Shown here: positions 1-64,000 of the stretch, piece after piece
How the letters are laid out: each line of letters starts with the position of its first letter
How positions within the stretch are numbered: the stretch's first letter is position 1
Source of the DNA: Nitrosopumilus cobalaminigenes
GTDB lineage: Archaea; Thermoproteota; Nitrososphaeria; Nitrososphaerales; Nitrosopumilaceae
DNA: 64,000 nt
Assembly (NCBI RefSeq): GCF_013407145.1
Contig: NZ_CP026993.1
Location: 558,001 to 622,000, forward strand
Direction of reading: 5' to 3'
Position numbers and translations under genes: made by a program
Notes under the pieces: model-generated
What the model was told of the DNA's origin: nothing
Seen by the model: only the letters and a program-made list of their open reading frames with translations
Databases searched by the model: none

Positions 1-870
1 TTTAGGAATTTTTTCAATAATGTCTGGATAATAACTTTCAATCCTTTCTAAACTCCTAGAAAATAATTCTACTTTTTCCCCTTCAATGTGTAATTGAACT
101 CTTTCTCCGTCTAGTTTGTATTCTGCAGCAAATTCATTCCCCATCTTTTCAATTGCTTCTTGTTCACTTTTCACTCTGTCAGCTAACATTGGTCTGATTG
201 GATTGAACAAAACAATTTCAAATTTTTCAATTCCTTCTAGGCCTTTTGTTGCAATAGTTTCTGCAACTTTGCCCAAGTCGCTTGATACGTTGTACGCATA
301 TTGAAGTTTTTTTCTATTTTCTTTATCTCCTGAAAATGCTATTGCTAAAGCATCCATTACAGTATTTTCTGCAATTCCTAGTCTCAAAGTTCCTAACAAA
401 ATTTTCAAAATAAAACTTGCCTCTAATGGGGTTGCGTCATTTAGCAAACTAGAAATGTATTTCATTTTCATATCTTGAGATCTAGATCCTCCTAGTTTTG
501 CAATTTTGAATAATGTATCGTATACTCTTTCTACAGTAATGTCTTCAACTAGAAATGTAGTCTGTGTTTTTTGTTCCAAAATTATTGAAGATGCATGGCC
601 GAGATCTCCGCCTTTCCTGTATTCGTCTTCGATTTTTTTAATAGGAATTCCTGAAGATTTTGAAATTGCTCTAATTGCAAGTTTCTCTGCAACTCCTAAC
701 TCAATTCCTTCAAAGTCTGGTCTTAATTTTCCTTGAATGAGGTATACTATTTTTGATATTACATCATGCGGTGTTTTTTCAAATAGTTCAACTAAAAATT
801 GTGTTAATTCTAGTCTTTTTCTAGTTGATTCCATTTTGTTAAATGACTCAGCTAAAATTGCAAACTCCAT
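1..870 (-). CDS. lig: ATP-dependent DNA ligase (3' end cut by window edge)
   Basis: Seals nicks in duplex DNA during replication and repair. The open frame runs from the ATG at 870 down to base 1 without a stop, so 290 N-terminal residues are present and the rest of the catalytic core and OB-fold domain lie outside. An alpha-helical N-terminal DNA-binding domain fills about residues 1-235. The nucleotidyl-transfer motif I follows near residue 249 as EYKLDGERVQ, in which the Lys of KLDG is the residue adenylated by ATP. This order (helical domain, then KxDGxR) is that of archaeal/eukaryotic ligase I-type enzymes rather than NAD-dependent LigA. No neighbour overlaps it. The family call is secure; the C-terminus cannot be judged. 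Confidence 0.95.
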   Translation of the reverse strand, partial: MEFAILAESFNKMESTRKRLELTQFLVELFEKTPHDVISKIVYLIQGKLRPDFEGIELGVAEKLAIRAISKSSGIPIKKIEDEYRKGGDLGHASSIILEQKTQTTFLVEDITVERVYDTLFKIAKLGGSRSQDMKMKYISSLLNDATPLEASFILKILLGTLRLGIAENTVMDALAIAFSGDKENRKKLQYAYNVSSDLGKVAETIATKGLEGIEKFEIVLFNPIRPMLADRVKSEQEAIEKMGNEFAAEYKLDGERVQLHIEGEKVELFSRSLERIESYYPDIIEKIPK

Positions 871-906
871 TTTACTTATCTATGTAATCTTGAATAAAAG
901 TCTGAA

Positions 907-1317
907 TTAGATGTATCTAAAAATTGTTGGTTTATCTGACTTTGGAAGATCTGAAACTAGTGCAAAGTTGTAAAATGGATATGCCTCTTTGTATTGTTTC
1001 ATAAAACTCCATGCCACATCATGTGTTTTGAATTCTGTTCTAATTCCATCTATCTTGCTTTTTTTCCCATACACATCAAAAGGGACAACAGAGTATTCTT
1101 TTGGACGGTTATGTGGTCTTGCTTTGAGTAGCCATGCAAATGCAAATATGAAAACTGCTCCTAAAATCACATATTCTCCAGCAATTTTGAAAAATGCTAA
1201 AATTACTCCTGGAATAGTTTGTCCAAATAACACTGCAACGAAACTTGAGAAAGATATGACTGCTAATGCTGTGAAAATATACGTCTTCCAATCAAACACC
1301 TTTTGAAAAGCATTCAT
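907..1317 (-). CDS. hypothetical membrane protein, 2 TM
   Basis: A 136-residue protein I cannot assign to a named family. Two hydrophobic segments (about residues 14-34 and 43-64) are followed by a soluble, mixed-charge C-terminal half containing a PFDVYGKKSKIDGIRTEF stretch. The C-terminal part looks like a small alpha/beta domain facing the cytoplasm, but no catalytic motif is visible. It lies between the DNA ligase and the FBP aldolase/phosphatase genes, all on the same strand but with gaps, so co-transcription is possible and not shown. The reading frame is clean with codon use like its neighbours, which supports a real gene. Confidence 0.75.
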   Translation of the reverse strand: MNAFQKVFDWKTYIFTALAVISFSSFVAVLFGQTIPGVILAFFKIAGEYVILGAVFIFAFAWLLKARPHNRPKEYSVVPFDVYGKKSKIDGIRTEFKTHDVAWSFMKQYKEAYPFYNFALVSDLPKSDKPTIFRYI

Positions 1318-1382
1318 AAACTAATATGAGTACGTAGTTTTTTGATTTAACTATTTCCTATGATTAGCAAGATCTGAAATGA

Positions 1383-2516
1383 CTAATCTGGATCTTCGTA
1401 ATTCTCTTTCTTTTCACCGCTGGATGTCTCTTCCATTGGCTTCATCTTAGCTTCAAGAATATCCATTCTTGCTCTATATCCTTCAGCATATTCTAGTTCT
1501 GATGGAACAAGTGTTGCTGGATGAATGAATCCTTGACTTCTAATTGCTATTGCTTTCTTTGTAGCATTTTCTCTAATGTAGTCCCAATCTGGAGTTGAGA
1601 ATCCATCAAATGGTCCAACTAGTTTCCCATTATGCATGCTGAATACTAGTGATTCTACAATTGGAATACAAAAGTTGATTGATGCTGCCGAGTTTAATTT
1701 TACTGGCATTAATGGCATGTTGTGACTACCTCTTGTATTTCCTGCAACATAGTGTGGATTGTTAAAGACACTTCCGACTTCTTCTGTGGCTGGGAAGTTC
1801 TTTTGAGTTCTTACTAGCATGATTGGATCATCTTTTCCAACATATGTTCCTGCAATGTTGTGTAATCTATCAGTTGATGCATCGAGAATTGGTTCTCCAT
1901 CTTTGGTGTACACTGAATCTACGACATATCTTCCTGGATACATCAATGCAGCTTCGATGGTTGGCTTGTCTTCCCATAAACGTAAGGATGCAATTTGTGC
2001 TTTCTCAACATCCATGATATTCATTACAACACCAGCTGCTAGACTTTTGTTTACAATCAATGCTGTATTGCTTAATGTATCTACAAACATTCTATAGATT
2101 GGATAGTTGAATGCACCTGGTTCTGTTTTATCTGCTGCATAAACAGTAAAAGCTTCATTGGGTCTTTCTTCAAATTCTAATTCTGCAACACCTGGACCCA
2201 TTCCTTTCACGTTTCCTGAAAATGAATCTTTTAACAAGTCTTGACCTGCTCCATACAATCCCTCATCTTTTGCTACTTGAGTTCCTGCCATGAATGCATC
2301 CCATGCTAATTTGTGAATTTTTTCATTGTCTACCCCATGTGTGTGGGTCATAACAATATGTGTGTCATCGCCACAATATCCTATATAATGATCAATAAGT
2401 AAATCTCCTGAATTTTCAACGGTATCTCTAATTGCTTTGATTAGGCCGTCACTTGGTTTTGTATGTCCGCCGATTCCTCCGACATCTGCTTTGATAACTG
2501 AAACTGTAATTTTCAT
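1383..2516 (-). CDS. fbp: fructose-1,6-bisphosphate aldolase/phosphatase
   Basis: Bifunctional gluconeogenic enzyme of archaea. It condenses dihydroxyacetone phosphate with glyceraldehyde 3-phosphate and then dephosphorylates the product to fructose 6-phosphate. The 377-residue length and the N-terminus MKITVSVIKADVGGIGGHTK are typical of the family (class V FBPase). Acidic metal-binding stretches such as DHYIGYCGDDTHIVMTH and the region YPGRYVVDSVYTK, where the family's Schiff-base Lys and its partner Tyr lie, are visible. The last 15 residues or so are a charged tail. In autotrophic ammonia oxidisers this enzyme takes carbon from the hydroxypropionate/hydroxybutyrate cycle towards sugars. 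Monocistronic by appearance. Confidence 0.96.
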   Translation of the reverse strand: MKITVSVIKADVGGIGGHTKPSDGLIKAIRDTVENSGDLLIDHYIGYCGDDTHIVMTHTHGVDNEKIHKLAWDAFMAGTQVAKDEGLYGAGQDLLKDSFSGNVKGMGPGVAELEFEERPNEAFTVYAADKTEPGAFNYPIYRMFVDTLSNTALIVNKSLAAGVVMNIMDVEKAQIASLRLWEDKPTIEAALMYPGRYVVDSVYTKDGEPILDASTDRLHNIAGTYVGKDDPIMLVRTQKNFPATEEVGSVFNNPHYVAGNTRGSHNMPLMPVKLNSAASINFCIPIVESLVFSMHNGKLVGPFDGFSTPDWDYIRENATKKAIAIRSQGFIHPATLVPSELEYAEGYRARMDILEAKMKPMEETSSGEKKENYEDPD

Positions 2517-2646
2517 ATTTTTGATTTCTATCTCTTTGATTTATGTGCTTTTAGCAAAGTCTTATGATCTGTAATTAATTGATTTTTTTTTAATTTTTCT
2601 TCAAAAATTCATAACGCTAATAAATGCCCTCAGCGACGCATTTCAT

Positions 2647-3945
2647 ATGGCAGATAAACCACACTTGAACCTGATTGTTACAGGACATATTGATAATGGA
2701 AAATCAACTACTATGGGTCATTTTTTGATGGATCTTGGAGTTGTAGATGAAAGAACAATTGCAGCTCACGGAGCAGAATCCGAAAAGACCGGAAAAGGTG
2801 ATACTTTCAAGTACGCTTGGGTTATGGATAACATTAAAGATGAAAGAGAGAGAGGTATTACAATCGATCTAGCTTTCCAAAAGTTTGAGTCACCAAAGTA
2901 CTTCTTTACTTTGATTGACGCTCCTGGTCACAGGGACTTTATTAAAAACATGATTACTGGTGCTTCTGAAGCAGATGCAGCCATTCTAGTACTTTCAGCA
3001 AAAGAAGGTGAAACCGATACAGCAATTGCTGCAGGTGGACAAGCAAGAGAACACGCATTCTTGCTAAAGACACTCGGTGTAAGCCAACTAATCATTGCAA
3101 TCAACAAGATGGATGCAGTCGAATACAAAGAAGACGCATTCAACGCAGCCAAAGCAAAAGGTGAAGGTTTAGCAAAATCTGTTGGTTACAAATTAGATCA
3201 AGTACCTATCATTCCAGTATCTGGATGGAAGGGAGATAACTTAGTCAAGAAATCAGAGAACATGGATTGGTACAAAGGTAAGACTTTGTTAGAAGCATTT
3301 GATGACTTTACTGTCACTGAAAAACCCGTCGGTAAACCACTACGTGTTCCAATTCAAGACGTTTACACTATTACCGGTGTAGGAACTGTACCAGTAGGTA
3401 GAGTTGAAACAGGAATTATGAAAGCAGGAGACAAAATTGTTGTAATGCCTTCAGGAGCTCCTGGTGAAATCAAATCTATTGAAACACACCACACTGAAAT
3501 GCCATCTGCAGAAGCAGGTGACAACATTGGTTTCAACCTTAGAGGTGTTGAAAAGAAAGATATCAAGAGAGGAGATGTTCTTGGTACTCCTGATGCACCT
3601 CCAAACGTTGCAAAAGAATTCAAAGCCCAAATTATTGTTATTCACCACCCAACAGCAATTGCTCCTGGTTACACACCAGTAATGCACGCACACACTACAC
3701 AAGTCGCAGCAACTGTTACTGAGTTCCTCCAAAAGATCAACCCAGCAACTGGTGCAGTTGAAGAAGAAAATCCAAAATTCCTCAAAGTTGGAGATTCTGC
3801 AATTGTCAAAATTAGACCGGTGAGACCAACATGTATTGAAACATTCCAAGAATTCCCTGAGATGGGTAGATTTGCCCTTAGAGATATGGGTGCAACTATC
3901 GCAGCAGGAATTGTAAAGGAAATTACCGAAGAGTACAAACCATAG
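2647..3945 (+). CDS. tuf: translation elongation factor 1-alpha (aEF1A)
   Basis: GTPase that delivers aminoacyl-tRNA to the ribosome. The 432-residue protein shows all G motifs: GHIDNGKST (P-loop, residues 13-21), DAPGH (G3, about 91-95), NKMD (G4, about 153-156) and VSGWKGDN (G5 region). Domains II and III follow with the standard VPIQDVYTITGVGTVPVGRVETG sequence. The effector region contains RERGITID. The ATG at 2647 directly follows an AT-rich promoter. The uS10 gene starts 9 bp after the stop, a conserved archaeal arrangement. Codon use is the cleanest and most C-ending of the window, as expected for a very highly expressed gene. Confidence 0.99.
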   Translation: MADKPHLNLIVTGHIDNGKSTTMGHFLMDLGVVDERTIAAHGAESEKTGKGDTFKYAWVMDNIKDERERGITIDLAFQKFESPKYFFTLIDAPGHRDFIKNMITGASEADAAILVLSAKEGETDTAIAAGGQAREHAFLLKTLGVSQLIIAINKMDAVEYKEDAFNAAKAKGEGLAKSVGYKLDQVPIIPVSGWKGDNLVKKSENMDWYKGKTLLEAFDDFTVTEKPVGKPLRVPIQDVYTITGVGTVPVGRVETGIMKAGDKIVVMPSGAPGEIKSIETHHTEMPSAEAGDNIGFNLRGVEKKDIKRGDVLGTPDAPPNVAKEFKAQIIVIHHPTAIAPGYTPVMHAHTTQVAATVTEFLQKINPATGAVEEENPKFLKVGDSAIVKIRPVRPTCIETFQEFPEMGRFALRDMGATIAAGIVKEITEEYKP

Positions 3946-3954
3946 GCGGATTTT

Positions 3955-4263
3955 ATGACACAAACCGCCCGTGTTAAACTCACTTCCACCAGTCTTCCTA
4001 AATTAGATGGTGTATGTGGGGAAATCATGGGTATCGGTAAAAAAACCGGTGTTAAAGTCAAAGGTCCAACTCCACTTCCTGTAAAAAGATTGCATGTTGC
4101 TACTAGAAAGTCACCATGTGGCAGTGGAACTGAAACCTATGAAAAATGGGAAATGAAAATGCATAGACGTATTATCAATATCAATGCTGATGATAAAGCA
4201 ATTAGACAACTTATGAGACTAAAAATCCCTGATGACGTCTACATTGAATTGTCTTTGACATAA
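3955..4263 (+). CDS. rpsJ: 30S ribosomal protein uS10
   Basis: Small-subunit ribosomal protein of the 3' head domain. The 102-residue length and the sequences TARVKLTSTSLPKLDGVC, GPTPLPVKRLHVATRKSPCG and MHRRIININADDKAIRQLM match the archaeal/eukaryotic S10/S20 family. It begins 9 bp after the EF-1A stop codon and is almost certainly co-transcribed with it. Nothing unusual is seen. Confidence 0.98.
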   Translation: MTQTARVKLTSTSLPKLDGVCGEIMGIGKKTGVKVKGPTPLPVKRLHVATRKSPCGSGTETYEKWEMKMHRRIININADDKAIRQLMRLKIPDDVYIELSLT

Positions 4264-4301
4264 TCTGGTAGCCTTAAATTATAGAAATTTTGATGATTAA
4301 C

Positions 4302-4496
4302 ATGGTTGAAGAAGAAATAGATGAAATCGAAGAAACTCCTGTTGAGACTTTTGATGTAAGTTATTCTTGTTTAAGATGTGGTACTAGTGTTCAAAATTCT
4401 GAATTGTCTAGATTGCCTGAAATCAAATGTATTTGTGGATTCAGAGTGTTTACTAAAGATAGACCTCCAGTAGTTAAAACCGTAAAAGCAATTTAA
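4302..4496 (+). CDS. rpoP: DNA-directed RNA polymerase subunit Rpo12 (RpoP)
   Basis: Small zinc-ribbon subunit of archaeal RNA polymerase. The C-terminal half has SYSCLRCGTSV followed by IKCICGFRVFTKDRPP, the usual CxxC...CxC zinc site and the YRI/FRV(F/L)xKxRP tail. The N-terminal 20 residues are an acidic extension (VEEEIDEIEETPVE). I prefer the ATG at 4302 over the in-frame TTG at 4290 and ATG at 4293, because an AT-rich TATA-like stretch (TTAAATTAT, 4274-4282) sits about 25 bp upstream, as expected for a leaderless message. It lies 38 bp behind uS10 and completes a translation/transcription cluster. Confidence 0.93.
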   Translation: MVEEEIDEIEETPVETFDVSYSCLRCGTSVQNSELSRLPEIKCICGFRVFTKDRPPVVKTVKAI

Positions 4497-4694
4497 TTAT
4501 CTGTCTTTTTTGTAGCTATGTTCTCTTTGTAAATGAGTTCTCATATCTTCCATGTTTGAAAAAAACTTGTTACATTTTTTGCAATCATATTTCAAATCTT
4601 TACCGTGAACAATTTGTATATGATTCATCAACTCCTCTTCTTTGGAAAATTTCTTATCACATAATTCACATTTACTTTTGTTAAAAAATCCCAC
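4497..4694 (-). CDS. small C2H2 zinc-finger protein
   Basis: A 65-residue protein made almost entirely of two C2H2 zinc fingers: CELCDKKFSKEEELMNHIQIVH (residues about 8-30) and CKKCNKFFSNMEDMRTHLQREH (about 38-60). It starts with MGFF, like several other small zinc proteins in this window that start MGLF or MGLFS. The target (DNA, RNA or protein) is unknown. It lies 2 bp downstream of the 136-residue zinc-ribbon gene on the same strand, so the two are probably one operon. Its stop abuts the stop of rpoP (convergent). Confidence 0.85.
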   Translation of the reverse strand: MGFFNKSKCELCDKKFSKEEELMNHIQIVHGKDLKYDCKKCNKFFSNMEDMRTHLQREHSYKKDR

Positions 4695-4696
4695 TT

Positions 4697-5107
4697 CTAT
4701 CCAAACTCTGCTTTCTTTTCATCCCAGCATTTTCTACATAACTGGCCTTCAATCTTCCAATTGCCTTTTGGATTGTATCTGATCAAACCCATTTTACCGC
4801 CACACAATGAACAAAAGTTTTTCTTTTTACCATGGTCTTCTTCTTTATTATCAAAGCATTTTTTGCATAACAAACCTTCCATGTCCCATTGCCATCTGGG
4901 TTCCCACAAATCAGTAATTTTCTGTGTTGTTCCACAAACTACACATGGCTGTCTAACCTTTCCTTCATAATATTCCTTAGATTTATCAAAATGACAATCT
5001 CCGCAAAGTGGACCTTTTACATTCCATTCTCTTTTTGGTTTGTGTTTGTGAGTTAATTCCTTATTGCAAACACTACAAAATGATGGCTTTTTACTAAATA
5101 ATCCCAT
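4697..5107 (-). CDS. protein with three treble-clef/zinc-ribbon repeats
   Basis: A 136-residue protein built of three similar modules of about 42 residues. Each has CxxC, a conserved basic/aromatic W stretch (KREWNVKGPLCGDCH, EPRWQWDMEGLLCKKCF, PKGNWKIEGQLCRKCW) and a second CxxC. The three modules each hold four cysteines, enough for three zinc ions. The W-x(2-3)-G-LCxxC pattern suggests a compact protein- or nucleic-acid-binding knuckle. It is probably translated with the C2H2 protein downstream. I do not recognise a named family and assign no function. Confidence 0.8.
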   Translation of the reverse strand: MGLFSKKPSFCSVCNKELTHKHKPKREWNVKGPLCGDCHFDKSKEYYEGKVRQPCVVCGTTQKITDLWEPRWQWDMEGLLCKKCFDNKEEDHGKKKNFCSLCGGKMGLIRYNPKGNWKIEGQLCRKCWDEKKAEFG

Positions 5108-5173
5108 TTTCTTTGATCCTCATGATATGATATATTCTATAAATGTAAACAAAATAAAAATAACAAAAAATGC

Positions 5174-5311
5174 TTATTGGCTTAAGATTTTTTCAAGAGC
5201 TTGACTTGCATTTAGCATACCGTTTCTCTTGGCAAATTCTTCGATCATTTTGTATTGTTTTTCAGTAAAACATACTGGCATTGAACGTCTTTCCATAGTT
5301 AATGTCTGCAT
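5174..5311 (-). CDS. small ribbon-helix-helix-like protein (45 aa)
   Basis: A short frame from the ATG at 5311 gives 45 residues. A short beta-strand-like start (TLTMERRSMPVCFT) is followed by two helices (EKQYKMIEEFAKRNGM, NASQALEKILSQ). The order strand-helix-helix, with an N-A-S-Q turn opening the second helix, is that of CopG/Arc-type DNA-binding proteins. In those, a dimer inserts its paired strands into the DNA major groove. It stands alone between the zinc-ribbon gene and the LOG-like gene. Assignment rests on pattern only. Confidence 0.6.
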   Translation of the reverse strand: MQTLTMERRSMPVCFTEKQYKMIEEFAKRNGMLNASQALEKILSQ

Positions 5312-5371
5312 ATTTTACTAATATCCTTTTCTCTTGGAAAGATATTTCAAACCATATTTTCAATAATCTTT

Positions 5372-5878
5372 GTGGCAAAAAAACGTCAAATTTTGGTTAT
5401 TGGACATAACACAAATGGTTGCACTCCCGAGCATGAAAAAGTAGCATATGATGTTGGAGTTGAAATTGCAAAATCTGGATCTGTTTTGTTAACTGGGGGA
5501 TTGGGTGGTGTTATGCAGGCTGCATCACATGGTGCAAAAGATGCTGAAGGATTAACTGTTGGGATTATTCCTCAAGACGATGCTACATTAGCCAATGAAT
5601 ATTGTGATATTGTGATCCCAACTGGAATGGGATTGACTCGTGATTTCTTGAATGCTTTGAGTGCTGATGGAATTGTTGTTGTTGGAGGCGGATCTGGAAC
5701 CTTGTCTGAAGTTTGTGCTGCATATATGCATAAAAAACCCATGGTGGCTATTAGAAATCTAAATGGTCCTGTTACCCAATATATTGATGGATATTTAGAT
5801 CACAGAGAAAATGTAAAAATTGAAGGTGCCGATAGCGCACAAGAAGCTGTAAAGAAGATATTAGAATTAATTAAATGA
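5372..5878 (+). CDS. LOG-like Rossmann protein (TIGR00725 family)
   Basis: A 168-residue nucleotide-binding protein of the SLOG/LOG superfamily (often annotated as lysine decarboxylase-like). It shows an N-terminal beta strand ILVIGH, the glycine-rich LLTGGLGGVMQAASHGAKDAEG loop, and VVVGGGSGTLSEVCAAYMHKKPM. This last is the PGGxGTxxE-like motif with the Glu used for phosphoribohydrolase activity in LOG proteins, here GGGSGTLSE. The start is GTG. The family's substrate in archaea is uncertain. A role as nucleotide hydrolase or nucleotide sensor is inference. Confidence 0.85.
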   Translation: MAKKRQILVIGHNTNGCTPEHEKVAYDVGVEIAKSGSVLLTGGLGGVMQAASHGAKDAEGLTVGIIPQDDATLANEYCDIVIPTGMGLTRDFLNALSADGIVVVGGGSGTLSEVCAAYMHKKPMVAIRNLNGPVTQYIDGYLDHRENVKIEGADSAQEAVKKILELIK

Positions 5879-5901
5879 GGAAATCTATTTTTTAGTTTAT
5901 C

Positions 5902-6912
5902 TTATGAATACTGTTGTTTGTTTTTCCCCCTGATTTCTTTCATTTTGTCATTTTCAATACCAAAAATTTCTTTTCCAACTACATCCATCATTTCTGGATG
6001 GAAAATATGTGCCATTCTTTTAAAAGCAAATTCAAAAATCCAATTATTTTTAAACATTTTAAACCATTCTAGCCATAACACCCATTCATCTTCTTCTAAT
6101 AACCCTGCATCTTTTGCTACAAAAACTCTTTCATACAAATCCAATTCTAATATAAAGAAATTAAAAATTTTCCTTTCAATTGTGTTAAGTTGACTTACCT
6201 CTAACGTTTCTTCATTATGCCCTTCAGGTATTTTATCAACATTGTAACATACAAGTAATTCTTTATCATTTACTAACATGCGAAGTTGATGAATATGATC
6301 TTGCCTAATTTGTTGATAATGCTGTTGATCTACAATGGGCAAGTGTGAGTATTTCTCATTTGTTAACTGGGGTGGTAGATATTCTTCAGGTGACAACGGT
6401 GCAATTGGATTTTCTTTCAACCATCTATGTAATTCTGGCCAAAGATCTTCAGATTTTTTCTTTGATTGTAAATTTTGATTTATTTCTTCATGGTCACAAT
6501 TCCACCAGTTTAATAGTGTCACTCCGTATCTAAATTCACCTGTTTTGAAATAATCTAAAACTGATGAAGGAATCCATTTTTTAGATTCTGCAAAAATCAT
6601 AGAATCTAAAACATTTAAAAAATTTGTTGCATATGTATCACAATCCATTTTTGTGATTAATTTAGGTTCTTCTTCATTTAGTTTTTTGAATTTTTCTTGA
6701 TAATCATTCACAATGTTTAGGTATTTAGTTTTAGTTTGGGATCTATTTACAAAAGCATTCAGAACAAACCCTCCGAATAATCCAATTGCTGTTATAGATG
6801 CAACTAATATGCCATAATCGATATTGCCATTACTCTTCCCTTCTTCTTGAGCATATGCTGTTGGAATAAACAATGTTATGAGAACAAAAAATACAATGAT
6901 ATTATTTTTCAA
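5902..6912 (-). CDS. hypothetical membrane-anchored protein
   Basis: A 336-residue protein of unknown family. Residues 1-21 look like a signal peptide ending at AYA-QE, followed by a second hydrophobic helix (about 33-52). The remainder (about 280 residues) is a helical, Trp-rich, acidic domain with no recognisable catalytic motif, including LNWWNCDHEE and EDEWVLWLEWFKMFKNNW. It is divergent from the 2-TM protein at 6997, with which it shares an 84-bp promoter region. The two may act together at the membrane; this is inference from arrangement only. Confidence 0.7.
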   Translation of the reverse strand: MKNNIIVFFVLITLFIPTAYAQEEGKSNGNIDYGILVASITAIGLFGGFVLNAFVNRSQTKTKYLNIVNDYQEKFKKLNEEEPKLITKMDCDTYATNFLNVLDSMIFAESKKWIPSSVLDYFKTGEFRYGVTLLNWWNCDHEEINQNLQSKKKSEDLWPELHRWLKENPIAPLSPEEYLPPQLTNEKYSHLPIVDQQHYQQIRQDHIHQLRMLVNDKELLVCYNVDKIPEGHNEETLEVSQLNTIERKIFNFFILELDLYERVFVAKDAGLLEEDEWVLWLEWFKMFKNNWIFEFAFKRMAHIFHPEMMDVVGKEIFGIENDKMKEIRGKNKQQYS

Positions 6913-6996
6913 ACAATCCTATTATGAATATAATAATAAAAGCGTTGTTGCCCTTTTTAATTATAAATCGATTCATAAATTAATGAGTAAAATTTA

Positions 6997-7686
6997 ATGG
7001 AAAACTTGAGTGATGAGAAATCTGTAATGGATGCCACTACTTGGAAGATAAAAAATCTAGAAAATAGACTTCATTTACATAAACAGGCTTTGGAAGGTAA
7101 CAAAAATGATATCATACTTCGTTCTGAGGATTATATTAATACGTTAAAAAATTGGAGAACTACTGTTTTAACTATTTTAGGTACTTTGATTACTGTAATT
7201 TTATTTGGTATTCCTATAATATTTGGAATTGCTAACAGACCAGATGAATCCTCTTCTCTGATTAATTCAATGCTATTAGGAGTCGTTCCTTCTGGAATTA
7301 TTCTTTTTGTGATTTTAATCTATGTGGAACATTCCGCATTTCACATTGTTGGTAAAATCAAAGAAAGGTATGCTAGAATTTTATCTTTTATTTCTAGTCA
7401 ACAAGATGCTTTATTGGAAACAACATATGACCAAGATAATATCACAAATGATGAAATAGATAATTTTGATTCATTTTTACTCCTAGCATATCTTATTGAA
7501 AAAAAAATGGTTTATGAATCTCTACAAGGACCATATGGATCGAATTTTTTAAGTAAAGGTGTAAAAAATAAGATGGATGCCTACATGGATAATCCTGATG
7601 AAGATGAACTTAATGATGCGATGAGTGATGTTAATTTTGAAATCCTTCCTAAAAGTTTGCTTCCTTGGATAAATCCTTACAAATAG
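6997..7686 (+). CDS. hypothetical two-TM membrane protein
   Basis: A 229-residue protein of unknown family. An N-terminal helical region (residues 1-48) carries a heptad-like pattern (KIKNLENRLHLHKQALEGNK). Two membrane helices follow (about 52-74 and 90-111), then a cytoplasmic helical and acidic C-terminal half. It is divergent from the 5902-6912 gene, which also has a membrane helix. No known domain is seen. Confidence 0.7.
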   Translation: MENLSDEKSVMDATTWKIKNLENRLHLHKQALEGNKNDIILRSEDYINTLKNWRTTVLTILGTLITVILFGIPIIFGIANRPDESSSLINSMLLGVVPSGIILFVILIYVEHSAFHIVGKIKERYARILSFISSQQDALLETTYDQDNITNDEIDNFDSFLLLAYLIEKKMVYESLQGPYGSNFLSKGVKNKMDAYMDNPDEDELNDAMSDVNFEILPKSLLPWINPYK

Positions 7687-7694
7687 TTCTGAAT

Positions 7695-7823
7695 TTAATC
7701 TTCTTCTGATTTCTTCTTCTTTACTTCTTCTTTATATTTGACCCATTCTTTCTCATTGGATCTTTTTTCTGATTCTTCTATTTTTTTCTCCATTCTTTTT
7801 ACTGCTGATGCTCTTTTTATCAT
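7695..7823 (-). CDS. small, highly charged helical protein (42 aa)
   Basis: A short frame from the ATG at 7823 encodes 42 residues, more than half Lys or Glu, predicted as one long helix (AVKRMEKKIEESEKRSNEKE). Its stop lies 9 bp past the convergent stop of the 6997 gene. Such basic/acidic mini-proteins are common between genes in these genomes, but I have no family match, so it may be spurious. The competing plus-strand frame across the same bases is hydrophobic and poor in charged residues, as expected for an antisense shadow of this one. Confidence 0.45.
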   Translation of the reverse strand: MIKRASAVKRMEKKIEESEKRSNEKEWVKYKEEVKKKKSEED

Positions 7824-7910
7824 GATTAACTATGGTTCTTTGTTCTATTTAATTATGATTTTTTTATTGATTATATATGTCAAAATACATCTAAAGTTGA
7901 TTTTTAATTT

Positions 7911-8174
7911 ATGTTCGTTGGTTATTTCAAGACAAATTTTGTTTCTTTATCTTTATGTGTCAGTTATTTTGTTCAAATATTGTTGACTCCTTTGGCACTG
8001 CTGGGGATAGTGTTCTTAGCTCTCTTTATTGGGCTCATGGGATATAGTTTATTATCTACATTTCCTGAAACTGATGAAAAAATTATGGATGAGGATAATG
8101 GATTATTTGATAATCTTAACTTAGAGTGTTCTTCTGAAACTATCTATAATTCTGAACCTGATCTTTGCGAATAG
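7911..8174 (+). CDS. possible small single-TM protein
   Basis: An 87-residue frame with a strongly hydrophobic N-terminal half (a helix around residues 23-48, LTPLALLGIVFLALFIGLMG). An acidic tail follows with two cysteines (LECSSETIYNSEPDLCE). The start could be the ATG at 7911 or a later TTG. A TATA-like stretch (TTGATTATATATG) lies about 40 bp upstream of the ATG. No family is recognised. The hydrophobic segment followed by an acidic tail is plausible for a real membrane protein, but the gene is short and isolated. Confidence 0.45.
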   Translation: MFVGYFKTNFVSLSLCVSYFVQILLTPLALLGIVFLALFIGLMGYSLLSTFPETDEKIMDEDNGLFDNLNLECSSETIYNSEPDLCE

Positions 8175-8269
8175 AATTACTCTCTGTATTGATTATGGAT
8201 TTTAAATAACGTCTAATTGAATGATTTATCTGAATCTAATTGCAATTATTGTGTTTAATCAAACAAATT

Positions 8270-9409
8270 TTATTGCATTGATATGAGTAAGGGATCTGGC
8301 CTATAAAATTCCCCATGTTCATCAGCCAATTTGTTTAACTCATCCACAATTTTTTTGATTCCTATCTCTTTTGCAGTTTCAAATAATGGTTTTTTGAGAC
8401 CTAACCCTAATTTGGCTGCTTTCTCAATTTCTTCTATATCGCTTGCTCCATTTGAGACAAGCCATGCTGCATTGTTTAGAATATTTGCAACAAGTTGAAT
8501 TGGATCACATTTTTCTGCAAGTTCTTCTGAAAGTGCAACTCGTTCATACTTGTCATCAGAATATTTGTAATATCCTTCTCCTGATTTTTGTCCTAGCTTT
8601 TTTTCATCAAACATTTTTTCTACAAGTGTATGTGGATTGATGACTTTTTTATCTCGTAAATGCATTTCTATTGTTGCTTTATGAATTACATCCATTCCTG
8701 TAAAGTCAGCTAATTCAAAAATACCCATTGGAAATCCGAGTTTGAATTTTACTGCTGAATCAATTTCTTCAAGTGATGCACCTGTTCTATCTTTAACAAA
8801 ACATGCTTCGTGAACCATTGGAATGAATAATCTGTTTATGATGAATCCTGGAACGTCTTTTCTACATAACACTGCTTGTTTGTTTACTGATTTTACATAA
8901 TCTTGGGTTAAATCCGTAATCTCTTGAGCTGTTTTTTCACCTGGAATGACTTCAACTAATTTCATTAATTGTGGAGGATTGAAAAAATGAATTCCGATAA
9001 ATTTCTCAGGACGTGATGTTGTATTTGCAATTTCTGTAATTGGTAATGTACTTGTGTTTGATGCAAAAATGACCTCTGGCCCTGCTGCTTTATCTAATTC
9101 TGCATAAACTGATTTTTTTAAATCCATGATTTCTGGAACTACTTCAATTACCAGTTCTGCATTTTTTACAGCTTCATTCAAATCTACAATTGGTGTAATT
9201 CTGCCAAATATTGCATCTCCTTCTTCTTTTGATATTTTTTCTTTGGAAACTAGTTTGTCTAAACTCCACCTGATCTTCTCCATTGCTTTATCTAAAAATT
9301 CTTGTTTGATATCTCGTAAAACTACATTGTATCCTGCAGTTGCTGAAACCTGAGCAATCCCATGTCCCATAACTCCAGAGCCTAAAACTGTGATATTTTT
9401 TACTGTCAC
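8270..9409 (-). CDS. 3-hydroxyacyl-CoA (3-hydroxybutyryl-CoA) dehydrogenase
   Basis: NAD-dependent oxidation of (S)-3-hydroxybutyryl-CoA to acetoacetyl-CoA. The N-terminal Rossmann fold carries VLGSGVMGHGIAQVSATAGYNVVLRD. The catalytic region has FASNTSTLPI and GIHFFNPPQLMKLVEVIPG with the active-site His, and the C-terminal helical domain carries RLFIPMVHEAC. I prefer the GTG at 9409 (379 residues), because the 13 residues before it precede the canonical start of the fold. The frame itself extends to an ATG at 9448. A second C-terminal 3HCDH-like repeat (GMDVIHK...KKLGQKSGEGYYKY) is present. In ammonia-oxidising archaea this activity belongs to the second half of the hydroxypropionate/hydroxybutyrate CO2-fixation cycle. 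Confidence 0.93.
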   Translation of the reverse strand: MTVKNITVLGSGVMGHGIAQVSATAGYNVVLRDIKQEFLDKAMEKIRWSLDKLVSKEKISKEEGDAIFGRITPIVDLNEAVKNAELVIEVVPEIMDLKKSVYAELDKAAGPEVIFASNTSTLPITEIANTTSRPEKFIGIHFFNPPQLMKLVEVIPGEKTAQEITDLTQDYVKSVNKQAVLCRKDVPGFIINRLFIPMVHEACFVKDRTGASLEEIDSAVKFKLGFPMGIFELADFTGMDVIHKATIEMHLRDKKVINPHTLVEKMFDEKKLGQKSGEGYYKYSDDKYERVALSEELAEKCDPIQLVANILNNAAWLVSNGASDIEEIEKAAKLGLGLKKPLFETAKEIGIKKIVDELNKLADEHGEFYRPDPLLISMQ

Positions 9410-9462
9410 AAATGACAAAAATCGAGTATCCTTTATAATGTATTTCAAAATTTTATGAATTA

Positions 9463-9630
9463 ATGGGTTTATTCAAACGTAAGAAAGATGATGAAAACAA
9501 AACCAAATGTGATGTTTGTGGTACAGAGTTACATGATCCTGAGCGATTGAAAAAACATATGAAAAAAGCACATGGAAATGTACCTGCTAAAAAAATGGAT
9601 CCTAATGCAGGCGATGGCGGTACTTGGTAA
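9463..9630 (+). CDS. small single C2H2 zinc-finger protein (55 aa)
   Basis: A short frame from the ATG at 9463 gives 55 residues: MGLFKRKKDD, then one classical finger CDVCGTELHDPERLKKHMKKAH (CxxC...HxxxxH), and a Gly-rich tail ending GDGGTW. It is divergent from the hydroxyacyl-CoA dehydrogenase. The next gene starts at the base after its stop, which suggests translational coupling. The motif is unambiguous; the partner is unknown. Confidence 0.85.
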   Translation: MGLFKRKKDDENKTKCDVCGTELHDPERLKKHMKKAHGNVPAKKMDPNAGDGGTW

Positions 9631-9909
9631 TTGGAACTTAGCTCTAGCCAAAAAACTAGTCTTGTTTTTGTTGGTGCTTTTCTAACTGCTGGAATTGTTT
9701 TATCTACCATTGTTTTCCCTTTTTGGAATCTTATTCGTGAAGATGTCTATGAAGAGGTAACAATTTTGACAAACGATGAAGGAGTTTGCTATGTTGAAAC
9801 TAAAGACACTGTTCCAAAAATTATCGAGGATTGTACTTTAAATTCCGGAGATGTAGCTATGATCAAATTTGGTGAAGGTCTTGCATGGGCTACGATTGTA
9901 GAACCATAA
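9631..9909 (+). CDS. hypothetical single-TM protein
   Basis: A 92-residue protein with one membrane helix (about residues 9-32) and a beta-rich domain of about 60 residues. The domain contains two cysteines that could form a disulfide (EGVCYVETKD...IIEDCTLNSGD), so it is probably outside the membrane. It starts with TTG directly after the stop of the zinc-finger gene, so the two are likely one transcript. No family is recognised. Confidence 0.7.
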   Translation: MELSSSQKTSLVFVGAFLTAGIVLSTIVFPFWNLIREDVYEEVTILTNDEGVCYVETKDTVPKIIEDCTLNSGDVAMIKFGEGLAWATIVEP

Positions 9910-9947
9910 TAGATGATTTAATATTTTAATACATTTTATAATTAATC

Positions 9948-10355
9948 ATGGATTGCATCTTTTGCAAAATTATCTCTGGTGATATAAAAACCAAATTTCT
10001 AAAAGAAACTAGATTATCTGTTTCATTTCTTGATGCTTTTCCTCTTGCAACAGGACACGTTCTTGTAATTCCAAAAAACCACCACAAAAAAATTCAAGAT
10101 ATGAGTGTTGAGGAAAACACTGATTTGTTTTCATTGGTGCATGAAATGATATCCAATGTTGATAAAATCACTGGTTCAACTTTAGTTGCAATTCATAATG
10201 GTGAGGATGCTGGTCAAGAAATTCCTCATGTTCATGTACATTTAGTTCCGAGAAGTAAAAATGATTCTGCTGGAGCAATACATAGCATGTTTAGTTCACC
10301 TGTAAACTTGTCTGTATCTGAAATGGATGAATTGTATGATACATTAAAAATCTAG
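9948..10355 (+). CDS. HIT family nucleotide hydrolase/transferase
   Basis: Histidine-triad protein (Hint/Fhit superfamily) that hydrolyses or transfers nucleoside monophosphates. The N-terminus [13 protein letters not shown] contains the CxxC pair typical of Hint-like members. The triad [11 protein letters not shown] (H-x-H-x-H, about residues 97-103) carries the nucleophilic His. The length of 135 residues is normal. An AT-rich promoter (TTTAATATTTTAATAC) lies in the 38-bp gap upstream. Its 3' end overlaps the convergent J-domain/ferredoxin gene by 4 bp. Confidence 0.95.
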
Positions 10356-11068
10356 TATGGGAATAATCTTTCTTTTGTATCTATATTCTCTACTCTAATT
10401 GCTTTTGTTGGACATGTTTCTGCAGCATTCATTATTTTGTTAACCCCTGCTCCTTTTTGATTAATTACTGATGATTTGGGATTTGATTTGCTAGATTTGT
10501 TTATTTCAAAAACCTCTGGTGCGATAGTTTCACAACTACAACAACCAATACACAAACTTTTGTCAACATCTACAAATAGATCTGGTTGTTTTTTTGGCTC
10601 TTGTGCTTTTTCATATTCTCCATTTCGTCCATCTGGACGAACTCTTGCATTGTAATCCTCCCAAAATTTTTTCTCATATTCTTTCCAAAAATCAGGGTCC
10701 CCTTCTTCAAATTCACGTGTATATTTGCCCCAATCTTGTTCTGGTATGCTTCCATCATCTGGTGCTCCCCATTGTGGTTTTCTTTTAAAATTACTTTCTG
10801 GCTTTTTTTGTGTTTTAGTTGCATTTTGGTAAGGTGATTGATGTTGATTGTGATTTTTCTTTAGATGATTATATGCTTCAGTAATTTTCTTGAATTCTTC
10901 ACCTTCTCTTTTGTTTTGATTTTTGTCTGGGTGTAATTCTAGTGCTAGTTTTCTGTATGCGCCTTTTATTTCCTCCTGAGATGAACTTGAATCTACGTTG
11001 AGTACCCGTAATGCTTGGTAAGTATTCACTAGCATTAGAGATTTGTCATATGTTAAAAATAATTGCAT
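10352..11068 (-). CDS. J-domain protein fused to a 4Fe-4S ferredoxin
   Basis: A 238-residue fusion. Residues about 15-72 form a J domain ([20 protein letters not shown], then the HPD tripeptide in LELHPDKN) that would stimulate an Hsp70 (DnaK). A charged linker with aromatic [20 protein letters not shown] follows. The last 70 residues are a single-cluster ferredoxin ([17 protein letters not shown], then ETCPTKAI), so C-x2-C-x2-C...CP can hold one 4Fe-4S. Initiation may be at 11068 or at the internal ATG at 11035, which still leaves the J domain whole. The fusion suggests a chaperone for iron-sulfur assembly or a redox-sensing co-chaperone. That role is inference. Confidence 0.92.
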
Positions 11069-11088
11069 CTGATTTTGAGTTTATTTGA

Positions 11089-11451
11089 TTATTCTAGTAT
11101 GGTTTCATCATCTGCTTTCCATGCTGGTTCTACAATACACAAAAATCTCAAATCCACATCTCCTGTGTTTTCAATATGTTGTTTAGAATTTGGTGGAACA
11201 TATGCTGAATCATTTTTTCCTAGAAAATGTACTTCTTCGTTTATTGTGAGATTGCCTGTGCCTTCCAAAATATAATATATTTCAGACGATTTTATTTGAT
11301 GAAGTTTTGATTTTTTTCCAGGCTCCAGTGTAAATTGTGCTAAACTATAGTTAATCCCATTTAGGGTGTTATGTGGATGAAAATATTGTTTAATTTTAGT
11401 ACCTTCATCACCATCAATAGAATCTATTTCAGAATTTTTTCGTAATGACAT
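11089..11451 (-). CDS. cupin domain protein
   Basis: A 120-residue single cupin. The two cupin motifs are visible as FTLEPGKKSKLHQIKSSEIYYILEGTG and DSAYVPPNSKQHIENTGD, with His residues that could bind a metal. The first motif has H and E, as in metal-binding cupins. It starts 6 bp after the stop of a second, distinct cupin upstream, forming a small operon with it and the SHOCT protein. The substrate is unknown. Confidence 0.85.
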   Translation of the reverse strand: MSLRKNSEIDSIDGDEGTKIKQYFHPHNTLNGINYSLAQFTLEPGKKSKLHQIKSSEIYYILEGTGNLTINEEVHFLGKNDSAYVPPNSKQHIENTGDVDLRFLCIVEPAWKADDETILE

Positions 11452-11456
11452 CTTTT

Positions 11457-11912
11457 CTAAATGATTTTTGAAACTATTGTTTTAAAATCAGATTCATACC
11501 ATTCTGTTTTGTAAACTGCCTTTTTTCTTGGCAGAATATTTATTGCAATATGTGAAAATTCTTTTTTCTTGTCTACAGAACCGTGCGTGTGAAGGGTTTT
11601 TGCTGGAATGTGTACAATGTCTCCTTCATTGAGGCTAATTTTTTCAATTTTTTTAATTTTGAAATTATTTTTACTCGTGCCATATTTTCTAAAAATCTCT
11701 AAACTTCCTTTTCCCTTCACTCCGATTAATACTTGATTTCCGTTATGTTGATGAAGTTTTGTTCTGGATCCTTTTTCAAAATGAACGTGATAGATGTCTT
11801 GATCTTTTGCTTTTATTTTCTCTGAAAGAACTTTCATCCATGTCTTACCTGTAAACCAATCATGATTTACGTTTCTCTTATCTCCTGTACCTGAAATATT
11901 GGATTTGTTCAT
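11457..11912 (-). CDS. cupin-like protein
   Basis: A 151-residue cupin. HFEKGSRTKLHQHNGNQVLIGVKG is motif 1 (with H-x-H) and EGDIVHIPAKTLHTHGSVDKK is motif 2. I chose the ATG at 11912, which begins 1 nt after the stop of the upstream SHOCT gene; the frame itself extends to 11927. The N-terminal 35 residues (RNVNHDWFTGKTWMKVLSEK) resemble the carboxymuconolactone-decarboxylase-associated cupins often annotated as quercetin-dioxygenase-like. No enzymatic activity can be fixed from sequence. Confidence 0.85.
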   Translation of the reverse strand: MNKSNISGTGDKRNVNHDWFTGKTWMKVLSEKIKAKDQDIYHVHFEKGSRTKLHQHNGNQVLIGVKGKGSLEIFRKYGTSKNNFKIKKIEKISLNEGDIVHIPAKTLHTHGSVDKKKEFSHIAINILPRKKAVYKTEWYESDFKTIVSKII

Positions 11913-11913
11913 T

Positions 11914-12279
11914 TTAAATCCTAGCAAGTATTTTCTTTTTCTTCTCTTGAAATTCTTTTTCAGTTATAACTCCTGCTTTTCGTAGTTTTCCAAGTTTCTC
12001 AAGTGTTGCTAAATCTTCTTCTTTTTTACTTGTCGCATTTTTTGCAACAGCAATTCCATCGTTAATTTTTTTAACTCCTCTTGATTTTATTTGCTCTTTT
12101 TCTTTTAATGCTTTTTTAGTCAACTCTTCGCTAGTTTTTTTTGCTTGAGATGCTGCCATTTCACCAAATTCCACTGCGTCTTCTAGTGCTTCGTCCGCTT
12201 TTTTGATTCCTTCATCAATTGCTTTGTCTGCTTTTTTTAGAAATCTCTCAATGTATCCTGCTTTCTTTTTTCCTGCCAT
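11914..12279 (-). CDS. SHOCT-domain coiled-coil protein
   Basis: A 121-residue Lys/Glu/Ala-rich protein. About 85 residues of helix (KADKAIDEGIKKADEALEDA) precede a C-terminal SHOCT (short C-terminal) domain, LEKLGKLRKAGVITEKEFQE, which usually mediates oligomerisation. It is the first gene of a three-gene minus-strand operon with two cupins. No membrane segment is present. Confidence 0.8.
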   Translation of the reverse strand: MAGKKKAGYIERFLKKADKAIDEGIKKADEALEDAVEFGEMAASQAKKTSEELTKKALKEKEQIKSRGVKKINDGIAVAKNATSKKEEDLATLEKLGKLRKAGVITEKEFQEKKKKILARI

Positions 12280-12356
12280 ACTATCTTTACTGGTTTCTAT
12301 TATTTAATTCCTAGTCGAATTGATTTAATAGATAGAATTGCGTAATCAGAATAGTT

Positions 12357-13064
12357 TTGGTTCAATCTTCTTATGATGTAAAGACTATAGTCCTGAGAAA
12401 AAATATTAATGAATCTGAGGCAATGCGTATTGTTGAAGAAAAGAAGACAAGTCCTTTCAAATCTTTACTTTCTCGTCCAAAAAAAGAAGATGTTCATGTA
12501 CATTCTCTAAAATTATACTATGAATGCATTCTAATGGTTTCAGGAAAATATGTTGCAGACTATTTTAGAAAAGCAACCCATTCAATTTCGGTTGATTCTA
12601 ACGTATCTGAAGTTTTGTTGGGAGATGGATTATTTCCAGTACGCTCAAAATCAAGTATTACCAAGGCTTTTGTTGGAAAACGAGGAAAAAATAAAATTGA
12701 TTTCAAATTAGATGAGCATGTATTTGTTGAAGAAGAGGATGAATTAACCTTTGATCATCATGGCAGGGATATTAAATTTCCATTTAAAATTAATTCAAAG
12801 ACTGTTGAAAATTATCCAAAACAATTACTAGACAAAAATGAGTCAAATGTAAAAAAACCTGAGATGACTTATGATGCTGCAATTGATAAACTAAAAACTC
12901 AACTAAAAAAACCAATGGAGACAGACGTTAAAAACCTCAATGAGGAATTTACATTACGTGAAATTTCTGAAATTTATATTCCTATTTTTGAAGCAAGGCT
13001 AATTGGTCCAAAAAAGAAAGTTGGAATTATTAGGATTGATTCAGTACGCAAGAAAATACTTTAG
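12357..13064 (+). CDS. hypothetical conserved protein
   Basis: A 235-residue soluble protein with no recognised domain. The N-terminal half (ESEAMRIVEEKKTSPFKSLLSRPKK) precedes a beta-rich central part including HVHSLKLYYECILMVSGKY. The C-terminal part has TLREISEIYIPIFEARLIGP. It starts with TTG, and no ATG is available upstream in frame. The repeated pattern of a Tyr-rich strand followed by a long hairpin resembles proteins that process or carry ligands, but nothing definite can be said. The frame is long and clean. Confidence 0.75.
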   Translation: MVQSSYDVKTIVLRKNINESEAMRIVEEKKTSPFKSLLSRPKKEDVHVHSLKLYYECILMVSGKYVADYFRKATHSISVDSNVSEVLLGDGLFPVRSKSSITKAFVGKRGKNKIDFKLDEHVFVEEEDELTFDHHGRDIKFPFKINSKTVENYPKQLLDKNESNVKKPEMTYDAAIDKLKTQLKKPMETDVKNLNEEFTLREISEIYIPIFEARLIGPKKKVGIIRIDSVRKKIL

Positions 13065-13078
13065 TTTAATATTTTATG

Positions 13079-13420
13079 TTAATTTTTGCTTTCTTTTATT
13101 GCAGCTAAAATCCCTTGTTGAAACTGAAATCTTCTTCGTGCAATAATTTTGTTTATTTCGTCAATTTGACATTTGGATGGGAATTGATCATATACTTTTT
13201 GAAACGATTGAATGTAGTTTGTTTCACACATGCCTACTAGAAATCCTTCCAAAAATCCTTCCAATTCTGGAGTATTCCAATATTTTAAAAATTGGTCTTC
13301 CTTATTTTTTAAGTAGTCTGGTATAGTTTTTGCAACTAGATTTAAATCTGTTTCAATTCTATTTTTGAATTTTTCTGGTAACATAGAAATCTCTTTTATC
13401 GAAAGTGTGTTATTCATCAA
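13079..13420 (-). CDS. hypothetical helical protein
   Basis: A 113-residue predicted all-helical protein (LPEKFKNRIETDLNLVAKTI; IDEINKIIARRRFQFQQG). It lies convergent with the 12357 gene and divergent from the GNAT gene. No family is recognised, and there are no membrane or signal segments. Confidence 0.65.
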   Translation of the reverse strand: MMNNTLSIKEISMLPEKFKNRIETDLNLVAKTIPDYLKNKEDQFLKYWNTPELEGFLEGFLVGMCETNYIQSFQKVYDQFPSKCQIDEINKIIARRRFQFQQGILAAIKESKN

Positions 13421-13497
13421 TGTCCTATTGAGTTTTTAATTAATATAATTTTTCTACTCATAGGATCTTTTTTATTCAATTTCAGTTATAGTTTGTC

Positions 13498-14133
13498 ATG
13501 TCTGATGAAATCATTATCAGAAATACGACAAAAAATGATGCTTCCTCAATAGTAAAATTGCAAAATGAAACATTTTTTGATTTACCTGAACATGCAAGAT
13601 GGAAAAAAGAACATATCTTTGCACATGTAGATAAATTTCCTCAGGGTCAATTTTGTGCAATTTCAAATAATGAAATTGTAGGTTCTTGTAGTAGTTTTCT
13701 AACTCTAAGATCTATTATTTTAAAACCTCATACGTGGATTGAGGCTTGTGGTGATTTTTATTTTAAAAATCACATTGTATCTGGTGATATCCTTTATGAT
13801 GCTGATATCTCAGTTCATCCTGATTTCCAACGAATGGGAATTGCAAATTCTATGAATGACGCGAGAAAAATGTTGGTATCTAAATTATCTATTCGGAGTT
13901 TTTTTTCAGGGAGCCGTTTATCAAATTATGGGAAGTACAGTGATCAATTTACTCCTGATGAATACGCTCAAAAAGTTATTGATAATAGCATAAGTGATCG
14001 TGTTCTATCTTTTCATTTATCTTGTGATTTTAAATTTGTAAAACTTTTGCCAAATTACCTTGATGATCTAAATTCTAAAAATAATGGTGTTTTAGTTGAA
14101 TGGATTAATCCTAATTATAAAAACAATCCTTAA
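13498..14133 (+). CDS. GNAT family N-acetyltransferase
   Basis: Transfers an acyl group from acyl-CoA to an amine. The 211-residue protein begins IIIRNTTKNDASSIVKLQNE, the first strand and helix of the GNAT fold. The CoA-binding motif A appears as ADISVHPDFQRMGIANSMNDARKMLV (V-x-P-x-x-Q/R-x-x-G-I/A pattern). The length is larger than minimal GNATs because of a C-terminal extension. The acceptor substrate is unknown. The stop overlaps the convergent regulator gene by 4 bp. Confidence 0.9.
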   Translation: MSDEIIIRNTTKNDASSIVKLQNETFFDLPEHARWKKEHIFAHVDKFPQGQFCAISNNEIVGSCSSFLTLRSIILKPHTWIEACGDFYFKNHIVSGDILYDADISVHPDFQRMGIANSMNDARKMLVSKLSIRSFFSGSRLSNYGKYSDQFTPDEYAQKVIDNSISDRVLSFHLSCDFKFVKLLPNYLDDLNSKNNGVLVEWINPNYKNNP

Positions 14134-14933
14134 TTTATAATATCTTCTCGAAATCTCTTTCCTTCAAATAAACAATATCTGAAATAATCTAAGCACCATT
14201 GATGAAAATTCTCATCAGAACTGTAAAACCCTTTACTAAGATCTATTTCCCCGTTTGTAAAAGGAAAACAAACCACTGCTTGTTTTTCATTCATTGTGAT
14301 GCTGATTTTTGTATTTTTAGTCATTTTCTTTTCTAAAGTGTCGTTTTTGATATATTTGTCAAAATCATATTTTTTTAATATTTTTTTTCTGTCTTTAGGT
14401 ACAATTACATTTTCTGAAAATATACTTTTTATTTTAATATTTTTTTTTAATTTTGTTTCAATAATGTCCATCATTTCAATAGAATATGGAGCATCGATTA
14501 AAATATTGTAAATATATTCTTCAGATTCTCTATAAATGGAATCCCACTTTTCAATAATTCTAGAATATCCGTTAATTGAATTACTGTTGTTTAGAGCTCC
14601 AATTCGCTGAATGAACTTTAATGGTAAATTTCCAAAATCGTGCTCTTTAAAATATCTCTCATTTTTTGAAATAAATCCTATTGATGGTGTTTGCATACAT
14701 ATCATTTTTCCAAATGTGGATAAACTGTATAGTCTGTCTTGTTGCTTATCAATTAACCCTGTTTTCTCTAATCTGCCAAAATTTCTTGACACTTCTTGAA
14801 TTGTGGCCTCTAATTGTTTTGCAATTTCACTAATTGATGATTGTTTTTTAAATAGGGCATAAATTATTTCTAATCTTTGGGTACTTGCCAATTCTAAAAA
14901 ATATTTGGCAGTTAGTTCTTCATTTTCACTCAT
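14130..14933 (-). CDS. ArsR-like/FilR1-type winged-helix regulator
   Basis: A 267-residue transcriptional regulator. Residues 5-75 form a winged helix (ELASTQRLEIIYALFKKQSS, then SEIAKQLEATIQEVSRNFGR as the recognition part). The C-terminal about 170 residues match the FilR1 (methanogenesis regulator-like) domain found with such HTHs in archaea: YIYNILIDAPYSIEMMDIIE, IFSENVIVPKDRKK and a final CLFEGKRFREDI. It is probably a ligand- or signal-sensing repressor. The neighbours give no hint of its target. Confidence 0.85.
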   Translation of the reverse strand: MSENEELTAKYFLELASTQRLEIIYALFKKQSSISEIAKQLEATIQEVSRNFGRLEKTGLIDKQQDRLYSLSTFGKMICMQTPSIGFISKNERYFKEHDFGNLPLKFIQRIGALNNSNSINGYSRIIEKWDSIYRESEEYIYNILIDAPYSIEMMDIIETKLKKNIKIKSIFSENVIVPKDRKKILKKYDFDKYIKNDTLEKKMTKNTKISITMNEKQAVVCFPFTNGEIDLSKGFYSSDENFHQWCLDYFRYCLFEGKRFREDIIN

Positions 14934-14987
14934 GCGATTTTCTTAGGAATCTTCTTCCATAAAAATAAAAAAAGAAACATTGTAATT

Positions 14988-15263
14988 TTAGATTTTTACT
15001 GCTTTTGTACCTTTATTGATTACAATGTATCCATGATACTCTTTTGGTTTTCTTGCTTTTGGGGCATCACTCATTTTAAATGACTTTGTACCCTTGACAG
15101 ACAAAACCATTAGATCTCCTGCCAATTCTAATCTTTCAAGTTCTTCAGTCTTGAATGATTCTCCATTCCAACTGAGAGGGTCTGGTGTTGGACCAATGAG
15201 AACATCAGTTCCTTTGCCTACACTTCGCCTCACACTTGTTGGTTCGATATGTGTTGTAGCCAT
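14988..15263 (-). CDS. hypothetical small conserved protein
   Basis: A 91-residue soluble protein. It has an N-terminal extended stretch (SVRRSVGKGTDVLIGPTPDP) and a beta-rich core (GDLMVLSVKGTKSFKMSD, YHGYIVINKG) suggesting a small barrel. No named family is recognised. It stands alone, with an AT-rich region and repeated TTGATTAGTAA on its upstream side. Confidence 0.7.
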   Translation of the reverse strand: MATTHIEPTSVRRSVGKGTDVLIGPTPDPLSWNGESFKTEELERLELAGDLMVLSVKGTKSFKMSDAPKARKPKEYHGYIVINKGTKAVKI

Positions 15264-15412
15264 ACACTAGATGTGGTAAAATCCTTCATATGATCTGCTG
15301 AGCTCTATTGTTGATTAGTAAGCTTTGATTAGTAATTGCATCTTTTGGTGACTACATTCACTATGTTTTTTGAAATTCTTTATTAAGATAATATTTTAAT
15401 GATATTTTATCC
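15264..15412. other. intergenic region with a short direct repeat
   Basis: This 149-bp gap holds no coding frame that I trust. It contains TTGATTAGTAA twice in close succession (about 15311-15336). The AT-rich end (AATATTTTAATG, about 15390) is a likely TATA region for the seven-TM gene that starts with TTG at 15413. Confidence 0.5.
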
Positions 15413-16267
15413 TTGTCTGAAACTTCTATTAAAAAACCCTCTGGTAAAATCAACTATCTTTTTTTGATTAGCTTGTTTGTAGGGATTATTATTTATGGAT
15501 ATTACAATTCTATTGAACCTGACATAGATGCTGAAATTGATCTTTTTGAATGGCTTTTGTTGGCTGTTCATGTTGTTGCAACTACGATGGCTTTTATCAT
15601 TGCAAAACAATTTTGGCATACTGGTCAAAAAGTTCTTCAAAATGCATATTTGGCTTTGGCCATTGGTATGTTGGGTAATCTTTTAGGTTGGGCTGGTTGG
15701 TTTTCTCTTGAAACTATGGGGGTTGAGAATCCCTATCCTGCTCCAAATGATCTTGGCTTTTTAGTTTGGCATGCTGGTGCATTAATTCACTTACGTTTAA
15801 CAACACATAGATTTCAACCAAAACTTACGATAAAACAATTGTTTGTGTTATTTGTCATACCAACTTTTTTCCTTGTCTTCTATATCATGTCGTATAGTGG
15901 CGAAGCAATTTTTGTTGATGAAGAACATGGTTTTCAATTTAAGCCTGATAAAATCTATATTGAATTTTATGATGAATGTAATGAATTATGTTTCTATACT
16001 TCTATTACTTTTGTTTTTCTTAATCCTCTCATGCTTTCATATGCCTTAGTAGGATTTTCAGTTTTTAGAAAAGGCATTCTAGGTCCTGCTTGGATGTTGT
16101 TAATTATAGGAATTGGGTTGACCATATTTGCAGATATTCCATATTATTTCATGGAGCTTTATGGTGGTTTTGATAGAACTCATTGGTATACCATGTTTTA
16201 TTTTGTCAGTCCATTAATCATAACTTATGCATTGTACAAACATAGAGATTTAATTCATTCTGAATAA
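15413..16267 (+). CDS. seven-TM integral membrane protein
   Basis: A 284-residue protein with seven predicted membrane helices (about residues 10-30, 43-62, 72-94, 123-146, 184-210, 220-242 and 254-272). It has short loops and no large soluble domain. The first helix follows a short, basic N-terminus. The family is unknown to me. The helix count recalls 7TM receptors or rhodopsin-like proteins, but no retinal-binding Lys motif or other diagnostic signature is visible, so this is not claimed. The start is TTG. It is monocistronic. Confidence 0.75.
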   Translation: MSETSIKKPSGKINYLFLISLFVGIIIYGYYNSIEPDIDAEIDLFEWLLLAVHVVATTMAFIIAKQFWHTGQKVLQNAYLALAIGMLGNLLGWAGWFSLETMGVENPYPAPNDLGFLVWHAGALIHLRLTTHRFQPKLTIKQLFVLFVIPTFFLVFYIMSYSGEAIFVDEEHGFQFKPDKIYIEFYDECNELCFYTSITFVFLNPLMLSYALVGFSVFRKGILGPAWMLLIIGIGLTIFADIPYYFMELYGGFDRTHWYTMFYFVSPLIITYALYKHRDLIHSE

Positions 16268-16347
16268 TTCTTTATAGATCTTTAAATAACATGTGAATTT
16301 AAAGCCATATGAAAATATGACAATGTATAATATTTTCAAGAATATGG

Positions 16348-16920
16348 GTGTGGGGGAAATTGGAGAAAAAATTATCGAAGAACGATAATTTCAGCTATCA
16401 GTCATTGTGCTCCACGTGTACAGAGTCCTGTTGCTATAGTGTTGACTGTCCTCCATTATTTCCAAATGATTTAAAAAAATTAGATAAGATTGGAAAGAAT
16501 AATGGTGATTATGTCCAAATTCTAAAATTAAATGAAACTCAGCAATTAAAACAAATTAAAAGAAAACCAAATACAAATGAATGTGTTTTTTTTGATAAAG
16601 AAAAAAATGGTTGTGGCATTTATGAACATAGGCCTCTTGACTGTGAAATATACCCATTTGATATAGATGTAATTGATGGAGTGGCTTGGTGGGTGGTATA
16701 TTCTTGTAATCCTCACTCTGATTGGAAATGGGCAGAATCATACTTGGAAAAATTTGAATGCCGATCAGAACTAATTGAATTGTTAAATTGTTCTGATATT
16801 TACCAAACATATCTTGCTATGGGATTTACTGATAAATCTAAACCAAAAATAACTATTCGTAAAGTAAAACTTCCGACTAACTTATTGAATACTCATTTAA
16901 ATAATAAAAAAATAAAATGA
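16348..16920 (+). CDS. YkgJ-type cysteine-cluster protein
   Basis: A 190-residue protein of the CxxxCxxxC zinc/iron-binding (YkgJ, UPF0153-like) family. Cysteine clusters are CSTCTESCCYSVDCPP near the N-terminus, then CVFFDKEKNGCGIYEHRPLDC, then a later C. The HRPLDC part with its spaced cysteines is the family hallmark. The GTG at 16348 is the likely start, because the ATG just upstream is out of frame and quickly stopped. Its last codons overlap the desaturase start (ATGA), giving a translationally coupled operon 16348-18484. Confidence 0.85.
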   Translation: MWGKLEKKLSKNDNFSYQSLCSTCTESCCYSVDCPPLFPNDLKKLDKIGKNNGDYVQILKLNETQQLKQIKRKPNTNECVFFDKEKNGCGIYEHRPLDCEIYPFDIDVIDGVAWWVVYSCNPHSDWKWAESYLEKFECRSELIELLNCSDIYQTYLAMGFTDKSKPKITIRKVKLPTNLLNTHLNNKKIK

Positions 16921-17768
16921 CTCCTCAAGATTTTGTTGAACGTAGTGATTTAAGGGGGTTCCTTGCTTTAGGACGAGATTGGGGTGCAATTATTGCAACA
17001 ATTTTGTTTAGTGTTTGGGCAAATAATTTTTTTGTATATTTGGCATCTGTTTGGGTGATTGGAACTTTTCAATATGCTATTGGTGAGGTTTTGCTACATG
17101 AGGCATCTCACTATAATCTTTTCAAGAGTAAAAAAATAAATGAATTCTCAAAAATATTTTATGCATTCCCCTTTCTTGTTTTAATGTCTGCATATCGAAC
17201 AGAACATCGAGATCATCATTATAAAATGAATACCAAATTTGATCATATTGTTGGGGATTATGAAATTATAGGATTGAATAATCCTAAGAAAAATATGTTT
17301 TGGATATGGTTTATCAAACCTATAATTGGGTATAGTGGGTATTTCTTTCTCTATGATTTACGATACACAAAAATTGAAAAGAATCATCTACAACTTATCT
17401 TTTTTTGGATTGCGATAATTGGCATTTTTGCCTATTTTGATAGATTGGATATTCTACTTTACTATTGGATAATCCCACTTTTTTGGGTTTTTTCAACTCA
17501 ACGTTATTGGTCTGAAATTGCAAAACACTACAACACAAAAAACACTACTCGTTCTGATATTGGGTGGAAAAATCATATTTTTCATAATGCCGGATATCAT
17601 TTTACTCATCATAAATACCCCTCAATTCCATGGTACAAATTATCTCAAGCTCATAATGCCCTTTGTGCAGATTCAGTTGATATTTCTAGTGGATTTCTTG
17701 ATACATATAGAAAATTAACAGAAAATCTTAATTCTGAGAAAAAATCTTCTGATATAGATTCAGTATGA
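16917..17768 (+). CDS. membrane fatty-acid desaturase/hydroxylase family protein
   Basis: A 283-residue di-iron membrane enzyme. The three His boxes are LHEASHYN (HxxxH, residues about 61-65), HRDHHYKM (HxxHH, about 97-101) and GYHFTHHKYP (HxxHH, about 226-231). Hydrophobic helices lie between them. The family inserts double bonds or hydroxyl groups into acyl chains or isoprenoid rings using O2. The substrate in an ether-lipid archaeon is open; carotenoid/isoprenoid or an acyl side product are candidates. It overlaps both the YkgJ-type gene upstream and the TPR gene downstream by 4 bp. Confidence 0.88.
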   Translation: MTPQDFVERSDLRGFLALGRDWGAIIATILFSVWANNFFVYLASVWVIGTFQYAIGEVLLHEASHYNLFKSKKINEFSKIFYAFPFLVLMSAYRTEHRDHHYKMNTKFDHIVGDYEIIGLNNPKKNMFWIWFIKPIIGYSGYFFLYDLRYTKIEKNHLQLIFFWIAIIGIFAYFDRLDILLYYWIIPLFWVFSTQRYWSEIAKHYNTKNTTRSDIGWKNHIFHNAGYHFTHHKYPSIPWYKLSQAHNALCADSVDISSGFLDTYRKLTENLNSEKKSSDIDSV

Positions 17769-18484
17769 AAGATAGTGCCTCAAGTTTTTGGAAAAAACGT
17801 TCAGATAAACTAAAAAAAGAAAACCGATTCGAAGAATCAATTGAAGCATATGATAAATTTATTGAAAAAGATGACAAATACAAAAAGAAAGATTATTGGT
17901 ACAAAAAAGGTCGTGATTTTTTTGAAATTTTAAATTGGGATGAAGCAATAACTTGTTTTGAAAATGATCTTCAGCATAATGAAGTAACTTTTGATTCGTT
18001 GTTTTACAAAGGTGTTTCATTATACAAATTGGAAAAATATTTTGAAGCTATTGAATGCTTTAACAAAGCTTGGGAATCTAGGTGTGGTCTTTATATGAAA
18101 TATGTTGATCAAAGTAAAACTCTTACAAAATTTAAAGAATTTGAACAGGCAATTGAGTATGGAAATAAAGCTTCTCAGGTTGATCTTCCTCCTGGTGATT
18201 TCTGGTTAGTCAAAGGTGTTTGTCTTTACAAAATTGCAAAATATGATGAATCAAAACTGTGTTTTGATAATGGTTTAGAAGAAGATCCACAAAATTCTAC
18301 AATGCAGTATTTTCTGGCAAAATGTAATTTAAAATTAGAAAACCCTGATGAATGCATTTCAATATTAAAAAAATGTGCTAAAAATAATAAATCACTAAGC
18401 AAAATGTTAATGGTTGACGATGACTTTAATGAACTTAATAACAATCCTGACTTTGCAATATTTTTAGATAATCCTCTTCTTTGA
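17765..18484 (+). CDS. TPR-repeat protein
   Basis: A 239-residue soluble protein with about five tetratricopeptide repeats (KKENRFEESIEAYDKFIEKD; YKLEKYFEAIECFNKAWE; KFKEFEQAIEYGNKASQ; YKIAKYDESKLCFDNGLE; LENPDECISILKKCAK). It overlaps the desaturase stop by 4 bp and closes the three-gene operon. It is likely a protein-interaction scaffold. The partner is unknown. It has no signal peptide. Confidence 0.88.
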   Translation: MKDSASSFWKKRSDKLKKENRFEESIEAYDKFIEKDDKYKKKDYWYKKGRDFFEILNWDEAITCFENDLQHNEVTFDSLFYKGVSLYKLEKYFEAIECFNKAWESRCGLYMKYVDQSKTLTKFKEFEQAIEYGNKASQVDLPPGDFWLVKGVCLYKIAKYDESKLCFDNGLEEDPQNSTMQYFLAKCNLKLENPDECISILKKCAKNNKSLSKMLMVDDDFNELNNNPDFAIFLDNPLL

Positions 18485-18489
18485 TATTT

Positions 18490-19710
18490 TTATTCCCAAA
18501 TTAATTCTATTTCATCCCCAATTGAAATATCCTTAATTGTGTCCCAATACACTTGAGTAAAAATACCTCTTTTGATATTTGGTTCAATATTGATCTGTTT
18601 TTCTGTTTCATTTTGAATTAATTTAGCTTTTGGATTTTTAATTTTTAAATTACTAGAATAAGAAAAAATTAAATCAAATTTTTTTGCATTTATTAAAAAT
18701 TTATTATTAAATTCATTTTTTGCTGCCTCTGATGCATATGTGATAGTGAATTCCATATCTTCATTTTCAAAAACTGGATGTTCAAATTTAATAGTAAATT
18801 CTTTGATAAAATCTGTATCTACATTGATACTTTTTATTTGTAGTTCCACGTCATCATTAAATGCCTTGACATCTAGATCATAAAATGATTTTTTTACACT
18901 GGTAATAATCCCTGTGGTAATTTCATATATTGGATCTTCGAAATGATTTGTAATTTTATAGGTTCGTCTGTGAAAAATTCTATTATCTGAATCTTGTAAT
19001 CTTAATTCAAATTTTACATGTTCAAATGTAATTTTTTGATTTTGTTCTAGAGTTTTTTCATTAATGATGCTTTTTTCTATCAATCCTTTTTTAGGACTAC
19101 TTTTATTCCCGAATGATTCTCCGTGAGCAGAATAAATCAATATTTTTTGATCATGTTTTATTTCATAATCGTGTAGTGGATACAATATTTCTTTATATCT
19201 TAATGATACTTCAAGTAGACTTTCTGCCATTGTTGATGTCAACAAAATATGCCAATCATCTCCAACATCCATGGTTCTTCTTGCCAGAATAATTCCTTGA
19301 CCCCAAAAATTTAGGTTTCCTAAAATATCTTTCACAAGAAATACTGGCCCTACATGACAACCAATTCTTACTAAAATTTTATCAATCTTCGTTTTATTTT
19401 CATTATATTTTTTCAATTTTTTATGAAATTCTATGGCTAAATCTAATGGTTGTTCTAACCCATCTTTGAATCCGATTGCCATACCATCTCCTGTTGGCAA
19501 AACAAACATTTCATTTTCCTTTGTTTTTTTATACGTGTTACATTCTTGTATCATTTGATTTAATCCTTGAATTTTTGCTGTTTGTGTTTCAGTAGACATT
19601 ATTGGATCTGATAATCCTACGATATCTGTAAAGAAAAATGCTGCATGAACCAAATTATTTGGAATCTTCATACTATTTTGCCTGGTACTCTTGAATAAAA
19701 TTTCTTTCAT
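18490..19710 (-). CDS. class III nucleotidyl cyclase-like protein
   Basis: A 406-residue protein. Residues about 20-200 match the class III adenylate/guanylate cyclase homology domain: AFFFTDIVGLSD carries the first metal-binding Asp, LPTGDGMAIGF the second, VRIGCHVGPV the following strand, and NFWGQGIILARRTMDVG the family's Asn...Arg region. The C-terminal about 200 residues form two beta-rich segments, the second (FDLIFSYSSNLKIKNPKAKL) without a known family. No membrane segment or sensor domain is visible, so the C-terminal half may be the regulatory input. Activity (cAMP/cGMP) cannot be decided from sequence alone. Confidence 0.8.
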   Translation of the reverse strand: MKEILFKSTRQNSMKIPNNLVHAAFFFTDIVGLSDPIMSTETQTAKIQGLNQMIQECNTYKKTKENEMFVLPTGDGMAIGFKDGLEQPLDLAIEFHKKLKKYNENKTKIDKILVRIGCHVGPVFLVKDILGNLNFWGQGIILARRTMDVGDDWHILLTSTMAESLLEVSLRYKEILYPLHDYEIKHDQKILIYSAHGESFGNKSSPKKGLIEKSIINEKTLEQNQKITFEHVKFELRLQDSDNRIFHRRTYKITNHFEDPIYEITTGIITSVKKSFYDLDVKAFNDDVELQIKSINVDTDFIKEFTIKFEHPVFENEDMEFTITYASEAAKNEFNNKFLINAKKFDLIFSYSSNLKIKNPKAKLIQNETEKQINIEPNIKRGIFTQVYWDTIKDISIGDEIELIWE

Positions 19711-19718
19711 TTATTATC

Positions 19719-21698
19719 ATGTTTAAAAAAAGACTTTTCAACTATCTTATTTTCATATGTTTGATGGGTTACAAATTTTTTCTTTTGGGGATTTTATGCG
19801 TATTATTTGTTGGCGAACTAGTTGATTTTTCTTATGGACAATACAATAAGGAATTCTATGATGTAGTGGTAATTGGTGCTGGCATTTCTGGATTATCTGC
19901 TGCTGAATCACTACGTCAAATGGGATTGGATGTGGTTGTTCTTGAAGCTAGAGATCGTGTTGGTGGCAGGTTGTGGACTGATAATTCCACTGGTACTCCA
20001 TTAGATTTAGGAGCGTCTTGGATTCATGGAGTAAAATATAGTCCAATTTATGAACTGACTAAAAGACATGATATAGAAACTATTCCCACTTTAGATTATT
20101 CCCATAAGGAAGCGTTAATTTACTATGACTCCTCTGGCAATCCTCTTTCTGATGCAGATGAAAAAGCTCTTGATAATATGTATGAAGATTTTCTTAGATT
20201 TGCATATGAAAAATATGAATATCATTCAGACCATCCATTAAAAGAAAAACTTTTTGATCAATACGTTGAATATCCAAAAAATTCTGAAAAATCTATTCAG
20301 TATCTCTTAGACACATATATTCAATTAAATGATCTTGGTCATCTTGAAGATGAATTTAGACATCTGACAAATTTACATTTTGAACATGAATGGCCTGCAC
20401 CTATTAACAACACTAGTGCTCGACATCATAATACGTATCTGGGGTTTGCAGGCCATGAGGTAATTTTCCCTGGTGGGTATGATCAAATTACTGACAAACT
20501 TGCCGAACAATTAGATATCCGATTAAACCACATTGTATATTCTGTAGATTATAGTTCAAAAAATCCTGATTCATTAGTTTTCACTACTGCAAATTCTGTT
20601 TCTTCTGGGGAAGTTATTTTTAAATCTAGATATGTTATCAGTACTCTGCCTCTTGGGGTGATGAAAGATAGTGTGCAAAAAGACAATGTATCAAATTATG
20701 GTGATTTTCAATCCTCACCAATATTAGATACCGATGTTGGTAAAGTTACTTTTATTCCATCACTTCCAAATGAAAAAATAAAATCGATAGAAAAAATGGG
20801 AATGGGAGTAATGAATAAAGTGTATTTAGAATTTGAAAAACCTTTTTGGCCTGATGAACAATGGCTTTCATTTTTACATGAAGGTGACAATATAGGTAAA
20901 TGGGCAATTTTTCTTAATGTTCATAAGGTTCTAAAAGATTCAGGAAATGAAAATGCTCCTGCTATTTTAATGGCATTTAATTCTGCTCAATATGGCAAAG
21001 AAATTGAAAAAAAATCTCATGAAGAAATTAAACAAGAGGCAATTAAAGTACTTAATCAAGCGTATGGGACTGAATCCAATCCAATCTTGGTCAGTCATTT
21101 GATTTCAGACCCTCTGATTACAAAATGGGGTTCGGATCCTTTTTCTCGTGGATCTTATTCTTATCCCTCAATCCATTCTAGTCCTGCTGACTATGAACAA
21201 CTTGCAAAAAAAGTAGACGGAAAGTTATTTTTTGCTGGTGAGGCTACTACTCCTTCTTTCATGGGGGTAGTTGATGGTGCTTTTCTATCTGGTGTAAGAT
21301 CTGCTGAAGAAGTATATTTTGAATATCAATGGGATACAAAACACGTCAAAATTTTTTATGTTCTGTTGGGTATAACATCTGTTTTTGTTGTTGCGTGGAT
21401 TGCATTTCTTAAATATAGGCAACACAGGCAAATTGCTTTAGATTTATTGAATCGAAGTAAAGAAGTTGCATGGAAAACAAGTATTTTGGTAGTTTTTTCA
21501 ATGATTTTTGTTACGGTTGTATATCTTTGGGCTGATACCCAGGTGGGAATTATACCTGACATTTTTGATTATGCTACTGTTTTAGAAGATGATTGTATTA
21601 TTCTTTCTGAATTATTGAAAGTATTGCCTTATCTGGATCTTTCTCCTCAAGACGAAGAAGTTTACTATAACCAATTCAATAGGTGTTTGTATCAATGA
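19719..21698 (+). CDS. membrane-anchored FAD amine oxidase-like protein
   Basis: A 659-residue flavoprotein of the monoamine/polyamine oxidase family. An N-terminal hydrophobic segment (residues about 10-35) precedes the FAD-binding DVVVIGAGISGLSAAE motif and VLEARDRVGGRLWT. LDLGASWIHG and, near the end of the enzyme domain, KLFFAGEATTPSFMGVVDGA (second FAD contact) complete the signature. Two more membrane helices follow (about 546-564 and 586-607), then a short acidic tail. It would oxidise amines to aldehydes plus ammonia and H2O2. The membrane anchoring at both ends is unusual for the family. Confidence 0.9.
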   Translation: MFKKRLFNYLIFICLMGYKFFLLGILCVLFVGELVDFSYGQYNKEFYDVVVIGAGISGLSAAESLRQMGLDVVVLEARDRVGGRLWTDNSTGTPLDLGASWIHGVKYSPIYELTKRHDIETIPTLDYSHKEALIYYDSSGNPLSDADEKALDNMYEDFLRFAYEKYEYHSDHPLKEKLFDQYVEYPKNSEKSIQYLLDTYIQLNDLGHLEDEFRHLTNLHFEHEWPAPINNTSARHHNTYLGFAGHEVIFPGGYDQITDKLAEQLDIRLNHIVYSVDYSSKNPDSLVFTTANSVSSGEVIFKSRYVISTLPLGVMKDSVQKDNVSNYGDFQSSPILDTDVGKVTFIPSLPNEKIKSIEKMGMGVMNKVYLEFEKPFWPDEQWLSFLHEGDNIGKWAIFLNVHKVLKDSGNENAPAILMAFNSAQYGKEIEKKSHEEIKQEAIKVLNQAYGTESNPILVSHLISDPLITKWGSDPFSRGSYSYPSIHSSPADYEQLAKKVDGKLFFAGEATTPSFMGVVDGAFLSGVRSAEEVYFEYQWDTKHVKIFYVLLGITSVFVVAWIAFLKYRQHRQIALDLLNRSKEVAWKTSILVVFSMIFVTVVYLWADTQVGIIPDIFDYATVLEDDCIILSELLKVLPYLDLSPQDEEVYYNQFNRCLYQ

Positions 21699-22309
21699 CT
21701 TCTGAGAAAAAACTCACTATAGATGAATTACATGAAGAAATTTTGAGATTACATGAAATAGTTAAAACTAATCAAGAATCTATAAAAAAAATTGTTGAAA
21801 GTAATAATGCTTTATTGACAAAAGATTTACTCGCAAAACTTGAATCTTTGAATAACAAAAAGAAAACATATGATCCATATGATCAATTAACTGAATGGAG
21901 CCACAATGCTATTAATCAAATTAAAAAAGATATTTCTGAATCAATTGAAAATAATGATGCAAAAAAAGAGAAAAAAGCTCAAAGACAAGCAGACAATGTG
22001 GATAAACTACTCAACAAAGTTGTTGGATTGATTGAAAAAATAAAAAAGGATGATTTACTTATTGAGAAAGATAATCCTTTTTATCCTCCAAGCAAAACGT
22101 TTTCTCTTCGTCGAAAATACCGTGGTGCCAGAAATTCTCTCAGCTTATTGATGGCTGGTATTGGACTGATAGTTTTATCTAGTGGAGTTTGGGAAGCTAG
22201 TGGAGAATTGTTGAGTATACAAGGACGATTAATTCTTGGCATTTTGATGGTATCGATGACTGCGTGGCTGGAAAGACGTAAAGTTTTTGCGTTGTTTGGA
22301 CAAGAGTGA
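21695..22309 (+). CDS. coiled-coil membrane protein
   Basis: A 204-residue protein starting at the ATG that overlaps the amine oxidase stop (ATGA). About 130 residues of Lys/Glu-rich helix (LTIDELHEEILRLHEIVKTN; IKKDISESIENNDAKKEK) come first. Two membrane helices follow near the C-terminus (LSLLMAGIGLIVLSSGVW; LILGILMVSMTAWL). This suggests a cytoplasmic coiled-coil stalk anchored in the membrane. It is co-transcribed with the oxidase and with the following gene. No family is recognised. Confidence 0.75.
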   Translation: MTSEKKLTIDELHEEILRLHEIVKTNQESIKKIVESNNALLTKDLLAKLESLNNKKKTYDPYDQLTEWSHNAINQIKKDISESIENNDAKKEKKAQRQADNVDKLLNKVVGLIEKIKKDDLLIEKDNPFYPPSKTFSLRRKYRGARNSLSLLMAGIGLIVLSSGVWEASGELLSIQGRLILGILMVSMTAWLERRKVFALFGQE

Positions 22310-22315
22310 TATTAT

Positions 22316-23476
22316 ATGTTTGAGTCTATACGTGCTTTTTTCAGACCTCCTCTTGATGAAGAATACCTTTACACTGTTTCTGAATCATCAAATGATGCAG
22401 AATATGATAATTTTGACGAACTTGTTACAGCTTTTTATAAAGAAAATCGCCGTTTAACATACAAACTGTGTAAACCCATTGTTTCTCTGCATGATGATAT
22501 TTTTTATTGTGGTGTGGGAAAAATGCCTGGGAAATGGATTGCTAGTGCAATACAACACAAAGACAAATCTTTCTTGGTAGGAAAAAAACCTATCAAATCA
22601 CTTTCACTTGGTAGTAATATTTGGGATTCTAAAATTTACAGTAGACAGCAACATTTGGTTGAATCTTCCACTAGGCATTTAATGAGAAGGGAATTGGAAC
22701 ATTTTCTAGGTAATTGTAAGTACGCGTTAACCCATTATGAACAAATGGTGAGAATCTCAATTCCATATGATGAACAAATTATGATTTTTGTTAATGCTAA
22801 AAATGATATGATTGCTTCATGGAAATCACCTGTAATTGATATTGTCAATCATGTGAAAAATGGCAAATTAATCAAAGATAAAAATACCTTAAAACAAAAA
22901 ATATGTTTTGAATCTGATGAACAAATTTCAAAAGATGAAACTACTGACCAAATTTCTGGAATGATTTCTTTATGTCAAAATATAATGAACGATTTGGCCA
23001 CTGATCCTCAGAAAAAACATGTTTTCATTAAACGATTTTTTGATGTAAATGATGCTAATGATCTTGAAGATATTTTAGATGATACCTTCAATCCTGATAA
23101 ACACACTGATAAAGAATTTTTGAAAAAAGTTAGGTATGCATCAATTGTAAGTAAGGAATGTTATCCTCTAGCTCGGTATGTTAGAGACCAAGACAATATG
23201 ATATTGACAAGTTATGATGAATTAGAGCACTTGGTTGAGTCTGTCTCTAGACAAAGAATGAGGAGAAAAACTATTCAGTATTTTGGACCAGTCAAATTCA
23301 CATTTTCAGTATATGAAAAAATTGAACGACTAAGCATTCCTCTCAAGGATGATTATATTTTATTCTTAACCCTAGATCACGATTCTGAAAATCGTGAGAA
23401 TTTTATTCCCAATCATCTTGATGTTGTTTTTAAATTTCTTGAAAAATTTGATCCTAAAATTTTAAGAACAAATTAA
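22316..23476 (+). CDS. protein with two tandem DUF6659-like (roadblock-like?) domains
   Basis: A 386-residue protein. Two regions, about residues 50-190 and 265-375, align with each other and with the small proteins at 43212-43607 and 49157-49549 of this window. The shared core is a charged helix with an MRR/MRH-like stretch, then YE or RDK and an I/V-S-I/F-P strand: LMRRELEHFLG...YEQMVRISIPYDEQ and RMRRKTIQYFG...YEKIERLSIPLKDD. The link between them is helical and acidic. It is the third gene of the 19719-23476 operon, so it may be a regulatory adaptor of the membrane oxidase. That role is inference from position. Confidence 0.75.
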   Translation: MFESIRAFFRPPLDEEYLYTVSESSNDAEYDNFDELVTAFYKENRRLTYKLCKPIVSLHDDIFYCGVGKMPGKWIASAIQHKDKSFLVGKKPIKSLSLGSNIWDSKIYSRQQHLVESSTRHLMRRELEHFLGNCKYALTHYEQMVRISIPYDEQIMIFVNAKNDMIASWKSPVIDIVNHVKNGKLIKDKNTLKQKICFESDEQISKDETTDQISGMISLCQNIMNDLATDPQKKHVFIKRFFDVNDANDLEDILDDTFNPDKHTDKEFLKKVRYASIVSKECYPLARYVRDQDNMILTSYDELEHLVESVSRQRMRRKTIQYFGPVKFTFSVYEKIERLSIPLKDDYILFLTLDHDSENRENFIPNHLDVVFKFLEKFDPKILRTN

Positions 23477-23506
23477 TTTTTTTAAAATATGTGTTGTCTA
23501 AAATTT

Positions 23507-24328
23507 TTATAATTTTACCAATTTTCTAAATTGTTCATTACTATGTAATTTTTCAAAAATTGGCTCTTCTTTTGCCCACACTCGAATAATTTTTGGATTT
23601 TTAGCAATTGCTTGTTTTAATAATTCTAATGCTTCAGGATATTTTTTTAATGCTGCTTTACTACGTGATTTTGCATATATCACATTTACGTTTTCTTTAA
23701 ATTTTATCAAAATCTCATCAAAAACATCTAGCGCTTTTTCATGTTGATTTAATTCTGCTAACTGTACTCCTTTTTGGAAAAATGCATCTTGATTATTTGG
23801 ATATTTTTTACAAACATTTTGAAAACAATTCAAAGCTTCTTCATGTCTTTTCATTTTACCTAATACAATTCCTTTGTAAATCATAACATTTGGCTTTCTT
23901 GAATCCACCGAAATTGCTTTATCCAAAATAGATAAAGCTTCTTCATGTTCTTGTAATTTATCTAATAATACTCCTTTGTTAAACAGTGCTGATGCATTTT
24001 TTTGGTCTACTTCTATTGCTTTATCATAACATTCTGCTGCAGATTGAATGTTTCCATTTTCAGCCATTGAAATCCCTTTGTTATTCCATGCTTGGGAATC
24101 TTTTGGGTTAATCTCAATTACCATATCAAAACATGTGATTGCATCACTGTATTTTTTTATTTGATTTAATGCTAAACCCTTGTTAAACAATGCTGATGCA
24201 TTTTTTGATTCTTGTTTTAAGATTTTGTTAAATAATGATATGGCTCCTTTTGGTTGATTCTTTTCCATTAATGACATTGCATTATACATTAAATCTTCCA
24301 CATTTTCTTTTGACCCGAATAACCCCAT
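23507..24328 (-). CDS. TPR-repeat protein, seven repeats
   Basis: A 273-residue soluble protein with about seven tandem tetratricopeptide repeats of 34 residues (SLFNKILKQESKNASALFNK; CFDMVIEINPKDSQAWNNKG; CYDKAIEVDQKNASALFNKG; and others). The N-terminus MGLFGSKENV resembles the MGLF/MGFF start of several small soluble proteins of the window. A protein-binding scaffold is likely. The target is unknown. Confidence 0.9.
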   Translation of the reverse strand: MGLFGSKENVEDLMYNAMSLMEKNQPKGAISLFNKILKQESKNASALFNKGLALNQIKKYSDAITCFDMVIEINPKDSQAWNNKGISMAENGNIQSAAECYDKAIEVDQKNASALFNKGVLLDKLQEHEEALSILDKAISVDSRKPNVMIYKGIVLGKMKRHEEALNCFQNVCKKYPNNQDAFFQKGVQLAELNQHEKALDVFDEILIKFKENVNVIYAKSRSKAALKKYPEALELLKQAIAKNPKIIRVWAKEEPIFEKLHSNEQFRKLVKL

Positions 24329-24365
24329 AATTTCTCAAAAATTATATTGCTAATGAAAGTTTGGT

Positions 24366-24485
24366 TTATTCTAATGATTTGAATTTTTTAATTGCTTCTT
24401 TTGCCATATTTTCTTGTTCTTCTGCTGATGTGTTGGTAGGGTCTTCTGTAGCATATGCTTCTTTATTTTCCTCTTTCTTTTTCAT
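24366..24485 (-). CDS. small charged protein (39 aa)
   Basis: A short frame from the ATG at 24485 encodes 39 residues, MKKKEENKEAYATEDPTNTS and then a helix ENMAKEAIKKFKSLE. It lies on the same strand just upstream of the TPR gene, with a 37-bp gap. It is plausible as a real mini-protein but has no family support. Confidence 0.45.
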   Translation of the reverse strand: MKKKEENKEAYATEDPTNTSAEEQENMAKEAIKKFKSLE

Positions 24486-24568
24486 ACTTTTTTGATGTAA
24501 CAATTTTATAAAAATTTAATTTTCAAAATTTTTACTTATTAAGTATTAAACAAAGTTTTTCATTGATT

Positions 24569-25648
24569 ATGGAGATATACCATAATGTGCATCTACATTT
24601 TTTGCTTATTTTTTTAGTTGTAATGTTGATATTTCCATTTTATCTAAATCCTGTTTTTTCATCTACTGCAATCCATACTGAATCTGAAAAATGCTTTGAA
24701 TATGCTAAAAATCGCAATCCTGAAAGTACTCCGCATAAGCATTCTATAGATATACAATTAGTTCGAATTGGTAATGTTGATACTAAATCTGGCGCATTCG
24801 ATGCTGATTTTTGGATTTGGATAACTCCACTTGATAATGATGTTCTTTCTTTCCAAAATATGATATTATCTTCTGAAAAGAAACCATTGCCTCCTAGTAG
24901 TTGGTTGGATTTTCCAAATGCTGGAAACATCAAATTTTCTTCTGTTAAATTTACTGAAAGTCGAAATGAAATATTATTTAGAGTTACAGGAACTTTTTAT
25001 AGTCAATTTGATTTAAAGAATTTCCCGTTTGAAGTTTTAAAAATGAACATTTATGCTGAATCTGTGGATCGTAATATTTTTGATTTTGTTTTTGTTGAAG
25101 GAGAAAATTCAATCATTGAAACTGCAATAATGTCTGACATTTATGTTGATAATCCTCTTGCAACTATTACGGTTCATAATTATGATGATTATGATAGTGA
25201 GTATGCTCAGAGTGAACTCATTAGTTTATCTGATACTTTTTGTCGATTTACTGCAACTTATGTTGAAGAAAATAATTCTGCGGTCATTAAATATCTATTA
25301 CCATTATTTTTGATCACTGCACTTGGATTGATGCCTTTATGGATGGGAAAAGAATATGCTACACGTGTTGTTCTTTCCACTTTTCTTTTTGGTGGTTTGA
25401 TTGTATTCGTAAATTCTATACTTTCACAATTACCTGAAGTGTCTTATTTGACAATTTTTGATAAAATCTACATGACTGTTTATGCATTATTTACTCTCAG
25501 TATATCTTCATCTGTTATTCAACAGCGTATTTCAAGCTCTGATGAAAATTCTCCAAAAATTCAAAAAATTCGTAATTTTTCTCGTTTATTAATCCCAATT
25601 ATCGTCTTAATTGGAATCATTTCAATTGTTATTTTTAAAGATCTATAA
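24569..25648 (+). CDS. pentameric ligand-gated ion channel (Cys-loop/pro-loop family)
   Basis: A 359-residue membrane protein. A signal peptide-like N-terminus (about residues 1-35) leads into a beta-sandwich extracellular domain with FYSQFDLKNFPFEVLKMNIY, the family FDxxxFPFDxQ motif that lies in the Cys-/pro-loop region. Four membrane helices follow. The M1-M2 region is IKYLLPLFLITALGLMPLWM and then ATRVVLSTFLFGGLIVFVNS, with SQLPEVSYLTIFDKIYM leading into M3, closely the pattern of prokaryotic channels such as GLIC and ELIC. No Cys pair is present in the loop, as in prokaryotic members. Ligand and ion selectivity are unknown. I chose the ATG at 24569 over the TTG at 24563. Confidence 0.88.
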   Translation: MEIYHNVHLHFLLIFLVVMLIFPFYLNPVFSSTAIHTESEKCFEYAKNRNPESTPHKHSIDIQLVRIGNVDTKSGAFDADFWIWITPLDNDVLSFQNMILSSEKKPLPPSSWLDFPNAGNIKFSSVKFTESRNEILFRVTGTFYSQFDLKNFPFEVLKMNIYAESVDRNIFDFVFVEGENSIIETAIMSDIYVDNPLATITVHNYDDYDSEYAQSELISLSDTFCRFTATYVEENNSAVIKYLLPLFLITALGLMPLWMGKEYATRVVLSTFLFGGLIVFVNSILSQLPEVSYLTIFDKIYMTVYALFTLSISSSVIQQRISSSDENSPKIQKIRNFSRLLIPIIVLIGIISIVIFKDL

Positions 25649-25689
25649 TATGCGATATGTTTAATTTTATAAAAAAATGATTTAGTGTT

Positions 25690-26040
25690 ATGCCTAATTT
25701 TGAATTAAAATTTTTAGCTGATAAAGTATATGTTCATCGATGGCCACAAGATTCTCTTGCTTGGGGCGATTCTATTCAAAAACAATTAGATGAAACAATC
25801 AACAAGAATCCTGAAAAAAAACAAGTGATAATAAATTCTAAATTAATTAATATCCAATCTATGGAATTTCATTCTTTAAAAAAAATTGGAATAACTGTGC
25901 CTCCTTTTAAAGATGAATGTACTCTAATTTTTGAAGGTAAGTTTGGTGGATTTTCCTCACATGTCCATATCACTATAAAATGTGACAATTATCTTGAAGT
26001 TTTTAATAATTTAATTTCTTGGAGAACACAATTTTTTTAA
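25690..26040 (+). CDS. hypothetical protein
   Basis: A 116-residue soluble protein with a beta-rich pattern (LKFLADKVYVHRWPQD; QVIINSKLINIQSMEFHSLK; VHITIKCDNYLEVFNN). It has no signal peptide and no recognised family. Its stop overlaps the convergent 26037-27335 gene by 4 bp. It follows the ion channel by 41 bp on the same strand, so it may be co-transcribed and could be a cytoplasmic partner; this is inference. Confidence 0.65.
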   Translation: MPNFELKFLADKVYVHRWPQDSLAWGDSIQKQLDETINKNPEKKQVIINSKLINIQSMEFHSLKKIGITVPPFKDECTLIFEGKFGGFSSHVHITIKCDNYLEVFNNLISWRTQFF

Positions 26041-27335
26041 TATTTGGCTGTACTTTTAGATGATTTTTCAGTATCAAATAATTCTTCAACTGATTTTTCA
26101 ATATGTTTCCAAAGATCTCCTCTGAATTTTGCATTTGCTGCCATTCCTATTCCTGCACTAACTCCCCAAGTTAATAATGCAGTTCCTGTAGCAATTGCCA
26201 TATTTTTGCCCCATTCTCCAGTTGTCATCTCTACTTTGAATCGTTCAGGTTTTCCTTGAATTAGAATGTGGATTGCTTTTCGTGTACCTGCTAATGTACT
26301 GCCAATTCCCCCTTTCCTTGCTTTGACAATAAACCATTTTTTTCCAGAGTCTTCTTCTAACAAAATATCTTTGAATTTATTTTTTGAGAAAAACTGCTCC
26401 ATTTTTCCTGCGAGCATCTTTAAATCAACATTTTTGTTTTTGAATGTTTTTTGTTTTCCTAAAAGTTTGTCAAGCTTACCTACCGTTAATTCTTTATTCT
26501 TTTTGGCAATTTCATTTTCAGGATCAACTTCCAACACTTTATCATAGAGTGCAGATGCTCCATCAAAATTGCCCACATGATAATCAAAATTCGCCTCTGA
26601 AATTGTCAAATTTACATCTACTTCTGGCTTTTGTCCTAACTCTTCTAATTTTTCATGCAAGTCTTCTTTTTCTTCCCGAATTTGTTCAATCTGCGTAACT
26701 ATTTCTTGAGTGATTTCAGGAACTTCTTTTTCCTTGATAATTTTAGGCTCAATGTGGATTTGTTGCAGTGTTTGTTGTTCTTTTCCTATTAGTATGACTA
26801 GTTGCTGTTTTATCACATCGATATCATTTTGCATTGATTCTTGACCTTTGAGTATTACTTCTTGACTCTCTTTGATTTCAGTTACATTGGTATTGATTTC
26901 AGTAATTCCCATTTGCAATTCTACTAATTTTTGATCAATTTTACTACTAGAACTAATCAGAATGTCTTTGAGGTTTTCTACTGTTTCTTCTTTTGCAGAA
27001 ATTTGTTTTAGATCTTGAACGTTTACTAATACTGCATCTAATTTTGTCGCAACTTCTTCATAATGTTTTTCTCCTTTATTTTTAAGATAATTGAAATAAT
27101 TCATTACCTCATTTGATTTTTCTTTGGGTGTTCCATCAAACGAATTGTAAATATTCCCTGCAACAATGCTAAATGGGGGCGGAATTGCAAGAGTGATGGC
27201 TGATTGAATAGCCTTGTTTAATGTAGGATGGTTTTCTTTAAACTTTGCAATTTTTTCATTTTGCTGTAATGCTGCAGCCTTTTTTTCAAACAGTAATAAT
27301 TTCTCATTAAATTCTGACCATGATGGTAGTCTCAA
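26037..27335 (-). CDS. coiled-coil protein with a TPR-like segment
   Basis: A 432-residue soluble protein. About residues 85-235 form a long heptad-rich coiled coil (IDQKLVELQMGITEINTNVT; QVTQIEQIREEKEDLHEKLE and similar). One TPR-like unit follows (FDGASALYDKVLEVDPENEI). The C-terminal domain of about 120 residues contains FIVKARKGGIGSTLAGTRKA and a hydrophobic glycine-rich helix (AIATGTALLTWGVSAGIGMA). No named family is recognised. It might bind membranes or carry a scaffold function. Confidence 0.75.
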   Translation of the reverse strand: MRLPSWSEFNEKLLLFEKKAAALQQNEKIAKFKENHPTLNKAIQSAITLAIPPPFSIVAGNIYNSFDGTPKEKSNEVMNYFNYLKNKGEKHYEEVATKLDAVLVNVQDLKQISAKEETVENLKDILISSSSKIDQKLVELQMGITEINTNVTEIKESQEVILKGQESMQNDIDVIKQQLVILIGKEQQTLQQIHIEPKIIKEKEVPEITQEIVTQIEQIREEKEDLHEKLEELGQKPEVDVNLTISEANFDYHVGNFDGASALYDKVLEVDPENEIAKKNKELTVGKLDKLLGKQKTFKNKNVDLKMLAGKMEQFFSKNKFKDILLEEDSGKKWFIVKARKGGIGSTLAGTRKAIHILIQGKPERFKVEMTTGEWGKNMAIATGTALLTWGVSAGIGMAANAKFRGDLWKHIEKSVEELFDTEKSSKSTAKY

Positions 27336-27431
27336 TCTAAACCCTCCAACCTATAATTGATGTTTTTTTAGATAGTTAAACTATATCATTTGATTGAACT
27401 TATTTACTTGATATATTATGACTATGTGGGC

Positions 27432-29294
27432 ATGGTGAAGTTACTAATTTCATTATTTGTTATTTTAACCATTCTTACAATTGGTCCTACAGCATTTGCC
27501 GATGAAATAGATGATAATTTTGATAATGGATTAGACTTACACGAACAAGCTTTTGATTCAAAAAATCAAGCCCTATATGATGATGCACTGTCTCAACATA
27601 AATCTGCAATTACTTTTTTTGATATGGTTTTAGATGAAGATCCGACAGACATTGATGCGTTAATATTCAAAGGAATTTCCCTACATGAAATCGCTGATAT
27701 CACTGACAATCCTAATTATTATGAAGATTCAATTCTTGTTTATGATATTCTTTTGAATCTAGAACCCAATTTGGCAGCAGCTTTAACCGGTAAAGGAAAT
27801 TCAATGATTTATGCAGGCTATATTTATGGTGATGATCATCCGTACATACAAGAAGGTTTAGCATTACAAAAACAAGCATTTCAAATTGATCCTGATGATT
27901 TTTATGTTTTAAATGAATACGCCAATAATTTGGCACAACTTGGAAAATATGGTGCAGCAATTGCTCTTTATGATAAAATGCTTGAACTTGATCCAAATGA
28001 TATTGATGCTCTTAACAACAAAGGAGTTGCACTGTTAGACCAAGGACATTATGAAGAAGCAATCCCTTATTTTGAAAAAGCATTAGAACAAGATCCTTTA
28101 GATTTTCTTCCATTACTAAATTTAGGATTGACGTTATCTTATCTTGAAAAATATTCTGAGGCAGTTCCAATTTTTAAGGATGTTCTTAAAAGAGATCCTG
28201 CAAACATTGATGCTTTAGTAAATGTTGGAATTGCATATTTGGCAAACGGAATGTATGATAAATCAATCACTTCCTTTGATAAAGTACTTGAAGACGAACC
28301 TGATAATTTTGATGCTTTAAAAAATAAAGCAACTGCACTTAGTTATGTTGGAGAATATGAGGATGCATTGGAAATTTTTAACGATATTTTATTAGAATCT
28401 CCAAACGATATTGAGTTATTAGAAAATAAAGCATGGACACATTATCAATTAAATCAATATGATGAATCTTTAACTATTCTTGAAAAGTTATTGAAAATTG
28501 ATCCTACAAATTCTAATGCATTACTTGCAAAAAGTACTGTATTGGCTGAAACTGGTAAAACAGAAGATGCAAAAACTGTTCTTTCTCAAGCCTCTGAAAA
28601 CTCTTCCATCAATGTATCTGAAAAAGAAATCATTGCTGTGAACAATTTGATTGAAACAGTAGAGAAAGGTGGGGACATCCAAGTTGCAAAATGTAAGGTA
28701 AACAATGATCTGAATCTTTTAGATTTTACACCTATTGGACAAATAATTAAAATTATTTCTCCCCCTCCAAAACAAATAGATTGTTCAAAAGCATATGCTG
28801 AATCAACACCGCAATCAACACCGCAATCAACACCGCAATCAACACCGCAATCAACACCGCAATCAACACCGCAATCAACACCGCAATCAACACAGCCACG
28901 TGGCAATGATGACGGCGGTTGTCTTATTGCAACTGCAACATATGGTACAGAACTAGCGCCTCAAGTACAATTACTAAGAGAAATCAGAGACAACACACTA
29001 TTCAGTACAACCTCTGGAACATCATTCATGTCCGGATTTAACACAATATACTATTCATTTGCACCAACTGTTGCAGATTGGGAAAGAGAAAGTCCGTTAT
29101 TCAAAGAAACAGTAAAGACGCTCATCACTCCAATGTTATCAACACTATCCATAATGTCATTAGCTGAAGATGGTTCAGAAGAACAAGTGTTAGGACTAGG
29201 GATTTCAGTCATTGCATTAAACTTGGGAATGTACATTGCAGCACCTGCAATGATTGGTTTGCAAGTTAGAAAAATCATTAAAAAATCCTTTTAG
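27432..29294 (+). CDS. secreted TPR protein with STPQ linker and CFI-box C-terminal domain
   Basis: About 620 residues. I chose the ATG at 27432, because the signal peptide (VKLLISLFVILTILTIGPTA, ending at FADE) starts there; the frame itself extends to 27390. Eleven or so TPRs follow (LDEDPTDIDALIFKGISLHE style). Seven perfect STPQ units come next, and then the CFI-box C-terminal domain ([21 protein letters not shown]) whose last hydrophobic helices probably anchor it in the membrane. Its final 378 bp look identical to those of the next gene. It is likely a surface-exposed scaffold or S-layer-associated protein. Confidence 0.9.
   Translation: MVKLLISLFVILTILTIGPTAFADEIDDNFDNGLDLHEQAFDSKNQALYDDALSQHKSAITFFDMVLDEDPTDIDALIFKGISLHEIADITDNPNYYEDSILVYDILLNLEPNLAAALTGKGNSMIYAGYIYGDDHPYIQEGLALQKQAFQIDPDDFYVLNEYANNLAQLGKYGAAIALYDKMLELDPNDIDALNNKGVALLDQGHYEEAIPYFEKALEQDPLDFLPLLNLGLTLSYLEKYSEAVPIFKDVLKRDPANIDALVNVGIAYLANGMYDKSITSFDKVLEDEPDNFDALKNKATALSYVGEYEDALEIFNDILLESPNDIELLENKAWTHYQLNQYDESLTILEKLLKIDPTNSNALLAKSTVLAETGKTEDAKTVLSQASENSSINVSEKEIIAVNNLIETVEKGGDIQVAKCKVNNDLNLLDFTPIGQIIKIISPPPKQIDCSKAYAESTPQSTPQSTPQSTPQSTPQSTPQSTPQSTQPRGNDDGGCLIATATYGTELAPQVQLLREIRDNTLFSTTSGTSFMSGFNTIYYSFAPTVADWERESPLFKETVKTLITPMLSTLSIMSLAEDGSEEQVLGLGISVIALNLGMYIAAPAMIGLQVRKIIKKSF
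28803..28886 (+). repeat. seven tandem copies of a 12-bp unit (STPQ)
   Basis: Seven head-to-tail copies of TCAACACCGCAA encode the STPQ linker between the TPR region and the CFI-box domain of the 27432 gene; an eighth copy is degenerate (TCAACACAGCCA). The perfect copies suggest length variation by slippage. Such Thr/Ser/Pro linkers outside the cell are possible glycosylation sites. Confidence 0.95.
28905..29282 (+). repeat. 378-bp duplicated CFI-box segment, copy 1
   Basis: By eye every base from here to 29282 matches 30013-30390 (offset 1108 bp). It covers the acidic lead-in and the whole CFI-box domain. The sequence differs at once on either side. The copies are direct repeats within two tandem genes. 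Confidence 0.95.
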
Positions 29295-29325
29295 ATCATT
29301 TAATTACTTTGTAAATTATTTCATT

Positions 29326-30405
29326 ATGGTTATGTTAAAGCTAACACTTTCATTGTTTTTGATATTTGTTTTAATTCTTGTAACTGTACCGAATTCATTT
29401 GCTGAACAAAGTGCTGAAGAATTATTTGAAATTGGTGTGGACTACTATTTTGAATTTTTTGATGACAGTGTTCAAGACTCAGGTTATAAAGCAATAGAAT
29501 ATTTTGATAAAGCTTTAGAGATTGACCCCGAACATCTTCAGGCACTTATTCATAAAGCAGAGATCCTTCATGGATTTGACGGTAATTTTGAAGAAACTAT
29601 GGCACTTTTCGATAAAGCTTTAGAGATTGATCCTACTGAACCTTACGCATTAGTCAATAAAGGTTCTGTACTTGCAAACAATGGTAATCTTGAAGAATCT
29701 ATGGCACTTTATGAAACTGCCTTAGAACATAATCCCGACTTCTTTCAAGCAAAGTTGAACATAGCGATTATACTTTATTCACAAGAAAAATATTCTGAGG
29801 CAATTCCACTTCTTCAAGAATATCTAGAAGAAACTGATGAGAATTTTGACATTGCAGAAATGCTATTAAAAAATGCTCAAGAAAATAGACCAGTCACTCA
29901 AGAAGAGTACAAAGAACTTGAGGAAAAATGGGATCCTACAAATTTAATTCCTATAACACTTTTAATAAAAGTAGTAGTGGCTTACGCAGAAACGGACAAT
30001 GAAGAAATTAGTAATGATGACGGCGGTTGTCTTATTGCAACTGCAACATATGGTACAGAACTAGCGCCTCAAGTACAATTACTAAGAGAAATCAGAGACA
30101 ACACACTATTCAGTACAACCTCTGGAACATCATTCATGTCCGGATTTAACACAATATACTATTCATTTGCACCAACTGTTGCAGATTGGGAAAGAGAAAG
30201 TCCGTTATTCAAAGAAACAGTAAAGACGCTCATCACTCCAATGTTATCAACACTATCCATAATGTCATTAGCTGAAGATGGTTCAGAAGAACAAGTGTTA
30301 GGACTAGGGATTTCAGTCATTGCATTAAACTTGGGAATGTACATTGCAGCACCTGCAATGATTGGTTTGCAAGTTAGAAAAATCATTAAATTTCAAAATT
30401 ACTAG
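29326..30405 (+). CDS. secreted TPR protein with CFI-box C-terminal domain
   Basis: About 359 residues from the ATG at 29326; the frame begins earlier at 29254. The signal peptide [20 protein letters not shown] ends near SFAEQS. Three to four TPRs follow ([60 protein letters not shown]). The CFI-box domain (residues about 230-359) is identical to that of the upstream gene. It lacks the STPQ linker. It lies 31 bp downstream of the first gene and is a likely tandem duplicate that kept only the tail in common. Confidence 0.9.
30013..30390 (+). repeat. 378-bp duplicated CFI-box segment, copy 2
   Basis: Direct repeat of 28905-29282, apparently identical base for base. Third positions are also identical although the rest of the two genes has diverged strongly. 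This points to recent gene conversion or very recent copying of this module. Confidence 0.95.
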
Positions 30406-31690
30406 ATGCTAAAACCATTTTCCTGATATCTTCTTTAGTATGGGCGTCTGAAATTGCACCCAATTTTCCTGGCAAAAAGAATATGCCATCATGGGCTATC
30501 ATCTTAAAATGATATTTTGCAAGCATTTGGGAATCACACATTGCGACATGTGATGAATTTGTTATTTCCTCTACACCGTCTTTGAGAAAATGAGTCATGA
30601 ACAATGAGCCCTTACCTGTAATTGCCACTTTTCCATCAAATGCCTTTCCTATCTCTTTTCTTGCAAATTCTCCAAGTGAATTGATTTTTGAGTATGTTGA
30701 TTTTTTTGATTTTAATAGGCTCAGAGTTGCATGGCCTGAAGTCATTGATGCAGGATTTGCAGAAAATGTACCTCCTCCTACATAGGAGCGCTCTGATTTC
30801 TTTTTTCCTGTAGTATCTGCCTGCTCCATGATTTCTTTTTTACCGCACATTACTCCAATTGCCATTCCTCCCCCGACAATTTTTCCTAATGTTACAATGT
30901 CTGGATTAAGTTTCATTGTGGGATATAGACATCCATATCTAAATCTAAACCCTGTAACAATTTCATCTAATATGAATAATGAATTATTTTTATGAACAAA
31001 CTCTTGAATCCCTTTGAGATATTCTGGAGTTGCTGGAATGCATCCTCCTCCACCTAACACTGGTTCAATAATCACACCAGCTAAATCTTTTGAATGTTTT
31101 TTTAGAATTTTTAATGAACCTTCTAAATCATTATATGGAATTGAAACAATTTTTTCTTCATTTACTACTCCACTACTTTCAGATTCATTAAATGGCCAAT
31201 TGACACTTTTTAGTAAATCCGATGTATATCCGTGCCATCCTCCATCTATCTTTGCAATTATTTTTTTCCTTGTAACTGAACGAGCTAATCTAACTGCATA
31301 CATTGTAGCTTCAGTACCTGATGTAACATAACGAATTTTCTCTGCAACTGGAACTGCTTTTGAAATCATTTCAGATAATCTTACTGTCTGTTCATTTACA
31401 GTTCCATACATCCAACTCTTCTCAATTTGTTTTTGTAATGCATCTTTAACATTTTTTTTACCATGTCCAAATATCAAAGACCAATGGCCCATCCAATAAT
31501 CTGTAAACTTGTTATTATCTACATCGACAAGGTTTGTTCCTTTAGATGATTTGACAACAAATGGATAAGGTTCATAAAATCGTATGTTATGAGAAACACC
31601 ATTTACGTGAAGTTTGGATGACTTTGCAAATATTTTCGCTGAAGTCTTTGTCTTCTTTTTGTATTCTGAAATATAATTACTCAAAAGCAA
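30386..31690 (-). CDS. class III aminotransferase, glutamate-1-semialdehyde aminomutase-like
   Basis: A 434-residue PLP enzyme. The cofactor phosphate region is [30 protein letters not shown] carries the Asp that contacts the PLP ring nitrogen; [16 protein letters not shown] carries the Schiff-base Lys. The overall sequence resembles HemL, but it is not next to tetrapyrrole genes, and several family members act on other substrates, so I leave the symbol empty. It is convergent with the second CFI-box gene, overlapping it by 20 bp. It lies divergent from the rRNA operon. Confidence 0.85.
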
Positions 31691-31815
31691 TTTTCAAACT
31701 AAGATCTGACATTTTAACTATTGATACGTGAAAATCTACCTTAAGCGAAATCAGCCCCAAAAAACATGTAATTTTTACAATATTTTGGCCCGATCAGGCA
31801 TAATTTCACGTATGG

Positions 31816-31822
31816 TTTATAT
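31816..31822 (+). promoter_or_regulatory. TATA box of the rRNA operon
   Basis: TTTATAT, a good archaeal box A, about 230 bp before 16S. The predicted start, about 25 bp downstream, falls just at the foot of the leader hairpin. No other equally good box lies between it and the 16S gene. Confidence 0.65.
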
Positions 31823-31845
31823 GGATTCTGGCTTTGTTGGCTTCT

Positions 31846-31929
31846 GCATACGTAACGCAATAGGCGGCGCTCGTGATGAAGTATGGCAAGATGCCACTTT
31901 GTGATTCATGGGCCTCCAGTTACGCATAC
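31846..31929 (+). ncRNA. structured rRNA leader element (possible small RNA)
   Basis: The outer arms GCATACGTAAC (31846-31856) and GTTACGCATAC (31919-31929) pair with a mismatch or two. Inside, TGGCA-AGA-TGCCA forms a tight hairpin, and AGGC/GCCT and TGAAGT/ACTTT-type pairings add support. A C-box-like GTGATGA lies at 31873-31879, but no D box is found at proper distance. It is not a tRNA: there is no T-arm consensus. Either a leader fold or a processed RNA is possible. Confidence 0.4.
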
Positions 31930-31968
31930 AAAAATGAGGATTTGATCAACAGATCAATATCTGAAATG

Positions 31969-31988
31969 TGAAGATTATGTGCATCCGT
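31969..31988 (+). other. 16S rRNA processing stem, 5' strand
   Basis: This 20-nt stretch pairs with 33534-33553 around the 16S gene (18 Watson-Crick plus two G-U pairs by eye). Partly complementary bases continue beyond it with bulges (GATCAATATC against GATTCAATAT-like), consistent with the archaeal bulge-helix-bulge cut by the tRNA-splicing endonuclease. Confidence 0.75.
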
Positions 31989-32046
31989 CAATTCCAATTA
32001 AAGTACAAATGTACTTCAATAATCAAAATACAAAATAATAATTCAG

Positions 32047-33518
<1,472 letters not shown>

Positions 33519-33533
33519 AGACATGGAAAGTGT

Positions 33534-33553
33534 ACGGGTGTACATAATCTTCA
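33534..33553 (+). other. 16S rRNA processing stem, 3' strand
   Basis: Complement of 31969-31988; see that entry. It lies 16 nt after the mature 3' end of 16S. Confidence 0.75.
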
Positions 33554-33630
33554 TATTGAATCATCGATGCAATGCATCACCAAAAGTGATGTATGAAGGA
33601 TGTAGTGGGTCCCTGCCAGGGGACTTGCAA

Positions 33631-33648
33631 TGATCGTCGTGCATAGTC
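33631..33648 (+). other. 23S rRNA processing stem, 5' strand
   Basis: The sequence TGATCGTCGTGCATAGTC pairs over 18 positions with 36678-36695 on the far side of 23S (16 Watson-Crick, two G-U). It would form the processing helix of the large-subunit precursor. Confidence 0.78.
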
Positions 33649-33659
33649 GTGTAATATGT

Positions 33660-36668
<3,009 letters not shown>

Positions 36669-36677
36669 TTACATAGA

Positions 36678-36695
36678 GACTATGCGCGATGATCA
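36678..36695 (+). other. 23S rRNA processing stem, 3' strand
   Basis: GACTATGCGCGATGATCA pairs with 33631-33648; see that entry. Confidence 0.78.
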
Positions 36696-36760
36696 TATTC
36701 ATATCATCAAGTGGAAATAACATATACACGACTTGTACGATGATTTCATTTTAAATCACA

Positions 36761-36815
36761 CATAGCGTTAGCTATGCATTTTTGATTTGACAATTATTCC
36801 CTAGCGTAAGCTAGG
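36761..36815 (+). terminator. two hairpins downstream of 23S, possible terminator
   Basis: CATAGC-GTTA-GCTATG (36761-36776) and CCTAGC-GTAA-GCTAGG (36800-36815) are two short perfect hairpins 24 nt apart, each followed by T-rich sequence (TTTTTGATTTG; ATTTTCAATTG). They are the best candidates for the 3' end of the rRNA transcript. Archaeal termination mainly uses the T tract, so the hairpins may instead protect the 3' end. Confidence 0.45.
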
Positions 36816-36919
36816 ATTTTCAATTGTTTGAAATTCCCTAGTGAAAACTATACACGAAAATATTTGGATCAAAAAATTGCGATTAAAATAATTTCCAAAG
36901 AAATTTTTTTGATTAAATT

Positions 36920-38782
36920 TTATTTTACTGTTAATGTATAGCTTTTAGGCGGATACATGGCTGTAGGGTTATCAATGCTTTCCCAAACGAAAAAAGTTAA
37001 ATCATATTCTCCCTGTTCTTCTGGAATCCAACCAATTTCAAAATATTCTATTTCTCCAGGAATTAAGTTTACCATATATGGAGTAAGATTCTTTGTAACT
37101 CCATTTTCATTTTGCATTTGTATTAACATAGCAGCAGAGTGTTCTGTATTCATATTTGTAGTGATATCTCCTGCAAATTTTACATATTCTCCTACATCAA
37201 TTTGTTGAATGGGATTGTTAAAAGTATCAAACAGTCCATCACTGCATATAGCTATTCTTTCTAATGGGGGGGGATTTTCTGATACTCCGTCGTATATTTT
37301 TATCGCCACTTGATCTTCTCCAATTAATCCTACATCATCAATGACAGTCAACGTGACTATGATTACCTCATTAGTAAACGTCTTATGAGTTACGGCCTCC
37401 CCTGATTTTGATATTCCACAAAAATCCCAATTGTATGTGATTATTTCACCATCTTCATCATCTGATTCTGATGCTGAAAAAGCAATATTTTGTCCAGTAA
37501 TGAAAGTATTGGAGGATAAGCTTATTTTTGCTATTGGACTGATAAAGGATTCAATTTCAGAAGAAATAATTTCAGATTTTATTCCTTGCCCTATTTCATT
37601 AACGGCTGAAACTTGAAAATAATATAATACATTTTTTGCTAAACCGTTTAACAAAACCACTGTTGAAGATCCCCCACCATTGTTGTAAATACTGAAGGAC
37701 TCATCAGAGCTTCTTTTGTATTCTATTATGTAGTCCGTAATTGGTGAACCCCCGTCATATGGAGCTGCCCATGATAATGAAATTTGTCCATTTTCGGAAA
37801 TAGCATTGAGATTGCTTATTTTGTGAGGTTTAGTTAATGGTGTCATATCTGTAATGTCTGAATTGGGGCCCTGTCCTAACTTGTTTACAGCCGTGACTTT
37901 AAAATCATAAGAAACTCCGTTTTCTAAACCGGATAACATGGAATTTGTTTTATTATTTTTACCATCGTTGTAAATACTAAATGTGCTATCGGAGCTTCTT
38001 TTGTATTCTATTATGTAGTCCGTAATTGGCGAACCCCCGTCATATGGAGCTGCCCATGATAATGAAATTTGTCCATTTTCAGTTAAAAGTGCTCTTACAT
38101 TTCTTATTTTATCTGGCTGTCCTTCTAGAATTGTAGAAACTATTTTTGATTCTGGACTTTGCCCTACTTCATTTTCTGCCATTACTATAAAGTCATATGA
38201 TGAACCTTTTGTCAATCCAGTTAAAGTAGCACCAGTTGAAGATCCAACCCCGTCGTTGTAAATACTAAATGTGCTATCGGAGCTTCTTTTGTATTCTATT
38301 ATGTAGTCCGTAATTGGTGAACCCCCGTCATATGGAGCTGCCCATGATAAGAAAACATTTGTACTGTCTGATGATATTTGTAAAGTGGTAATTTTAAATG
38401 GAATAACCATGGGAATTGTAGAAACTATTTTTGATTCTGGACTTTGCCCTACTTCATTTTCTGCCATTACTCTAAAGTCATATGATGAACCTTTTGTCAA
38501 TCCAGTTAAAGTTACACTAGTTGAAGATCCAACCCCGTCGTTGTAAATACTAAATGTGCTATCGGAGCTTCTTTTGTATTCTATTATGTAGTCCGTAATT
38601 GGTGAACCTCCATCTGATGCTGGTGATTGCCATGTTATTCTAATTTCTCCCTTGTTATTGATTGCACTTAGATTGGAAATAGGATCTGGCTCTTCAGGTA
38701 AATTTGTTAAAATTACATTTGCTGCAACTGTAAGACCTACAACAATACCTATGATGGTTCCCATGGTTTGGAGTTTATTCAA
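36920..38782 (-). CDS. surface protein with four fibronectin-III domains and a PKD domain
   Basis: A 620-residue protein. An N-terminal signal anchor (residues about 8-27) is followed by four FN3 domains of about 95 residues, each with GGSPITDYIIEYKRSSD. Then comes a PKD domain (FSASESDDEDGEIITYNWDF) and a C-terminal beta domain (about 505-620) ending TAMYPPKSYTLTVK, common in thaumarchaeal surface proteins. The FN3 coding repeats are nearly identical at the DNA level. It is probably displayed on the cell surface and binds proteins or polysaccharides. Confidence 0.92.
   Translation of the reverse strand: MNKLQTMGTIIGIVVGLTVAANVILTNLPEEPDPISNLSAINNKGEIRITWQSPASDGGSPITDYIIEYKRSSDSTFSIYNDGVGSSTSVTLTGLTKGSSYDFRVMAENEVGQSPESKIVSTIPMVIPFKITTLQISSDSTNVFLSWAAPYDGGSPITDYIIEYKRSSDSTFSIYNDGVGSSTGATLTGLTKGSSYDFIVMAENEVGQSPESKIVSTILEGQPDKIRNVRALLTENGQISLSWAAPYDGGSPITDYIIEYKRSSDSTFSIYNDGKNNKTNSMLSGLENGVSYDFKVTAVNKLGQGPNSDITDMTPLTKPHKISNLNAISENGQISLSWAAPYDGGSPITDYIIEYKRSSDESFSIYNNGGGSSTVVLLNGLAKNVLYYFQVSAVNEIGQGIKSEIISSEIESFISPIAKISLSSNTFITGQNIAFSASESDDEDGEIITYNWDFCGISKSGEAVTHKTFTNEVIIVTLTVIDDVGLIGEDQVAIKIYDGVSENPPPLERIAICSDGLFDTFNNPIQQIDVGEYVKFAGDITTNMNTEHSAAMLIQMQNENGVTKNLTPYMVNLIPGEIEYFEIGWIPEEQGEYDLTFFVWESIDNPTAMYPPKSYTLTVK
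37707..38606 (-). repeat. near-identical FN3 DNA repeats, period about 285-288 bp
   Basis: A block starting GAGCTTCTTTTGTATTCTAT on the plus strand recurs at 37707, 37992, 38280 and 38565. The first two copies agree over 89 nt except one T/C difference (37744 against 38029). The remaining copies are shortened at the 3' side. This shows recent duplication or conversion within the gene. Confidence 0.9.
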
Positions 38783-39073
38783 AAATCATCACGTGTAAGA
38801 AAATAATATGTTCTTAGCATTTGAACTTGTCGATTTTAGAGATTTCAGAAAGTTCAAAAGATTCAAGTGTCTAAATTGGAGTGACGAATTGTTTTGAAGA
38901 TTCTTTTAAATGATTAGCTGAATTTCAAAGTTTAAGCAATCCTCTTTAATTTTCAAATTTGTACCTAATTTTGACTAATATCACAACTTTCAATGTTTAT
39001 TATACACGACTATTTACTCTGTTATTGAAAATAACATACAACCGCTTGTATTATATCAAATGAGAAATCTAGT
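38783..39073. other. intergenic promoter region
   Basis: This 291-bp gap separates two divergent genes. I find no frame worth calling. An AT-rich box (CTTGTATTATATC) about 30 bp before the histidine kinase ATG is its likely TATA region. A TATACACGAC string at about 39001 recurs near 36724 downstream of 23S, with no clear meaning. Confidence 0.5.
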
Positions 39074-40204
39074 ATGACAATGGGTATTTCATCTTCTTTC
39101 AAAAAACTAAATCTTGATATTTCAAACTTTGATGAAATTTTCTCTGATCATTCTATTGTTGCAGTTACAGATCCTCAAGGTACTATAATTTATGCAAATA
39201 AAAAATTCTGTGAATTATCAAAATATACTGAAGATGAACTTTTGGGACAAAACCATAGAATTTTAAAATCTGATGAACACTCTGATGAATTCTTTACAAA
39301 AATGTGGGATGTTATATCTTCTGGAAAAGTTTGGGAAGGTGAAATTAAAAACCGTGCAAAGGATGGTTCATTTTATTGGTTAAAATCTACAATTATCCCT
39401 GTTAATGATTCCAATGGAAACATACAAAATTTTGTTGCAATAAGAACTGATATTACAAAAGAAAAAGAAATTCAAACAAAACTCTTGGAAATGGAAGAAC
39501 AACTAGTAAAACAAAATGAAGATTTGGTATCTAAAGTAGAAAGTAAAAGTAATGATTTGGTAAAATCTGAACGATTGGCAACAATCGGTACCATGGCAAG
39601 TAGAGTAGCACATGATTTAAAAAATCCTTTAACAATAATGCATACTTATGCTGAAATGCTAACTCCTGAAATCCTTTCAAAACTAGAATCCAAAGATAAA
39701 GAAAAATGGTTTAGAATGCAAAATTCTATTTTTGATATGAATAGAATTATTGAAGATGTTTTAGATTTTGCAAGAACTACTGAAATCAAAAAGAAGTCCA
39801 CTTCATTTTTGAGTGTATTGAAATTGGCTATGAATCATGTAAAATCATCATATGGAATCACCATTAACTTGCCTGAAAAAGATTTCACCATTAACTGTGA
39901 TCCGAGAAAAATTGAAGGTGTATTGTCTAATATCATCAATAATGCAGTTCAAGCTTTAGATGGACAAGGGGAAATTGATATTGAAATCTCCTCAGACTCT
40001 GAATTCCTAACTGTTCAAATCAAAGATTCTGGGCCTGGCATATCTGAGGATAATTTGGGAAAAATCTTTGAACCTATGTTCACTACTAAAACTACTGGTA
40101 CCGGTTTAGGACTGGTTATCTGTAAAAGTATTATCGAACAACATGGTGGTATAATATCAGTAAGCAACAAGCCTACCACTTTTACGATTACCTTGCCTTT
40201 CTAG
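39074..40204 (+). CDS. soluble PAS-domain sensor histidine kinase
   Basis: A 376-residue sensor kinase without membrane segments. The PAS domain (residues about 23-130, SIVAVTDPQGTIIYANKKFC, with the PAC end FVAIRTDITKEKE) precedes a coiled coil. The HisKA helix RVAHDLKNPLTIMHTY contains the phosphorylated His. The ATPase has the N box (SNIINNAVQAL), G1 (KDSGPGISEDN), the F box (FEPMFTTKT) and G2 (GTGLGLVICKS). No response regulator is encoded nearby. The PAS may bind a redox or other small ligand. Confidence 0.95.
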   Translation: MTMGISSSFKKLNLDISNFDEIFSDHSIVAVTDPQGTIIYANKKFCELSKYTEDELLGQNHRILKSDEHSDEFFTKMWDVISSGKVWEGEIKNRAKDGSFYWLKSTIIPVNDSNGNIQNFVAIRTDITKEKEIQTKLLEMEEQLVKQNEDLVSKVESKSNDLVKSERLATIGTMASRVAHDLKNPLTIMHTYAEMLTPEILSKLESKDKEKWFRMQNSIFDMNRIIEDVLDFARTTEIKKKSTSFLSVLKLAMNHVKSSYGITINLPEKDFTINCDPRKIEGVLSNIINNAVQALDGQGEIDIEISSDSEFLTVQIKDSGPGISEDNLGKIFEPMFTTKTTGTGLGLVICKSIIEQHGGIISVSNKPTTFTITLPF

Positions 40205-40207
40205 TAA

Positions 40208-40282
40208 TTATTCTTCTACTTCGATGTCATTTTGCAGTTCTTTTGGTAATCCTACCCACCATTCTTTTTGGTTTTCAGACAT
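40208..40282 (-). CDS. possible mini-protein (24 aa)
   Basis: A short frame from the ATG at 40282, MSENQKEWWVGLPKELQNDI plus four residues, just 3' and convergent to the histidine kinase. Its composition (WW, Lys, Glu) is protein-like, but at this length it may be chance. Confidence 0.3.
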   Translation of the reverse strand: MSENQKEWWVGLPKELQNDIEVEE

Positions 40283-40361
40283 TACCTAAAAAGATCTAAA
40301 GTTGCTAATAGATCTGTTGATAAATTATTCATAGCAAGTATTCAAGAAAATCTGACAAAAT

Positions 40362-40847
40362 CTAATCTTTTAGATATGTTGAGCCTGAATTTTCTTCTGT
40401 TTCTTTAATTTTGATAATTATGGTGTCTCCTAATTTGTTGAATACTCTTTGACGTTTTTGATTAGTCAAGACCCATCCCATAATCACATCAATTGGCAAT
40501 AGGAAAGATTTACCAAAACTGCTTAATAGAATTCCTTTCAAACTAGGTTTTTCTCCGTCCATGTTTTTAACTCTCAAATTTAGAATTTTTTTCCCAACGG
40601 TTTGGCCTGTTTTGTATTCTAGAACAGTCCAATAAATAAAAAATAAAATGCTTGCAGGAATGTATTGTGTGTTTTCTGCCCAGAGTCCTTCATCATCAAC
40701 CTCGTAGTATATTGTTCCAAATGAAAGAAAAATTATTGTCGTTGAAATAGTTGAAACAATAATAAAATCAATTAACCATGCAAGAAATCTATCTGTCCAT
40801 TTTGCTAAAATTATCTTTGAATTTATTTCAGAATTTGGATTGTCCAC
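40362..40847 (-). CDS. RDD family membrane protein
   Basis: A 161-residue protein of the RDD family. The first helix region carries WTDRFLAWLIDFIIVSTIST with the R...D...D residues. The third membrane helix follows VEDGLWAEN-like residues, and the conserved GQTVGKKILNLRVKNMDGE lies near the middle. Three or four membrane helices are predicted. The family is thought to include transporters and antiporters, but the substrate here is unknown. Confidence 0.9.
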   Translation of the reverse strand: MDNPNSEINSKIILAKWTDRFLAWLIDFIIVSTISTTIIFLSFGTIYYEVDDEGLWAENTQYIPASILFFIYWTVLEYKTGQTVGKKILNLRVKNMDGEKPSLKGILLSSFGKSFLLPIDVIMGWVLTNQKRQRVFNKLGDTIIIKIKETEENSGSTYLKD

Positions 40848-40944
40848 TATATTCCTAACAATTTTGAACTAATAAAATGTGTTAATCATTGGTTAACACT
40901 GATTGCAACACAGTCCATTTATTCAAGGATGTTGAAAATAATAC

Positions 40945-41076
40945 ATGAAAGCAAAATTTGCAACTTCTTGTGTTTCATGTGGGGATAAAATCCAACCTGG
41001 AAAAGAGATTTCAAAAAATAAAGACGAGGTTTGGGTTCATAAACACTGTGTTGAAGACTCTGAAGGTTTACCTTAG
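40945..41076 (+). CDS. small zinc-binding protein (43 aa)
   Basis: A short frame from the ATG at 40945 encodes 43 residues with CVSCGDKIQPGKEI and VWVHKHC. This C-x2-C...H-x2-C arrangement is a LIM/PARP-like zinc knuckle. An AT-rich promoter lies upstream (TTATTCAAGG... AATAATAC). It is one of several tiny zinc proteins in the window. Confidence 0.7.
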   Translation: MKAKFATSCVSCGDKIQPGKEISKNKDEVWVHKHCVEDSEGLP

Positions 41077-41116
41077 AAATTAATAGTCTGATCTGTAAAC
41101 AATCTTAGAATTATTT

Positions 41117-41950
41117 TTGGTAACAATAAACCCTATAGATCTATTTTTGTGGACATTTCGTAGAAATGAAAAAGATGTCGTGAATCTGTACTCTTCATTA
41201 TCTCCTGTGATGCAATTAGCTACTGGAGGGTCAATGCTGAATTTTGGTTATTGGTCAAAAGACAATTCAGATCCGATCTCGGCACAAAATAATCTATGTA
41301 TGATTTTTGCAGAAATGGCTGAATTATCATCAGCACAACAAGTTGTCGATGTTGGTAGTGGTTTATCTGCACCATCAAAGCTTTGGAGAGATAAATATCC
41401 TCAAATCAAACTGTATGATGTAAATATAAATTTCAAACAATTGAGTTTTTCTGGAACTGAAAAAAATATTGAGTTTCTTAATTCTACTTCAACAAAATTA
41501 CCTTTTGCAGATAATTCTGTGGATAGGGTTTTAGCATTGGAATCTGCACAACATTTCAAACCTTTGTCTGATTTTATTTCTGAGTCTAAGAGAGTTTTAA
41601 AAAAATCGGGATTACTTGTTATGGCAGTTCCAGTTACTACTGAAAATTCTTCTATTGGGAAATTAGGATTGTTGAAATTTACTTGGTCTTCTGAACATTA
41701 CACTATAGATTTTCTGAAAAGTTTGATTACATCTTCAGGATTTTCTATCTCAGAAGAGAAACTGATTGGTTCTAATGTTTATGATCCTTTAACTGATTAT
41801 TATTTAGCAAATCGCGAAGAACTTAAAACTTCTATTTTAAAAAATTATTCTCCATATGTTGAAAAAATTCTATTCAAATCTCTACAAAAAATGAAAAAAG
41901 CATCTGAAGGAAAAATTATTGATTATATTTTATTGAAATGTAATTTGTAA
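41117..41950 (+). CDS. SAM-dependent methyltransferase (class I)
   Basis: A 277-residue methyltransferase. The SAM-binding motif I is VVDVGSGLSAPSKLW (about residues 76-90). The acidic end of strand 2 is KLYDVNINFKQL, and DNSVDRVLALESAQHF gives motif II. A post-II motif (FISESKRVLKKSGLLVMAVP) follows. It resembles the small-molecule (quinone/tocopherol-type) methyltransferase group. The start is TTG. The acceptor is unknown. Confidence 0.9.
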   Translation: MVTINPIDLFLWTFRRNEKDVVNLYSSLSPVMQLATGGSMLNFGYWSKDNSDPISAQNNLCMIFAEMAELSSAQQVVDVGSGLSAPSKLWRDKYPQIKLYDVNINFKQLSFSGTEKNIEFLNSTSTKLPFADNSVDRVLALESAQHFKPLSDFISESKRVLKKSGLLVMAVPVTTENSSIGKLGLLKFTWSSEHYTIDFLKSLITSSGFSISEEKLIGSNVYDPLTDYYLANREELKTSILKNYSPYVEKILFKSLQKMKKASEGKIIDYILLKCNL

Positions 41951-43075
41951 TCATACTGTGAGAATATTTCGAGAAATAATATTTTCTAGTGCCCGTAAAT
42001 ACTCTGATTCAGAAATTCTTTCTTCTAACAGCCAATATGTTGTGGTTTTCCACCATTCTGGAATTACTACTTGATGTGTTCCCATATTGTATTTTGTATC
42101 AAAGAAATTTGTATCTTTTATTTTAGTTTCTTCTCCTACTGTTAATACTTCGGTCTCATGAAATTCATAGGAAAAAATCAGTCCTGTTTTTTTATCAATG
42201 ATTTTGACATTTTGTCCTGTTGAATCACTAGCAAGCCATGCTGGTCTAATTTCATTATCAAATGTATGGGTAGTTTCTGCAATGATTTTTATATTTTCTG
42301 AAATTGAATCTCCTAGTTTTATTGGAAGTGGGATGACAAATTCATAATTTTTACAGCATTCGCCAGTTTTGATAACTCCTTCTCTGTTTACTATGATTTC
42401 TTCTTTTGTAATTCCTTCTTTAGATATTTTTTCAACTTCAACTGTAATTTTACTATCTTTTACTGTAATTTGACTATCGTTTACTGAAAAATTAGTGTCT
42501 TCAATTGATTTGAAAGTATGTTTGATAGATATGTTGTTTCCATATTTATCAAAATGAGCATATTTGATGAAATCATTTTCTTTTACACAAATTTCATTTT
42601 CAATACATTTCCTTTCATTATGATCTAATGTGATAACTCCAGCTTCTAACAAAGTTCTAATGCCGTATGCAAATCCAATATCTTGGTTTTCATTATTGAC
42701 CCACAATTGAGCTTCTCTTTTAATCCAGTCTGGCATGACATCTGAATATTCTATGTGTCTTTCTCTAATGTAACTAGAGTCTCCTAAATATTTGTCAATT
42801 TCTGCAATTAACACCAAATCTCTAGCTTGATGTGTACTATTCCATGCAACATGATTATACAATATCACACAAGCTCTGAGATTTGGAAAATTAGAGTGCT
42901 GTTGAACTAGATCATCCACCCCCAGTAATTCATATTCTTCATAAAAAAAATCACAAAATTTCAAAATATCTTCTGAAGAACTTACTTCGAAATCTGGGTT
43001 ATGTCCAAAAGAATTTTGAATATTGAAACTTCCCATTACTACAAGTAGTAAAATCCCAAAAATGATAATTTTCAA
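41951..43075 (-). CDS. secreted protein with W/WW modules
   Basis: A 374-residue secreted protein with signal peptide (about residues 1-24, ending in SFG-HN). A central module MPDWIKREAQLWVNNE...GIRTLLEAGVI and a C-terminal one IPEWWKTTTYWLLEERISES match the thaumarchaeal module seen in two other proteins here. The N-terminal 100 residues are Cys-containing and acidic, and the middle part is beta-rich. No enzyme motif is found. It shares its 3' end with the convergent methyltransferase (stop next to stop). Confidence 0.8.
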   Translation of the reverse strand: MKIIIFGILLLVVMGSFNIQNSFGHNPDFEVSSSEDILKFCDFFYEEYELLGVDDLVQQHSNFPNLRACVILYNHVAWNSTHQARDLVLIAEIDKYLGDSSYIRERHIEYSDVMPDWIKREAQLWVNNENQDIGFAYGIRTLLEAGVITLDHNERKCIENEICVKENDFIKYAHFDKYGNNISIKHTFKSIEDTNFSVNDSQITVKDSKITVEVEKISKEGITKEEIIVNREGVIKTGECCKNYEFVIPLPIKLGDSISENIKIIAETTHTFDNEIRPAWLASDSTGQNVKIIDKKTGLIFSYEFHETEVLTVGEETKIKDTNFFDTKYNMGTHQVVIPEWWKTTTYWLLEERISESEYLRALENIISRNILTV

Positions 43076-43211
43076 TTAATTTCTAATTGATTTTTTTGTT
43101 TATTAATTTCATGTAAAAACATCGCATATTTCGTAACCAATTTGGAATAATCTCTTTGAAACACATTCCATTCTCCCCTCACTTGAAATTGACTAGGTTT
43201 TTATTTTTGAT

Positions 43212-43607
43212 GTGGTGAATGAAATTAGTATGTCTGGTACAGGCTTGGAACTATATGGTAAAAAATGTGATCAATTATTGAGCGAATCTGAGATCCGATT
43301 TGCTGGAATTGTTGACAAAGATGGTCAATTAATTGCTGGTGGATTTAAGGAAGGTCTGGTGCCTCATGAAGGTGATGAGACACGCTTACAATCTTTTCTA
43401 GAATTTGTTTCTAAAGCTTCTATTAGAAAAGAATATGATGAAAGTTTAGGTCCAATTAATTATCTTGCTGCCAGAAGGGATAAAGCAGTTTTAGTTAGTT
43501 TTCCGTTTCCCATAACCCAAATTCTATTATTGATTTCAGCAGAACCTACTGCAAATATTGAAAGTTTGGCAAAAAAAGTCGTAGAAATTTTTACCGATGT
43601 TAATTAA
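43212..43607 (+). CDS. DUF6659-type small protein
   Basis: A 131-residue soluble protein. It contains FAGIVDKDGQLIAGGFKEGL, IRKEYDESLGPINYLAARRD and KAVLVSFPFPITQ, a pattern shared with 49157-49549 and in degenerate form with 22316-23476. The strand-turn (DKDGxLIAGG) followed by a helix and VSFP strand recalls a roadblock/profilin-like fold, but that is a fold guess. The GTG at 43212 or the ATG at 43230 may be the start. It often occurs near signalling or membrane genes in this window. Confidence 0.8.
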   Translation: MVNEISMSGTGLELYGKKCDQLLSESEIRFAGIVDKDGQLIAGGFKEGLVPHEGDETRLQSFLEFVSKASIRKEYDESLGPINYLAARRDKAVLVSFPFPITQILLLISAEPTANIESLAKKVVEIFTDVN

Positions 43608-43640
43608 ACCTGTTTGAACAATCTGGCGAATTCTTTATTT

Positions 43641-44696
43641 ATGCAAAAAATTAATTTTCAGAAAATGACTATTTTTCCAATTGTTTTCTTGCTTTTATTG
43701 ATACCAAGTATGATTTTTTCTGCATTTGCTTTGGTAGATGATTTTACTACTGACAAATCATTGTATCATTCTGGTGATCAATTAACAATATCTGGAACTG
43801 TTTCATATGATTCAGATGTTCCTTTTGTAACTATTCAGATATTTACTCCTGGAAAATCAAACTTTGCAGATTTTAACACAATTCCTGCAAATCCTGATGG
43901 TAGTTTTTCTGCCACATTTAATGTCGGTGGTCCTACATGGACTTCTGATGGGATTTATCCTATCAAAATTACTTATGATGGGAATTTAGAAAAATCTATT
44001 GAGTATCAAGAATTTTTAGAATCTTCTCCTCCTGCACCTAAAACTGAATCAACACCTGAACCAACACCAGAAATAACATCTGAATCTACTCCAGATGTTT
44101 CAGATGATCCAGAACCTGTTTCTACTTTTAGTACTCTGAAGCTTTCTATTCCAAATTTCCCTGCACTTGATAAATCTCCGCAATATTATATTGATAGATA
44201 CAATGATGAATCAAGTTACAAATCTTGGTTTGATTCACAATTCCCAAATGATTCTATTGCTGATGTTGTAGGATATCAATTAACACACATAGATAATTTC
44301 CCTGCACTTGATAAATCTCCGCAATATTATATTGATAGATACAATGATGAATCAAGTTACAAATCTTGGTTTGATTCACAATTCCCAAATGATTCAATTT
44401 ACAATGTTTTGGGATATGAAGATCCAGTTTCTGTACCTAGTTGGATTCGTAACAATGCTGAATGGTGGGCAACCGGTAAAATCAACGACTCTGCATTTGT
44501 TTCTGGGATTGAATTCATGTTAGAACATAATATCATTATGGTTTCAACTAATCCTTCTGGAAATATCTCTGATGAAGACATACCTGATTGGATTAGAAAT
44601 AATGCCCATTGGTGGTCTCAAGACTTGATATCTGAAGATGAATTTGTAAATTCTTTGGAATATCTTATACGTGAAGGTATAATTTCTGTAAATTAG
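43641..44696 (+). CDS. secreted repeat protein with W/WW modules
   Basis: A 351-residue protein from the ATG at 43641 (a TTG at 43614 is less likely). A signal peptide is followed by an immunoglobulin-like domain (SLYHSGDQLTISGTVSYDSD). After a Thr/Pro/Glu linker (STPEPTPEITSESTPDVSDD) come two identical 35-residue segments (FPALDKSPQYYIDRYNDESS), spaced 47 residues apart. Then two WIRNNAEWW/WIRNNAHWW modules with GIEFMLEHNI and SLEYLIREGI. It is likely an anchored surface protein. Confidence 0.85.
   Translation: MQKINFQKMTIFPIVFLLLLIPSMIFSAFALVDDFTTDKSLYHSGDQLTISGTVSYDSDVPFVTIQIFTPGKSNFADFNTIPANPDGSFSATFNVGGPTWTSDGIYPIKITYDGNLEKSIEYQEFLESSPPAPKTESTPEPTPEITSESTPDVSDDPEPVSTFSTLKLSIPNFPALDKSPQYYIDRYNDESSYKSWFDSQFPNDSIADVVGYQLTHIDNFPALDKSPQYYIDRYNDESSYKSWFDSQFPNDSIYNVLGYEDPVSVPSWIRNNAEWWATGKINDSAFVSGIEFMLEHNIIMVSTNPSGNISDEDIPDWIRNNAHWWSQDLISEDEFVNSLEYLIREGIISVN
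44154..44395 (+). repeat. two 101-bp direct repeats (44154-44254, 44295-44395)
   Basis: The two copies are identical over 101 bp by eye and lie 141 bp apart, encoding the NFPALDKSPQYYIDRYNDES unit of the secreted protein. Flanking bases differ at once, so the copies are recent or held by conversion. Confidence 0.9.
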
Positions 44697-44742
44697 AATT
44701 TGACAGATAGTTTTAATTTGGTATTGTAATATTGAAATTAAA

Positions 44743-45198
44743 ATGAAAGCAACATTTGGTGCAGGATGTTTTTGGCATGTTGAGGATTTACTCAATAAGA
44801 CTAAGGGTGTGAAATCAACTGCAGTTGGATACATTGGTGGCCAACACCCAAATCCTACGTATGAAGAAGTTTGTACTGACAAAACTGGTCATGCGGAGGC
44901 TGTCGAGGTAGATTATGATCCTAATGAAATTTCATTTGAAGAATTACTAGATGTATTTTGGTCTAATCATAATCCTACAACATTAAATCGACAAGGTCCT
45001 GATGTGGGAATACAATATAGATCATCTATTTTTTATCATGATGAAAAACAAAAAGAAATTGCTGAGAAATCCAAGCAATCTCTTGAACAATCAGGTAAAT
45101 ATGATAATCCGATTGTTACTGAAATTGTTCCAGCTCCCACTTTCTACAAAGCTGAAGAATACCATCAAAAATATTTCAAGAAACACGGATTCTCTTAG
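44743..45198 (+). CDS. msrA: peptide methionine-S-sulfoxide reductase MsrA
   Basis: Reduces methionine-S-sulfoxide in proteins and free Met. The 151-residue protein begins [19 protein letters not shown] with the catalytic Cys in GCFW, and contains [20 protein letters not shown] and [13 protein letters not shown], both family motifs. The C-terminal [12 protein letters not shown] is typical. Recycling Cys residues are not obvious near the C-terminus. An independent promoter (AATTTGACAGATAGTTTTAA) lies upstream. Confidence 0.97.
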
Positions 45199-45199
45199 A

Positions 45200-45631
45200 T
45201 TATTTTACAATTACAACTGGAATCTTTGATGTGTGGATAACATAATTTGAAACACTTCCAAAGAACATTTCTTTGGCAGAACTTCGACCCCGTGATCCCA
45301 TGACAATCATGTCAAAATTGCCTTTTCCGTGAGCAAATTTGATGATATTATATCCAATTTCACCTCTGGCTATTTTTTCATTAAATACGATACCATTTTT
45401 GGCAGCCAAAACTTTCGCATCAGCCATGAATTTTTTTACTTGTACATTTAGTGATTTTTCTACAGATCCTACCCCTCTAAATTCTGAATGCGGTGGTGCG
45501 TAAATAGAGTAAATTCCGGTGATTGTTGCTTGACAACTTCTAGCCAACGTAATTGCTGTTTCTAGACCTCTAATGGAGTTTTTAGATCCATCTATTGGAA
45601 CTAATATTTTTGAAATTTTCTTTTTAATCAC
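45200..45631 (-). CDS. universal stress protein (UspA family)
   Basis: A 143-residue ATP-binding stress protein of the Usp fold: KILVPIDGSKNSIRGLETAI at the N-terminus and IVMGSRGRSSAKEMFFGSVS (G-2x-G-9x-G(S/T) ATP-binding motif), with the final PVVIVK strand. It lies convergent with MsrA, 1 bp apart. A role in stress response is a family-level statement. Confidence 0.93.
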   Translation of the reverse strand: MIKKKISKILVPIDGSKNSIRGLETAITLARSCQATITGIYSIYAPPHSEFRGVGSVEKSLNVQVKKFMADAKVLAAKNGIVFNEKIARGEIGYNIIKFAHGKGNFDMIVMGSRGRSSAKEMFFGSVSNYVIHTSKIPVVIVK

Positions 45632-45740
45632 AAATTGTGTCTATTATTGATACTAAAAAACATACTTCTAATTTTACTAATTCAAAACTTGTATTGTTGA
45701 TGTTTGCTTGATCGCATAATTCACTAAAACTTATCTATTG

Positions 45741-46553
45741 ATGATAATTCTAGCTAAAATAGTGGAAGAGAAATTTCTTCAAATCGATGGACATAAAATC
45801 CGATATTTAGAAGCAGGTGATTCCAAAAAGACTCTTGTTTTACTTCATGGGTTGGGGGCCTCAGCTGAGAGATGGTTAAATGTAATTCCACTTTTCTCAA
45901 AGGATTATCGTGTCATTGTTCCTGATTTGATAGGATTTGGATTAAGTGACAAACCTCATGTTGATTATACTCCTGATTATTTTTCAGATTTTTTAGAAAA
46001 ATTTTTTGCACAAACTGGCATCAATCGTCCAAATCTGATTGGCTCTTCTTTAGGAGGACAAATAGCTGCTAATTACACATCATCTCATACTAAAGAAATC
46101 GAAAAATTAGTTCTTGTTTCTCCTGCAGGTGCCATGACACAATCAACTCCAGCACTTGATGCATATGTCATGGCCGCATTATATCCTAATGAACAAACTG
46201 CCAAAAATGCATTTGAACTAATGGAAGCTTCTGGAGAGGAAGTTCCACAAGAAATTATTACTGGTTTTGTTGAGAGGATGCAATTACCTAATGCAAAACT
46301 TGCATTCATGTCTACTGTTTTGGGATTAAAAAATTCTAAACTTATTACAACAAAACTTGGTTCTATCATAACGCCCACGTTAATTATTTGGGGTTCTGAT
46401 GATCCTGTGATCCCTATTGATTATTCTGATAGTTTTATTTCTGCAATCCAAGATTGTCGTTTTTTTAGAATGGATGGATGTGGCCACACACCATATGTTC
46501 AAGATCCTGATACATTTGCTTCAAAAGTGCTAGAATTCCTAAACGGTATTTAG
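45741..46553 (+). CDS. alpha/beta hydrolase near the PHA locus
   Basis: A 270-residue serine hydrolase with the nucleophile elbow LIGSSLGGQIAANY (G-x-S-x-G), catalytic Asp in IIWGSDDPVIPIDY and His in MDGCGHTPYVQD. The oxyanion stretch VLLHGLGASAERW is typical. I use the ATG at 45741; the TTG at 45738 is in frame. It precedes the AbrB/phasin genes by 35 bp and may be a PHA depolymerase or esterase. The position suggests, but does not prove, a role in PHA turnover. Confidence 0.85.
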   Translation: MIILAKIVEEKFLQIDGHKIRYLEAGDSKKTLVLLHGLGASAERWLNVIPLFSKDYRVIVPDLIGFGLSDKPHVDYTPDYFSDFLEKFFAQTGINRPNLIGSSLGGQIAANYTSSHTKEIEKLVLVSPAGAMTQSTPALDAYVMAALYPNEQTAKNAFELMEASGEEVPQEIITGFVERMQLPNAKLAFMSTVLGLKNSKLITTKLGSIITPTLIIWGSDDPVIPIDYSDSFISAIQDCRFFRMDGCGHTPYVQDPDTFASKVLEFLNGI

Positions 46554-46588
46554 ATCCATTTAAATAGATATTATTCCACTTATTACCT

Positions 46589-47014
46589 ATGAGTGGTAAT
46601 CAAAACCTATACGACCCTTCTGAGATGTTTAAATCTTGGATTCAAAAAAGTGGACGTGCCCAAGCAGAATTTATGAAAAACTTTGGTTCCTTAATGGGGA
46701 ATCAAACTAGTCAAACATTCAATCCTTTAGAAACATTGAAAGGAGTTTCTGAAAATGCACGACAAACTCAATCTAATATGATGGATAACATGTCAACCAT
46801 GCAAAGTAAAAGTATGGATACTATGTTTAGCATCGGCCAAATGCTTCCTTCCTTTATGAATTGGGGTGCTTACAAAACTACTATCAGTAGTAATGGAAGA
46901 ATCTCTATCCCTGAAGCAGAACGAAATGCACTAGGTTTAGGAGATGGTGATTTAGTCCAAGTCATTATTCTACCAATAGCAAAAAAATCAAAAAATAAGG
47001 AGGTGAAACAATGA
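46589..47014 (+). CDS. phasin-like helical region fused to AbrB/SpoVT domain
   Basis: A 141-residue protein with two parts. Residues 1-95 are a Met/Gln/Asn-rich helix region (SEMFKSWIQKSGRAQAEFMK; ARQTQSNMMDNMSTMQSKSM) of the kind that binds PHA granules. The C-terminal part is an AbrB-like swapped-hairpin DNA-binding domain (YKTTISSNGRISIPEAERNA). It lies next to phaP-like and, convergently, to phaC and phaE. In haloarchaea an AbrB-type regulator also lies with phaP-phaE-phaC, so this fits a granule-linked autoregulator. Confidence 0.8.
   Translation: MSGNQNLYDPSEMFKSWIQKSGRAQAEFMKNFGSLMGNQTSQTFNPLETLKGVSENARQTQSNMMDNMSTMQSKSMDTMFSIGQMLPSFMNWGAYKTTISSNGRISIPEAERNALGLGDGDLVQVIILPIAKKSKNKEVKQ
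46999..47006 (+). promoter_or_regulatory. Shine-Dalgarno site of the phasin-like gene
   Basis: GGAGGTGA, complementary to the anti-SD of the 16S 3' end (CACCTCC), 4 nt before the ATG at 47011. It lies inside the last codons of the AbrB fusion gene, typical for internal genes of operons in this genome. Confidence 0.85.
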
Positions 47015-47439
47015 GTAAAAACGAAACAACACAAGTAAATTCTAAAGATGTATTTTCTGCATATCAAGAAAATGTTGACAAACTCTTCAATGGTATTAAA
47101 CAATCAGTACCACAATATCATCAATCAATTACAAATGTACAACAGGAATACCTCCAAGCATATGAAAACATGGTAGATTCAACTATCTCTCTACAAAAAG
47201 AATATGTAAAGAAAGCAGGTATCAAATCAGACATTCCTGAAGCAACACTAAAAGTAATTCATGATACGACTGAAGAATATGTAAAGGCAGCTTCAATACA
47301 AAACCAAATAGTACTTGCAACTATCGATGCAACACAACAAAATATCAAAACTTTCAACGATAATGCAAAATCATTTGCTGACCTAAACAGAAACATTCTA
47401 CAATCTTGGATTTCTGTATTCACTACAAAAACAAACTAG
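47011..47439 (+). CDS. phasin-like PHA granule protein
   Basis: A 142-residue all-helical, Gln/Asn-rich protein (YQENVDKLFNGIKQSVPQYH; VDSTISLQKEYVKKAGIKSD) resembling phasins. It overlaps the AbrB-fusion stop by 4 bp and has a strong SD. Phasins coat PHA granules and help PhaC/PhaE. The family call rests on composition and position more than on a firm signature. Confidence 0.75.
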   Translation: MSKNETTQVNSKDVFSAYQENVDKLFNGIKQSVPQYHQSITNVQQEYLQAYENMVDSTISLQKEYVKKAGIKSDIPEATLKVIHDTTEEYVKAASIQNQIVLATIDATQQNIKTFNDNAKSFADLNRNILQSWISVFTTKTN

Positions 47440-47470
47440 TGAAAAATTTATTTTTTTAATTTTTTCTTTT

Positions 47471-48535
47471 TTATGATCTTTCAGCTAACCATTTTCCTAG
47501 CTCTGGTAACACCTTTTTCTGAGATAGGGAACTAGCTATCATTCCTACATGCCCCGTTGGATACATTCTCAATGTTTTATCTTCGCTGCCAATTGCATAA
47601 TGTAGTGGCATACTACATTCCGGTGACACTAGGTGATCTCCTACGGCAATTTGGGTAAATGTTGGCATGTCTATTTTTTTCAAATCTATATGCTCTCCTC
47701 CAACATACATTTTATTTTGAATTAACAGGTTATCTTGATAGATATCTTTTATCCATTGTTTGAATAATTCTCCTGGTATTGGCGGTGTATCTCCCAACCA
47801 TTTCTCCACTCTGAGGAAATTATCTACAAATTTTTTGTTATCTATATTTTTGAAAAATTTCACATATTTTTCAATTCCTTGTTCAAATGGTTTCAAGACT
47901 GAGAAACAATAGTACATGAATTCTGGAGGCATATTCCCAATGGTGTCGACCATTTTCTCTACATCCATATGTTTGGCGAGATTGCTGATCACTGTAGTAT
48001 CACGCCATCCATCAATGACTGGTGCGGTTGCAATGTAGTTTTTTACACTTTCTGGATGTAATGCGGTATATGCTGTTGCAATGGTTGCTCCAGTACAATA
48101 TCCTTGCAATGAAATTTTTTCAGTTGATGATTCATTTTTGATATGTTCTACAGCAGAATCCAAATATCCATTTACATAATCATCGAAATCCAAATACTTG
48201 TCCATACTAGTTGGCGTTCCCCAATCTAACATGTACAAATCAAATCCTTGTTCGAGTAGATTTCTTACCCAACTTTTTTCAGGTTGGATGTCTAGTATAT
48301 GGTATCTGTTTATCAATGCATATGAAATTAACAATGGTGTTTTGTGTTGTTTTTCTGTAAGTGGTCTATAATGAAGTAATCTTGTTTTATCTAGCTCGTG
48401 AACTGTATCATGTGGTGTCACTTCTAAGCTAATCTCATCTGGTGCAGAAACTAATTTTGGAGCTTCAATTACATTCTTGCTGAATTTCAAAACCTCTTCA
48501 ATTATCTTTGGATCAATTTTAGATTCACTATGCAT
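47471..48535 (-). CDS. phaC: class III polyhydroxyalkanoate synthase PhaC
   Basis: Polymerises 3-hydroxyacyl-CoA to PHA. The 354-residue length is that of class III PhaC. The lipase-box-like ISLQGYCTGATIATAYTALH carries the catalytic Cys, with Asp in IAVGDHLVSPE and His in YPTGHVGMIAS. The N-terminal strand region VSAPDEISLEVTPHDTVHEL is shared with the family. Its start overlaps the end of phaE by 8 bp (PhaE first), so the synthase dimer is made from one mRNA. It is convergent with the phasin gene. Confidence 0.94.
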   Translation of the reverse strand: MHSESKIDPKIIEEVLKFSKNVIEAPKLVSAPDEISLEVTPHDTVHELDKTRLLHYRPLTEKQHKTPLLISYALINRYHILDIQPEKSWVRNLLEQGFDLYMLDWGTPTSMDKYLDFDDYVNGYLDSAVEHIKNESSTEKISLQGYCTGATIATAYTALHPESVKNYIATAPVIDGWRDTTVISNLAKHMDVEKMVDTIGNMPPEFMYYCFSVLKPFEQGIEKYVKFFKNIDNKKFVDNFLRVEKWLGDTPPIPGELFKQWIKDIYQDNLLIQNKMYVGGEHIDLKKIDMPTFTQIAVGDHLVSPECSMPLHYAIGSEDKTLRMYPTGHVGMIASSLSQKKVLPELGKWLAERS

Positions 48536-49103
48536 TTTTCTTTATTTCCTTTTTCTTTAACTCCAATTCTAATTTCCCAACCCGTTTTTTCAAAGAATGA
48601 AGTTCTTTGTATACTTCATCAATCTCTTCTTTACTGGGAAGGTTAACTGATTGCAAAACTACATTTGTAATGTTATTCCAATGCTTTGTTAGCTCTAATT
48701 CCTTTGAAACTAGTTTTCCATAATTTTCTCCAAAATCTTTGGAATCGAACAATTCTGTAAAATCATTATCGAAAATATCTATCCATATTCTTTTGAATGC
48801 TTCAATTTGTTCAACATCTTGAGGTACTTCGGGTGCTTTCAAATTGACTTTTTTTTGTGCGACTTCCCATGCGTTTGATAGTTGTTTATAATATTCTGTG
48901 AGGTATTGGTTGAAACCCATCAGATCTTCATTGATTTCTATTAATTCTGTAGTTACTTTTTTTGAATTTGCAGCAAATGCTCTCATTGGTCCTGTGGATG
49001 CTAATGCCTGAGGTTTACTGGACATTAAATGCATAATGTCTGTCCAAAATAATGACAAATGCTTGTAGTAATCCATTGTATTTTTTGAAGAATCTGACTG
49101 CAC
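48528..49103 (-). CDS. phaE: PHA synthase subunit PhaE
   Basis: A 191-residue helical partner of class III PhaC (SLFWTDIMHLMSSKPQALAS; FKRIWIDIFDNDFTELFDSK; a coiled-coil C-terminus LHSLKKRVGKLELELKKKEI). Initiation could be at 49103 or at the internal Met at 49076. It lies upstream of phaC with the 8-bp overlap typical of the pair. It is divergent from the DUF6659-type gene. Confidence 0.88.
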   Translation of the reverse strand: MQSDSSKNTMDYYKHLSLFWTDIMHLMSSKPQALASTGPMRAFAANSKKVTTELIEINEDLMGFNQYLTEYYKQLSNAWEVAQKKVNLKAPEVPQDVEQIEAFKRIWIDIFDNDFTELFDSKDFGENYGKLVSKELELTKHWNNITNVVLQSVNLPSKEEIDEVYKELHSLKKRVGKLELELKKKEIKKNA

Positions 49104-49156
49104 AGATATCTATTATTACAGATCGCAATAAATAGTTCGATTACTAAATTAGACTA

Positions 49157-49549
49157 ATGGATAACGTTGATGAGCTTGAAAAAATGTGTCAGACTATTAT
49201 AGCATTAGACCCAAAAATGCGTTCAGCTAGGCTCATCAATAATAGAGGCCATCTTACCGCCGGTGGAATGAAAGATGGTTTGCTTTCTCTTGAAGCACAA
49301 AAACAAGATGAAATGATGTTCATGGAACTTGCATTACGTGTTAGAATGCGACATGAATTTGATGCAGAGTTTGGTGAAGTACATTTTTCAATGTCCTACA
49401 GAGACAAAGTCATCGTCATGAGTTTTCCTTTGAATAATGATGATGTGTTGCTGTTATCCTGTGAAAAGGACATCGATTTTGGGAAACTACCATTCAAAGT
49501 TCTAAAAATCATAGAACCTTTAAAAAAATCTCCCATGAAAACTTTCTAA
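49157..49549 (+). CDS. DUF6659-type small protein
   Basis: A 130-residue homologue of 43212-43607: SARLINNRGHLTAGGMKDGL, VRMRHEFDAEFGEVHFSMSY and DKVIVMSFPLNNDDVLLLSC. The shared GxLxAGG turn, R-x-R/K-x-E/x-D helix and VMSFP strand are clear. It lies between phaE and a phosphoribosyltransferase. No enzyme motif is seen. A small-GTPase regulator or sensor adaptor role is only a guess from fold. Confidence 0.8.
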   Translation: MDNVDELEKMCQTIIALDPKMRSARLINNRGHLTAGGMKDGLLSLEAQKQDEMMFMELALRVRMRHEFDAEFGEVHFSMSYRDKVIVMSFPLNNDDVLLLSCEKDIDFGKLPFKVLKIIEPLKKSPMKTF

Positions 49550-49586
49550 TCACAACAACTTAATTCTACTTTTCAGATTTCGAATT

Positions 49587-49997
49587 GTGGCTTTAGAACA
49601 ATATGTTGAGTGGTCTGAAATTGACTCAATTATAGGAAGACTTTCAGATGTTATTTCAAACTCTTCCAGAAAATTTTCAAGTATTAGCACTTTGAGTAGA
49701 GGTGGATTAGTTCCCTCTCGTCTATTGGCAGATCATTTGGGAATTAAAAAAATACTTGTTGATGAGGAACGTATTTCTTACAATTCTTTATTTGTAGATG
49801 ATATTTTTGATTCTGGTAAAACTTTTGAAAGAGTTATTTCTCAAGTTGATAATTCTTCAAAATTATTCTATATTACACTATTTGCTAGACGTGGAAAAAC
49901 ACATCCTTCACAATTAATCTATGGGAAAGAAACTGATAATGATGCGTATGTAGTATTCCCTTGGGATAAATTGGAATTTGAACGGTCTAAAAAATAA
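49587..49997 (+). CDS. phosphoribosyltransferase-like protein
   Basis: A 136-residue protein of the type I phosphoribosyltransferase fold. The PRPP-binding loop appears as SLFVDDIFDSGKTFERVI (hydrophobics, two Asp, then SGKT). The start is GTG. The short size suggests a xanthine/hypoxanthine-type or regulatory member. The base it uses is not evident. It is not in a purine cluster. Confidence 0.88.
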   Translation: MALEQYVEWSEIDSIIGRLSDVISNSSRKFSSISTLSRGGLVPSRLLADHLGIKKILVDEERISYNSLFVDDIFDSGKTFERVISQVDNSSKLFYITLFARRGKTHPSQLIYGKETDNDAYVVFPWDKLEFERSKK

Positions 49998-50004
49998 TTA
50001 ATCT

Positions 50005-50916
50005 TTAATCTTTTAGCATTTGTCTTAGCCCTGCACATCTATTTCTAATCGTTACTTCTGTAACTCCTGATGCGATGGAAATGTCTTTTTGTGATTTGAC
50101 TTCCCCTGTACTAATACATGCAAGATACAATGCTGCTGCTGCAATTCCCATTGGATCTTTTCCTGCAACCATGCCGATGTCTTTGGCTTGATTTAAAATT
50201 GCAATTGCTTTTCTCTTACTTTTTTCACTGAGCTGTGCAATACTTGCAATTCTTGAAACTCCTTTAACTGGATCAACAACTGGCATTTTTAATTCCAATT
50301 CTCTGAAAATCAACCTATAACATCTGGCTACATCTTTTCTTCTAATGTTGATTCCTTTTGCGATATCATCTAAAGTTCTAGGTGTTTCTGTATTTCTACA
50401 TGATGCATAGAGGCATGCTGCTACTAATCCTTGAATGGAGCGACCTCTAACTAATTTCTTCTCCATCGCTTTTCTGTAAATGTAAGCTGCTTTCTCAATT
50501 ACTGCATCGGTTAGCGCAAGTTTGTCTTTTAATTTGTCCATTTCATTTAGAGCTTGTCTCAAGTTTCTATCTGCAGAAGAATGTGCTTGACTTCTACTGT
50601 CCCAAGTTCTTAATCTTTCAATTGAACTTTTGACACTTGCAGATAGTGGCTTTCCTGTTGCATCTTTATTTGCTGCACCAATGACTGTTGATAATCCCAT
50701 GTCGTGCATTGTGAGGGATGTACCTGCCCCTGTTCTGGCTTTGTTTCCTTCATCATTTGAAAATGACCGCCATTCAGCACCTGTATCTGCAATTTTATCT
50801 GTTACAACTAATCCACATTTACTACAGAATAATTCTCCTGTGTTCTGATCTGTGACCATTTTTTTATCACCGCATGATGGGCATTTTGGCCCCGACATCA
50901 TTGTATTTTTAAGCAT
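50005..50916 (-). CDS. tfb: transcription initiation factor TFB
   Basis: Archaeal TFIIB, needed to recruit RNA polymerase to the TATA/BRE complex. The zinc ribbon is canonical: CPSCGDKKMVTD with the second pair in ELFCSKCGLV. The B-reader/linker EWRSFSNDEGNKARTGAGTS is present. Two cyclin folds follow, the second containing KDISIASGVTEVTIRNRCAG, the BRE-contacting helix-turn-helix. The 303 residues are the standard length. It is the conventional copy of two in this window. Confidence 0.97.
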   Translation of the reverse strand: MLKNTMMSGPKCPSCGDKKMVTDQNTGELFCSKCGLVVTDKIADTGAEWRSFSNDEGNKARTGAGTSLTMHDMGLSTVIGAANKDATGKPLSASVKSSIERLRTWDSRSQAHSSADRNLRQALNEMDKLKDKLALTDAVIEKAAYIYRKAMEKKLVRGRSIQGLVAACLYASCRNTETPRTLDDIAKGINIRRKDVARCYRLIFRELELKMPVVDPVKGVSRIASIAQLSEKSKRKAIAILNQAKDIGMVAGKDPMGIAAAALYLACISTGEVKSQKDISIASGVTEVTIRNRCAGLRQMLKD

Positions 50917-51036
50917 AATACTTGTAATTGTGAAAATAGCTTATTATCCATTTTACCAAATATCTGCAGGTTAATTGTGTGTAGGTTGAGCTAACACTTG
51001 TTCTAGTTTTTTAGAATATGATCTGATATTTCAAAT

Positions 51037-52473
51037 TTAACTTAGCAGACAATATGCGTATGATGGAGTAAATGATGGATACATGATATTGCTTTTTTCA
51101 CTTACATGCTTTAATCCGATTGAATGGCCTAATTCATGAGTCATGATGGTTTCAACGCTGTTTACATCATATAATTGAAAACTTCCATCACAATTGTAAT
51201 CTCCTAGTGTAACTTCTACTACTCCTTTACCAAGATGTGCGTGTCCTAAAACACCATCTCCTATGTTTCTAACTACCCATGTGACCCAAACATTTGCTTC
51301 ATGTTTTAAATTTGTAATTTCAAATACTATTTTTGCACTTTGTCCATCTGTTGTTAATTCTTGTTTTTCCCAAAATTCAAAACTGTTTGCTAATGTACTA
51401 ACATGATCTAATGGAAGTCCGGTTGGCTGGTCATTTATGAATACTTTGTAATTAATTATGTACATGCCATCTTGAATTTGATATGTTGGGTCTGGGAATT
51501 TTTCTGAAGCTTTTTGTACTTCTGCTTCGAAATTCCATTTTACATAATCTCTAAGGAATTTTTTTATGACATCTTGACTTGGATTTGGATATTCTATGTA
51601 TCTTTTCTCCTTTGAAATATTATTTGAAACGTCTCTTAGATATTTTTCAAACAAATAAAATTCATGATCTAACTCTTCTTGAGATTTTTGTGGTTCATTT
51701 TCTATGGTGACAACGATTATTCCATTTTCAATTAAATATTGGATTCCTGAAACAAATGCATCATCATCAATTTGTTTATCTGACCACCAACCTGCATTGT
51801 TTTTTACCCATTCTGGAATTTCTTTACTTGATTGATTCAGCGTCTCTACGGGTGGAATTTTGATAATTTTGTTTTCAATAAGATACATCAAGGCAGAATT
51901 AAATTCAGAATCTTCAATACTCCCTTCTGACCACCATTTGGCAATTGGTCTGACCCATTCTGGAATTGATGTAATTTGTTTTTGCTCTGATTCTTTAGGT
52001 TTTTCAGTGGGGGTGTATGGATATTTTGAAATTACATTGTTGATGAATTCTTTGTAATTGTTAATCACTACGCTGTCTGGTTTTTCAATTGATGCTTTTT
52101 CAAAGTATGTGATTGATTCTTGATATTCCCCTAAATTTCCAAATCCGACTCCCATGCCCGTCAATGATATGACATCATCGGGTTTGTACTGTAAAACTTT
52201 GAAAAATTGTTTCAATGAACTGGTGTGTTGATCTAGATTGCTTTCGGCAATTCCTTTCATTTTTAGGGTTGAAATATTATTTGGAGCAATTTCTAAAATG
52301 TCGTCATAAATTGCAATTGCTTCTTTGTATTCTCCATTAACAAAATGGTCTTTAGCCATATTGAACATTATTTCAGGATCTTCACTTTGAGCAAATACTG
52401 ATTCAGAAATAATTGGTAAACTAAATAAAATTGCAATTAAAAAATAAATAACTCTCATCTTGTATTTTTTCAT
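51037..52473 (-). CDS. secreted metzincin metalloprotease with TPR and W/WW modules
   Basis: A 478-residue secreted protein. The signal peptide (about residues 7-28) is followed by TPR-like repeats and two thaumarchaeal modules (IPEWVRPIAKWWSEGSIEDS; IPEWVKNNAGWWSDKQIDDD, each with an ALMYLIENKI/GIQYLIENGI tail). The C-terminal domain is a matrixin/metzincin catalytic domain: THELGHSIGLKHVSEKSNIM has HExxHxxGxxH and a Met turn (IMYPSF). It may cut surface proteins or peptides outside the cell. Confidence 0.92.
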   Translation of the reverse strand: MKKYKMRVIYFLIAILFSLPIISESVFAQSEDPEIMFNMAKDHFVNGEYKEAIAIYDDILEIAPNNISTLKMKGIAESNLDQHTSSLKQFFKVLQYKPDDVISLTGMGVGFGNLGEYQESITYFEKASIEKPDSVVINNYKEFINNVISKYPYTPTEKPKESEQKQITSIPEWVRPIAKWWSEGSIEDSEFNSALMYLIENKIIKIPPVETLNQSSKEIPEWVKNNAGWWSDKQIDDDAFVSGIQYLIENGIIVVTIENEPQKSQEELDHEFYLFEKYLRDVSNNISKEKRYIEYPNPSQDVIKKFLRDYVKWNFEAEVQKASEKFPDPTYQIQDGMYIINYKVFINDQPTGLPLDHVSTLANSFEFWEKQELTTDGQSAKIVFEITNLKHEANVWVTWVVRNIGDGVLGHAHLGKGVVEVTLGDYNCDGSFQLYDVNSVETIMTHELGHSIGLKHVSEKSNIMYPSFTPSYAYCLLS

Positions 52474-52600
52474 ATTTTTGATTTTGTTTATAGTTTATTT
52501 CCAATTTGTTCATACCTTGTGCTTGTTTTTTCATGAATGTGTGAAATCTTCAAAATTCTTTCGAAAATCTTTAATTCATTAATGATTACGTGTTTTAGTA

Positions 52601-52942
52601 TTGGCAAATATTGGTGCAGGTGAAATCATTTATGATTTACGTAAAAAAATTCAAGAAATTCAAGTCAGTTTGAAAGAGTTGGGTGACCCTGTGGGAGATA
52701 TGCCTGAAATGATTGAAACTGCTAATTTATTGCGCTCAAATGATTATCTCTCAAAGGCAAATGAGAAGAAAACTGAATTGTTAGATGCATATGAACAATA
52801 TTCTTCTGCTCTAGAAGAACTATTGTTATCCGTATTTGATATTCAAAAAGATCTAAAAGAAATTCTTAAGGATCAGTCTTCACTAATTTCAGAATCTCCC
52901 AAAAAACGTTTAAAACCTAAAACTAAATCTAAGAAAAAATAA
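52601..52942 (+). CDS. hypothetical helical protein with a Lys-rich tail
   Basis: A 113-residue coiled-coil protein (EIIYDLRKKIQEIQVSLKEL; YEQYSSALEELLLSVFDIQK) that ends in a Lys/Arg-rich tail (KKRLKPKTKSKKK), which may bind nucleic acid. It begins with TTG. Its 3' end faces the biotin ligase gene. No family is recognised. Confidence 0.7.
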   Translation: MANIGAGEIIYDLRKKIQEIQVSLKELGDPVGDMPEMIETANLLRSNDYLSKANEKKTELLDAYEQYSSALEELLLSVFDIQKDLKEILKDQSSLISESPKKRLKPKTKSKKK

Positions 52943-52944
52943 TG

Positions 52945-53952
52945 TTACTTTGATAAATGTACAATATCGCCTGCAATGATTTTGTGGGTTTTATTGTTGT
53001 CTGATACTATTAATGCTCCATCTTCGTCTACTTTGACTGCTTTTCCTTTGATTTTCCCATCAACTGTGTTTAGTTCAACATTTTTTCCTATGGTTGATGA
53101 TCTTTGAGTCCATTCTGAAATAATTTTTTTAGTTTGTTTAGCACTAAGAGATTTGTATATTTTTTCCAATTCTAACAAAAATGTTTGAACTAGTTGAATT
53201 GGTTTCACTTTTTGATTTTGTTCACTAAGTGATGCCACTCCATAAAAATTTGGAGTTCCTTTAAGTGATTTTTCTATTTGTTTAACATTCACATCAAAAT
53301 TTATTCCAACTCCTAACACTAAATTCTCAATTTTGTTTGATTCTAATGATACGTCGACTAACATTCCTGCAAGTTTTTTACCTTTTATTGTCAAATCATT
53401 TGGCCATTTCAATTCTGGTTTAATCAAAAATGTTTTTTCAATTGCAAGTGACAATGCAAGTGCAGATGCAATAGGAAACAGCGTTGTTATAGAAATATCA
53501 AATTCTGGTTGTAGTATGATGGAAATCCAAATACCTCCCTTTGGTGAAACCCATTTTCTGCCAGATCTTCCTCGTCCTCCTGTTTGTCTTGCTGCAATAA
53601 TTACTGCCCCTTCATTTGCAGGATCTTCTGCCATTTTTAGTGCCTGATTTTGAGTGGAATCTATTGAATCAAAATAATATGCTTGTTGTCCTATTTTCTT
53701 TGTTTTTAGATTTGAAGTAATTTCCCACGGTAGCAATAATTCTGAATTTGAAATTAGTTTGTATCCTAGTTTTTGTTTTGATTCTACAGTATATCCTAAC
53801 TCTTGAATTTTTTTGATATGTTTCCACACTGCAACTCTGCTAATTCTTAAAACATCACTCAAATCTTGCCCTGATAGATATTCTGTATTGTGAGTTTGCA
53901 AAAATGTCAATACTTTGACTAACCCTGGATTATCAAAAGAATTGTAAATCAA
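52945..53952 (-). CDS. birA: biotin-protein ligase BirA with N-terminal HTH
   Basis: Attaches biotin to the carrier domain of acetyl/propionyl-CoA carboxylase, part of the CO2-fixation cycle here. The 335-residue protein has an N-terminal winged helix (NTEYLSGQDLSDVLRISRVA). The catalytic domain follows with GRGRSGRKWVSPKGGIWISI, the biotinyl-AMP loop, and PELKWPNDLTIKGKKLAGML. The C-terminal SH3-like domain is present. The HTH form may also repress biotin genes. Confidence 0.96.
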   Translation of the reverse strand: MIYNSFDNPGLVKVLTFLQTHNTEYLSGQDLSDVLRISRVAVWKHIKKIQELGYTVESKQKLGYKLISNSELLLPWEITSNLKTKKIGQQAYYFDSIDSTQNQALKMAEDPANEGAVIIAARQTGGRGRSGRKWVSPKGGIWISIILQPEFDISITTLFPIASALALSLAIEKTFLIKPELKWPNDLTIKGKKLAGMLVDVSLESNKIENLVLGVGINFDVNVKQIEKSLKGTPNFYGVASLSEQNQKVKPIQLVQTFLLELEKIYKSLSAKQTKKIISEWTQRSSTIGKNVELNTVDGKIKGKAVKVDEDGALIVSDNNKTHKIIAGDIVHLSK

Positions 53953-53988
53953 CTATGCTTTGTTTTTGTTTCAAGTATAAAATACAAA

Positions 53989-54567
53989 CTAGAATCCGAT
54001 ATCAAAATCAAATCCGCCATCATCCATTCCTGCATCATCCATGCCTCCATCTCCTGTATCTGGCATATTTTCAGGGGCAACATAATCTGTCATTGCCATC
54101 CCCATCATACTGAACATCATTGAAAACATCATCATATCCATTATTCCAAAGAACATCATTGAAGGGATGAAAGATTTGTTGTTTTCCATTTCTTGTTTTA
54201 ATTTCTCTTTATCGCCAGATTTGTACAAAACTGACATTTGTTCCCATTTTGTTTGTAATTCGTGTACTCTTTCATCTACTTCTCTCTCCCCTTTTTCTGT
54301 AGGTGTAATCTCCACTTTCATCCCAAACCATCCTTTCTTCTCTTTGGCTTGGATGAATCCTCTTTTTTCTAATTCTTCTAAAATCGAATTTAATTCCTCA
54401 GGTTCAATCTGAGTCATTTTTTGAATTTTATCAAATTTTTTAACTCCATGCTTTATTGCTCCTAACACGATTAGATCTTTTGGCTCTGTTTCCACATTTT
54501 TACATATTTGTAACTGGTAAAAAATTCTTTGTTTGTTGGATACGAATTCAAAAATTATATTCTGCAT
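53989..54567 (-). CDS. winged-helix protein with Met-rich acidic tail
   Basis: About 192 residues from the ATG at 54567; the frame begins at 54591. An N-terminal winged helix (LIVLGAIKHGVKKFDKIQKM; ELEKRGFIQAKEKKGWFGMK) is followed by a coiled coil. Residues about 135-165 are hydrophobic and methionine-rich (FFGIMDMMMFSMMFSMMGMA) and probably form a membrane helix. The tail is Asp/Gly-rich (GDGGMDDAGMDDGGFDFDIG). It may be a membrane-tethered regulator or a metal-sensing protein. This is inference. Confidence 0.75.
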   Translation of the reverse strand: MQNIIFEFVSNKQRIFYQLQICKNVETEPKDLIVLGAIKHGVKKFDKIQKMTQIEPEELNSILEELEKRGFIQAKEKKGWFGMKVEITPTEKGEREVDERVHELQTKWEQMSVLYKSGDKEKLKQEMENNKSFIPSMMFFGIMDMMMFSMMFSMMGMAMTDYVAPENMPDTGDGGMDDAGMDDGGFDFDIGF

Positions 54568-54582
54568 TTCTAGTTGTCTAAT

Positions 54583-54996
54583 ATGGAACAAGATCCTTCT
54601 TCCGATGAACGAATTCGTGAGATTTTATCCTTAAACAAAGTGGTGGTTATTGGAATGTCTAAAAATTCTTCAAAAGCTGCTCATTATGTGCCCAAATACC
54701 TTTCTGATAATGGCTATGACATAACTCCTGTCAATCCTACAACTGATGAGATTTTGGGAAAAAAATGCTACAGTTCAATTTCTGAAATAGATGGAGAAAT
54801 TGACATTGTTGATGTCTTTAGACCCTCTGATCAGGTATTGCCTGTAATTCAAGAAGCAATAAAGAAAAAACCTAAAGTGATTTGGCTCCAAGAAGGCATT
54901 CATAATTCAGAAGCTGAAGATCTTGCAAAGAAGGCAGGAATCCAAGTTGTTTTCAATCGATGCATGTTAGCAGAACATCAGAGATTATCACAATGA
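54583..54996 (+). CDS. CoA-binding protein (YccU-like)
   Basis: A 137-residue Rossmann-like CoA-binding domain protein, as in YccU: VVVIGMSKNSSKAAHYVPKY is the CoA-binding glycine/serine region, and VDVFRPSDQVLPVIQEAIKK with KVIWLQEGIHNSEAEDLAKK follow. I use the ATG at 54583 (the frame starts at 54574 with TTG). The function is unknown. It overlaps the next gene by 4 bp. Confidence 0.92.
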   Translation: MEQDPSSDERIREILSLNKVVVIGMSKNSSKAAHYVPKYLSDNGYDITPVNPTTDEILGKKCYSSISEIDGEIDIVDVFRPSDQVLPVIQEAIKKKPKVIWLQEGIHNSEAEDLAKKAGIQVVFNRCMLAEHQRLSQ

Positions 54997-55358
54997 CTGA
55001 TTTTGAAAATTTTTATCATGATTTGTTAGATTTTGTTAAAAAATATGAAAACCAAAACATTCCTTTGAAAGTAGAAAAAGATCTTGATAATGATATTGTA
55101 AAAATATTTGGTGAAAAAATTACTTCCTTAGCTAGGGCACAAAATGGTCTCAATGATGTAACTGAACTTGCATATACAACTGCAGAACACCATCCTTACT
55201 GGAATCTGATTTACAATTGCTCTGAAATAACAAACAGTGTATTGGACAAATGGAAATCATCTCTTTCAGATGAGGATATTTCTGATATTGAGTGGGCTAT
55301 TCAAGAGTTAAACCAAACATTAGAAAAAATCAAAAAGAAAAAACCCTCTCCTTGCTAG
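54993..55358 (+). CDS. hypothetical protein
   Basis: A 121-residue soluble protein from the ATG that overlaps the YccU-like stop (ATGA); the frame extends upstream to 54960. Predicted helical (FENFYHDLLDFVKKYENQNI; VTELAYTTAEHHPYWNLIYN; SDIEWAIQELNQTLEKIKKK). No family is recognised. It is co-translated with the CoA-binding protein, so they may act together. Confidence 0.72.
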   Translation: MTDFENFYHDLLDFVKKYENQNIPLKVEKDLDNDIVKIFGEKITSLARAQNGLNDVTELAYTTAEHHPYWNLIYNCSEITNSVLDKWKSSLSDEDISDIEWAIQELNQTLEKIKKKKPSPC

Positions 55359-55392
55359 GCAGAGATAAATATTCTTAACTGTTAACCCTTTC

Positions 55393-56604
55393 ATGCCTAT
55401 CAAGATTGGATTAATTGGTAAAACCAATACTGGTAAAACCACTTTCTTTAATTCAGCTACACTGTCATCTGAGGAAATTTCATCTTATCCTTTTACTACA
55501 AAATCTCCTGTATCTGGAATTGCACATGCAATTTCATTATGTGTTCATCCGGAATTCAAAATTCAAGACAATCCAAATAATTCTAAATGCCTTGATGGTT
55601 GGAGATACATTCCTATTGAATTAATTGACTTACCTGGATTGATAAAAGATGCCTGGAAGGGTAAGGGATTGGGGAATCAATTCCTGTCAATTGCTGCTCA
55701 ATCTGATGCTTTGCTTCATGTAGTTGATGCTTCTGGAGGGATAGATTCATCAGGACAAATTACCGAATCTGGTACTGGTGATCCCATTTCTGATTTTGCA
55801 GATATAGAAGAGGAATTAATTATGTGGTATCATAAAATTTTAGAAGGAAATAGAGACAAAGTTTCTAAATTAATTAAAACTGGTTCGGATGTTTTAGATG
55901 CCATTACTGATCTTTATCGTGGCATTGGCGTAACTAAAACACATGTCAAAGAAACTTTTCATGCAACAAATCTCGAAGACAAAGACTTTGATGATTTTGA
56001 TATGACAGATACAAAAAAATTTGCATCACATCTTAGAAAAATCTCAAAACCTACATTGATTGTTGCAAACAAAGTCGATGTTGAGGGTGCAGACAAAAAT
56101 TTTGTTCGATTAAGAGAGCGATACAATGATTCTATAGTAATTCCTGTTAGTGGTGATAGTGAGTTTGTACTTCGTCGAGCTGAACAAAAAGGCTTGATAA
56201 AATATTCCCCTGGTTCTGAAACCTTTGAAATTCTAAAATCAGATGAACTTAATGAAAAACAAAACAATGCTCTGAATTTTATTAAAAAAGGCATTATGGG
56301 TGAATACATGAGAACTGGAGTTCAATTTGCAATTAATGTTGCAGTATTCAAATTACTCAAGATGAATTCAATTTATCCTGTGGCTGATGATAAAAATTTG
56401 GCAGATAAAAAAGGTAGAGTATTGCCAGATCTTATTTTACTACAAGATGGTGCCACAATTAGTGACCTTGCAAAAGAAATTCACTCCGATTTAACAAAAG
56501 GACTTCTATATGCAAAAGATTTGAGATATAATCTGAGATTGCCTACTGACTACCAACTACGAGATAGAGATGTAGTCTCTCTAGTCAGTGCAGCAAAAAA
56601 ATAG
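55393..56604 (+). CDS. OBG/YchF-type GTPase (Ygr210-like)
   Basis: A 403-residue nucleotide-binding protein related to YchF/Ygr210. P-loop GKTNTGKTTFFNSATL, G3 LIDLPGLIKD, G4 VANKVD, then a helical insertion (residues about 170-215) and a C-terminal TGS domain (LPDLILLQDGATISDLAKEI ... LRDRDVVSLVSAAKK). In this family the base-specificity motif allows ATP use as well. The role is ribosome-associated or stress related. Confidence 0.93.
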   Translation: MPIKIGLIGKTNTGKTTFFNSATLSSEEISSYPFTTKSPVSGIAHAISLCVHPEFKIQDNPNNSKCLDGWRYIPIELIDLPGLIKDAWKGKGLGNQFLSIAAQSDALLHVVDASGGIDSSGQITESGTGDPISDFADIEEELIMWYHKILEGNRDKVSKLIKTGSDVLDAITDLYRGIGVTKTHVKETFHATNLEDKDFDDFDMTDTKKFASHLRKISKPTLIVANKVDVEGADKNFVRLRERYNDSIVIPVSGDSEFVLRRAEQKGLIKYSPGSETFEILKSDELNEKQNNALNFIKKGIMGEYMRTGVQFAINVAVFKLLKMNSIYPVADDKNLADKKGRVLPDLILLQDGATISDLAKEIHSDLTKGLLYAKDLRYNLRLPTDYQLRDRDVVSLVSAAKK

Positions 56605-56790
56605 TCACTCTCGTTTTTTACTTCTCGGCTTTGTTCTTAATACTGCCTTACAGCAAATACATCGTGTATCATCTACTTTCAAAAATATGCCGCAAAAAGT
56701 ACATCTTTTTTGTCCAATTTCGTACCTAATTTTGTTTGGAACTGGTTCTGCCTTGTGCATTTGACAAATGCCTCTACATGTTCTACCCAT
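56605..56790 (-). CDS. small double zinc-ribbon protein
   Basis: A 61-residue protein, two CxxC pairs (CTFCGIFLKVDDTRCICCKA) and an N-terminal CRGIC. I set the start at the ATG 56790 because GGGGGTGA, a good Shine-Dalgarno, lies 5 nt upstream. Its start overlaps the end of the second TFB gene by 8 bp, so it is translated from the same mRNA and is a candidate partner of that TFB. Confidence 0.8.
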   Translation of the reverse strand: MGRTCRGICQMHKAEPVPNKIRYEIGQKRCTFCGIFLKVDDTRCICCKAVLRTKPRSKKRE

Positions 56791-57694
56791 TGATTTCACC
56801 CCCTACTTTTTCTTTGATTTCTTTGGAGCGGTCTCTGATTGTTACTGCACTAATTCCTGATGCTTTAGAAATTTTCAATTGAGTGATTTTTTCATGATTT
56901 ATCACTGATGCTAAATTAATTGCAGCTGCTGCCATTGCCATTGGGTTTTTACTAGTTGAGACTTTTTTCTTTGATGCATGCCCTAGAATTTTAAATGCCA
57001 GTCTTTCTGTTTTCTCTGTTAGTCCAACTGCCTTTGAGACTCTTGTAACAAATTCATTTGGGTTATATGCATCTGGGTGCAAATCTAATTCATTTACTAG
57101 GAATCTGTAGATTCTTTGTAGGTTTTTCTTCTTAATGTTTCCTGCATTTGCAACGTCTTGTAATGTCCTTGGGGTATCTGTTAGTCTACATGTGATGTAA
57201 ACTGTAGCACAAAGCATTGCATTTGTTGATCTCCCTGCAAGTATTTTTTTAGCAGCTATTTTTCTAAACAAGTATGCTGTCTCTTCCACAACAGATTCAG
57301 GCAAACCTAATTTTGAGCTAATCCCATCTAACAATGTAAATGCTTTTTGAAATGATTTAACGGAAATTGCAGAACGACTGTTTCTATCCCACATTCTTAA
57401 ACGATAAAACATTCTTCGATTTTCATTTGATAGTGATTTACCTGTGGCGTCTTTATCTTGTGCTTGCATGATTGTTGATAGTCCTCTATCTGCCATCTTC
57501 AATGATGTCTTCATCCCTACTCTGGAATTACTTTGATATTCTTCTCCACTGAGTCCTGTTGTTTCTGAACTAATGTCGATTGACTTTTCATTTGAAACTG
57601 CTCCGCAGTTACTACATGCAATTTCTCCTGTATAACCATCTGTTATCATCAGATTTTTTTTACAGTCTTTTTGATGTACTAATTCTGCTATCAT
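56783..57694 (-). CDS. divergent transcription factor B paralogue
   Basis: A 303-residue TFB homologue. Two cyclin folds are preserved, the second with LKISKASGISAVTIRDRSKE, the BRE-binding HTH. The N-terminal zinc ribbon is odd: the first Cys of the first pair is replaced (HQKDCKKNLMITD in place of CxxC), while the second pair CSNCGAV is intact. The B-reader EWR-F motif of the other TFB is missing (TTGLSGEEYQSNSR). This suggests a specialised TFB with altered start-site selection. It is transcribed divergently from the 57845 operon, with one TTAGCACTAG box 19 bp before its likely TATA. Confidence 0.9.
   Translation of the reverse strand: MIAELVHQKDCKKNLMITDGYTGEIACSNCGAVSNEKSIDISSETTGLSGEEYQSNSRVGMKTSLKMADRGLSTIMQAQDKDATGKSLSNENRRMFYRLRMWDRNSRSAISVKSFQKAFTLLDGISSKLGLPESVVEETAYLFRKIAAKKILAGRSTNAMLCATVYITCRLTDTPRTLQDVANAGNIKKKNLQRIYRFLVNELDLHPDAYNPNEFVTRVSKAVGLTEKTERLAFKILGHASKKKVSTSKNPMAMAAAAINLASVINHEKITQLKISKASGISAVTIRDRSKEIKEKVGGEING
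56796..56803 (-). promoter_or_regulatory. Shine-Dalgarno site of the small zinc-ribbon gene
   Basis: GGGGGTGA on the minus strand, 5 nt before the ATG at 56790, inside the last codons of TFB. It decides the start of the zinc-ribbon protein. Confidence 0.75.
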
Positions 57695-57741
57695 GACTAA
57701 ACTGTGGTTTTAAATTATTTAAGGCGGAAAGATATTCTAAT

Positions 57742-57751
57742 CTAGTGCTAA
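57742..57751 (-). promoter_or_regulatory. TTAGCACTAG box of the divergent TFB gene
   Basis: TTAGCACTAG read on the minus strand, ending 19 bp before the AT-rich TATA-like TTAAATAATTTA (about 57722-57711) of the TFB promoter. It is the exact inverted copy of the box at 57785-57794. Confidence 0.75.
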
Positions 57752-57784
57752 TCTGAACTTAATTCATTATTATAAATAGAATTT

Positions 57785-57794
57785 TTAGCACTAG
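57785..57794 (+). promoter_or_regulatory. TTAGCACTAG box of the 57845 operon
   Basis: TTAGCACTAG, 18 bp upstream of the TATA-like TTTAAATATAAT (57813-57824), which lies about 25 bp before the leaderless ATG at 57845. Together with 57742-57751 it makes an inverted pair, 43 bp apart centre to centre. Confidence 0.8.
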
Positions 57795-57844
57795 TCAATT
57801 TTTCAATCTTTTTTTAAATATAATATTTGAATAATATCATTCAA

Positions 57845-58204
57845 ATGCCTCATATTGTAATCGATAAAAAAATCAATTTGTTTGATTTTGCAAGTAGTTT
57901 TGCTCCTATTTTTCAAAAATCCCCCCTAATCAAAATTTCAACAATTTATGTTGAAAAGAATGCCTTGACTGCTTTGTTACCTGTGGTTGTAATTGATGAA
58001 AATCATCAGGAGTTCTTTATACAAATTTCTACAACTTTGAAAAAATCTACTATTCGTTTGCTTCCTTTAACAGATCCGATAAAAACTGATACCGTAAAAT
58101 CCACCTTGGCTTTAGTTTATTATCAAATAAAAAAATGGGATAAAGACATAACTGTTACGAAAACAAATCTATCTGAATATTTGAAGGCAGTTGTTGAAAT
58201 ATGA
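57845..58204 (+). CDS. hypothetical protein, first gene of the boxed operon
   Basis: A 119-residue soluble protein with alternating strand/helix pattern (MPHIVIDKKINLFDFASSFA; STIYVEKNALTALLPVVVID; VKSTLALVYYQIKKWDKDIT). No family is recognised. The start is the ATG at 57845, at the expected distance from the TATA-like box, rather than the TTG at 57827. Its stop overlaps the SRPBCC gene by 4 bp. Confidence 0.72.
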   Translation: MPHIVIDKKINLFDFASSFAPIFQKSPLIKISTIYVEKNALTALLPVVVIDENHQEFFIQISTTLKKSTIRLLPLTDPIKTDTVKSTLALVYYQIKKWDKDITVTKTNLSEYLKAVVEI

Positions 58205-58656
58205 AATCATTTTATTTATGCAGACACAGTATGTTGGACCGGAATGATCTTTTTGAAATTAGTACTAATGTAGATAATTTTCATAATGTGATGCCAAATT
58301 ATTTTAAATCTATGGATGTAATTGAGGATAATACTTCTGAAAAAATTGTTTTAGAAAAAATATCTTTTCTAGGAAAAACTCTTGATGTGAAAACAAAGCA
58401 TATTGTTTTACCGCCAAATCTTCATGGGGTTTTTATCTTATCTGGCCCGCTGAGTGGTACTTCATTTATTGAAAATTATGAATCTGATGACATGGGCACA
58501 AAAATTATTATTCAAGTCAGTTTGCAAATTAATGGATTTTTAAAATTTGTTCCTTTAATTGAAAAACTTATTTCAAAAAAAATGAACAATGTTATGAATG
58601 AGTTTATCATTTCTGCAGAAAGTTTCTCTCAAAGACACTTATTTTATAAAAGTTAG
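58201..58656 (+). CDS. SRPBCC (START-like) protein
   Basis: A 151-residue protein of the SRPBCC/polyketide-cyclase fold. It opens with RNDLFEISTNVDNFHNVMPN, the usual first helix/strand pair, and continues with long antiparallel strands (EKIVLEKISFLGKTLDVKTK; GTKIIIQVSLQINGFLKFVP), ending in an amphipathic helix. It binds a hydrophobic ligand in a cavity. SRPBCC proteins also accompany FAD oxidoreductases in bacterial CarH/LitR-controlled clusters. It overlaps the upstream gene by 4 bp. Confidence 0.82.
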   Translation: MKSFYLCRHSMLDRNDLFEISTNVDNFHNVMPNYFKSMDVIEDNTSEKIVLEKISFLGKTLDVKTKHIVLPPNLHGVFILSGPLSGTSFIENYESDDMGTKIIIQVSLQINGFLKFVPLIEKLISKKMNNVMNEFIISAESFSQRHLFYKS

Positions 58657-58662
58657 CACTAT
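58653..58662 (+). promoter_or_regulatory. TTAGCACTAG-like box of the FAD oxidoreductase gene
   Basis: TTAGCACTAT, 19 bp upstream of TATAAATAA (58682-58690), which lies 28 bp before the leaderless ATG at 58711. A degenerate second half, TTGGCACCTG (58672-58681), follows 19 bp downstream and abuts the TATA. Confidence 0.8.
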
Positions 58663-58710
58663 TACGATATATTGGCACCTGTATAAATAATCCTTTTTAG
58701 AAAATTATTC

Positions 58711-60057
58711 ATGTCTGAGCCTGTTGTAATCGTTGGAGCTGGGGTTGGAGGATTAACTACTTCTGCATTACTGTCTCAAAATGGCTATAAAGTAATGATT
58801 CTTGAAAAATCTGCACAGTTGGGTGGGAGAACTGCATCTATGGTATTCAGAAACCATGTTTTGGATAATGGGTTCCATATTATGCCTTTTTATAAAAAAT
58901 CTGCAATTTTTGAAATTTTAAAAAAATTAAAAATTGATTCAAAATTGAAACTTGCAAAAGTTGATGACATTGCATTTTATTCTGATGATGGATTTCATGT
59001 GTATCCTAAAGGAATGTTAGATTTATTGAAGCTTTCATTATTGCCTCTAAAAAGTAGACTCAAACTTTTAAAGATTCTTCTTCCTTTGGCGTTTACCTCA
59101 ATTTCTAAGAGTGAATCTTGGGATGATACTCCATTAACAAAAATCACAAAAAATTTAGATTCTGATACAAATGCTTTTTTTGAGGCAATTTGCATGTTAG
59201 CTTTTGCAGATACTGCAGATCACATTTCTTTAGGTGAATTTACTAGAACTATTATTCGAGCTAATCCTTTCAAAGGGGGAACTAGTGAATTTGCATATCC
59301 TGATAATGGTGGTTATGATTCAATTTGTAATGTCTTATCTGATTATATTTTAGAAAATAATGGGGAAATTCATACAAAACAATCTGTCAATAAAGTAATT
59401 GTTGAAAATTCAAAAGTGAAGGGTGTGTTTATAACAAATCCAAATGGTGAAGACACGTTTATCTCTACAAAATGTGTTGTTATTTCATATCCCGCATATT
59501 CTGCATTAAATCAACTTTTTGATAAAAACATCATCTCTTCAGATTTTATTAAAAAAATTAATCAATTGAATAAAACTACTTCTGTGGTAGAAGTTCATTT
59601 TGCATTAAAATCTAAAATTGATTCACGTCAAGTTGTTTTTCCTGTGGGCAAGCATTATACTACTAAAGGGATTTTTTTTATTTCAAATATTACCCCCTCT
59701 GTATCTCCAAAAGGGGAACATTTGATTATTGCAGGAACTCCTGTATTGCCTGAAGATACTGAAAATCCACTAAAAATTAAAGAAATTGTTACACGAATGA
59801 AACAAGAAATTTCTTCAATTTATTCTCAGTTTGAACCTTCATTAATTTGGGAACGTCCGATGGCATGGAAATTGGTAGAATCTGTAGTTAAAGAGCCTGG
59901 AAAAGTGTGGAAATCAAAAATGCCTCATCACATTCCTGGGATTGATGGTTTGTTCTTTGTAGGAGATTCTACAATTAGTTATGGGATAGGCACTGATTCA
60001 GCTGCCCACAGTTCAATCCTATGTTATCCTAAAATTGAATCTTTTTTGAAAAATTGA
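58711..60057 (+). CDS. phytoene desaturase-like FAD oxidoreductase
   Basis: A 448-residue FAD enzyme of the CrtI/amine-oxidase superfamily. It opens with VVIVGAGVGGLTTSALLSQN and EKSAQLGGRTASM. The C-terminal FAD contact is GLFFVGDSTISYGIGTDSAA, and the middle has IIRANPFKGGTSEFAYPDNG. No membrane segment is seen. The substrate is probably a hydrophobic polyene or isoprenoid. The location beside a CarH-like regulator and an SRPBCC protein suggests a light-protective pigment or lipid step. That is inference. Confidence 0.9.
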   Translation: MSEPVVIVGAGVGGLTTSALLSQNGYKVMILEKSAQLGGRTASMVFRNHVLDNGFHIMPFYKKSAIFEILKKLKIDSKLKLAKVDDIAFYSDDGFHVYPKGMLDLLKLSLLPLKSRLKLLKILLPLAFTSISKSESWDDTPLTKITKNLDSDTNAFFEAICMLAFADTADHISLGEFTRTIIRANPFKGGTSEFAYPDNGGYDSICNVLSDYILENNGEIHTKQSVNKVIVENSKVKGVFITNPNGEDTFISTKCVVISYPAYSALNQLFDKNIISSDFIKKINQLNKTTSVVEVHFALKSKIDSRQVVFPVGKHYTTKGIFFISNITPSVSPKGEHLIIAGTPVLPEDTENPLKIKEIVTRMKQEISSIYSQFEPSLIWERPMAWKLVESVVKEPGKVWKSKMPHHIPGIDGLFFVGDSTISYGIGTDSAAHSSILCYPKIESFLKN

Positions 60058-60900
60058 TTATGCAGTTCTAATGATCTTTGGTAGTTCTTCTAAATTTGGG
60101 TCCGATACTATCTTAGCATCAAATTTTGGAATTTTTTCTGATTGCATTGCATAACCTCCAACTAAAATTGGAATGTTGCATTCATCTCTAATTTTTCTTA
60201 CTAATCTTTGTCCTGCAGAAATATTATCTGGCAATGTAATTGAAACAAACACAATATCTGGATTATTATTTTCAATAAAATTCATTATTGATTCAGTTGG
60301 AAGTGATGTTCCCATATTGTATACTTTAAATCCTTTAATTGAAAGATATGTCTCTAACACATCACATCCTAAATGATGTTCTTCTCCTAGTGGTACGCAT
60401 ATCAAAATCTTTTTCTTATTTCCAGTACCTGATACTCTGTCCATAATTATTCTGACTAATGTTTGAGCGATATTGCTTGCAACATGTTCTGTTGCAATGC
60501 TGATTTTATTATTTGCCCAATGTTCTCCTATATCGTACATGACCGGTTTTAGGATTTTATCAAAGAAATCTGCAGCATTAAAAATTTTAACATATTCTTT
60601 GTATATTTTTACACACTCTTCAATATTACCTTCAGTTAATTTTTTGTATAATTGCTGTTTGGATTTTTTTGAAGCTTCTTCTCTTTTTTTAATATCTTTA
60701 GGATTAAAAGAAGCAAGAACTGACAACACTTTTGGATCACTTCTATATTCTATTGGAATATCGTCTTTTACAACATCAGACGCTTTGCCCAGATATTTTA
60801 CAATTTCTTGCTTTGATGTGCTCTTTTTTGAATCCCAGACACTTTTGACTAGGTATAGATATTGATCAGATTTTACTTTTTTAGCTCTAATGTACACCAT
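60058..60900 (-). CDS. B12-binding regulator of CarH/LitR type (candidate photoreceptor)
   Basis: A 280-residue protein. The N-terminal about 45 residues (VYIRAKKVKSDQYLYLVKSV) recall a small beta domain found at the start of some transposases and are not MerR-like. A helical bundle (about 85-160) contains GEHWANNKISIATEHVASNI, an exact W-x9-EH motif, which in CarH caps the adenosyl group. The B12-binding domain follows with CVPLGEEHHLGCDVLETYLS (ExHxxG, lower axial His), VSITLPDN and PILVGGYAM. The likely output is DNA binding controlled by adenosylcobalamin and light. Its own promoter carries two boxes. Confidence 0.85.
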   Translation of the reverse strand: MVYIRAKKVKSDQYLYLVKSVWDSKKSTSKQEIVKYLGKASDVVKDDIPIEYRSDPKVLSVLASFNPKDIKKREEASKKSKQQLYKKLTEGNIEECVKIYKEYVKIFNAADFFDKILKPVMYDIGEHWANNKISIATEHVASNIAQTLVRIIMDRVSGTGNKKKILICVPLGEEHHLGCDVLETYLSIKGFKVYNMGTSLPTESIMNFIENNNPDIVFVSITLPDNISAGQRLVRKIRDECNIPILVGGYAMQSEKIPKFDAKIVSDPNLEELPKIIRTA

Positions 60901-60930
60901 GTGATTATTTTTCCAAAATGAGTATATAAC

Positions 60931-60939
60931 TAATGCTAA
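60931..60939 (-). promoter_or_regulatory. second box of the B12 regulator promoter
   Basis: GTTAGCATTAG on the minus strand (60940 to 60930), one mismatch in the core from the consensus, next to the TATA-like TATATA (60929-60924) of the regulator gene. It lies 19 bp from the other box, as a direct repeat. Confidence 0.6.
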
Positions 60940-60948
60940 CTATGATTT

Positions 60949-60958
60949 ATAGTGCTAA
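60949..60958 (-). promoter_or_regulatory. TTAGCACTAG-like box of the B12 regulator promoter
   Basis: TTAGCACTAT on the minus strand, 18 bp before the TATA-like GTTATATACT (60930-60921), which lies about 25 bp before the leaderless start at 60900. This predicts autoregulation. Confidence 0.78.
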
Positions 60959-61051
60959 TTACTGAATCTCTTTTTTTAATTTATCCATCACATCATTTGT
61001 CATTTTTAGCAAATTATTGATGTGTGTGTCTCCTGCAAAGTTTCTTGTCAT
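60959..61051 (-). CDS. possible mini-protein (30 aa)
   Basis: A frame from the ATG at 61051 gives MTRNFAGDTHINNLLKMTND plus ten helical residues. It lies upstream of the B12 regulator, and its stop touches the operator region. It is weak as a gene, because the composition is only mildly protein-like. Confidence 0.3.
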   Translation of the reverse strand: MTRNFAGDTHINNLLKMTNDVMDKLKKEIQ

Positions 61052-61120
61052 GCTATATTATTTCCAAAATTGGACATAACAGGTAGTATGTTATCCTGTA
61101 TGACAGTCAAATTTTTGAGC

Positions 61121-62056
61121 CTATGAATACTCATTCCCAATGAGGGCAAATGCGTGTTTTGAAACTCTCAAATTGCCAAACTTTTCAGGCTGAATTATCT
61201 TTGCTAAGATTTCAACTCCTTCAACTGTTCTGATGCTTGGTTTACTAAAAAATGAGTTTGCGTCTACAGCAAAAACTTTGTTGTTTTTTACCGCGTTTAA
61301 TGAATTCCAAGATTCATTATTTTTGAGAATTTCAAAATATTCTTTGATTGTTCTTTTTGTATCAAAACCACATGGCATCAAAATAATGATATCTGGATTT
61401 GATTCTATTATTTCCTTGATTTCTAATCGTCTTGAATGTTCACCTGTTTTACTAATCATGTTTTTACCTCCTGCAATTTCAACCATTTCTGGAACCCAAT
61501 GACCTGCAGTAAAGAATGGTTCAATCCATTCTATTGCCAGCACTTTTGGTTTATCATTTGTATTATTTTGTCTGATGCGTGAGATTCTTTTTTCTAGTGA
61601 TTCTGTGATGTTTTTTGCTTTTTGATTGCATTCTAGAATTTCCCCTATTTTCATTACTGATTCTATGATCTCTTTCATGTTGTGGGGATCCATTGAATGA
61701 ATAATTGGTTTTGTTTCCAAAATTTTTACTGCTTTATTGACTTGGTTGGTATATGCAGCACAAACTTCACACGTTTCTTGTGAAATTATCAAATCTGGAT
61801 TGGCTTTTTTCAAATTTTCTTCGTCTAAAATAAAAACATCTTTACCTTCACTTAGTAATTTACAAGTTGTAGTGTCAATTTCTTTACTAGTTAATTTTTC
61901 AGAATCAACAACCGTGTTGATAACTTTGGGTTTTAAACATGCATCTTGTGGATATTTACATTCATGTGTTACTCCAAACAGTTTATCTTGTAACTCTAAT
62001 TCATATATCAATTCAGTGGCGCTAGGCAAAAATGAAACAATTCTATTTACTGTCAT
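61121..62056 (-). CDS. BtuF-like corrinoid-binding protein without signal peptide
   Basis: A 311-residue periplasmic-binding-protein fold of the BtuF family. It opens with RIVSFLPSATELIYELELQD and FGVTHECKYP, which line the corrinoid site in BtuF, and continues with PDLIISQETCEVCAAYTNQV. There is no N-terminal hydrophobic stretch or lipobox, so the protein seems cytoplasmic. In these archaea such proteins may bind cobalamin or its precursors inside the cell. The position beside the B12-binding regulator fits a cobalamin-linked locus. Confidence 0.85.
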   Translation of the reverse strand: MTVNRIVSFLPSATELIYELELQDKLFGVTHECKYPQDACLKPKVINTVVDSEKLTSKEIDTTTCKLLSEGKDVFILDEENLKKANPDLIISQETCEVCAAYTNQVNKAVKILETKPIIHSMDPHNMKEIIESVMKIGEILECNQKAKNITESLEKRISRIRQNNTNDKPKVLAIEWIEPFFTAGHWVPEMVEIAGGKNMISKTGEHSRRLEIKEIIESNPDIIILMPCGFDTKRTIKEYFEILKNNESWNSLNAVKNNKVFAVDANSFFSKPSIRTVEGVEILAKIIQPEKFGNLRVSKHAFALIGNEYS

Positions 62057-62154
62057 GATTTATTTTGGAATTGATCCTTTAAACACCATACGTTAACTAA
62101 CCATCAATTTTTCTTATACGGCAAGTTAATAGGCACATTTCAGGCACAAAAATC

Positions 62155-63312
62155 ATGTCTTCTGATTCTCAAACCATTCGAAAAGCAATTTTGTCAAAGT
62201 GGCATGAGTCTCTTTCCAAACATGGTAATTTGTTTTCATCAGATTCTATTAGTGGTTCTAGTCCTCCATCAGTTTTTGTTGGCTCTTATGATTATCCCAA
62301 AGTCTTTGTTGGTCCTATGGTTCCCCCAATACATGGAGATACTAGTCTTCTTGATAGTCCTGAAAAATGGAAAGGAAAATCTTTAGAAGATATTGTAAAC
62401 TTTAGACTAAATTTAGTTAGAGGCATTCAAAAAATCCCTATTGATCAAACTGGAGGCCGATATATTGAAAACCTTCAAGAAGTTGCAATGTCATCAAAAC
62501 CCATTGACTCTGATTTAATTTTTCAAAAATCAACTGGTCCAAACATTGCACTAGATGGTGAAAGTGCACCTTTTGGTCCTATTGGAGAAATCAAATCTGC
62601 AAAATTCACTGGAACTACCTCTGTAAAGTCTATCGAAAAAACATACTATGATAAAGATTTGAAAGCACAAGATGCTGTTTTGAATTTATATAATTCTGGA
62701 ATTGAAATTTCAAAAATTCAAAAATGTTTCAGTATTGGAATGTTGGGACAAAAAAGAAAATTGGTTCCTACTAAATGGAGTATAATTGCAACTGATGATA
62801 TAATTTGCAAATCCCTTATTGATGATATACTTGATTATAGTTTAATTGATTCCCACAAAGTTTTTTCATATGAACATTTAGGAAATATTTTCACTATTGT
62901 ACTATTTCCACACAGGTGGGTTTATGAAATGATTGAAGCTTGGTATTCTAACGGTGTATTGGGATTTGGGTCTGATTATGAGGATGCTCGTGGAATTGAT
63001 CATCCTCCAGCAATTGCTGGTGCCTATTTTGCAGCAAAATTGGGTGTTTTAGAATATTTGAAAAAGAATAAGATTCAAGCAGGAGTTGTTATTTTCCGAG
63101 AAATTCGTCCAGAATATGCTATACCTGTTGGTGTCTGGCAAGTTAGAGAGGGGATTCGTGAGGCAATGAATCAAAACTGTCTAGTTGCTGATAATTTTGA
63201 ACATGCTTTATCTTTAGCATCAAATAAAATGAGTATCAGTAAATCTGAATGGCTCTCTCATGGAAATATTGTTGAATTGATAAGACAGAAAACTATCTCT
63301 GATTTTTTTTAA
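62155..63312 (+). CDS. nreA: NreA-type archaeal DNA repair protein with PIP box
   Basis: A 385-residue Nre-family protein involved in DNA-damage resistance with PCNA. FVGSYDYPKVFVGPMVPPIH is the family opening motif. The region LGQKRKLVPTKWSIIATDDI is the second conserved block. The C-terminus QKTISDFF is a PIP box (Q-x2-h-x2-F-F) that binds PCNA. The ATG at 62155 is preceded by an AT-rich promoter (TTCTTATACGGCAAG). Confidence 0.93.
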   Translation: MSSDSQTIRKAILSKWHESLSKHGNLFSSDSISGSSPPSVFVGSYDYPKVFVGPMVPPIHGDTSLLDSPEKWKGKSLEDIVNFRLNLVRGIQKIPIDQTGGRYIENLQEVAMSSKPIDSDLIFQKSTGPNIALDGESAPFGPIGEIKSAKFTGTTSVKSIEKTYYDKDLKAQDAVLNLYNSGIEISKIQKCFSIGMLGQKRKLVPTKWSIIATDDIICKSLIDDILDYSLIDSHKVFSYEHLGNIFTIVLFPHRWVYEMIEAWYSNGVLGFGSDYEDARGIDHPPAIAGAYFAAKLGVLEYLKKNKIQAGVVIFREIRPEYAIPVGVWQVREGIREAMNQNCLVADNFEHALSLASNKMSISKSEWLSHGNIVELIRQKTISDFF

Positions 63313-63851
63313 TATAACTTCTTTGATAACAGTTTAAACAAATTTCCTGGATGTGGGTTTGAATACAATAGAAAATAAGTTTGGCTTGCAAGATATGTGT
63401 CATTAAATCGATAAATTATTGGTTCAATCTCTGCCAAAATTTCGCCCACCGAAATTCTCTTGTTTTTAAATTTATCAAGTAAATCAAAAAATTTTTCTTT
63501 TTCTTGTTGATTGAAATTATTTGAGAAATGTCCAAAAATATGCAATATGACATTACTATGTTTTTTTATTGTGGGTTCACTTTCTAAAGATTTTTTCAGA
63601 TGCATCTCGTATTCTGTGAGAATTTTATTGAAATCTACTTTTTTATTACTTGCAACTAAGTTGCCCAATATTTTTAATTCCTCCTGATTATGTGCCATGA
63701 TCATGTATTTGTTGATGGCCTGAAACGAAACTAAATTATTTATTTTCTTATTTTTTTTAACATCTTCAAATCGTTCAATCACATAATCTATGACATCTTT
63801 TTCAGTAATTGTTTGAGTTTCTATGCTGAATATATCTTGTTTCTCACTCAC
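63309..63851 (-). CDS. hypothetical helical protein
   Basis: A 180-residue predicted helical protein (EKDVIDYVIERFEDVKKNKK; KILTEYEMHLKKSLESEPTI; KFFDLLDKFKNKRISVGEIL). The reading frame overlaps the NreA stop by 4 bp, convergent. A TATA-like GCTTATATGTAAAT precedes the start. No family is recognised. Confidence 0.7.
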   Translation of the reverse strand: MSEKQDIFSIETQTITEKDVIDYVIERFEDVKKNKKINNLVSFQAINKYMIMAHNQEELKILGNLVASNKKVDFNKILTEYEMHLKKSLESEPTIKKHSNVILHIFGHFSNNFNQQEKEKFFDLLDKFKNKRISVGEILAEIEPIIYRFNDTYLASQTYFLLYSNPHPGNLFKLLSKKLY

Positions 63852-63902
63852 TTTTCAAGTTCTTTTCAATTTACATATAAGCAAAATCTTGTTTTAGACT
63901 GA

Positions 63903-63912
63903 TTACCACTAG
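63903..63912 (+). promoter_or_regulatory. TTACCACTAG box, distal
   Basis: TTACCACTAG, one mismatch from the consensus, 34 bp upstream of the next copy. It lies in the shared gap before the gene at the right edge. Confidence 0.55.
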
Positions 63913-63936
63913 CTTTTTCATCTAATTCTGGTAAAA

Positions 63937-63946
63937 TTACCACTAG
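63937..63946 (+). promoter_or_regulatory. TTACCACTAG box of the right-edge gene
   Basis: TTACCACTAG, 19 bp upstream of TTAAATATAAT (63966-63976), the TATA-like box of a gene that would start at the ATG 63995 as a leaderless message. Spacing is the same as at the four other promoters. Confidence 0.65.
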
Positions 63947-63954
63947 TCTATCAT

Positions 63955-63964
63955 TTAGCACCAG
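63955..63964 (+). promoter_or_regulatory. TTAGCACCAG box next to the right-edge TATA
   Basis: TTAGCACCAG, one mismatch from the consensus, directly next to the TATA-like box; 18 bp from the 63937 copy, as a direct repeat. The same two-box arrangement is seen at the B12 regulator promoter. Confidence 0.6.
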
Positions 63965-63965
63965 C

Positions 63966-64000
63966 TTAAATATAATGAGTGAAAAAAATCATCAATGAAA
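63966..64000 (+). promoter_or_regulatory. promoter and first codons of a gene leaving the window
   Basis: TTAAATATAAT (63966-63976) stands about 25 bp before an ATG at 63995-63997, of which only ATG AAA lies inside the window. An earlier ATG at 63975 stops after seven codons. The product is unknown, but the box arrangement ties it to the B12 regulator group. Confidence 0.45.

Follow-up and report, generated by a model that had tools for sequence, protein, structure and literature searches.

What protein reads a 10-bp word that recurs upstream of the TATA boxes of neighbouring genes in the archaeon Nitrosopumilus cobalaminigenes, and what does its binding do? The DNA analysed here (the window) is a 64,000-nt stretch of the 1.56-Mb genome. 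The answer proposed is a light switch resembling CarH, in which a B12-binding regulator encoded among these genes would use the word as an operator half-site and repress in the dark; taken as a whole, this proposal is judged probable. Its basis lies in sequence, namely the candidate operator with its spacing and conservation, the co-occurrence with the regulator, and the predicted fold and motifs of the sensory domain.

A TATA-phased word and its copies

The consensus word, TTRSCACTAK, lies 18-21 bp 5ʹ of the TATA box, and an optional second copy follows 18-19 bp further downstream, often abutting the TATA box. A sequence-only reading of the window had listed five sites, all of which were found at their positions, exact or with one mismatch. 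Each of the five faces its gene, and the gap between the end of the element and the TATA-like box measures 19 bp at four sites and 18 bp at the fifth (63937), as that reading had claimed. Its three second copies were also recovered at offsets of 19, 19, and 18 bp (58672, 60930 on the minus strand, and 63955). The further statement that the window holds no other copy stands for promoters but not for single words, as an unlisted copy starts at 63903.

57742..57751, minus strand: distal copy TTAGCACTAG, exact, of the TFB promoter, which has no clear proximal copy
57715..57722, minus strand: TATA-like box TTAAATAA of the TFB gene
57785..57794, plus strand: distal copy TTAGCACTAG, exact, of the hypothetical/SRPBCC operon
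57814..57821, plus strand: TATA-like box TTAAATAT of the hypothetical/SRPBCC operon
58653..58662, plus strand: distal copy TTAGCACTAT, one mismatch, of the FAD-oxidoreductase promoter, overlapping the end of the SRPBCC gene (model E 4.8e-7)
58672..58681, plus strand: proximal copy TTGGCACCTG of the FAD-oxidoreductase promoter, abutting the TATA box at 58682-58689
60949..60958, minus strand: distal copy TTAGCACTAT, one mismatch, of the regulator's own promoter
60930..60939, minus strand: proximal copy TTAGCATTAG of the regulator's own promoter, 19-bp period, abutting the TATA box
60922..60929, minus strand: TATA-like box TTATATAC of the regulator gene, a short distance before the start codon
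63937..63946, plus strand: distal copy TTACCACTAG, one mismatch, of the promoter of the gene starting at 63995 (model E 3e-7)
63955..63964, plus strand: proximal copy TTAGCACCAG of the same promoter, 18-bp period, before the TATA box at 63966-63972
63903..63912, plus strand: third copy TTACCACTAG, farther upstream of the gene at 63995

The regulator and the predicted regulon members in the window are the following.

56783..57694, minus strand: TFB paralogue, predicted regulon member (Pfam TFIIB; co-occurrence)
57845..58656, plus strand: two-gene operon, predicted regulon member, encoding a 119-aa hypothetical protein and an SRPBCC-like protein, the latter assignment being weak (Polyketide_cyc E 0.08)
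58711..60057, plus strand: FAD-dependent amine oxidase or desaturase-like enzyme, predicted regulon member (Pfam Amino_oxidase E 6e-28)
60058..60900, minus strand: B12-binding regulator, 280 aa (Pfam B12-binding_2 and B12-binding)
63995..64000, plus strand, continuing beyond the window: secreted 300-aa protein with PGWVKNNAGWW repeats, predicted regulon member

The last of these, an unseen gene to the sequence-only reading, lies at L031:2496-3398. Three additional promoters with the element occur 5-6.5 kb past the window end (L031:7571 on the minus strand; 7573 and 8643 on the plus strand).

Matches with at most two mismatches number 66 in the window against 39.7 (sd 6.0) expected, and none of 100 shuffles reaches 66. 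A search model built from sequence only, trained on other genomes with this genome left out, returns exactly three strong tandem matches in the window (E 5e-9, 3e-7, and 5e-7); the TFB and hypothetical sites rank next (E 0.07-0.08), and the remainder is background. Genome-wide, only four strong tandem promoters are found, all in one 10.5-kb cluster. The exact match at 216587 falls within the 3ʹ end of a gene resembling DedA and was left out of the set of regulon promoters. The sequence-only reading had suggested scanning this genome and its relatives and counting words near TATA boxes: strong tandem matches fall at promoters, the word is kept in orthologous promoters, and 58 sites have a TATA hexamer 18-21 nt 3ʹ of the distal word, compared with a mean of 0.12 and a maximum of 3 for 300 permuted motifs.

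A single 10-bp word with one mismatch is frequent genome-wide (120 versus 86 for the reversed control), and the loose pattern CACTAK-N17-21-TWWAWA is not enriched (28 versus 61), so that a single word with a TATA box is no proof by itself; the proof of the element is its conservation together with the tandem copy. These two counts suit a reading of the copies as chance, or as a core-promoter habit of AT-rich genomes, but that reading is refuted by the shuffles, the clustering of the four strong matches, the spacing test, and the TATA-phased tandem copies kept at orthologous promoters in several families of 33-66% GC, and it retains practically no probability. Of the two copies, only the distal one is obligatory, the other being optional: 44 promoters have the distal copy only, and the 11 nominally proximal-only cases, every one with a displaced start, look like artefacts.

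The protein that reads the element

Comparison of sequences across genomes indicates that the B12-binding regulator very probably binds TTRSCACTAK. Its own promoter carries the tandem word in 66 of 66 orthologues (42-90% identity), with the 19-bp period in 65 of them, and this conservation extends across genera from 33% to 66% GC. None of the promoters of 11 paralogues, which look inactivated, has the tandem word. In a sample of 40 more distant homologues that belong to other genera and families, 25 have the tandem word at their own promoter; it also accompanies a 34% homologue from a genome of 51% GC and precedes an operon of 64% GC. Moreover, all 26 genomes with a regulator orthologue reach E<=4e-6 with the model from which N. 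cobalaminigenes was left out, whereas none of the 35 without one reaches 1e-5 (Fisher 8e-18; within the genus 1e-9, values that overstate independence because the genomes are related). The claim that one factor reads a conserved regulon in which spacing and orientation are fixed is thereby supported by conservation, co-occurrence, and the spacing tests; conservation at its own promoter and genome co-occurrence likewise favour the suggestion that the B12-binding protein is an autoregulated reader.

The same reading had offered the divergent TFB (56783-57694), with the word as an alternative BRE-like element. Neither this nor an upstream element recognised by the TFB is supported. In its favour, the TFB gene diverges from one copy and keeps its place beside the regulator, and the proximal copy overlaps the BRE. 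However, the obligatory copy, 18-21 bp upstream of the TATA box, falls outside the BRE. Moreover, element and regulator occur without a TFB orthologue in G051 (one contig, 99% complete) and in G008 (7 contigs, 99%), and likewise in G005, G019, and G050. Because it is missing from the two near-complete genomes, the TFB is an extremely improbable reader. Another DNA-binding protein could read the element while the regulator merely shares the regulon, and the small zinc-ribbon protein (56605-56799) is an example: its gene belongs to the TFB operon and keeps the element in the TFB-less G005 (L074:18606). This candidate is disfavoured, and very unlikely, given that its family has many members in regulator-free genomes, that G019 has no close zinc-ribbon orthologue among the matches listed, and that every orthologue of the regulator has the element in its own promoter.

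A CarH-type sensory domain and no MerR domain

CarH and LitR are AdoCbl-dependent photoreceptor repressors of bacteria (Thermus, Myxococcus, and Bacillus; PMC9304148, PMC8156234). Like them, the regulator has a C-terminal cobalamin-binding sensory domain, at approximately residues 83-275, of the CarH type (four-helix bundle and Rossmann fold). Its AlphaFold2 model (pLDDT 87.5) matches TtCarH in Foldseek with E down to 7e-13 and the TtCarH sensory domain with a TM-score by target of ~0.8, and phmmer aligns it with CarH at E 9e-10. The best NCBIfam match is CarH at 66.5 bits, over residues 78-275 only and short of the equivalog cut-off of 400 bits. The signature motifs of CarH, Wx9EH (adenosyl pocket, dimer interface) and ExHxxG (cobalamin-binding), were defined in PMC8156234. 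In the regulator, W128, E138, and H139 align with the former, which is at least 90% conserved in 42 homologues and lost in paralogues; in the latter, E173 and H175 are invariant and G178 is at least 90% conserved in the same number of homologues.

Unlike CarH and LitR, the regulator lacks a MerR-type winged helix-turn-helix at its N-terminus, where residues 2-39 are predicted to form a three-stranded beta-sheet (pLDDT ~90 over residues 1-40), and CarH His132 is not conserved, corresponding to Ala129 in the residue alignment. Strongly conserved residues near the N-terminus include R5, K7, Y14, Y16, and W22. The N-terminal domain has no family in Pfam or NCBIfam, and searches returned no Foldseek match with E <0.6, no VIA Z of at least 5, and, for residues 1-52, no match in plasmids. 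No confirmation was obtained for a suspected resemblance to the N-terminus of a transposase.

The photocobilins (SasPcob, AbDPcob) provide the best sequence match to the sensory domain of any solved structure (8j2x, E 1.3e-14). Unlike these, the regulator has no globin-like bilin-binding domain and ends at residue 280, just past the cobalamin domain, as a compact 280-aa DNA-binding-like protein.

The proposed switch and its signal

In the proposed mechanism, TTRSCACTAK is the operator half-site of the protein encoded at 60058-60900, which would regulate its own gene and a small set of others, including light- and UV-damage functions. The beta-sheet N-terminus would read the asymmetric 10-bp word, and two or more subunits, joined through their CarH-like cobalamin domains, would sit on two words arranged head to tail at an 18-19 bp offset. 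The distal one, at approximately -58 to -48 from the start codon, is always present, and transcripts look leaderless; a second subunit would land on the BRE beside the TATA box, whether the word there is good or degenerate. In the dark, the oligomer with its adenosylcobalamin would remain on the operator and keep TBP and TFB off. Light would break the cobalt-carbon bond and dissociate the oligomer, and the regulator and the accessory TFB would then be expressed along with the photoprotection genes.

The signal is probably light acting through AdoCbl. The regulator could instead read the element in response to cobalamin status or to oxidative or alkylation stress, given that a gene for a BtuF-like binding protein neighbours it and that B12-binding domains are also found in enzymes and corrinoid proteins. 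However, this is unlikely: both CarH signature motifs are conserved, Wx9EH included, UV-damage genes lie in or near the regulon, and the element is absent from BtuF, as it is from the other neighbour, Nre, in the 15 loci examined for each.

That the bound state is the repressed one is an even bet, and dark repression is slightly favoured ahead of activation. The same regulator and operator could serve activation, with distal-bound protein recruiting TBP or TFB where promoters are weak, whether in the light or as the AdoCbl form, and the proximal, BRE-overlapping word limiting expression at high regulator levels; this is a serious possibility that falls somewhat short of even. An obligatory distal word in fixed phase 18-21 bp upstream of the TATA box suits an activator better than simple occlusion. 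Additionally, activation is the general rule for archaeal regulators with a binding site 5ʹ of the BRE/TATA (TrmB review, PMC4158304), and in Sulfolobus the UV motif that precedes weak BREs is required for the promoters to be active (PMC5817253). On the other hand, the characterised CarH proteins covered in PMC9304148 are repressors that attach to DNA in the dark as oligomers with AdoCbl, a dark-bound activator would make photolyase genes dark-induced, and many promoters have a further copy on the BRE, a position that would bring an activator into conflict with TFB.

Comparison with known systems

The literature searched held no description of this operator or regulon. As in CarH/LitR systems, the operator is a direct repeat that extends into the core promoter (PMC9304148, PMC8156234). 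However, it consists of 10-bp words with an 18-19 bp period rather than contiguous 11-bp TnnACA repeats, and the promoter is an archaeal TATA/BRE promoter, unlike those of bacterial CarH/LitR. The Sulfolobus UV motif A(N)TTTC with TFB3 offers a parallel in its damage regulon, upstream non-palindromic word, and TFB paralogue as target (PMC5817253); that motif, at -44 to -39, differs in word, position, and copy number, and its reader is unknown in PMC5817253. The same paper describes TFB3 as having no DNA-binding domain; the TFB of N. cobalaminigenes, by contrast, retains its cyclin repeats. A fixed-phase site upstream of the BRE/TATA is also shared with the archaeal activators Ptr2, TFB-RF1, and TrmBL1/Tgr (PMC4158304), from which the regulator differs in that no related DNA-binding domain was found, in its CarH-type sensory domain, and in the second copy on the BRE.

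On balance, ammonia-oxidising archaea seem to have a B12-dependent photoreceptor regulator class of their own, one that would combine a CarH-type sensor with a new beta-sheet DNA-binding fold and act on TBP/TFB promoters directly, by way of a head-to-tail operator one copy of which lies on the BRE, a TFB paralogue forming a second tier. If so, these abundant organisms would have a way to switch on sunlight-damage genes, with a named sensor, a defined operator, and a target list. B12 photoreception would then extend to archaeal transcription through another type of DNA-binding fold, a matter of interest to optogenetics. The well-conserved operator is also a means to study how regulators act on TBP/TFB promoters.

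Predicted regulon genes in related genomes

The gene for the secreted PGWVKNNAGWW-repeat protein is present in 49 loci and has the tandem promoter in 47. Upstream regions of orthologous TFB genes contain a 9/10 or 10/10 match in 12 of 14 cases, with the site starting 51-57 nt upstream of the start. Photolyase is found in 12 of 26 genomes with the regulator and 1 of 35 without, an association that weakens within the genus (p 0.06), and the distal word precedes photolyase operons in relatives. The N. cobalaminigenes genome has no photolyase gene; a pyrimidine-dimer glycosylase gene is present in this cluster.

Promoter architecture

The genome of N. cobalaminigenes, an ammonia-oxidising archaeon, is one contig of 1,563,356 bases, of which the window is bases 558001-622000. 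The sequence-only reading reported five copies of a 10-bp element, here written TTRSCACTAK, at a set distance from TATA-like boxes; on re-reading, all five sites and spacings were as described, and a second copy was confirmed at 58672, 60930 (minus) and 63955, with start-to-start periods of 19, 19 and 18 bp. The gene it left unseen past the window edge encodes a secreted protein with PGWVKNNAGWW repeats (NAGWW; L031:2496, on a stretch running beyond the window), and promoters of the same design also exist just beyond it.

Promoters and predicted regulon members in this genome (bare coordinates, window)
56783-57694, minus: TFB paralogue
57845-58656: hypothetical/SRPBCC operon
58711-60057: FAD amine-oxidase/desaturase-like enzyme
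60058-60900, minus: the B12-binding regulator itself (280 aa)
63995 onward: NAGWW secreted protein
L031:7571, minus: promoter of the membrane protein/NAD-epimerase operon, TTAGCACTAG-N9-TTATCACTAG-TTAAATA
L031:7573, plus: divergent partner of that promoter, same design
L031:7631 onward: transcription unit toward a pyrimidine-dimer glycosylase gene (L031:8295; Pyr_excise E 3e-27)
L031:8643, plus: small membrane protein, same design

Across 205 distinct tandem promoters, the consensus of the distal copy is TT[A/g][G/c]CACTA[G/T] and that of the proximal copy TT[A/g][G/t/c]CA[C/t][T/c]A[G/t], with TTAAATA or TTATATA directly 3ʹ of the latter. Because the word is asymmetric, the two copies form direct repeats. 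In most promoters 27-31 nt separate the end of the proximal word from the start codon, so the transcripts probably lack leaders, with the proximal copy over the BRE. By its occurrence the distal copy is the obligatory one: it stands alone in 44 promoters, 42 carry both copies and 11 are nominally "proximal only." In these 11, a TATA-like string is displaced to 39-55 nt from the start (usually about 27-32), and they are therefore read as distal copies whose downstream spacer is AT-rich. The distal word stands alone, at the usual distance, in 12 of 14 TFB upstream regions examined; six promoters of photolyase operons carry the word there too. A third copy, farther upstream at 63903-63912, recurs in relatives at some promoters, especially that of the NAGWW gene, 43-47 nt before the TATA box.

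In 374 kb from 17 genomes the word occurs 152 times (300 permuted motifs, mean 6.4, maximum 30), and a TATA hexamer starts 17-28 nt downstream in 58 cases (permutations, mean 0.12, maximum 3), counts that reflect clustering at regulator loci rather than genome-wide density, since the loci were picked around the regulator. Word-to-TATA offsets there concentrate at 0-3 and 18-21 nt. In the proposed whole-genome scan, a profile built from sequence alone, on 70 promoters of other genomes, gives four strong matches here (E 5.6e-8 to 1.2e-5), all within 616.6-627.1 kb, the next having E 0.03. At one strict threshold, tandem promoters precede the NAGWW gene in 47 of 49 loci, the regulator gene in 59 of 67, the small membrane protein gene in 13 of 14 and the FAD enzyme gene in 24 of 44; Nre and BtuF, internal controls from the same cluster, have none in 15 loci each.

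The element tracks the B12 regulator

Both the regulator and the TFB had been put forward as readers of the element. All 66 orthologues of the regulator examined (42-90% identity, Nitrosarchaeum and Nitrosotenuis included) have the tandem word in their own promoters, and at a score of at least 15 of 20 it is present in 25/40 more distant homologues from other genera and families. In a genome of 51% GC, a 34% homologue has TTGGCACTAG-N8-TTAGCACTAG ahead of its TATA box; in another, of 64% GC, the word stands before an operon whose last gene is the homologue. Paralogues at 37-41% identity have the tandem word in 0/11 promoters; their upstream 75 bp (L160-L170) share a different block around TACTCACCAAGGTGCGTAAT, about TACTCACCAAGGTGCGTAATCGGATTAAATA.

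Among 61 genomes, the profile reaches E<=4e-6 in 26/26 with a regulator orthologue and 1e-5 in 0/35 without one, a co-occurrence with Fisher 8e-18 overall and 1e-9 within the genus. The best matches in the 35 are in G041, on a 3-kb contig ahead of a gene similar to the NAGWW gene in its visible start, and in G053, at the promoter of its 34% regulator homologue. A TFB orthologue (E<=1e-80) is absent from five of the 26, including G051 (one contig, 99% complete) and G008 (7 contigs, 99% complete, 9% contamination). Taken together, orthologue promoters, distant homologues, genome co-occurrence and TFB absences indicate that the element tracks the regulator rather than the TFB.

A CarH-like protein with a distinct N-terminus

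Residues 83-275 of the regulator match the cobalamin domains of CarH/LitR and photocobilin. The protein has both Wx9EH (W128-ANNKISIAT-E138-H139) and the B12-binding motif (E173-E-H175-H-L-G178), which are said to define CarH homologues, described as spread over bacterial taxa (PMC8156234). Unlike CarH, it has Ala129 in place of His132, and residues 1-40 do not form a MerR domain and have no family match in Pfam or NCBIfam; structural searches with this part gave no clear relative. This N-terminus is modeled by AlphaFold2 as three antiparallel strands (2-9, 12-23 and 28-39; local pLDDT about 90). It is strongly conserved (19 of 86 positions do not vary among 28 proteins with identities as low as 40%) and occurs in 114/300 genomes sampled from the class, in 23/69 genera. 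From its position and conservation, it is predicted to bind DNA. The 37-41% paralogues keep ExHxxG and have lost Wx9EH; they may be light-independent relatives, like CarA beside CarH.

Neither an archaeal B12 photoreceptor nor the element motif was found in the literature searched, whose coverage takes in few subscription journals. The word "archaea" is absent from the cobalamin-photoreceptor database-mining paper (PMC11796333) and the photocobilin paper (PMC10979010).

Proposed mechanism and predicted regulon

The mechanism proposed is a CarH-like switch, in which an AdoCbl-bound regulator oligomer would hold the direct repeats in the dark and extend to the core promoter; CarH operators likewise reach the core promoter, at the -35 element (PMC9304148). 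The opposite sign, activation from the upstream site, is a serious rival to such a switch, because archaeal regulators sited upstream of the BRE mostly activate (PMC4158304) and the obligatory word is the distal one.

Photolyase is absent from this genome. In relatives it occurs in 12/26 genomes with the regulator versus 1/35 without, an association with p 5e-5 overall but only 0.06 within the genus. Gene content thus supports, but does not prove, a function in the response to light or UV.

A DUF1722 (YbgA-like) gene (63309-63851, minus) adjoins the cluster and has no clear element copy on its strand in its promoter; the family presumably adjoins photolyase in E. coli. A small zinc-ribbon protein (56605-56799, minus), from a family with up to 19 members per genome in this genus, overlaps the TFB gene. 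Relatives also have, near the same cluster, a second TFB paralogue (39-41% identity) next to a second protein with NAGWW repeats (L064:1-2200, L065:17252-19710 and L066:14643-17136).

Elsewhere in the genome, a DedA-like gene has an exact TTAGCACTAG at its 3ʹ end (216587; L032:4588). A TTAAATA box lies 19 bp downstream of the word, and after it come a hairpin (ATTCTTCAA...TTGAAGAAT) and a T-run; the span 216587-216720 (L032:4588-4720) may hold a small RNA controlled through this operator. A weaker tandem, ATGGTACTAG-N8-TTATCACTAG, at 372129 minus (L220:1629 minus) precedes a TATA-like string, a 17-codon reading frame and a UspA-family gene, a possible additional regulon member.

Follow-up and report, generated by a model that had tools for sequence, protein, structure and literature searches.

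A candidate B12 photoreceptor-type regulator with a non-MerR N-terminus and a conserved direct-repeat operator in ammonia-oxidising archaea

Ammonia-oxidising archaea are major nitrifiers in both soil and ocean, and their habitats are shaped by light inhibition. The locus described here raises the question of whether these organisms carry a light sensor based on vitamin B12 and, if so, which genes it would control. We analysed a window of 64,000 nucleotides (bases 558001-622000 of a single-contig 1.56-Mb genome), in which a minus-strand open reading frame with an ATG start encodes a protein of 280 aa; the closest named relatives are Nitrosopumilus assemblies. A first-pass annotation had read this protein as a CarH/LitR-like adenosylcobalamin (AdoCbl) photoreceptor whose N-terminus is not of the MerR type. 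Our in silico analysis supports that reading through residue conservation, structure matches, the nature of the N-terminus and the presence of a cobalamin adenosyltransferase in the host genome. The protein is probably an AdoCbl photoreceptor that regulates transcription of a light/UV protection regulon, as a dark repressor acting via a direct repeat. The gene and its parts are as follows.

60058-60900, minus strand: gene for a CarH-like B12 photoreceptor-type regulator, 280 aa (ORF, Pfam, NCBIfam, alignment)
60754-60900, minus strand: N-terminal domain, residues 1-49, predicted three-stranded beta sheet, putatively DNA-binding (alignment, structure prediction; no MerR)
60445-60657, minus strand: four-helix B12-binding_2 domain, residues 82-152 (Pfam, 3.1e-12)
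60484-60519, minus strand: W128-x9-E138-H139 motif (sequence, alignment)
60148-60408, minus strand: B12-binding Rossmann domain, residues 165-251 (Pfam, 2.7e-12)
60367-60384, minus strand: lower-ligand motif E173-E-H175-H-L-G178 (sequence, alignment)

Both marks on which the photoreceptor reading was first based are found in the protein: W-x9-EH is exact, as W128-x9-E138-H139, and ExHxxG is present in the B12 domain as E173-x-H175-x2-G178. The latter opens a full B12 motif, ExHxxG...SxT...GG (E173, H175, G178, S220, T222, G248, G249), and its spacing (E173 to G178, 41 residues, S220-I-T222, 25 residues, G248-G249) fits the published form D/ExHx2G/P-x41-SxT/V-x22-27-GG (PMC9304148). By itself, ExHxxG denotes B12 binding in general, not light sensing. 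The light-responsive cobalamin-binding domain of SignatureFinder is described by GxxW, EH, GxxH and GxxxP (PMC11796333), and all four marks are present in the window protein (G125/W128, E138/H139, G172/H175 and G197/P201). Among 69 aligned homologs, GxxW, EH, GxxH and P201 occur together in 64, and G197 of GxxxP is also present in 28. The adenosylated form of the cofactor, assumed in the first-pass annotation, is consistent with the cobalamin adenosyltransferase encoded in the host genome (PF01923, 1.3e-57).

Members of the family occur widely among ammonia-oxidising archaea: of 200 genomes searched in the order, 144 gave some match, and the gene was called present in 78 of the 200 (best E-value below 1e-20, fragments included). 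Across the 69 aligned homologs, which span 31-100% identity, W128, E138 and H139 are each kept in 65 and H175 in all 69; W and EH are retained in 41/44 sequences after thinning to 80% identity, and GxxWx9EH is found in 80/80 named loci (the best 80 of 149). A chance origin of the W/EH motif is excluded because it is conserved across homologs. The search for W-x9-EH in other Thaumarchaeota, suggested earlier together with the idea that orthologues without these residues would speak against light sensing, thus found them in 65/69, the 4/69 that lack them being a paralogue-like group (L051, L052, L068 and L071). This group retains the B12 motif, and in L051 B12-binding is the sole domain by Pfam. 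These four paralogues also have a common promoter sequence of their own, ACTCAT..AGGTGCGTAA, inverted-repeat-like and placed before TTAAATA.

We searched a profile of 25 family members against PDB sequences. The best matches were the photocobilins 8j2x and 8j2w (1e-21), followed by CtMerR 8jbs (5e-20), and these ranked ahead of corrinoid proteins and methionine synthase; the CarH entries came at about 5e-14, near a trimethylamine corrinoid protein (1.4e-14) and AerR (3.3e-14). The structure prediction proposed earlier for the helical bundle was carried out for the whole protein (mean pLDDT 87), and the 50 Foldseek matches listed against the PDB were all photocobilin, TtCarH or CtMerR, that is, B12 photoreceptors.

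The N-terminus is indeed not MerR. Pfam identified no MerR or other DNA-binding domain in the 280-aa protein, nor did NCBIfam in its N-terminus, and the N-terminal stretch searched alone had no Pfam match; instead, a three-stranded beta sheet is predicted with confidence (domain predicted alone, strands 2-9, 12-23 and 28-39, helix 56-65; mean pLDDT 90). Nine of its residues are invariant in the 69 homologs (K7, Y14, V18, W22, Q31, Y36, L37, G38 and P49). A PDB sequence search with this domain returned no match up to E 10, the best Foldseek match reached E 0.7, and the best VIA-align hit (Z 4.0 over 59 residues at 3.2 A, a small ribosomal protein chain) was not above background; this lack of a match among solved structures does not prove a new fold. 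When a profile of 29 members of the domain was searched in 398 genomes of the phylum, 55 had matches. Weak matches outside the family, among those inspected, include protein L207, which carries a DDE transposase domain (PF01609), and transposase-like and uncharacterised fragments; this gives a computed basis to the likeness to transposases that had been suggested for the N-terminus. Moreover, Fic-like proteins of a related genus (L201-L204; L201 scanned, PF02661) start with the same kind of domain. The B12 module is absent from both these and the DDE transposases, and we know of no role of either as a promoter regulator. We suggest that the domain would bind DNA.

The DNA to which it would bind is suggested by the gene's own promoter, which had been reported to hold two copies of a repeated element, TTAGCACTAG.

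60930-60958, minus strand: own-promoter operator TTAGCACTAT-N9-TTAGCATTAG, 19-bp period (motif scan, pair statistics)
60922-60929, minus strand: TATA-like TTATATAC abutting the second operator copy (sequence, family architecture)

Two copies are there, TTAGCACTAT at 60949-60958 and TTAGCATTAG at 60930-60939, both on the minus strand; each is one mismatch from TTAGCACTAG, and none is perfect. In the window, TTAGCACTAG at no more than one mismatch has 15 matches versus 2.3 expected. The upstream regions of 151 homolog loci, reduced to 109 non-redundant ones, hold paired copies at exactly 19 bp in 63 cases, versus 0-1 at every other period from 10 to 39 bp, and the best pair score is at least 15 in 87/109 of them versus 2/2180 shuffles. 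By the same score, Nitrosopelagicus and some of the distant members show at most one clear copy, and the W/EH-less paralogues have no TTAGCACTAG element upstream. We then counted operator sites by pattern searches of genomes. In 30 genomes of the genus the pair pattern gave 59 sites versus 1 for the reversed control, of which 20 lie in the promoter of the B12 gene itself and 39 at other places; in the 27 genomes common to both searches, 20/20 of those with the gene have the pair, versus 0/7 of those lacking it. A pair pattern allowing two mismatches was rejected (18 sites versus 16 in the reversed control), and only sites with 0-1 mismatch near the island were used. Finally, 172 loci, whose counts are not independent since the loci overlap and are related, gave 341 pair sites, 298 of them unique, and a TATA-like box lies 0-1 bp after the second copy in 246/298 unique pairs versus 8/298 with the downstream 40 bases shuffled. 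We infer that the direct repeat is the conserved operator of a photoprotection regulon and is bound by the B12 protein.

The mechanism that we propose is the following. The four-helix bundle and the Rossmann fold would together hold AdoCbl, with W128, E138 and H139 on its upper face and H175 as the lower ligand. In the dark, AdoCbl would keep the protein oligomeric, and its N-terminal beta-sheet domains would grip the two TTAGCACTAG direct repeats 19 bp apart; the inner repeat lies directly against the TATA box and over the BRE, so that TFB and TBP would be blocked. Green-to-UV light would break the Co-C bond and change the oligomer, freeing the promoter and inducing the genes. Predicted targets are the gene itself, a variant TFB, an SDR, FAD oxidoreductases, a pyrimidine-dimer glycosylase and, in genomes that have one, photolyase, and the variant TFB could relay the signal in the manner of an alternative sigma factor.

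Archaeal activators can also sit beside the BRE, which would suit an AdoCbl light sensor that activates its targets, or one that is switched by a redox signal. The chemistry of the light state gives this alternative a second argument: TtCarH carries H132, the basis of its bis-His light state, and a histidine at the equivalent position after the Trp was found in 0/69 homologs, so the light state must differ from that of CarH. In TtCarH, H132 is needed for tetramer disassembly, and the H132A protein mostly stays tetrameric in light (PMC10442372); the disassembly and light-state chemistry of CarH therefore cannot be copied exactly. CtMerR, SasPcob and AbDPcob also lack this histidine, yet they are light-responsive (PMC11796333), and its absence therefore removes only the bis-His route. 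We expect the family protein to respond to light, with a structural consequence that should differ from that in TtCarH. As for the sign of the response, the operator overlies the BRE at most sites, the arrangement expected of a repressor, and in bacteria CarH and LitR act as dark repressors (PMC10442372, PMC11417400). Repression is likelier than activation because of this placement and this precedent, and we consider an activator or a redox switch unlikely.

The genes around the B12 gene and downstream of the element give the content of the predicted regulon.

58653-58681, plus strand: operator pair (1 mismatch) upstream of the FAD oxidoreductase gene (pattern search)
58711-60057, plus strand: FAD-dependent amine oxidase / CrtI-type oxidoreductase, predicted regulon member (Pfam, neighbourhood)
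57785-57794, plus strand: perfect TTAGCACTAG, distal copy only, upstream of the gene at 57827 (motif scan)
57827-58204, plus strand: 125-aa uncharacterised protein, predicted regulon member (ORF, neighbourhood)
58201-58656, plus strand: SRPBCC-like protein, weak Polyketide_cyc match (0.08), probably in the operon of 57827 (Pfam, neighbourhood)
57742-57751, minus strand: perfect TTAGCACTAG, distal copy only, upstream of the TFB gene (motif scan)
56783-57694, minus strand: variant transcription factor B, predicted regulon member (Pfam, genome comparison)
63309-63851, minus strand: DUF1722 (YbgA/RudS C-terminal family) gene of the island; adjoining operator copies face away (Pfam, neighbourhood)
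63937-63964, plus strand: two element copies at 18-bp period, ahead of the TATA box of a gene that starts outside the window and encodes a secreted protein (motif scan)

In the 172 loci, the genes after pair sites are the B12 gene (123), the SDR (55), the FAD oxidoreductase (38), the secreted protein (27) and an uncharacterised protein whose relatives adjoin photolyase (21), with smaller groups of PNPOx-like, cupredoxin, TFB (2) and pyrimidine-dimer glycosylase (1) genes. In the host genome, pairs are found before the B12 gene and, with 1 mismatch, before the FAD oxidoreductase; a further one, about 8 kb outward, precedes the secreted protein, which is followed by the SDR. At L003:15073, a one-mismatch copy precedes a probable operon of PNPOx and Pyr_excise. 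Small zinc-ribbon-like ORFs are interleaved with these two genes at L003:15131-15800, in what is probably a UV operon. In Nitrosopelagicus (L139-L151), operator pairs stand before a cupredoxin-like gene in eight loci, possibly a light-controlled copper protein. The neighbourhoods of 154 loci, of unequal lengths and including some duplicates, contain the SDR in 109, the FAD oxidoreductase in 69, DUF1722 in 57, TFB in 56 and photolyase in 20. DUF1722 was not counted as a target because its adjoining elements point to another gene. A point against the proposed reading is that upstream of TFB and of 57827 the distal copy stands alone. Elsewhere in the window lie two adjacent TPR-type ORFs (27390-30405) with a long near-identical C-terminal stretch, as from a recent duplication, and polyhydroxyalkanoate synthase type genes (46589-49103, with PHA_synth_III_E at 48528-49103).

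Photolyase (PF03441) occurs in 28/200 genomes, and the B12 gene is present in 26 of these 28 versus 52 of the 172 others (Fisher 2e-10, kinship uncorrected). Among 80 listed genomes of the family, it is present in 20/21 genomes with photolyase versus 27/59 others (6e-5, kinship uncorrected). The two genes lie at most 10.5 kb apart in 14 of the 26 genomes that have both; the photolyase genomes without the gene are G182 and G168, and PF03441 found no photolyase in the host genome of the window. Taken with the gene content, this suggests that the protein probably switches on UV-repair and protection genes through the repeated element. The same evidence bears on the possibility of a cobalamin-status sensor, whose DNA binding would depend on the presence of AdoCbl and not on light. 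Every repressor that binds AdoCbl is also a reporter of AdoCbl, and a periplasmic-binding-protein gene with a BtuF-model match (61121-62056) adjoins the B12 gene. The regulon, however, is one of UV/light protection and not of cobalamin synthesis or uptake, photolyase co-occurs with the gene, and W and EH, which contact the adenosyl group in CarH, are the residues kept in nearly all homologs (65/69). We therefore regard a status sensor as decidedly unlikely.

The window holds two TFB-like genes, the variant listed above and another at 50005-50916. With a minimum identity of 55%, the variant TFB occurs in 19/23 element-bearing genomes of the genus and in 0/7 others. This distribution, a close ortholog being absent from all seven element-less genomes, and the inner copy sitting at the BRE position would fit a repeat that serves as a promoter element for the variant TFB or for some other factor, with the B12 protein acting by protein contact or being merely a neighbour. 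Several observations weigh against it: the element-bearing genomes G200, G095, G107 and G157 have no match above 44% identity to the variant TFB at the threshold used, whereas the B12 gene tracks the element without exception (20/20 and 0/7); a BRE leaves the second copy, 19 bp further out, unexplained; and the promoters of the W/EH-less paralogues differ in sequence. We thus give little credence to a repeat read by TFB, and retain the B12 protein as the probable ligand of the operator. It is scarcely credible that the protein is simply of the corrinoid methyltransferase type and carries a stray domain at its N-terminus, a reading for which weak NCBIfam corrinoid matches might speak (pyl_corrinoid, 45.4 bits, 5.8e-12), given that the CarH model scores better (66.5 bits, 2.2e-18, though under its cut-off), photoreceptors head the PDB profile and Foldseek rankings, no closer fit to proteins of the MtaC/MtbC/MetH type appeared in the NCBIfam, PDB profile and Foldseek comparisons, the family has its own operator, and the other B12 protein found in the host genome lacks Wx9EH.

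We found no report of a B12 light sensor in ammonia-oxidising or other archaea in the open-licence literature, which is not proof of absence; the available text of PMC6593220, PMC7554672, PMC6908642, PMC8156234 and PMC9402790 holds nothing on an archaeal B12 photoreceptor. SignatureFinder gives HTH, DGC, bilin, GAF and MEDS as partner domains of the light-responsive module, and words beginning with archae, Nitroso or Thaumarch are absent from the main text (PMC11796333). It is somewhat more probable than otherwise that the archaea have a B12 photoreceptor of their own, combining a CarH-type module, a beta-sheet DNA-binding domain that had gone unrecognised and that transposases share, a direct-repeat operator of 19-bp period next to the TATA box and a UV/light regulon that includes a sigma-like light-induced TFB. 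If true, this would widen B12 photoreception to include Archaea, where it would be coupled to a new DNA-binding domain, would mean a light-controlled gene switch in some of the most abundant microbes of the ocean, and could provide a compact optogenetic part. With a receptor candidate, the sequence of an operator and a set of predicted targets, the question of light sensing becomes testable.

The B12 module resembles that of TtCarH (21% identity over 184 aa, with W, EH and the lower-ligand His aligned), and differs from it in lacking the His after the Trp. In this it is like its best profile and structure matches, the photocobilins (8j2w, 8j2x) and CtMerR (8jbs). These carry a bilin domain and a MerR domain, respectively (PMC11796333), whereas the archaeal protein has neither, its output domain being the N-terminal beta sheet; CarH and LitR likewise have a MerR winged-helix N-terminus that it lacks. 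The four paralogues have a parallel in CarA of Myxococcus, which keeps the B12 motif (PMC9304148) as they keep ExHxxG, although CarA loses the Trp and retains EH while the archaeal paralogues lose W, E and H. The gene neighbourhood can also be compared. Within 20 kb on Thermus thermophilus pTT27 are an FAD oxidoreductase, an SDR, LdrP, carH, phr, crtI and a DUF523-DUF1722 gene, and thus the Thermus CarH island and the archaeal one hold the same kinds of genes (phr, SDR, FAD oxidoreductase, DUF1722). The archaeal SDR is 36% identical over 309 aa to its pTT27 homolog. The similarity of the archaeal FAD oxidoreductase to two Thermus oxidoreductases is mainly in the FAD-binding stretch; we therefore claim homology with the Thermus island only for the B12 module and the SDR. 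Plasmid records gave no match to the FAD oxidoreductase, no light genes were found near the SDR in Allomeiothermus, and two actinobacterial records are unannotated in that region. A search of viral contigs yielded no relative. In Pseudomonas, genes for photolyase, an FAD oxidoreductase and a short-chain dehydrogenase lie in the LitR region (PMC9758184), while RudS (TudS-DUF1722) genes frequently belong to light-responsive operons (PMC11417400). CarH also shares a direct-repeat operator in its targets, including its own promoter; there it consists of tandem 11-bp repeats (PMC9304148), and here of 10-bp repeats at a different period, 19 bp, on promoters that, unlike those of CarH, sit on an archaeal TATA/BRE. 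Without a MerR domain or H132 the archaeal protein is not a CarH, yet it should work like one.
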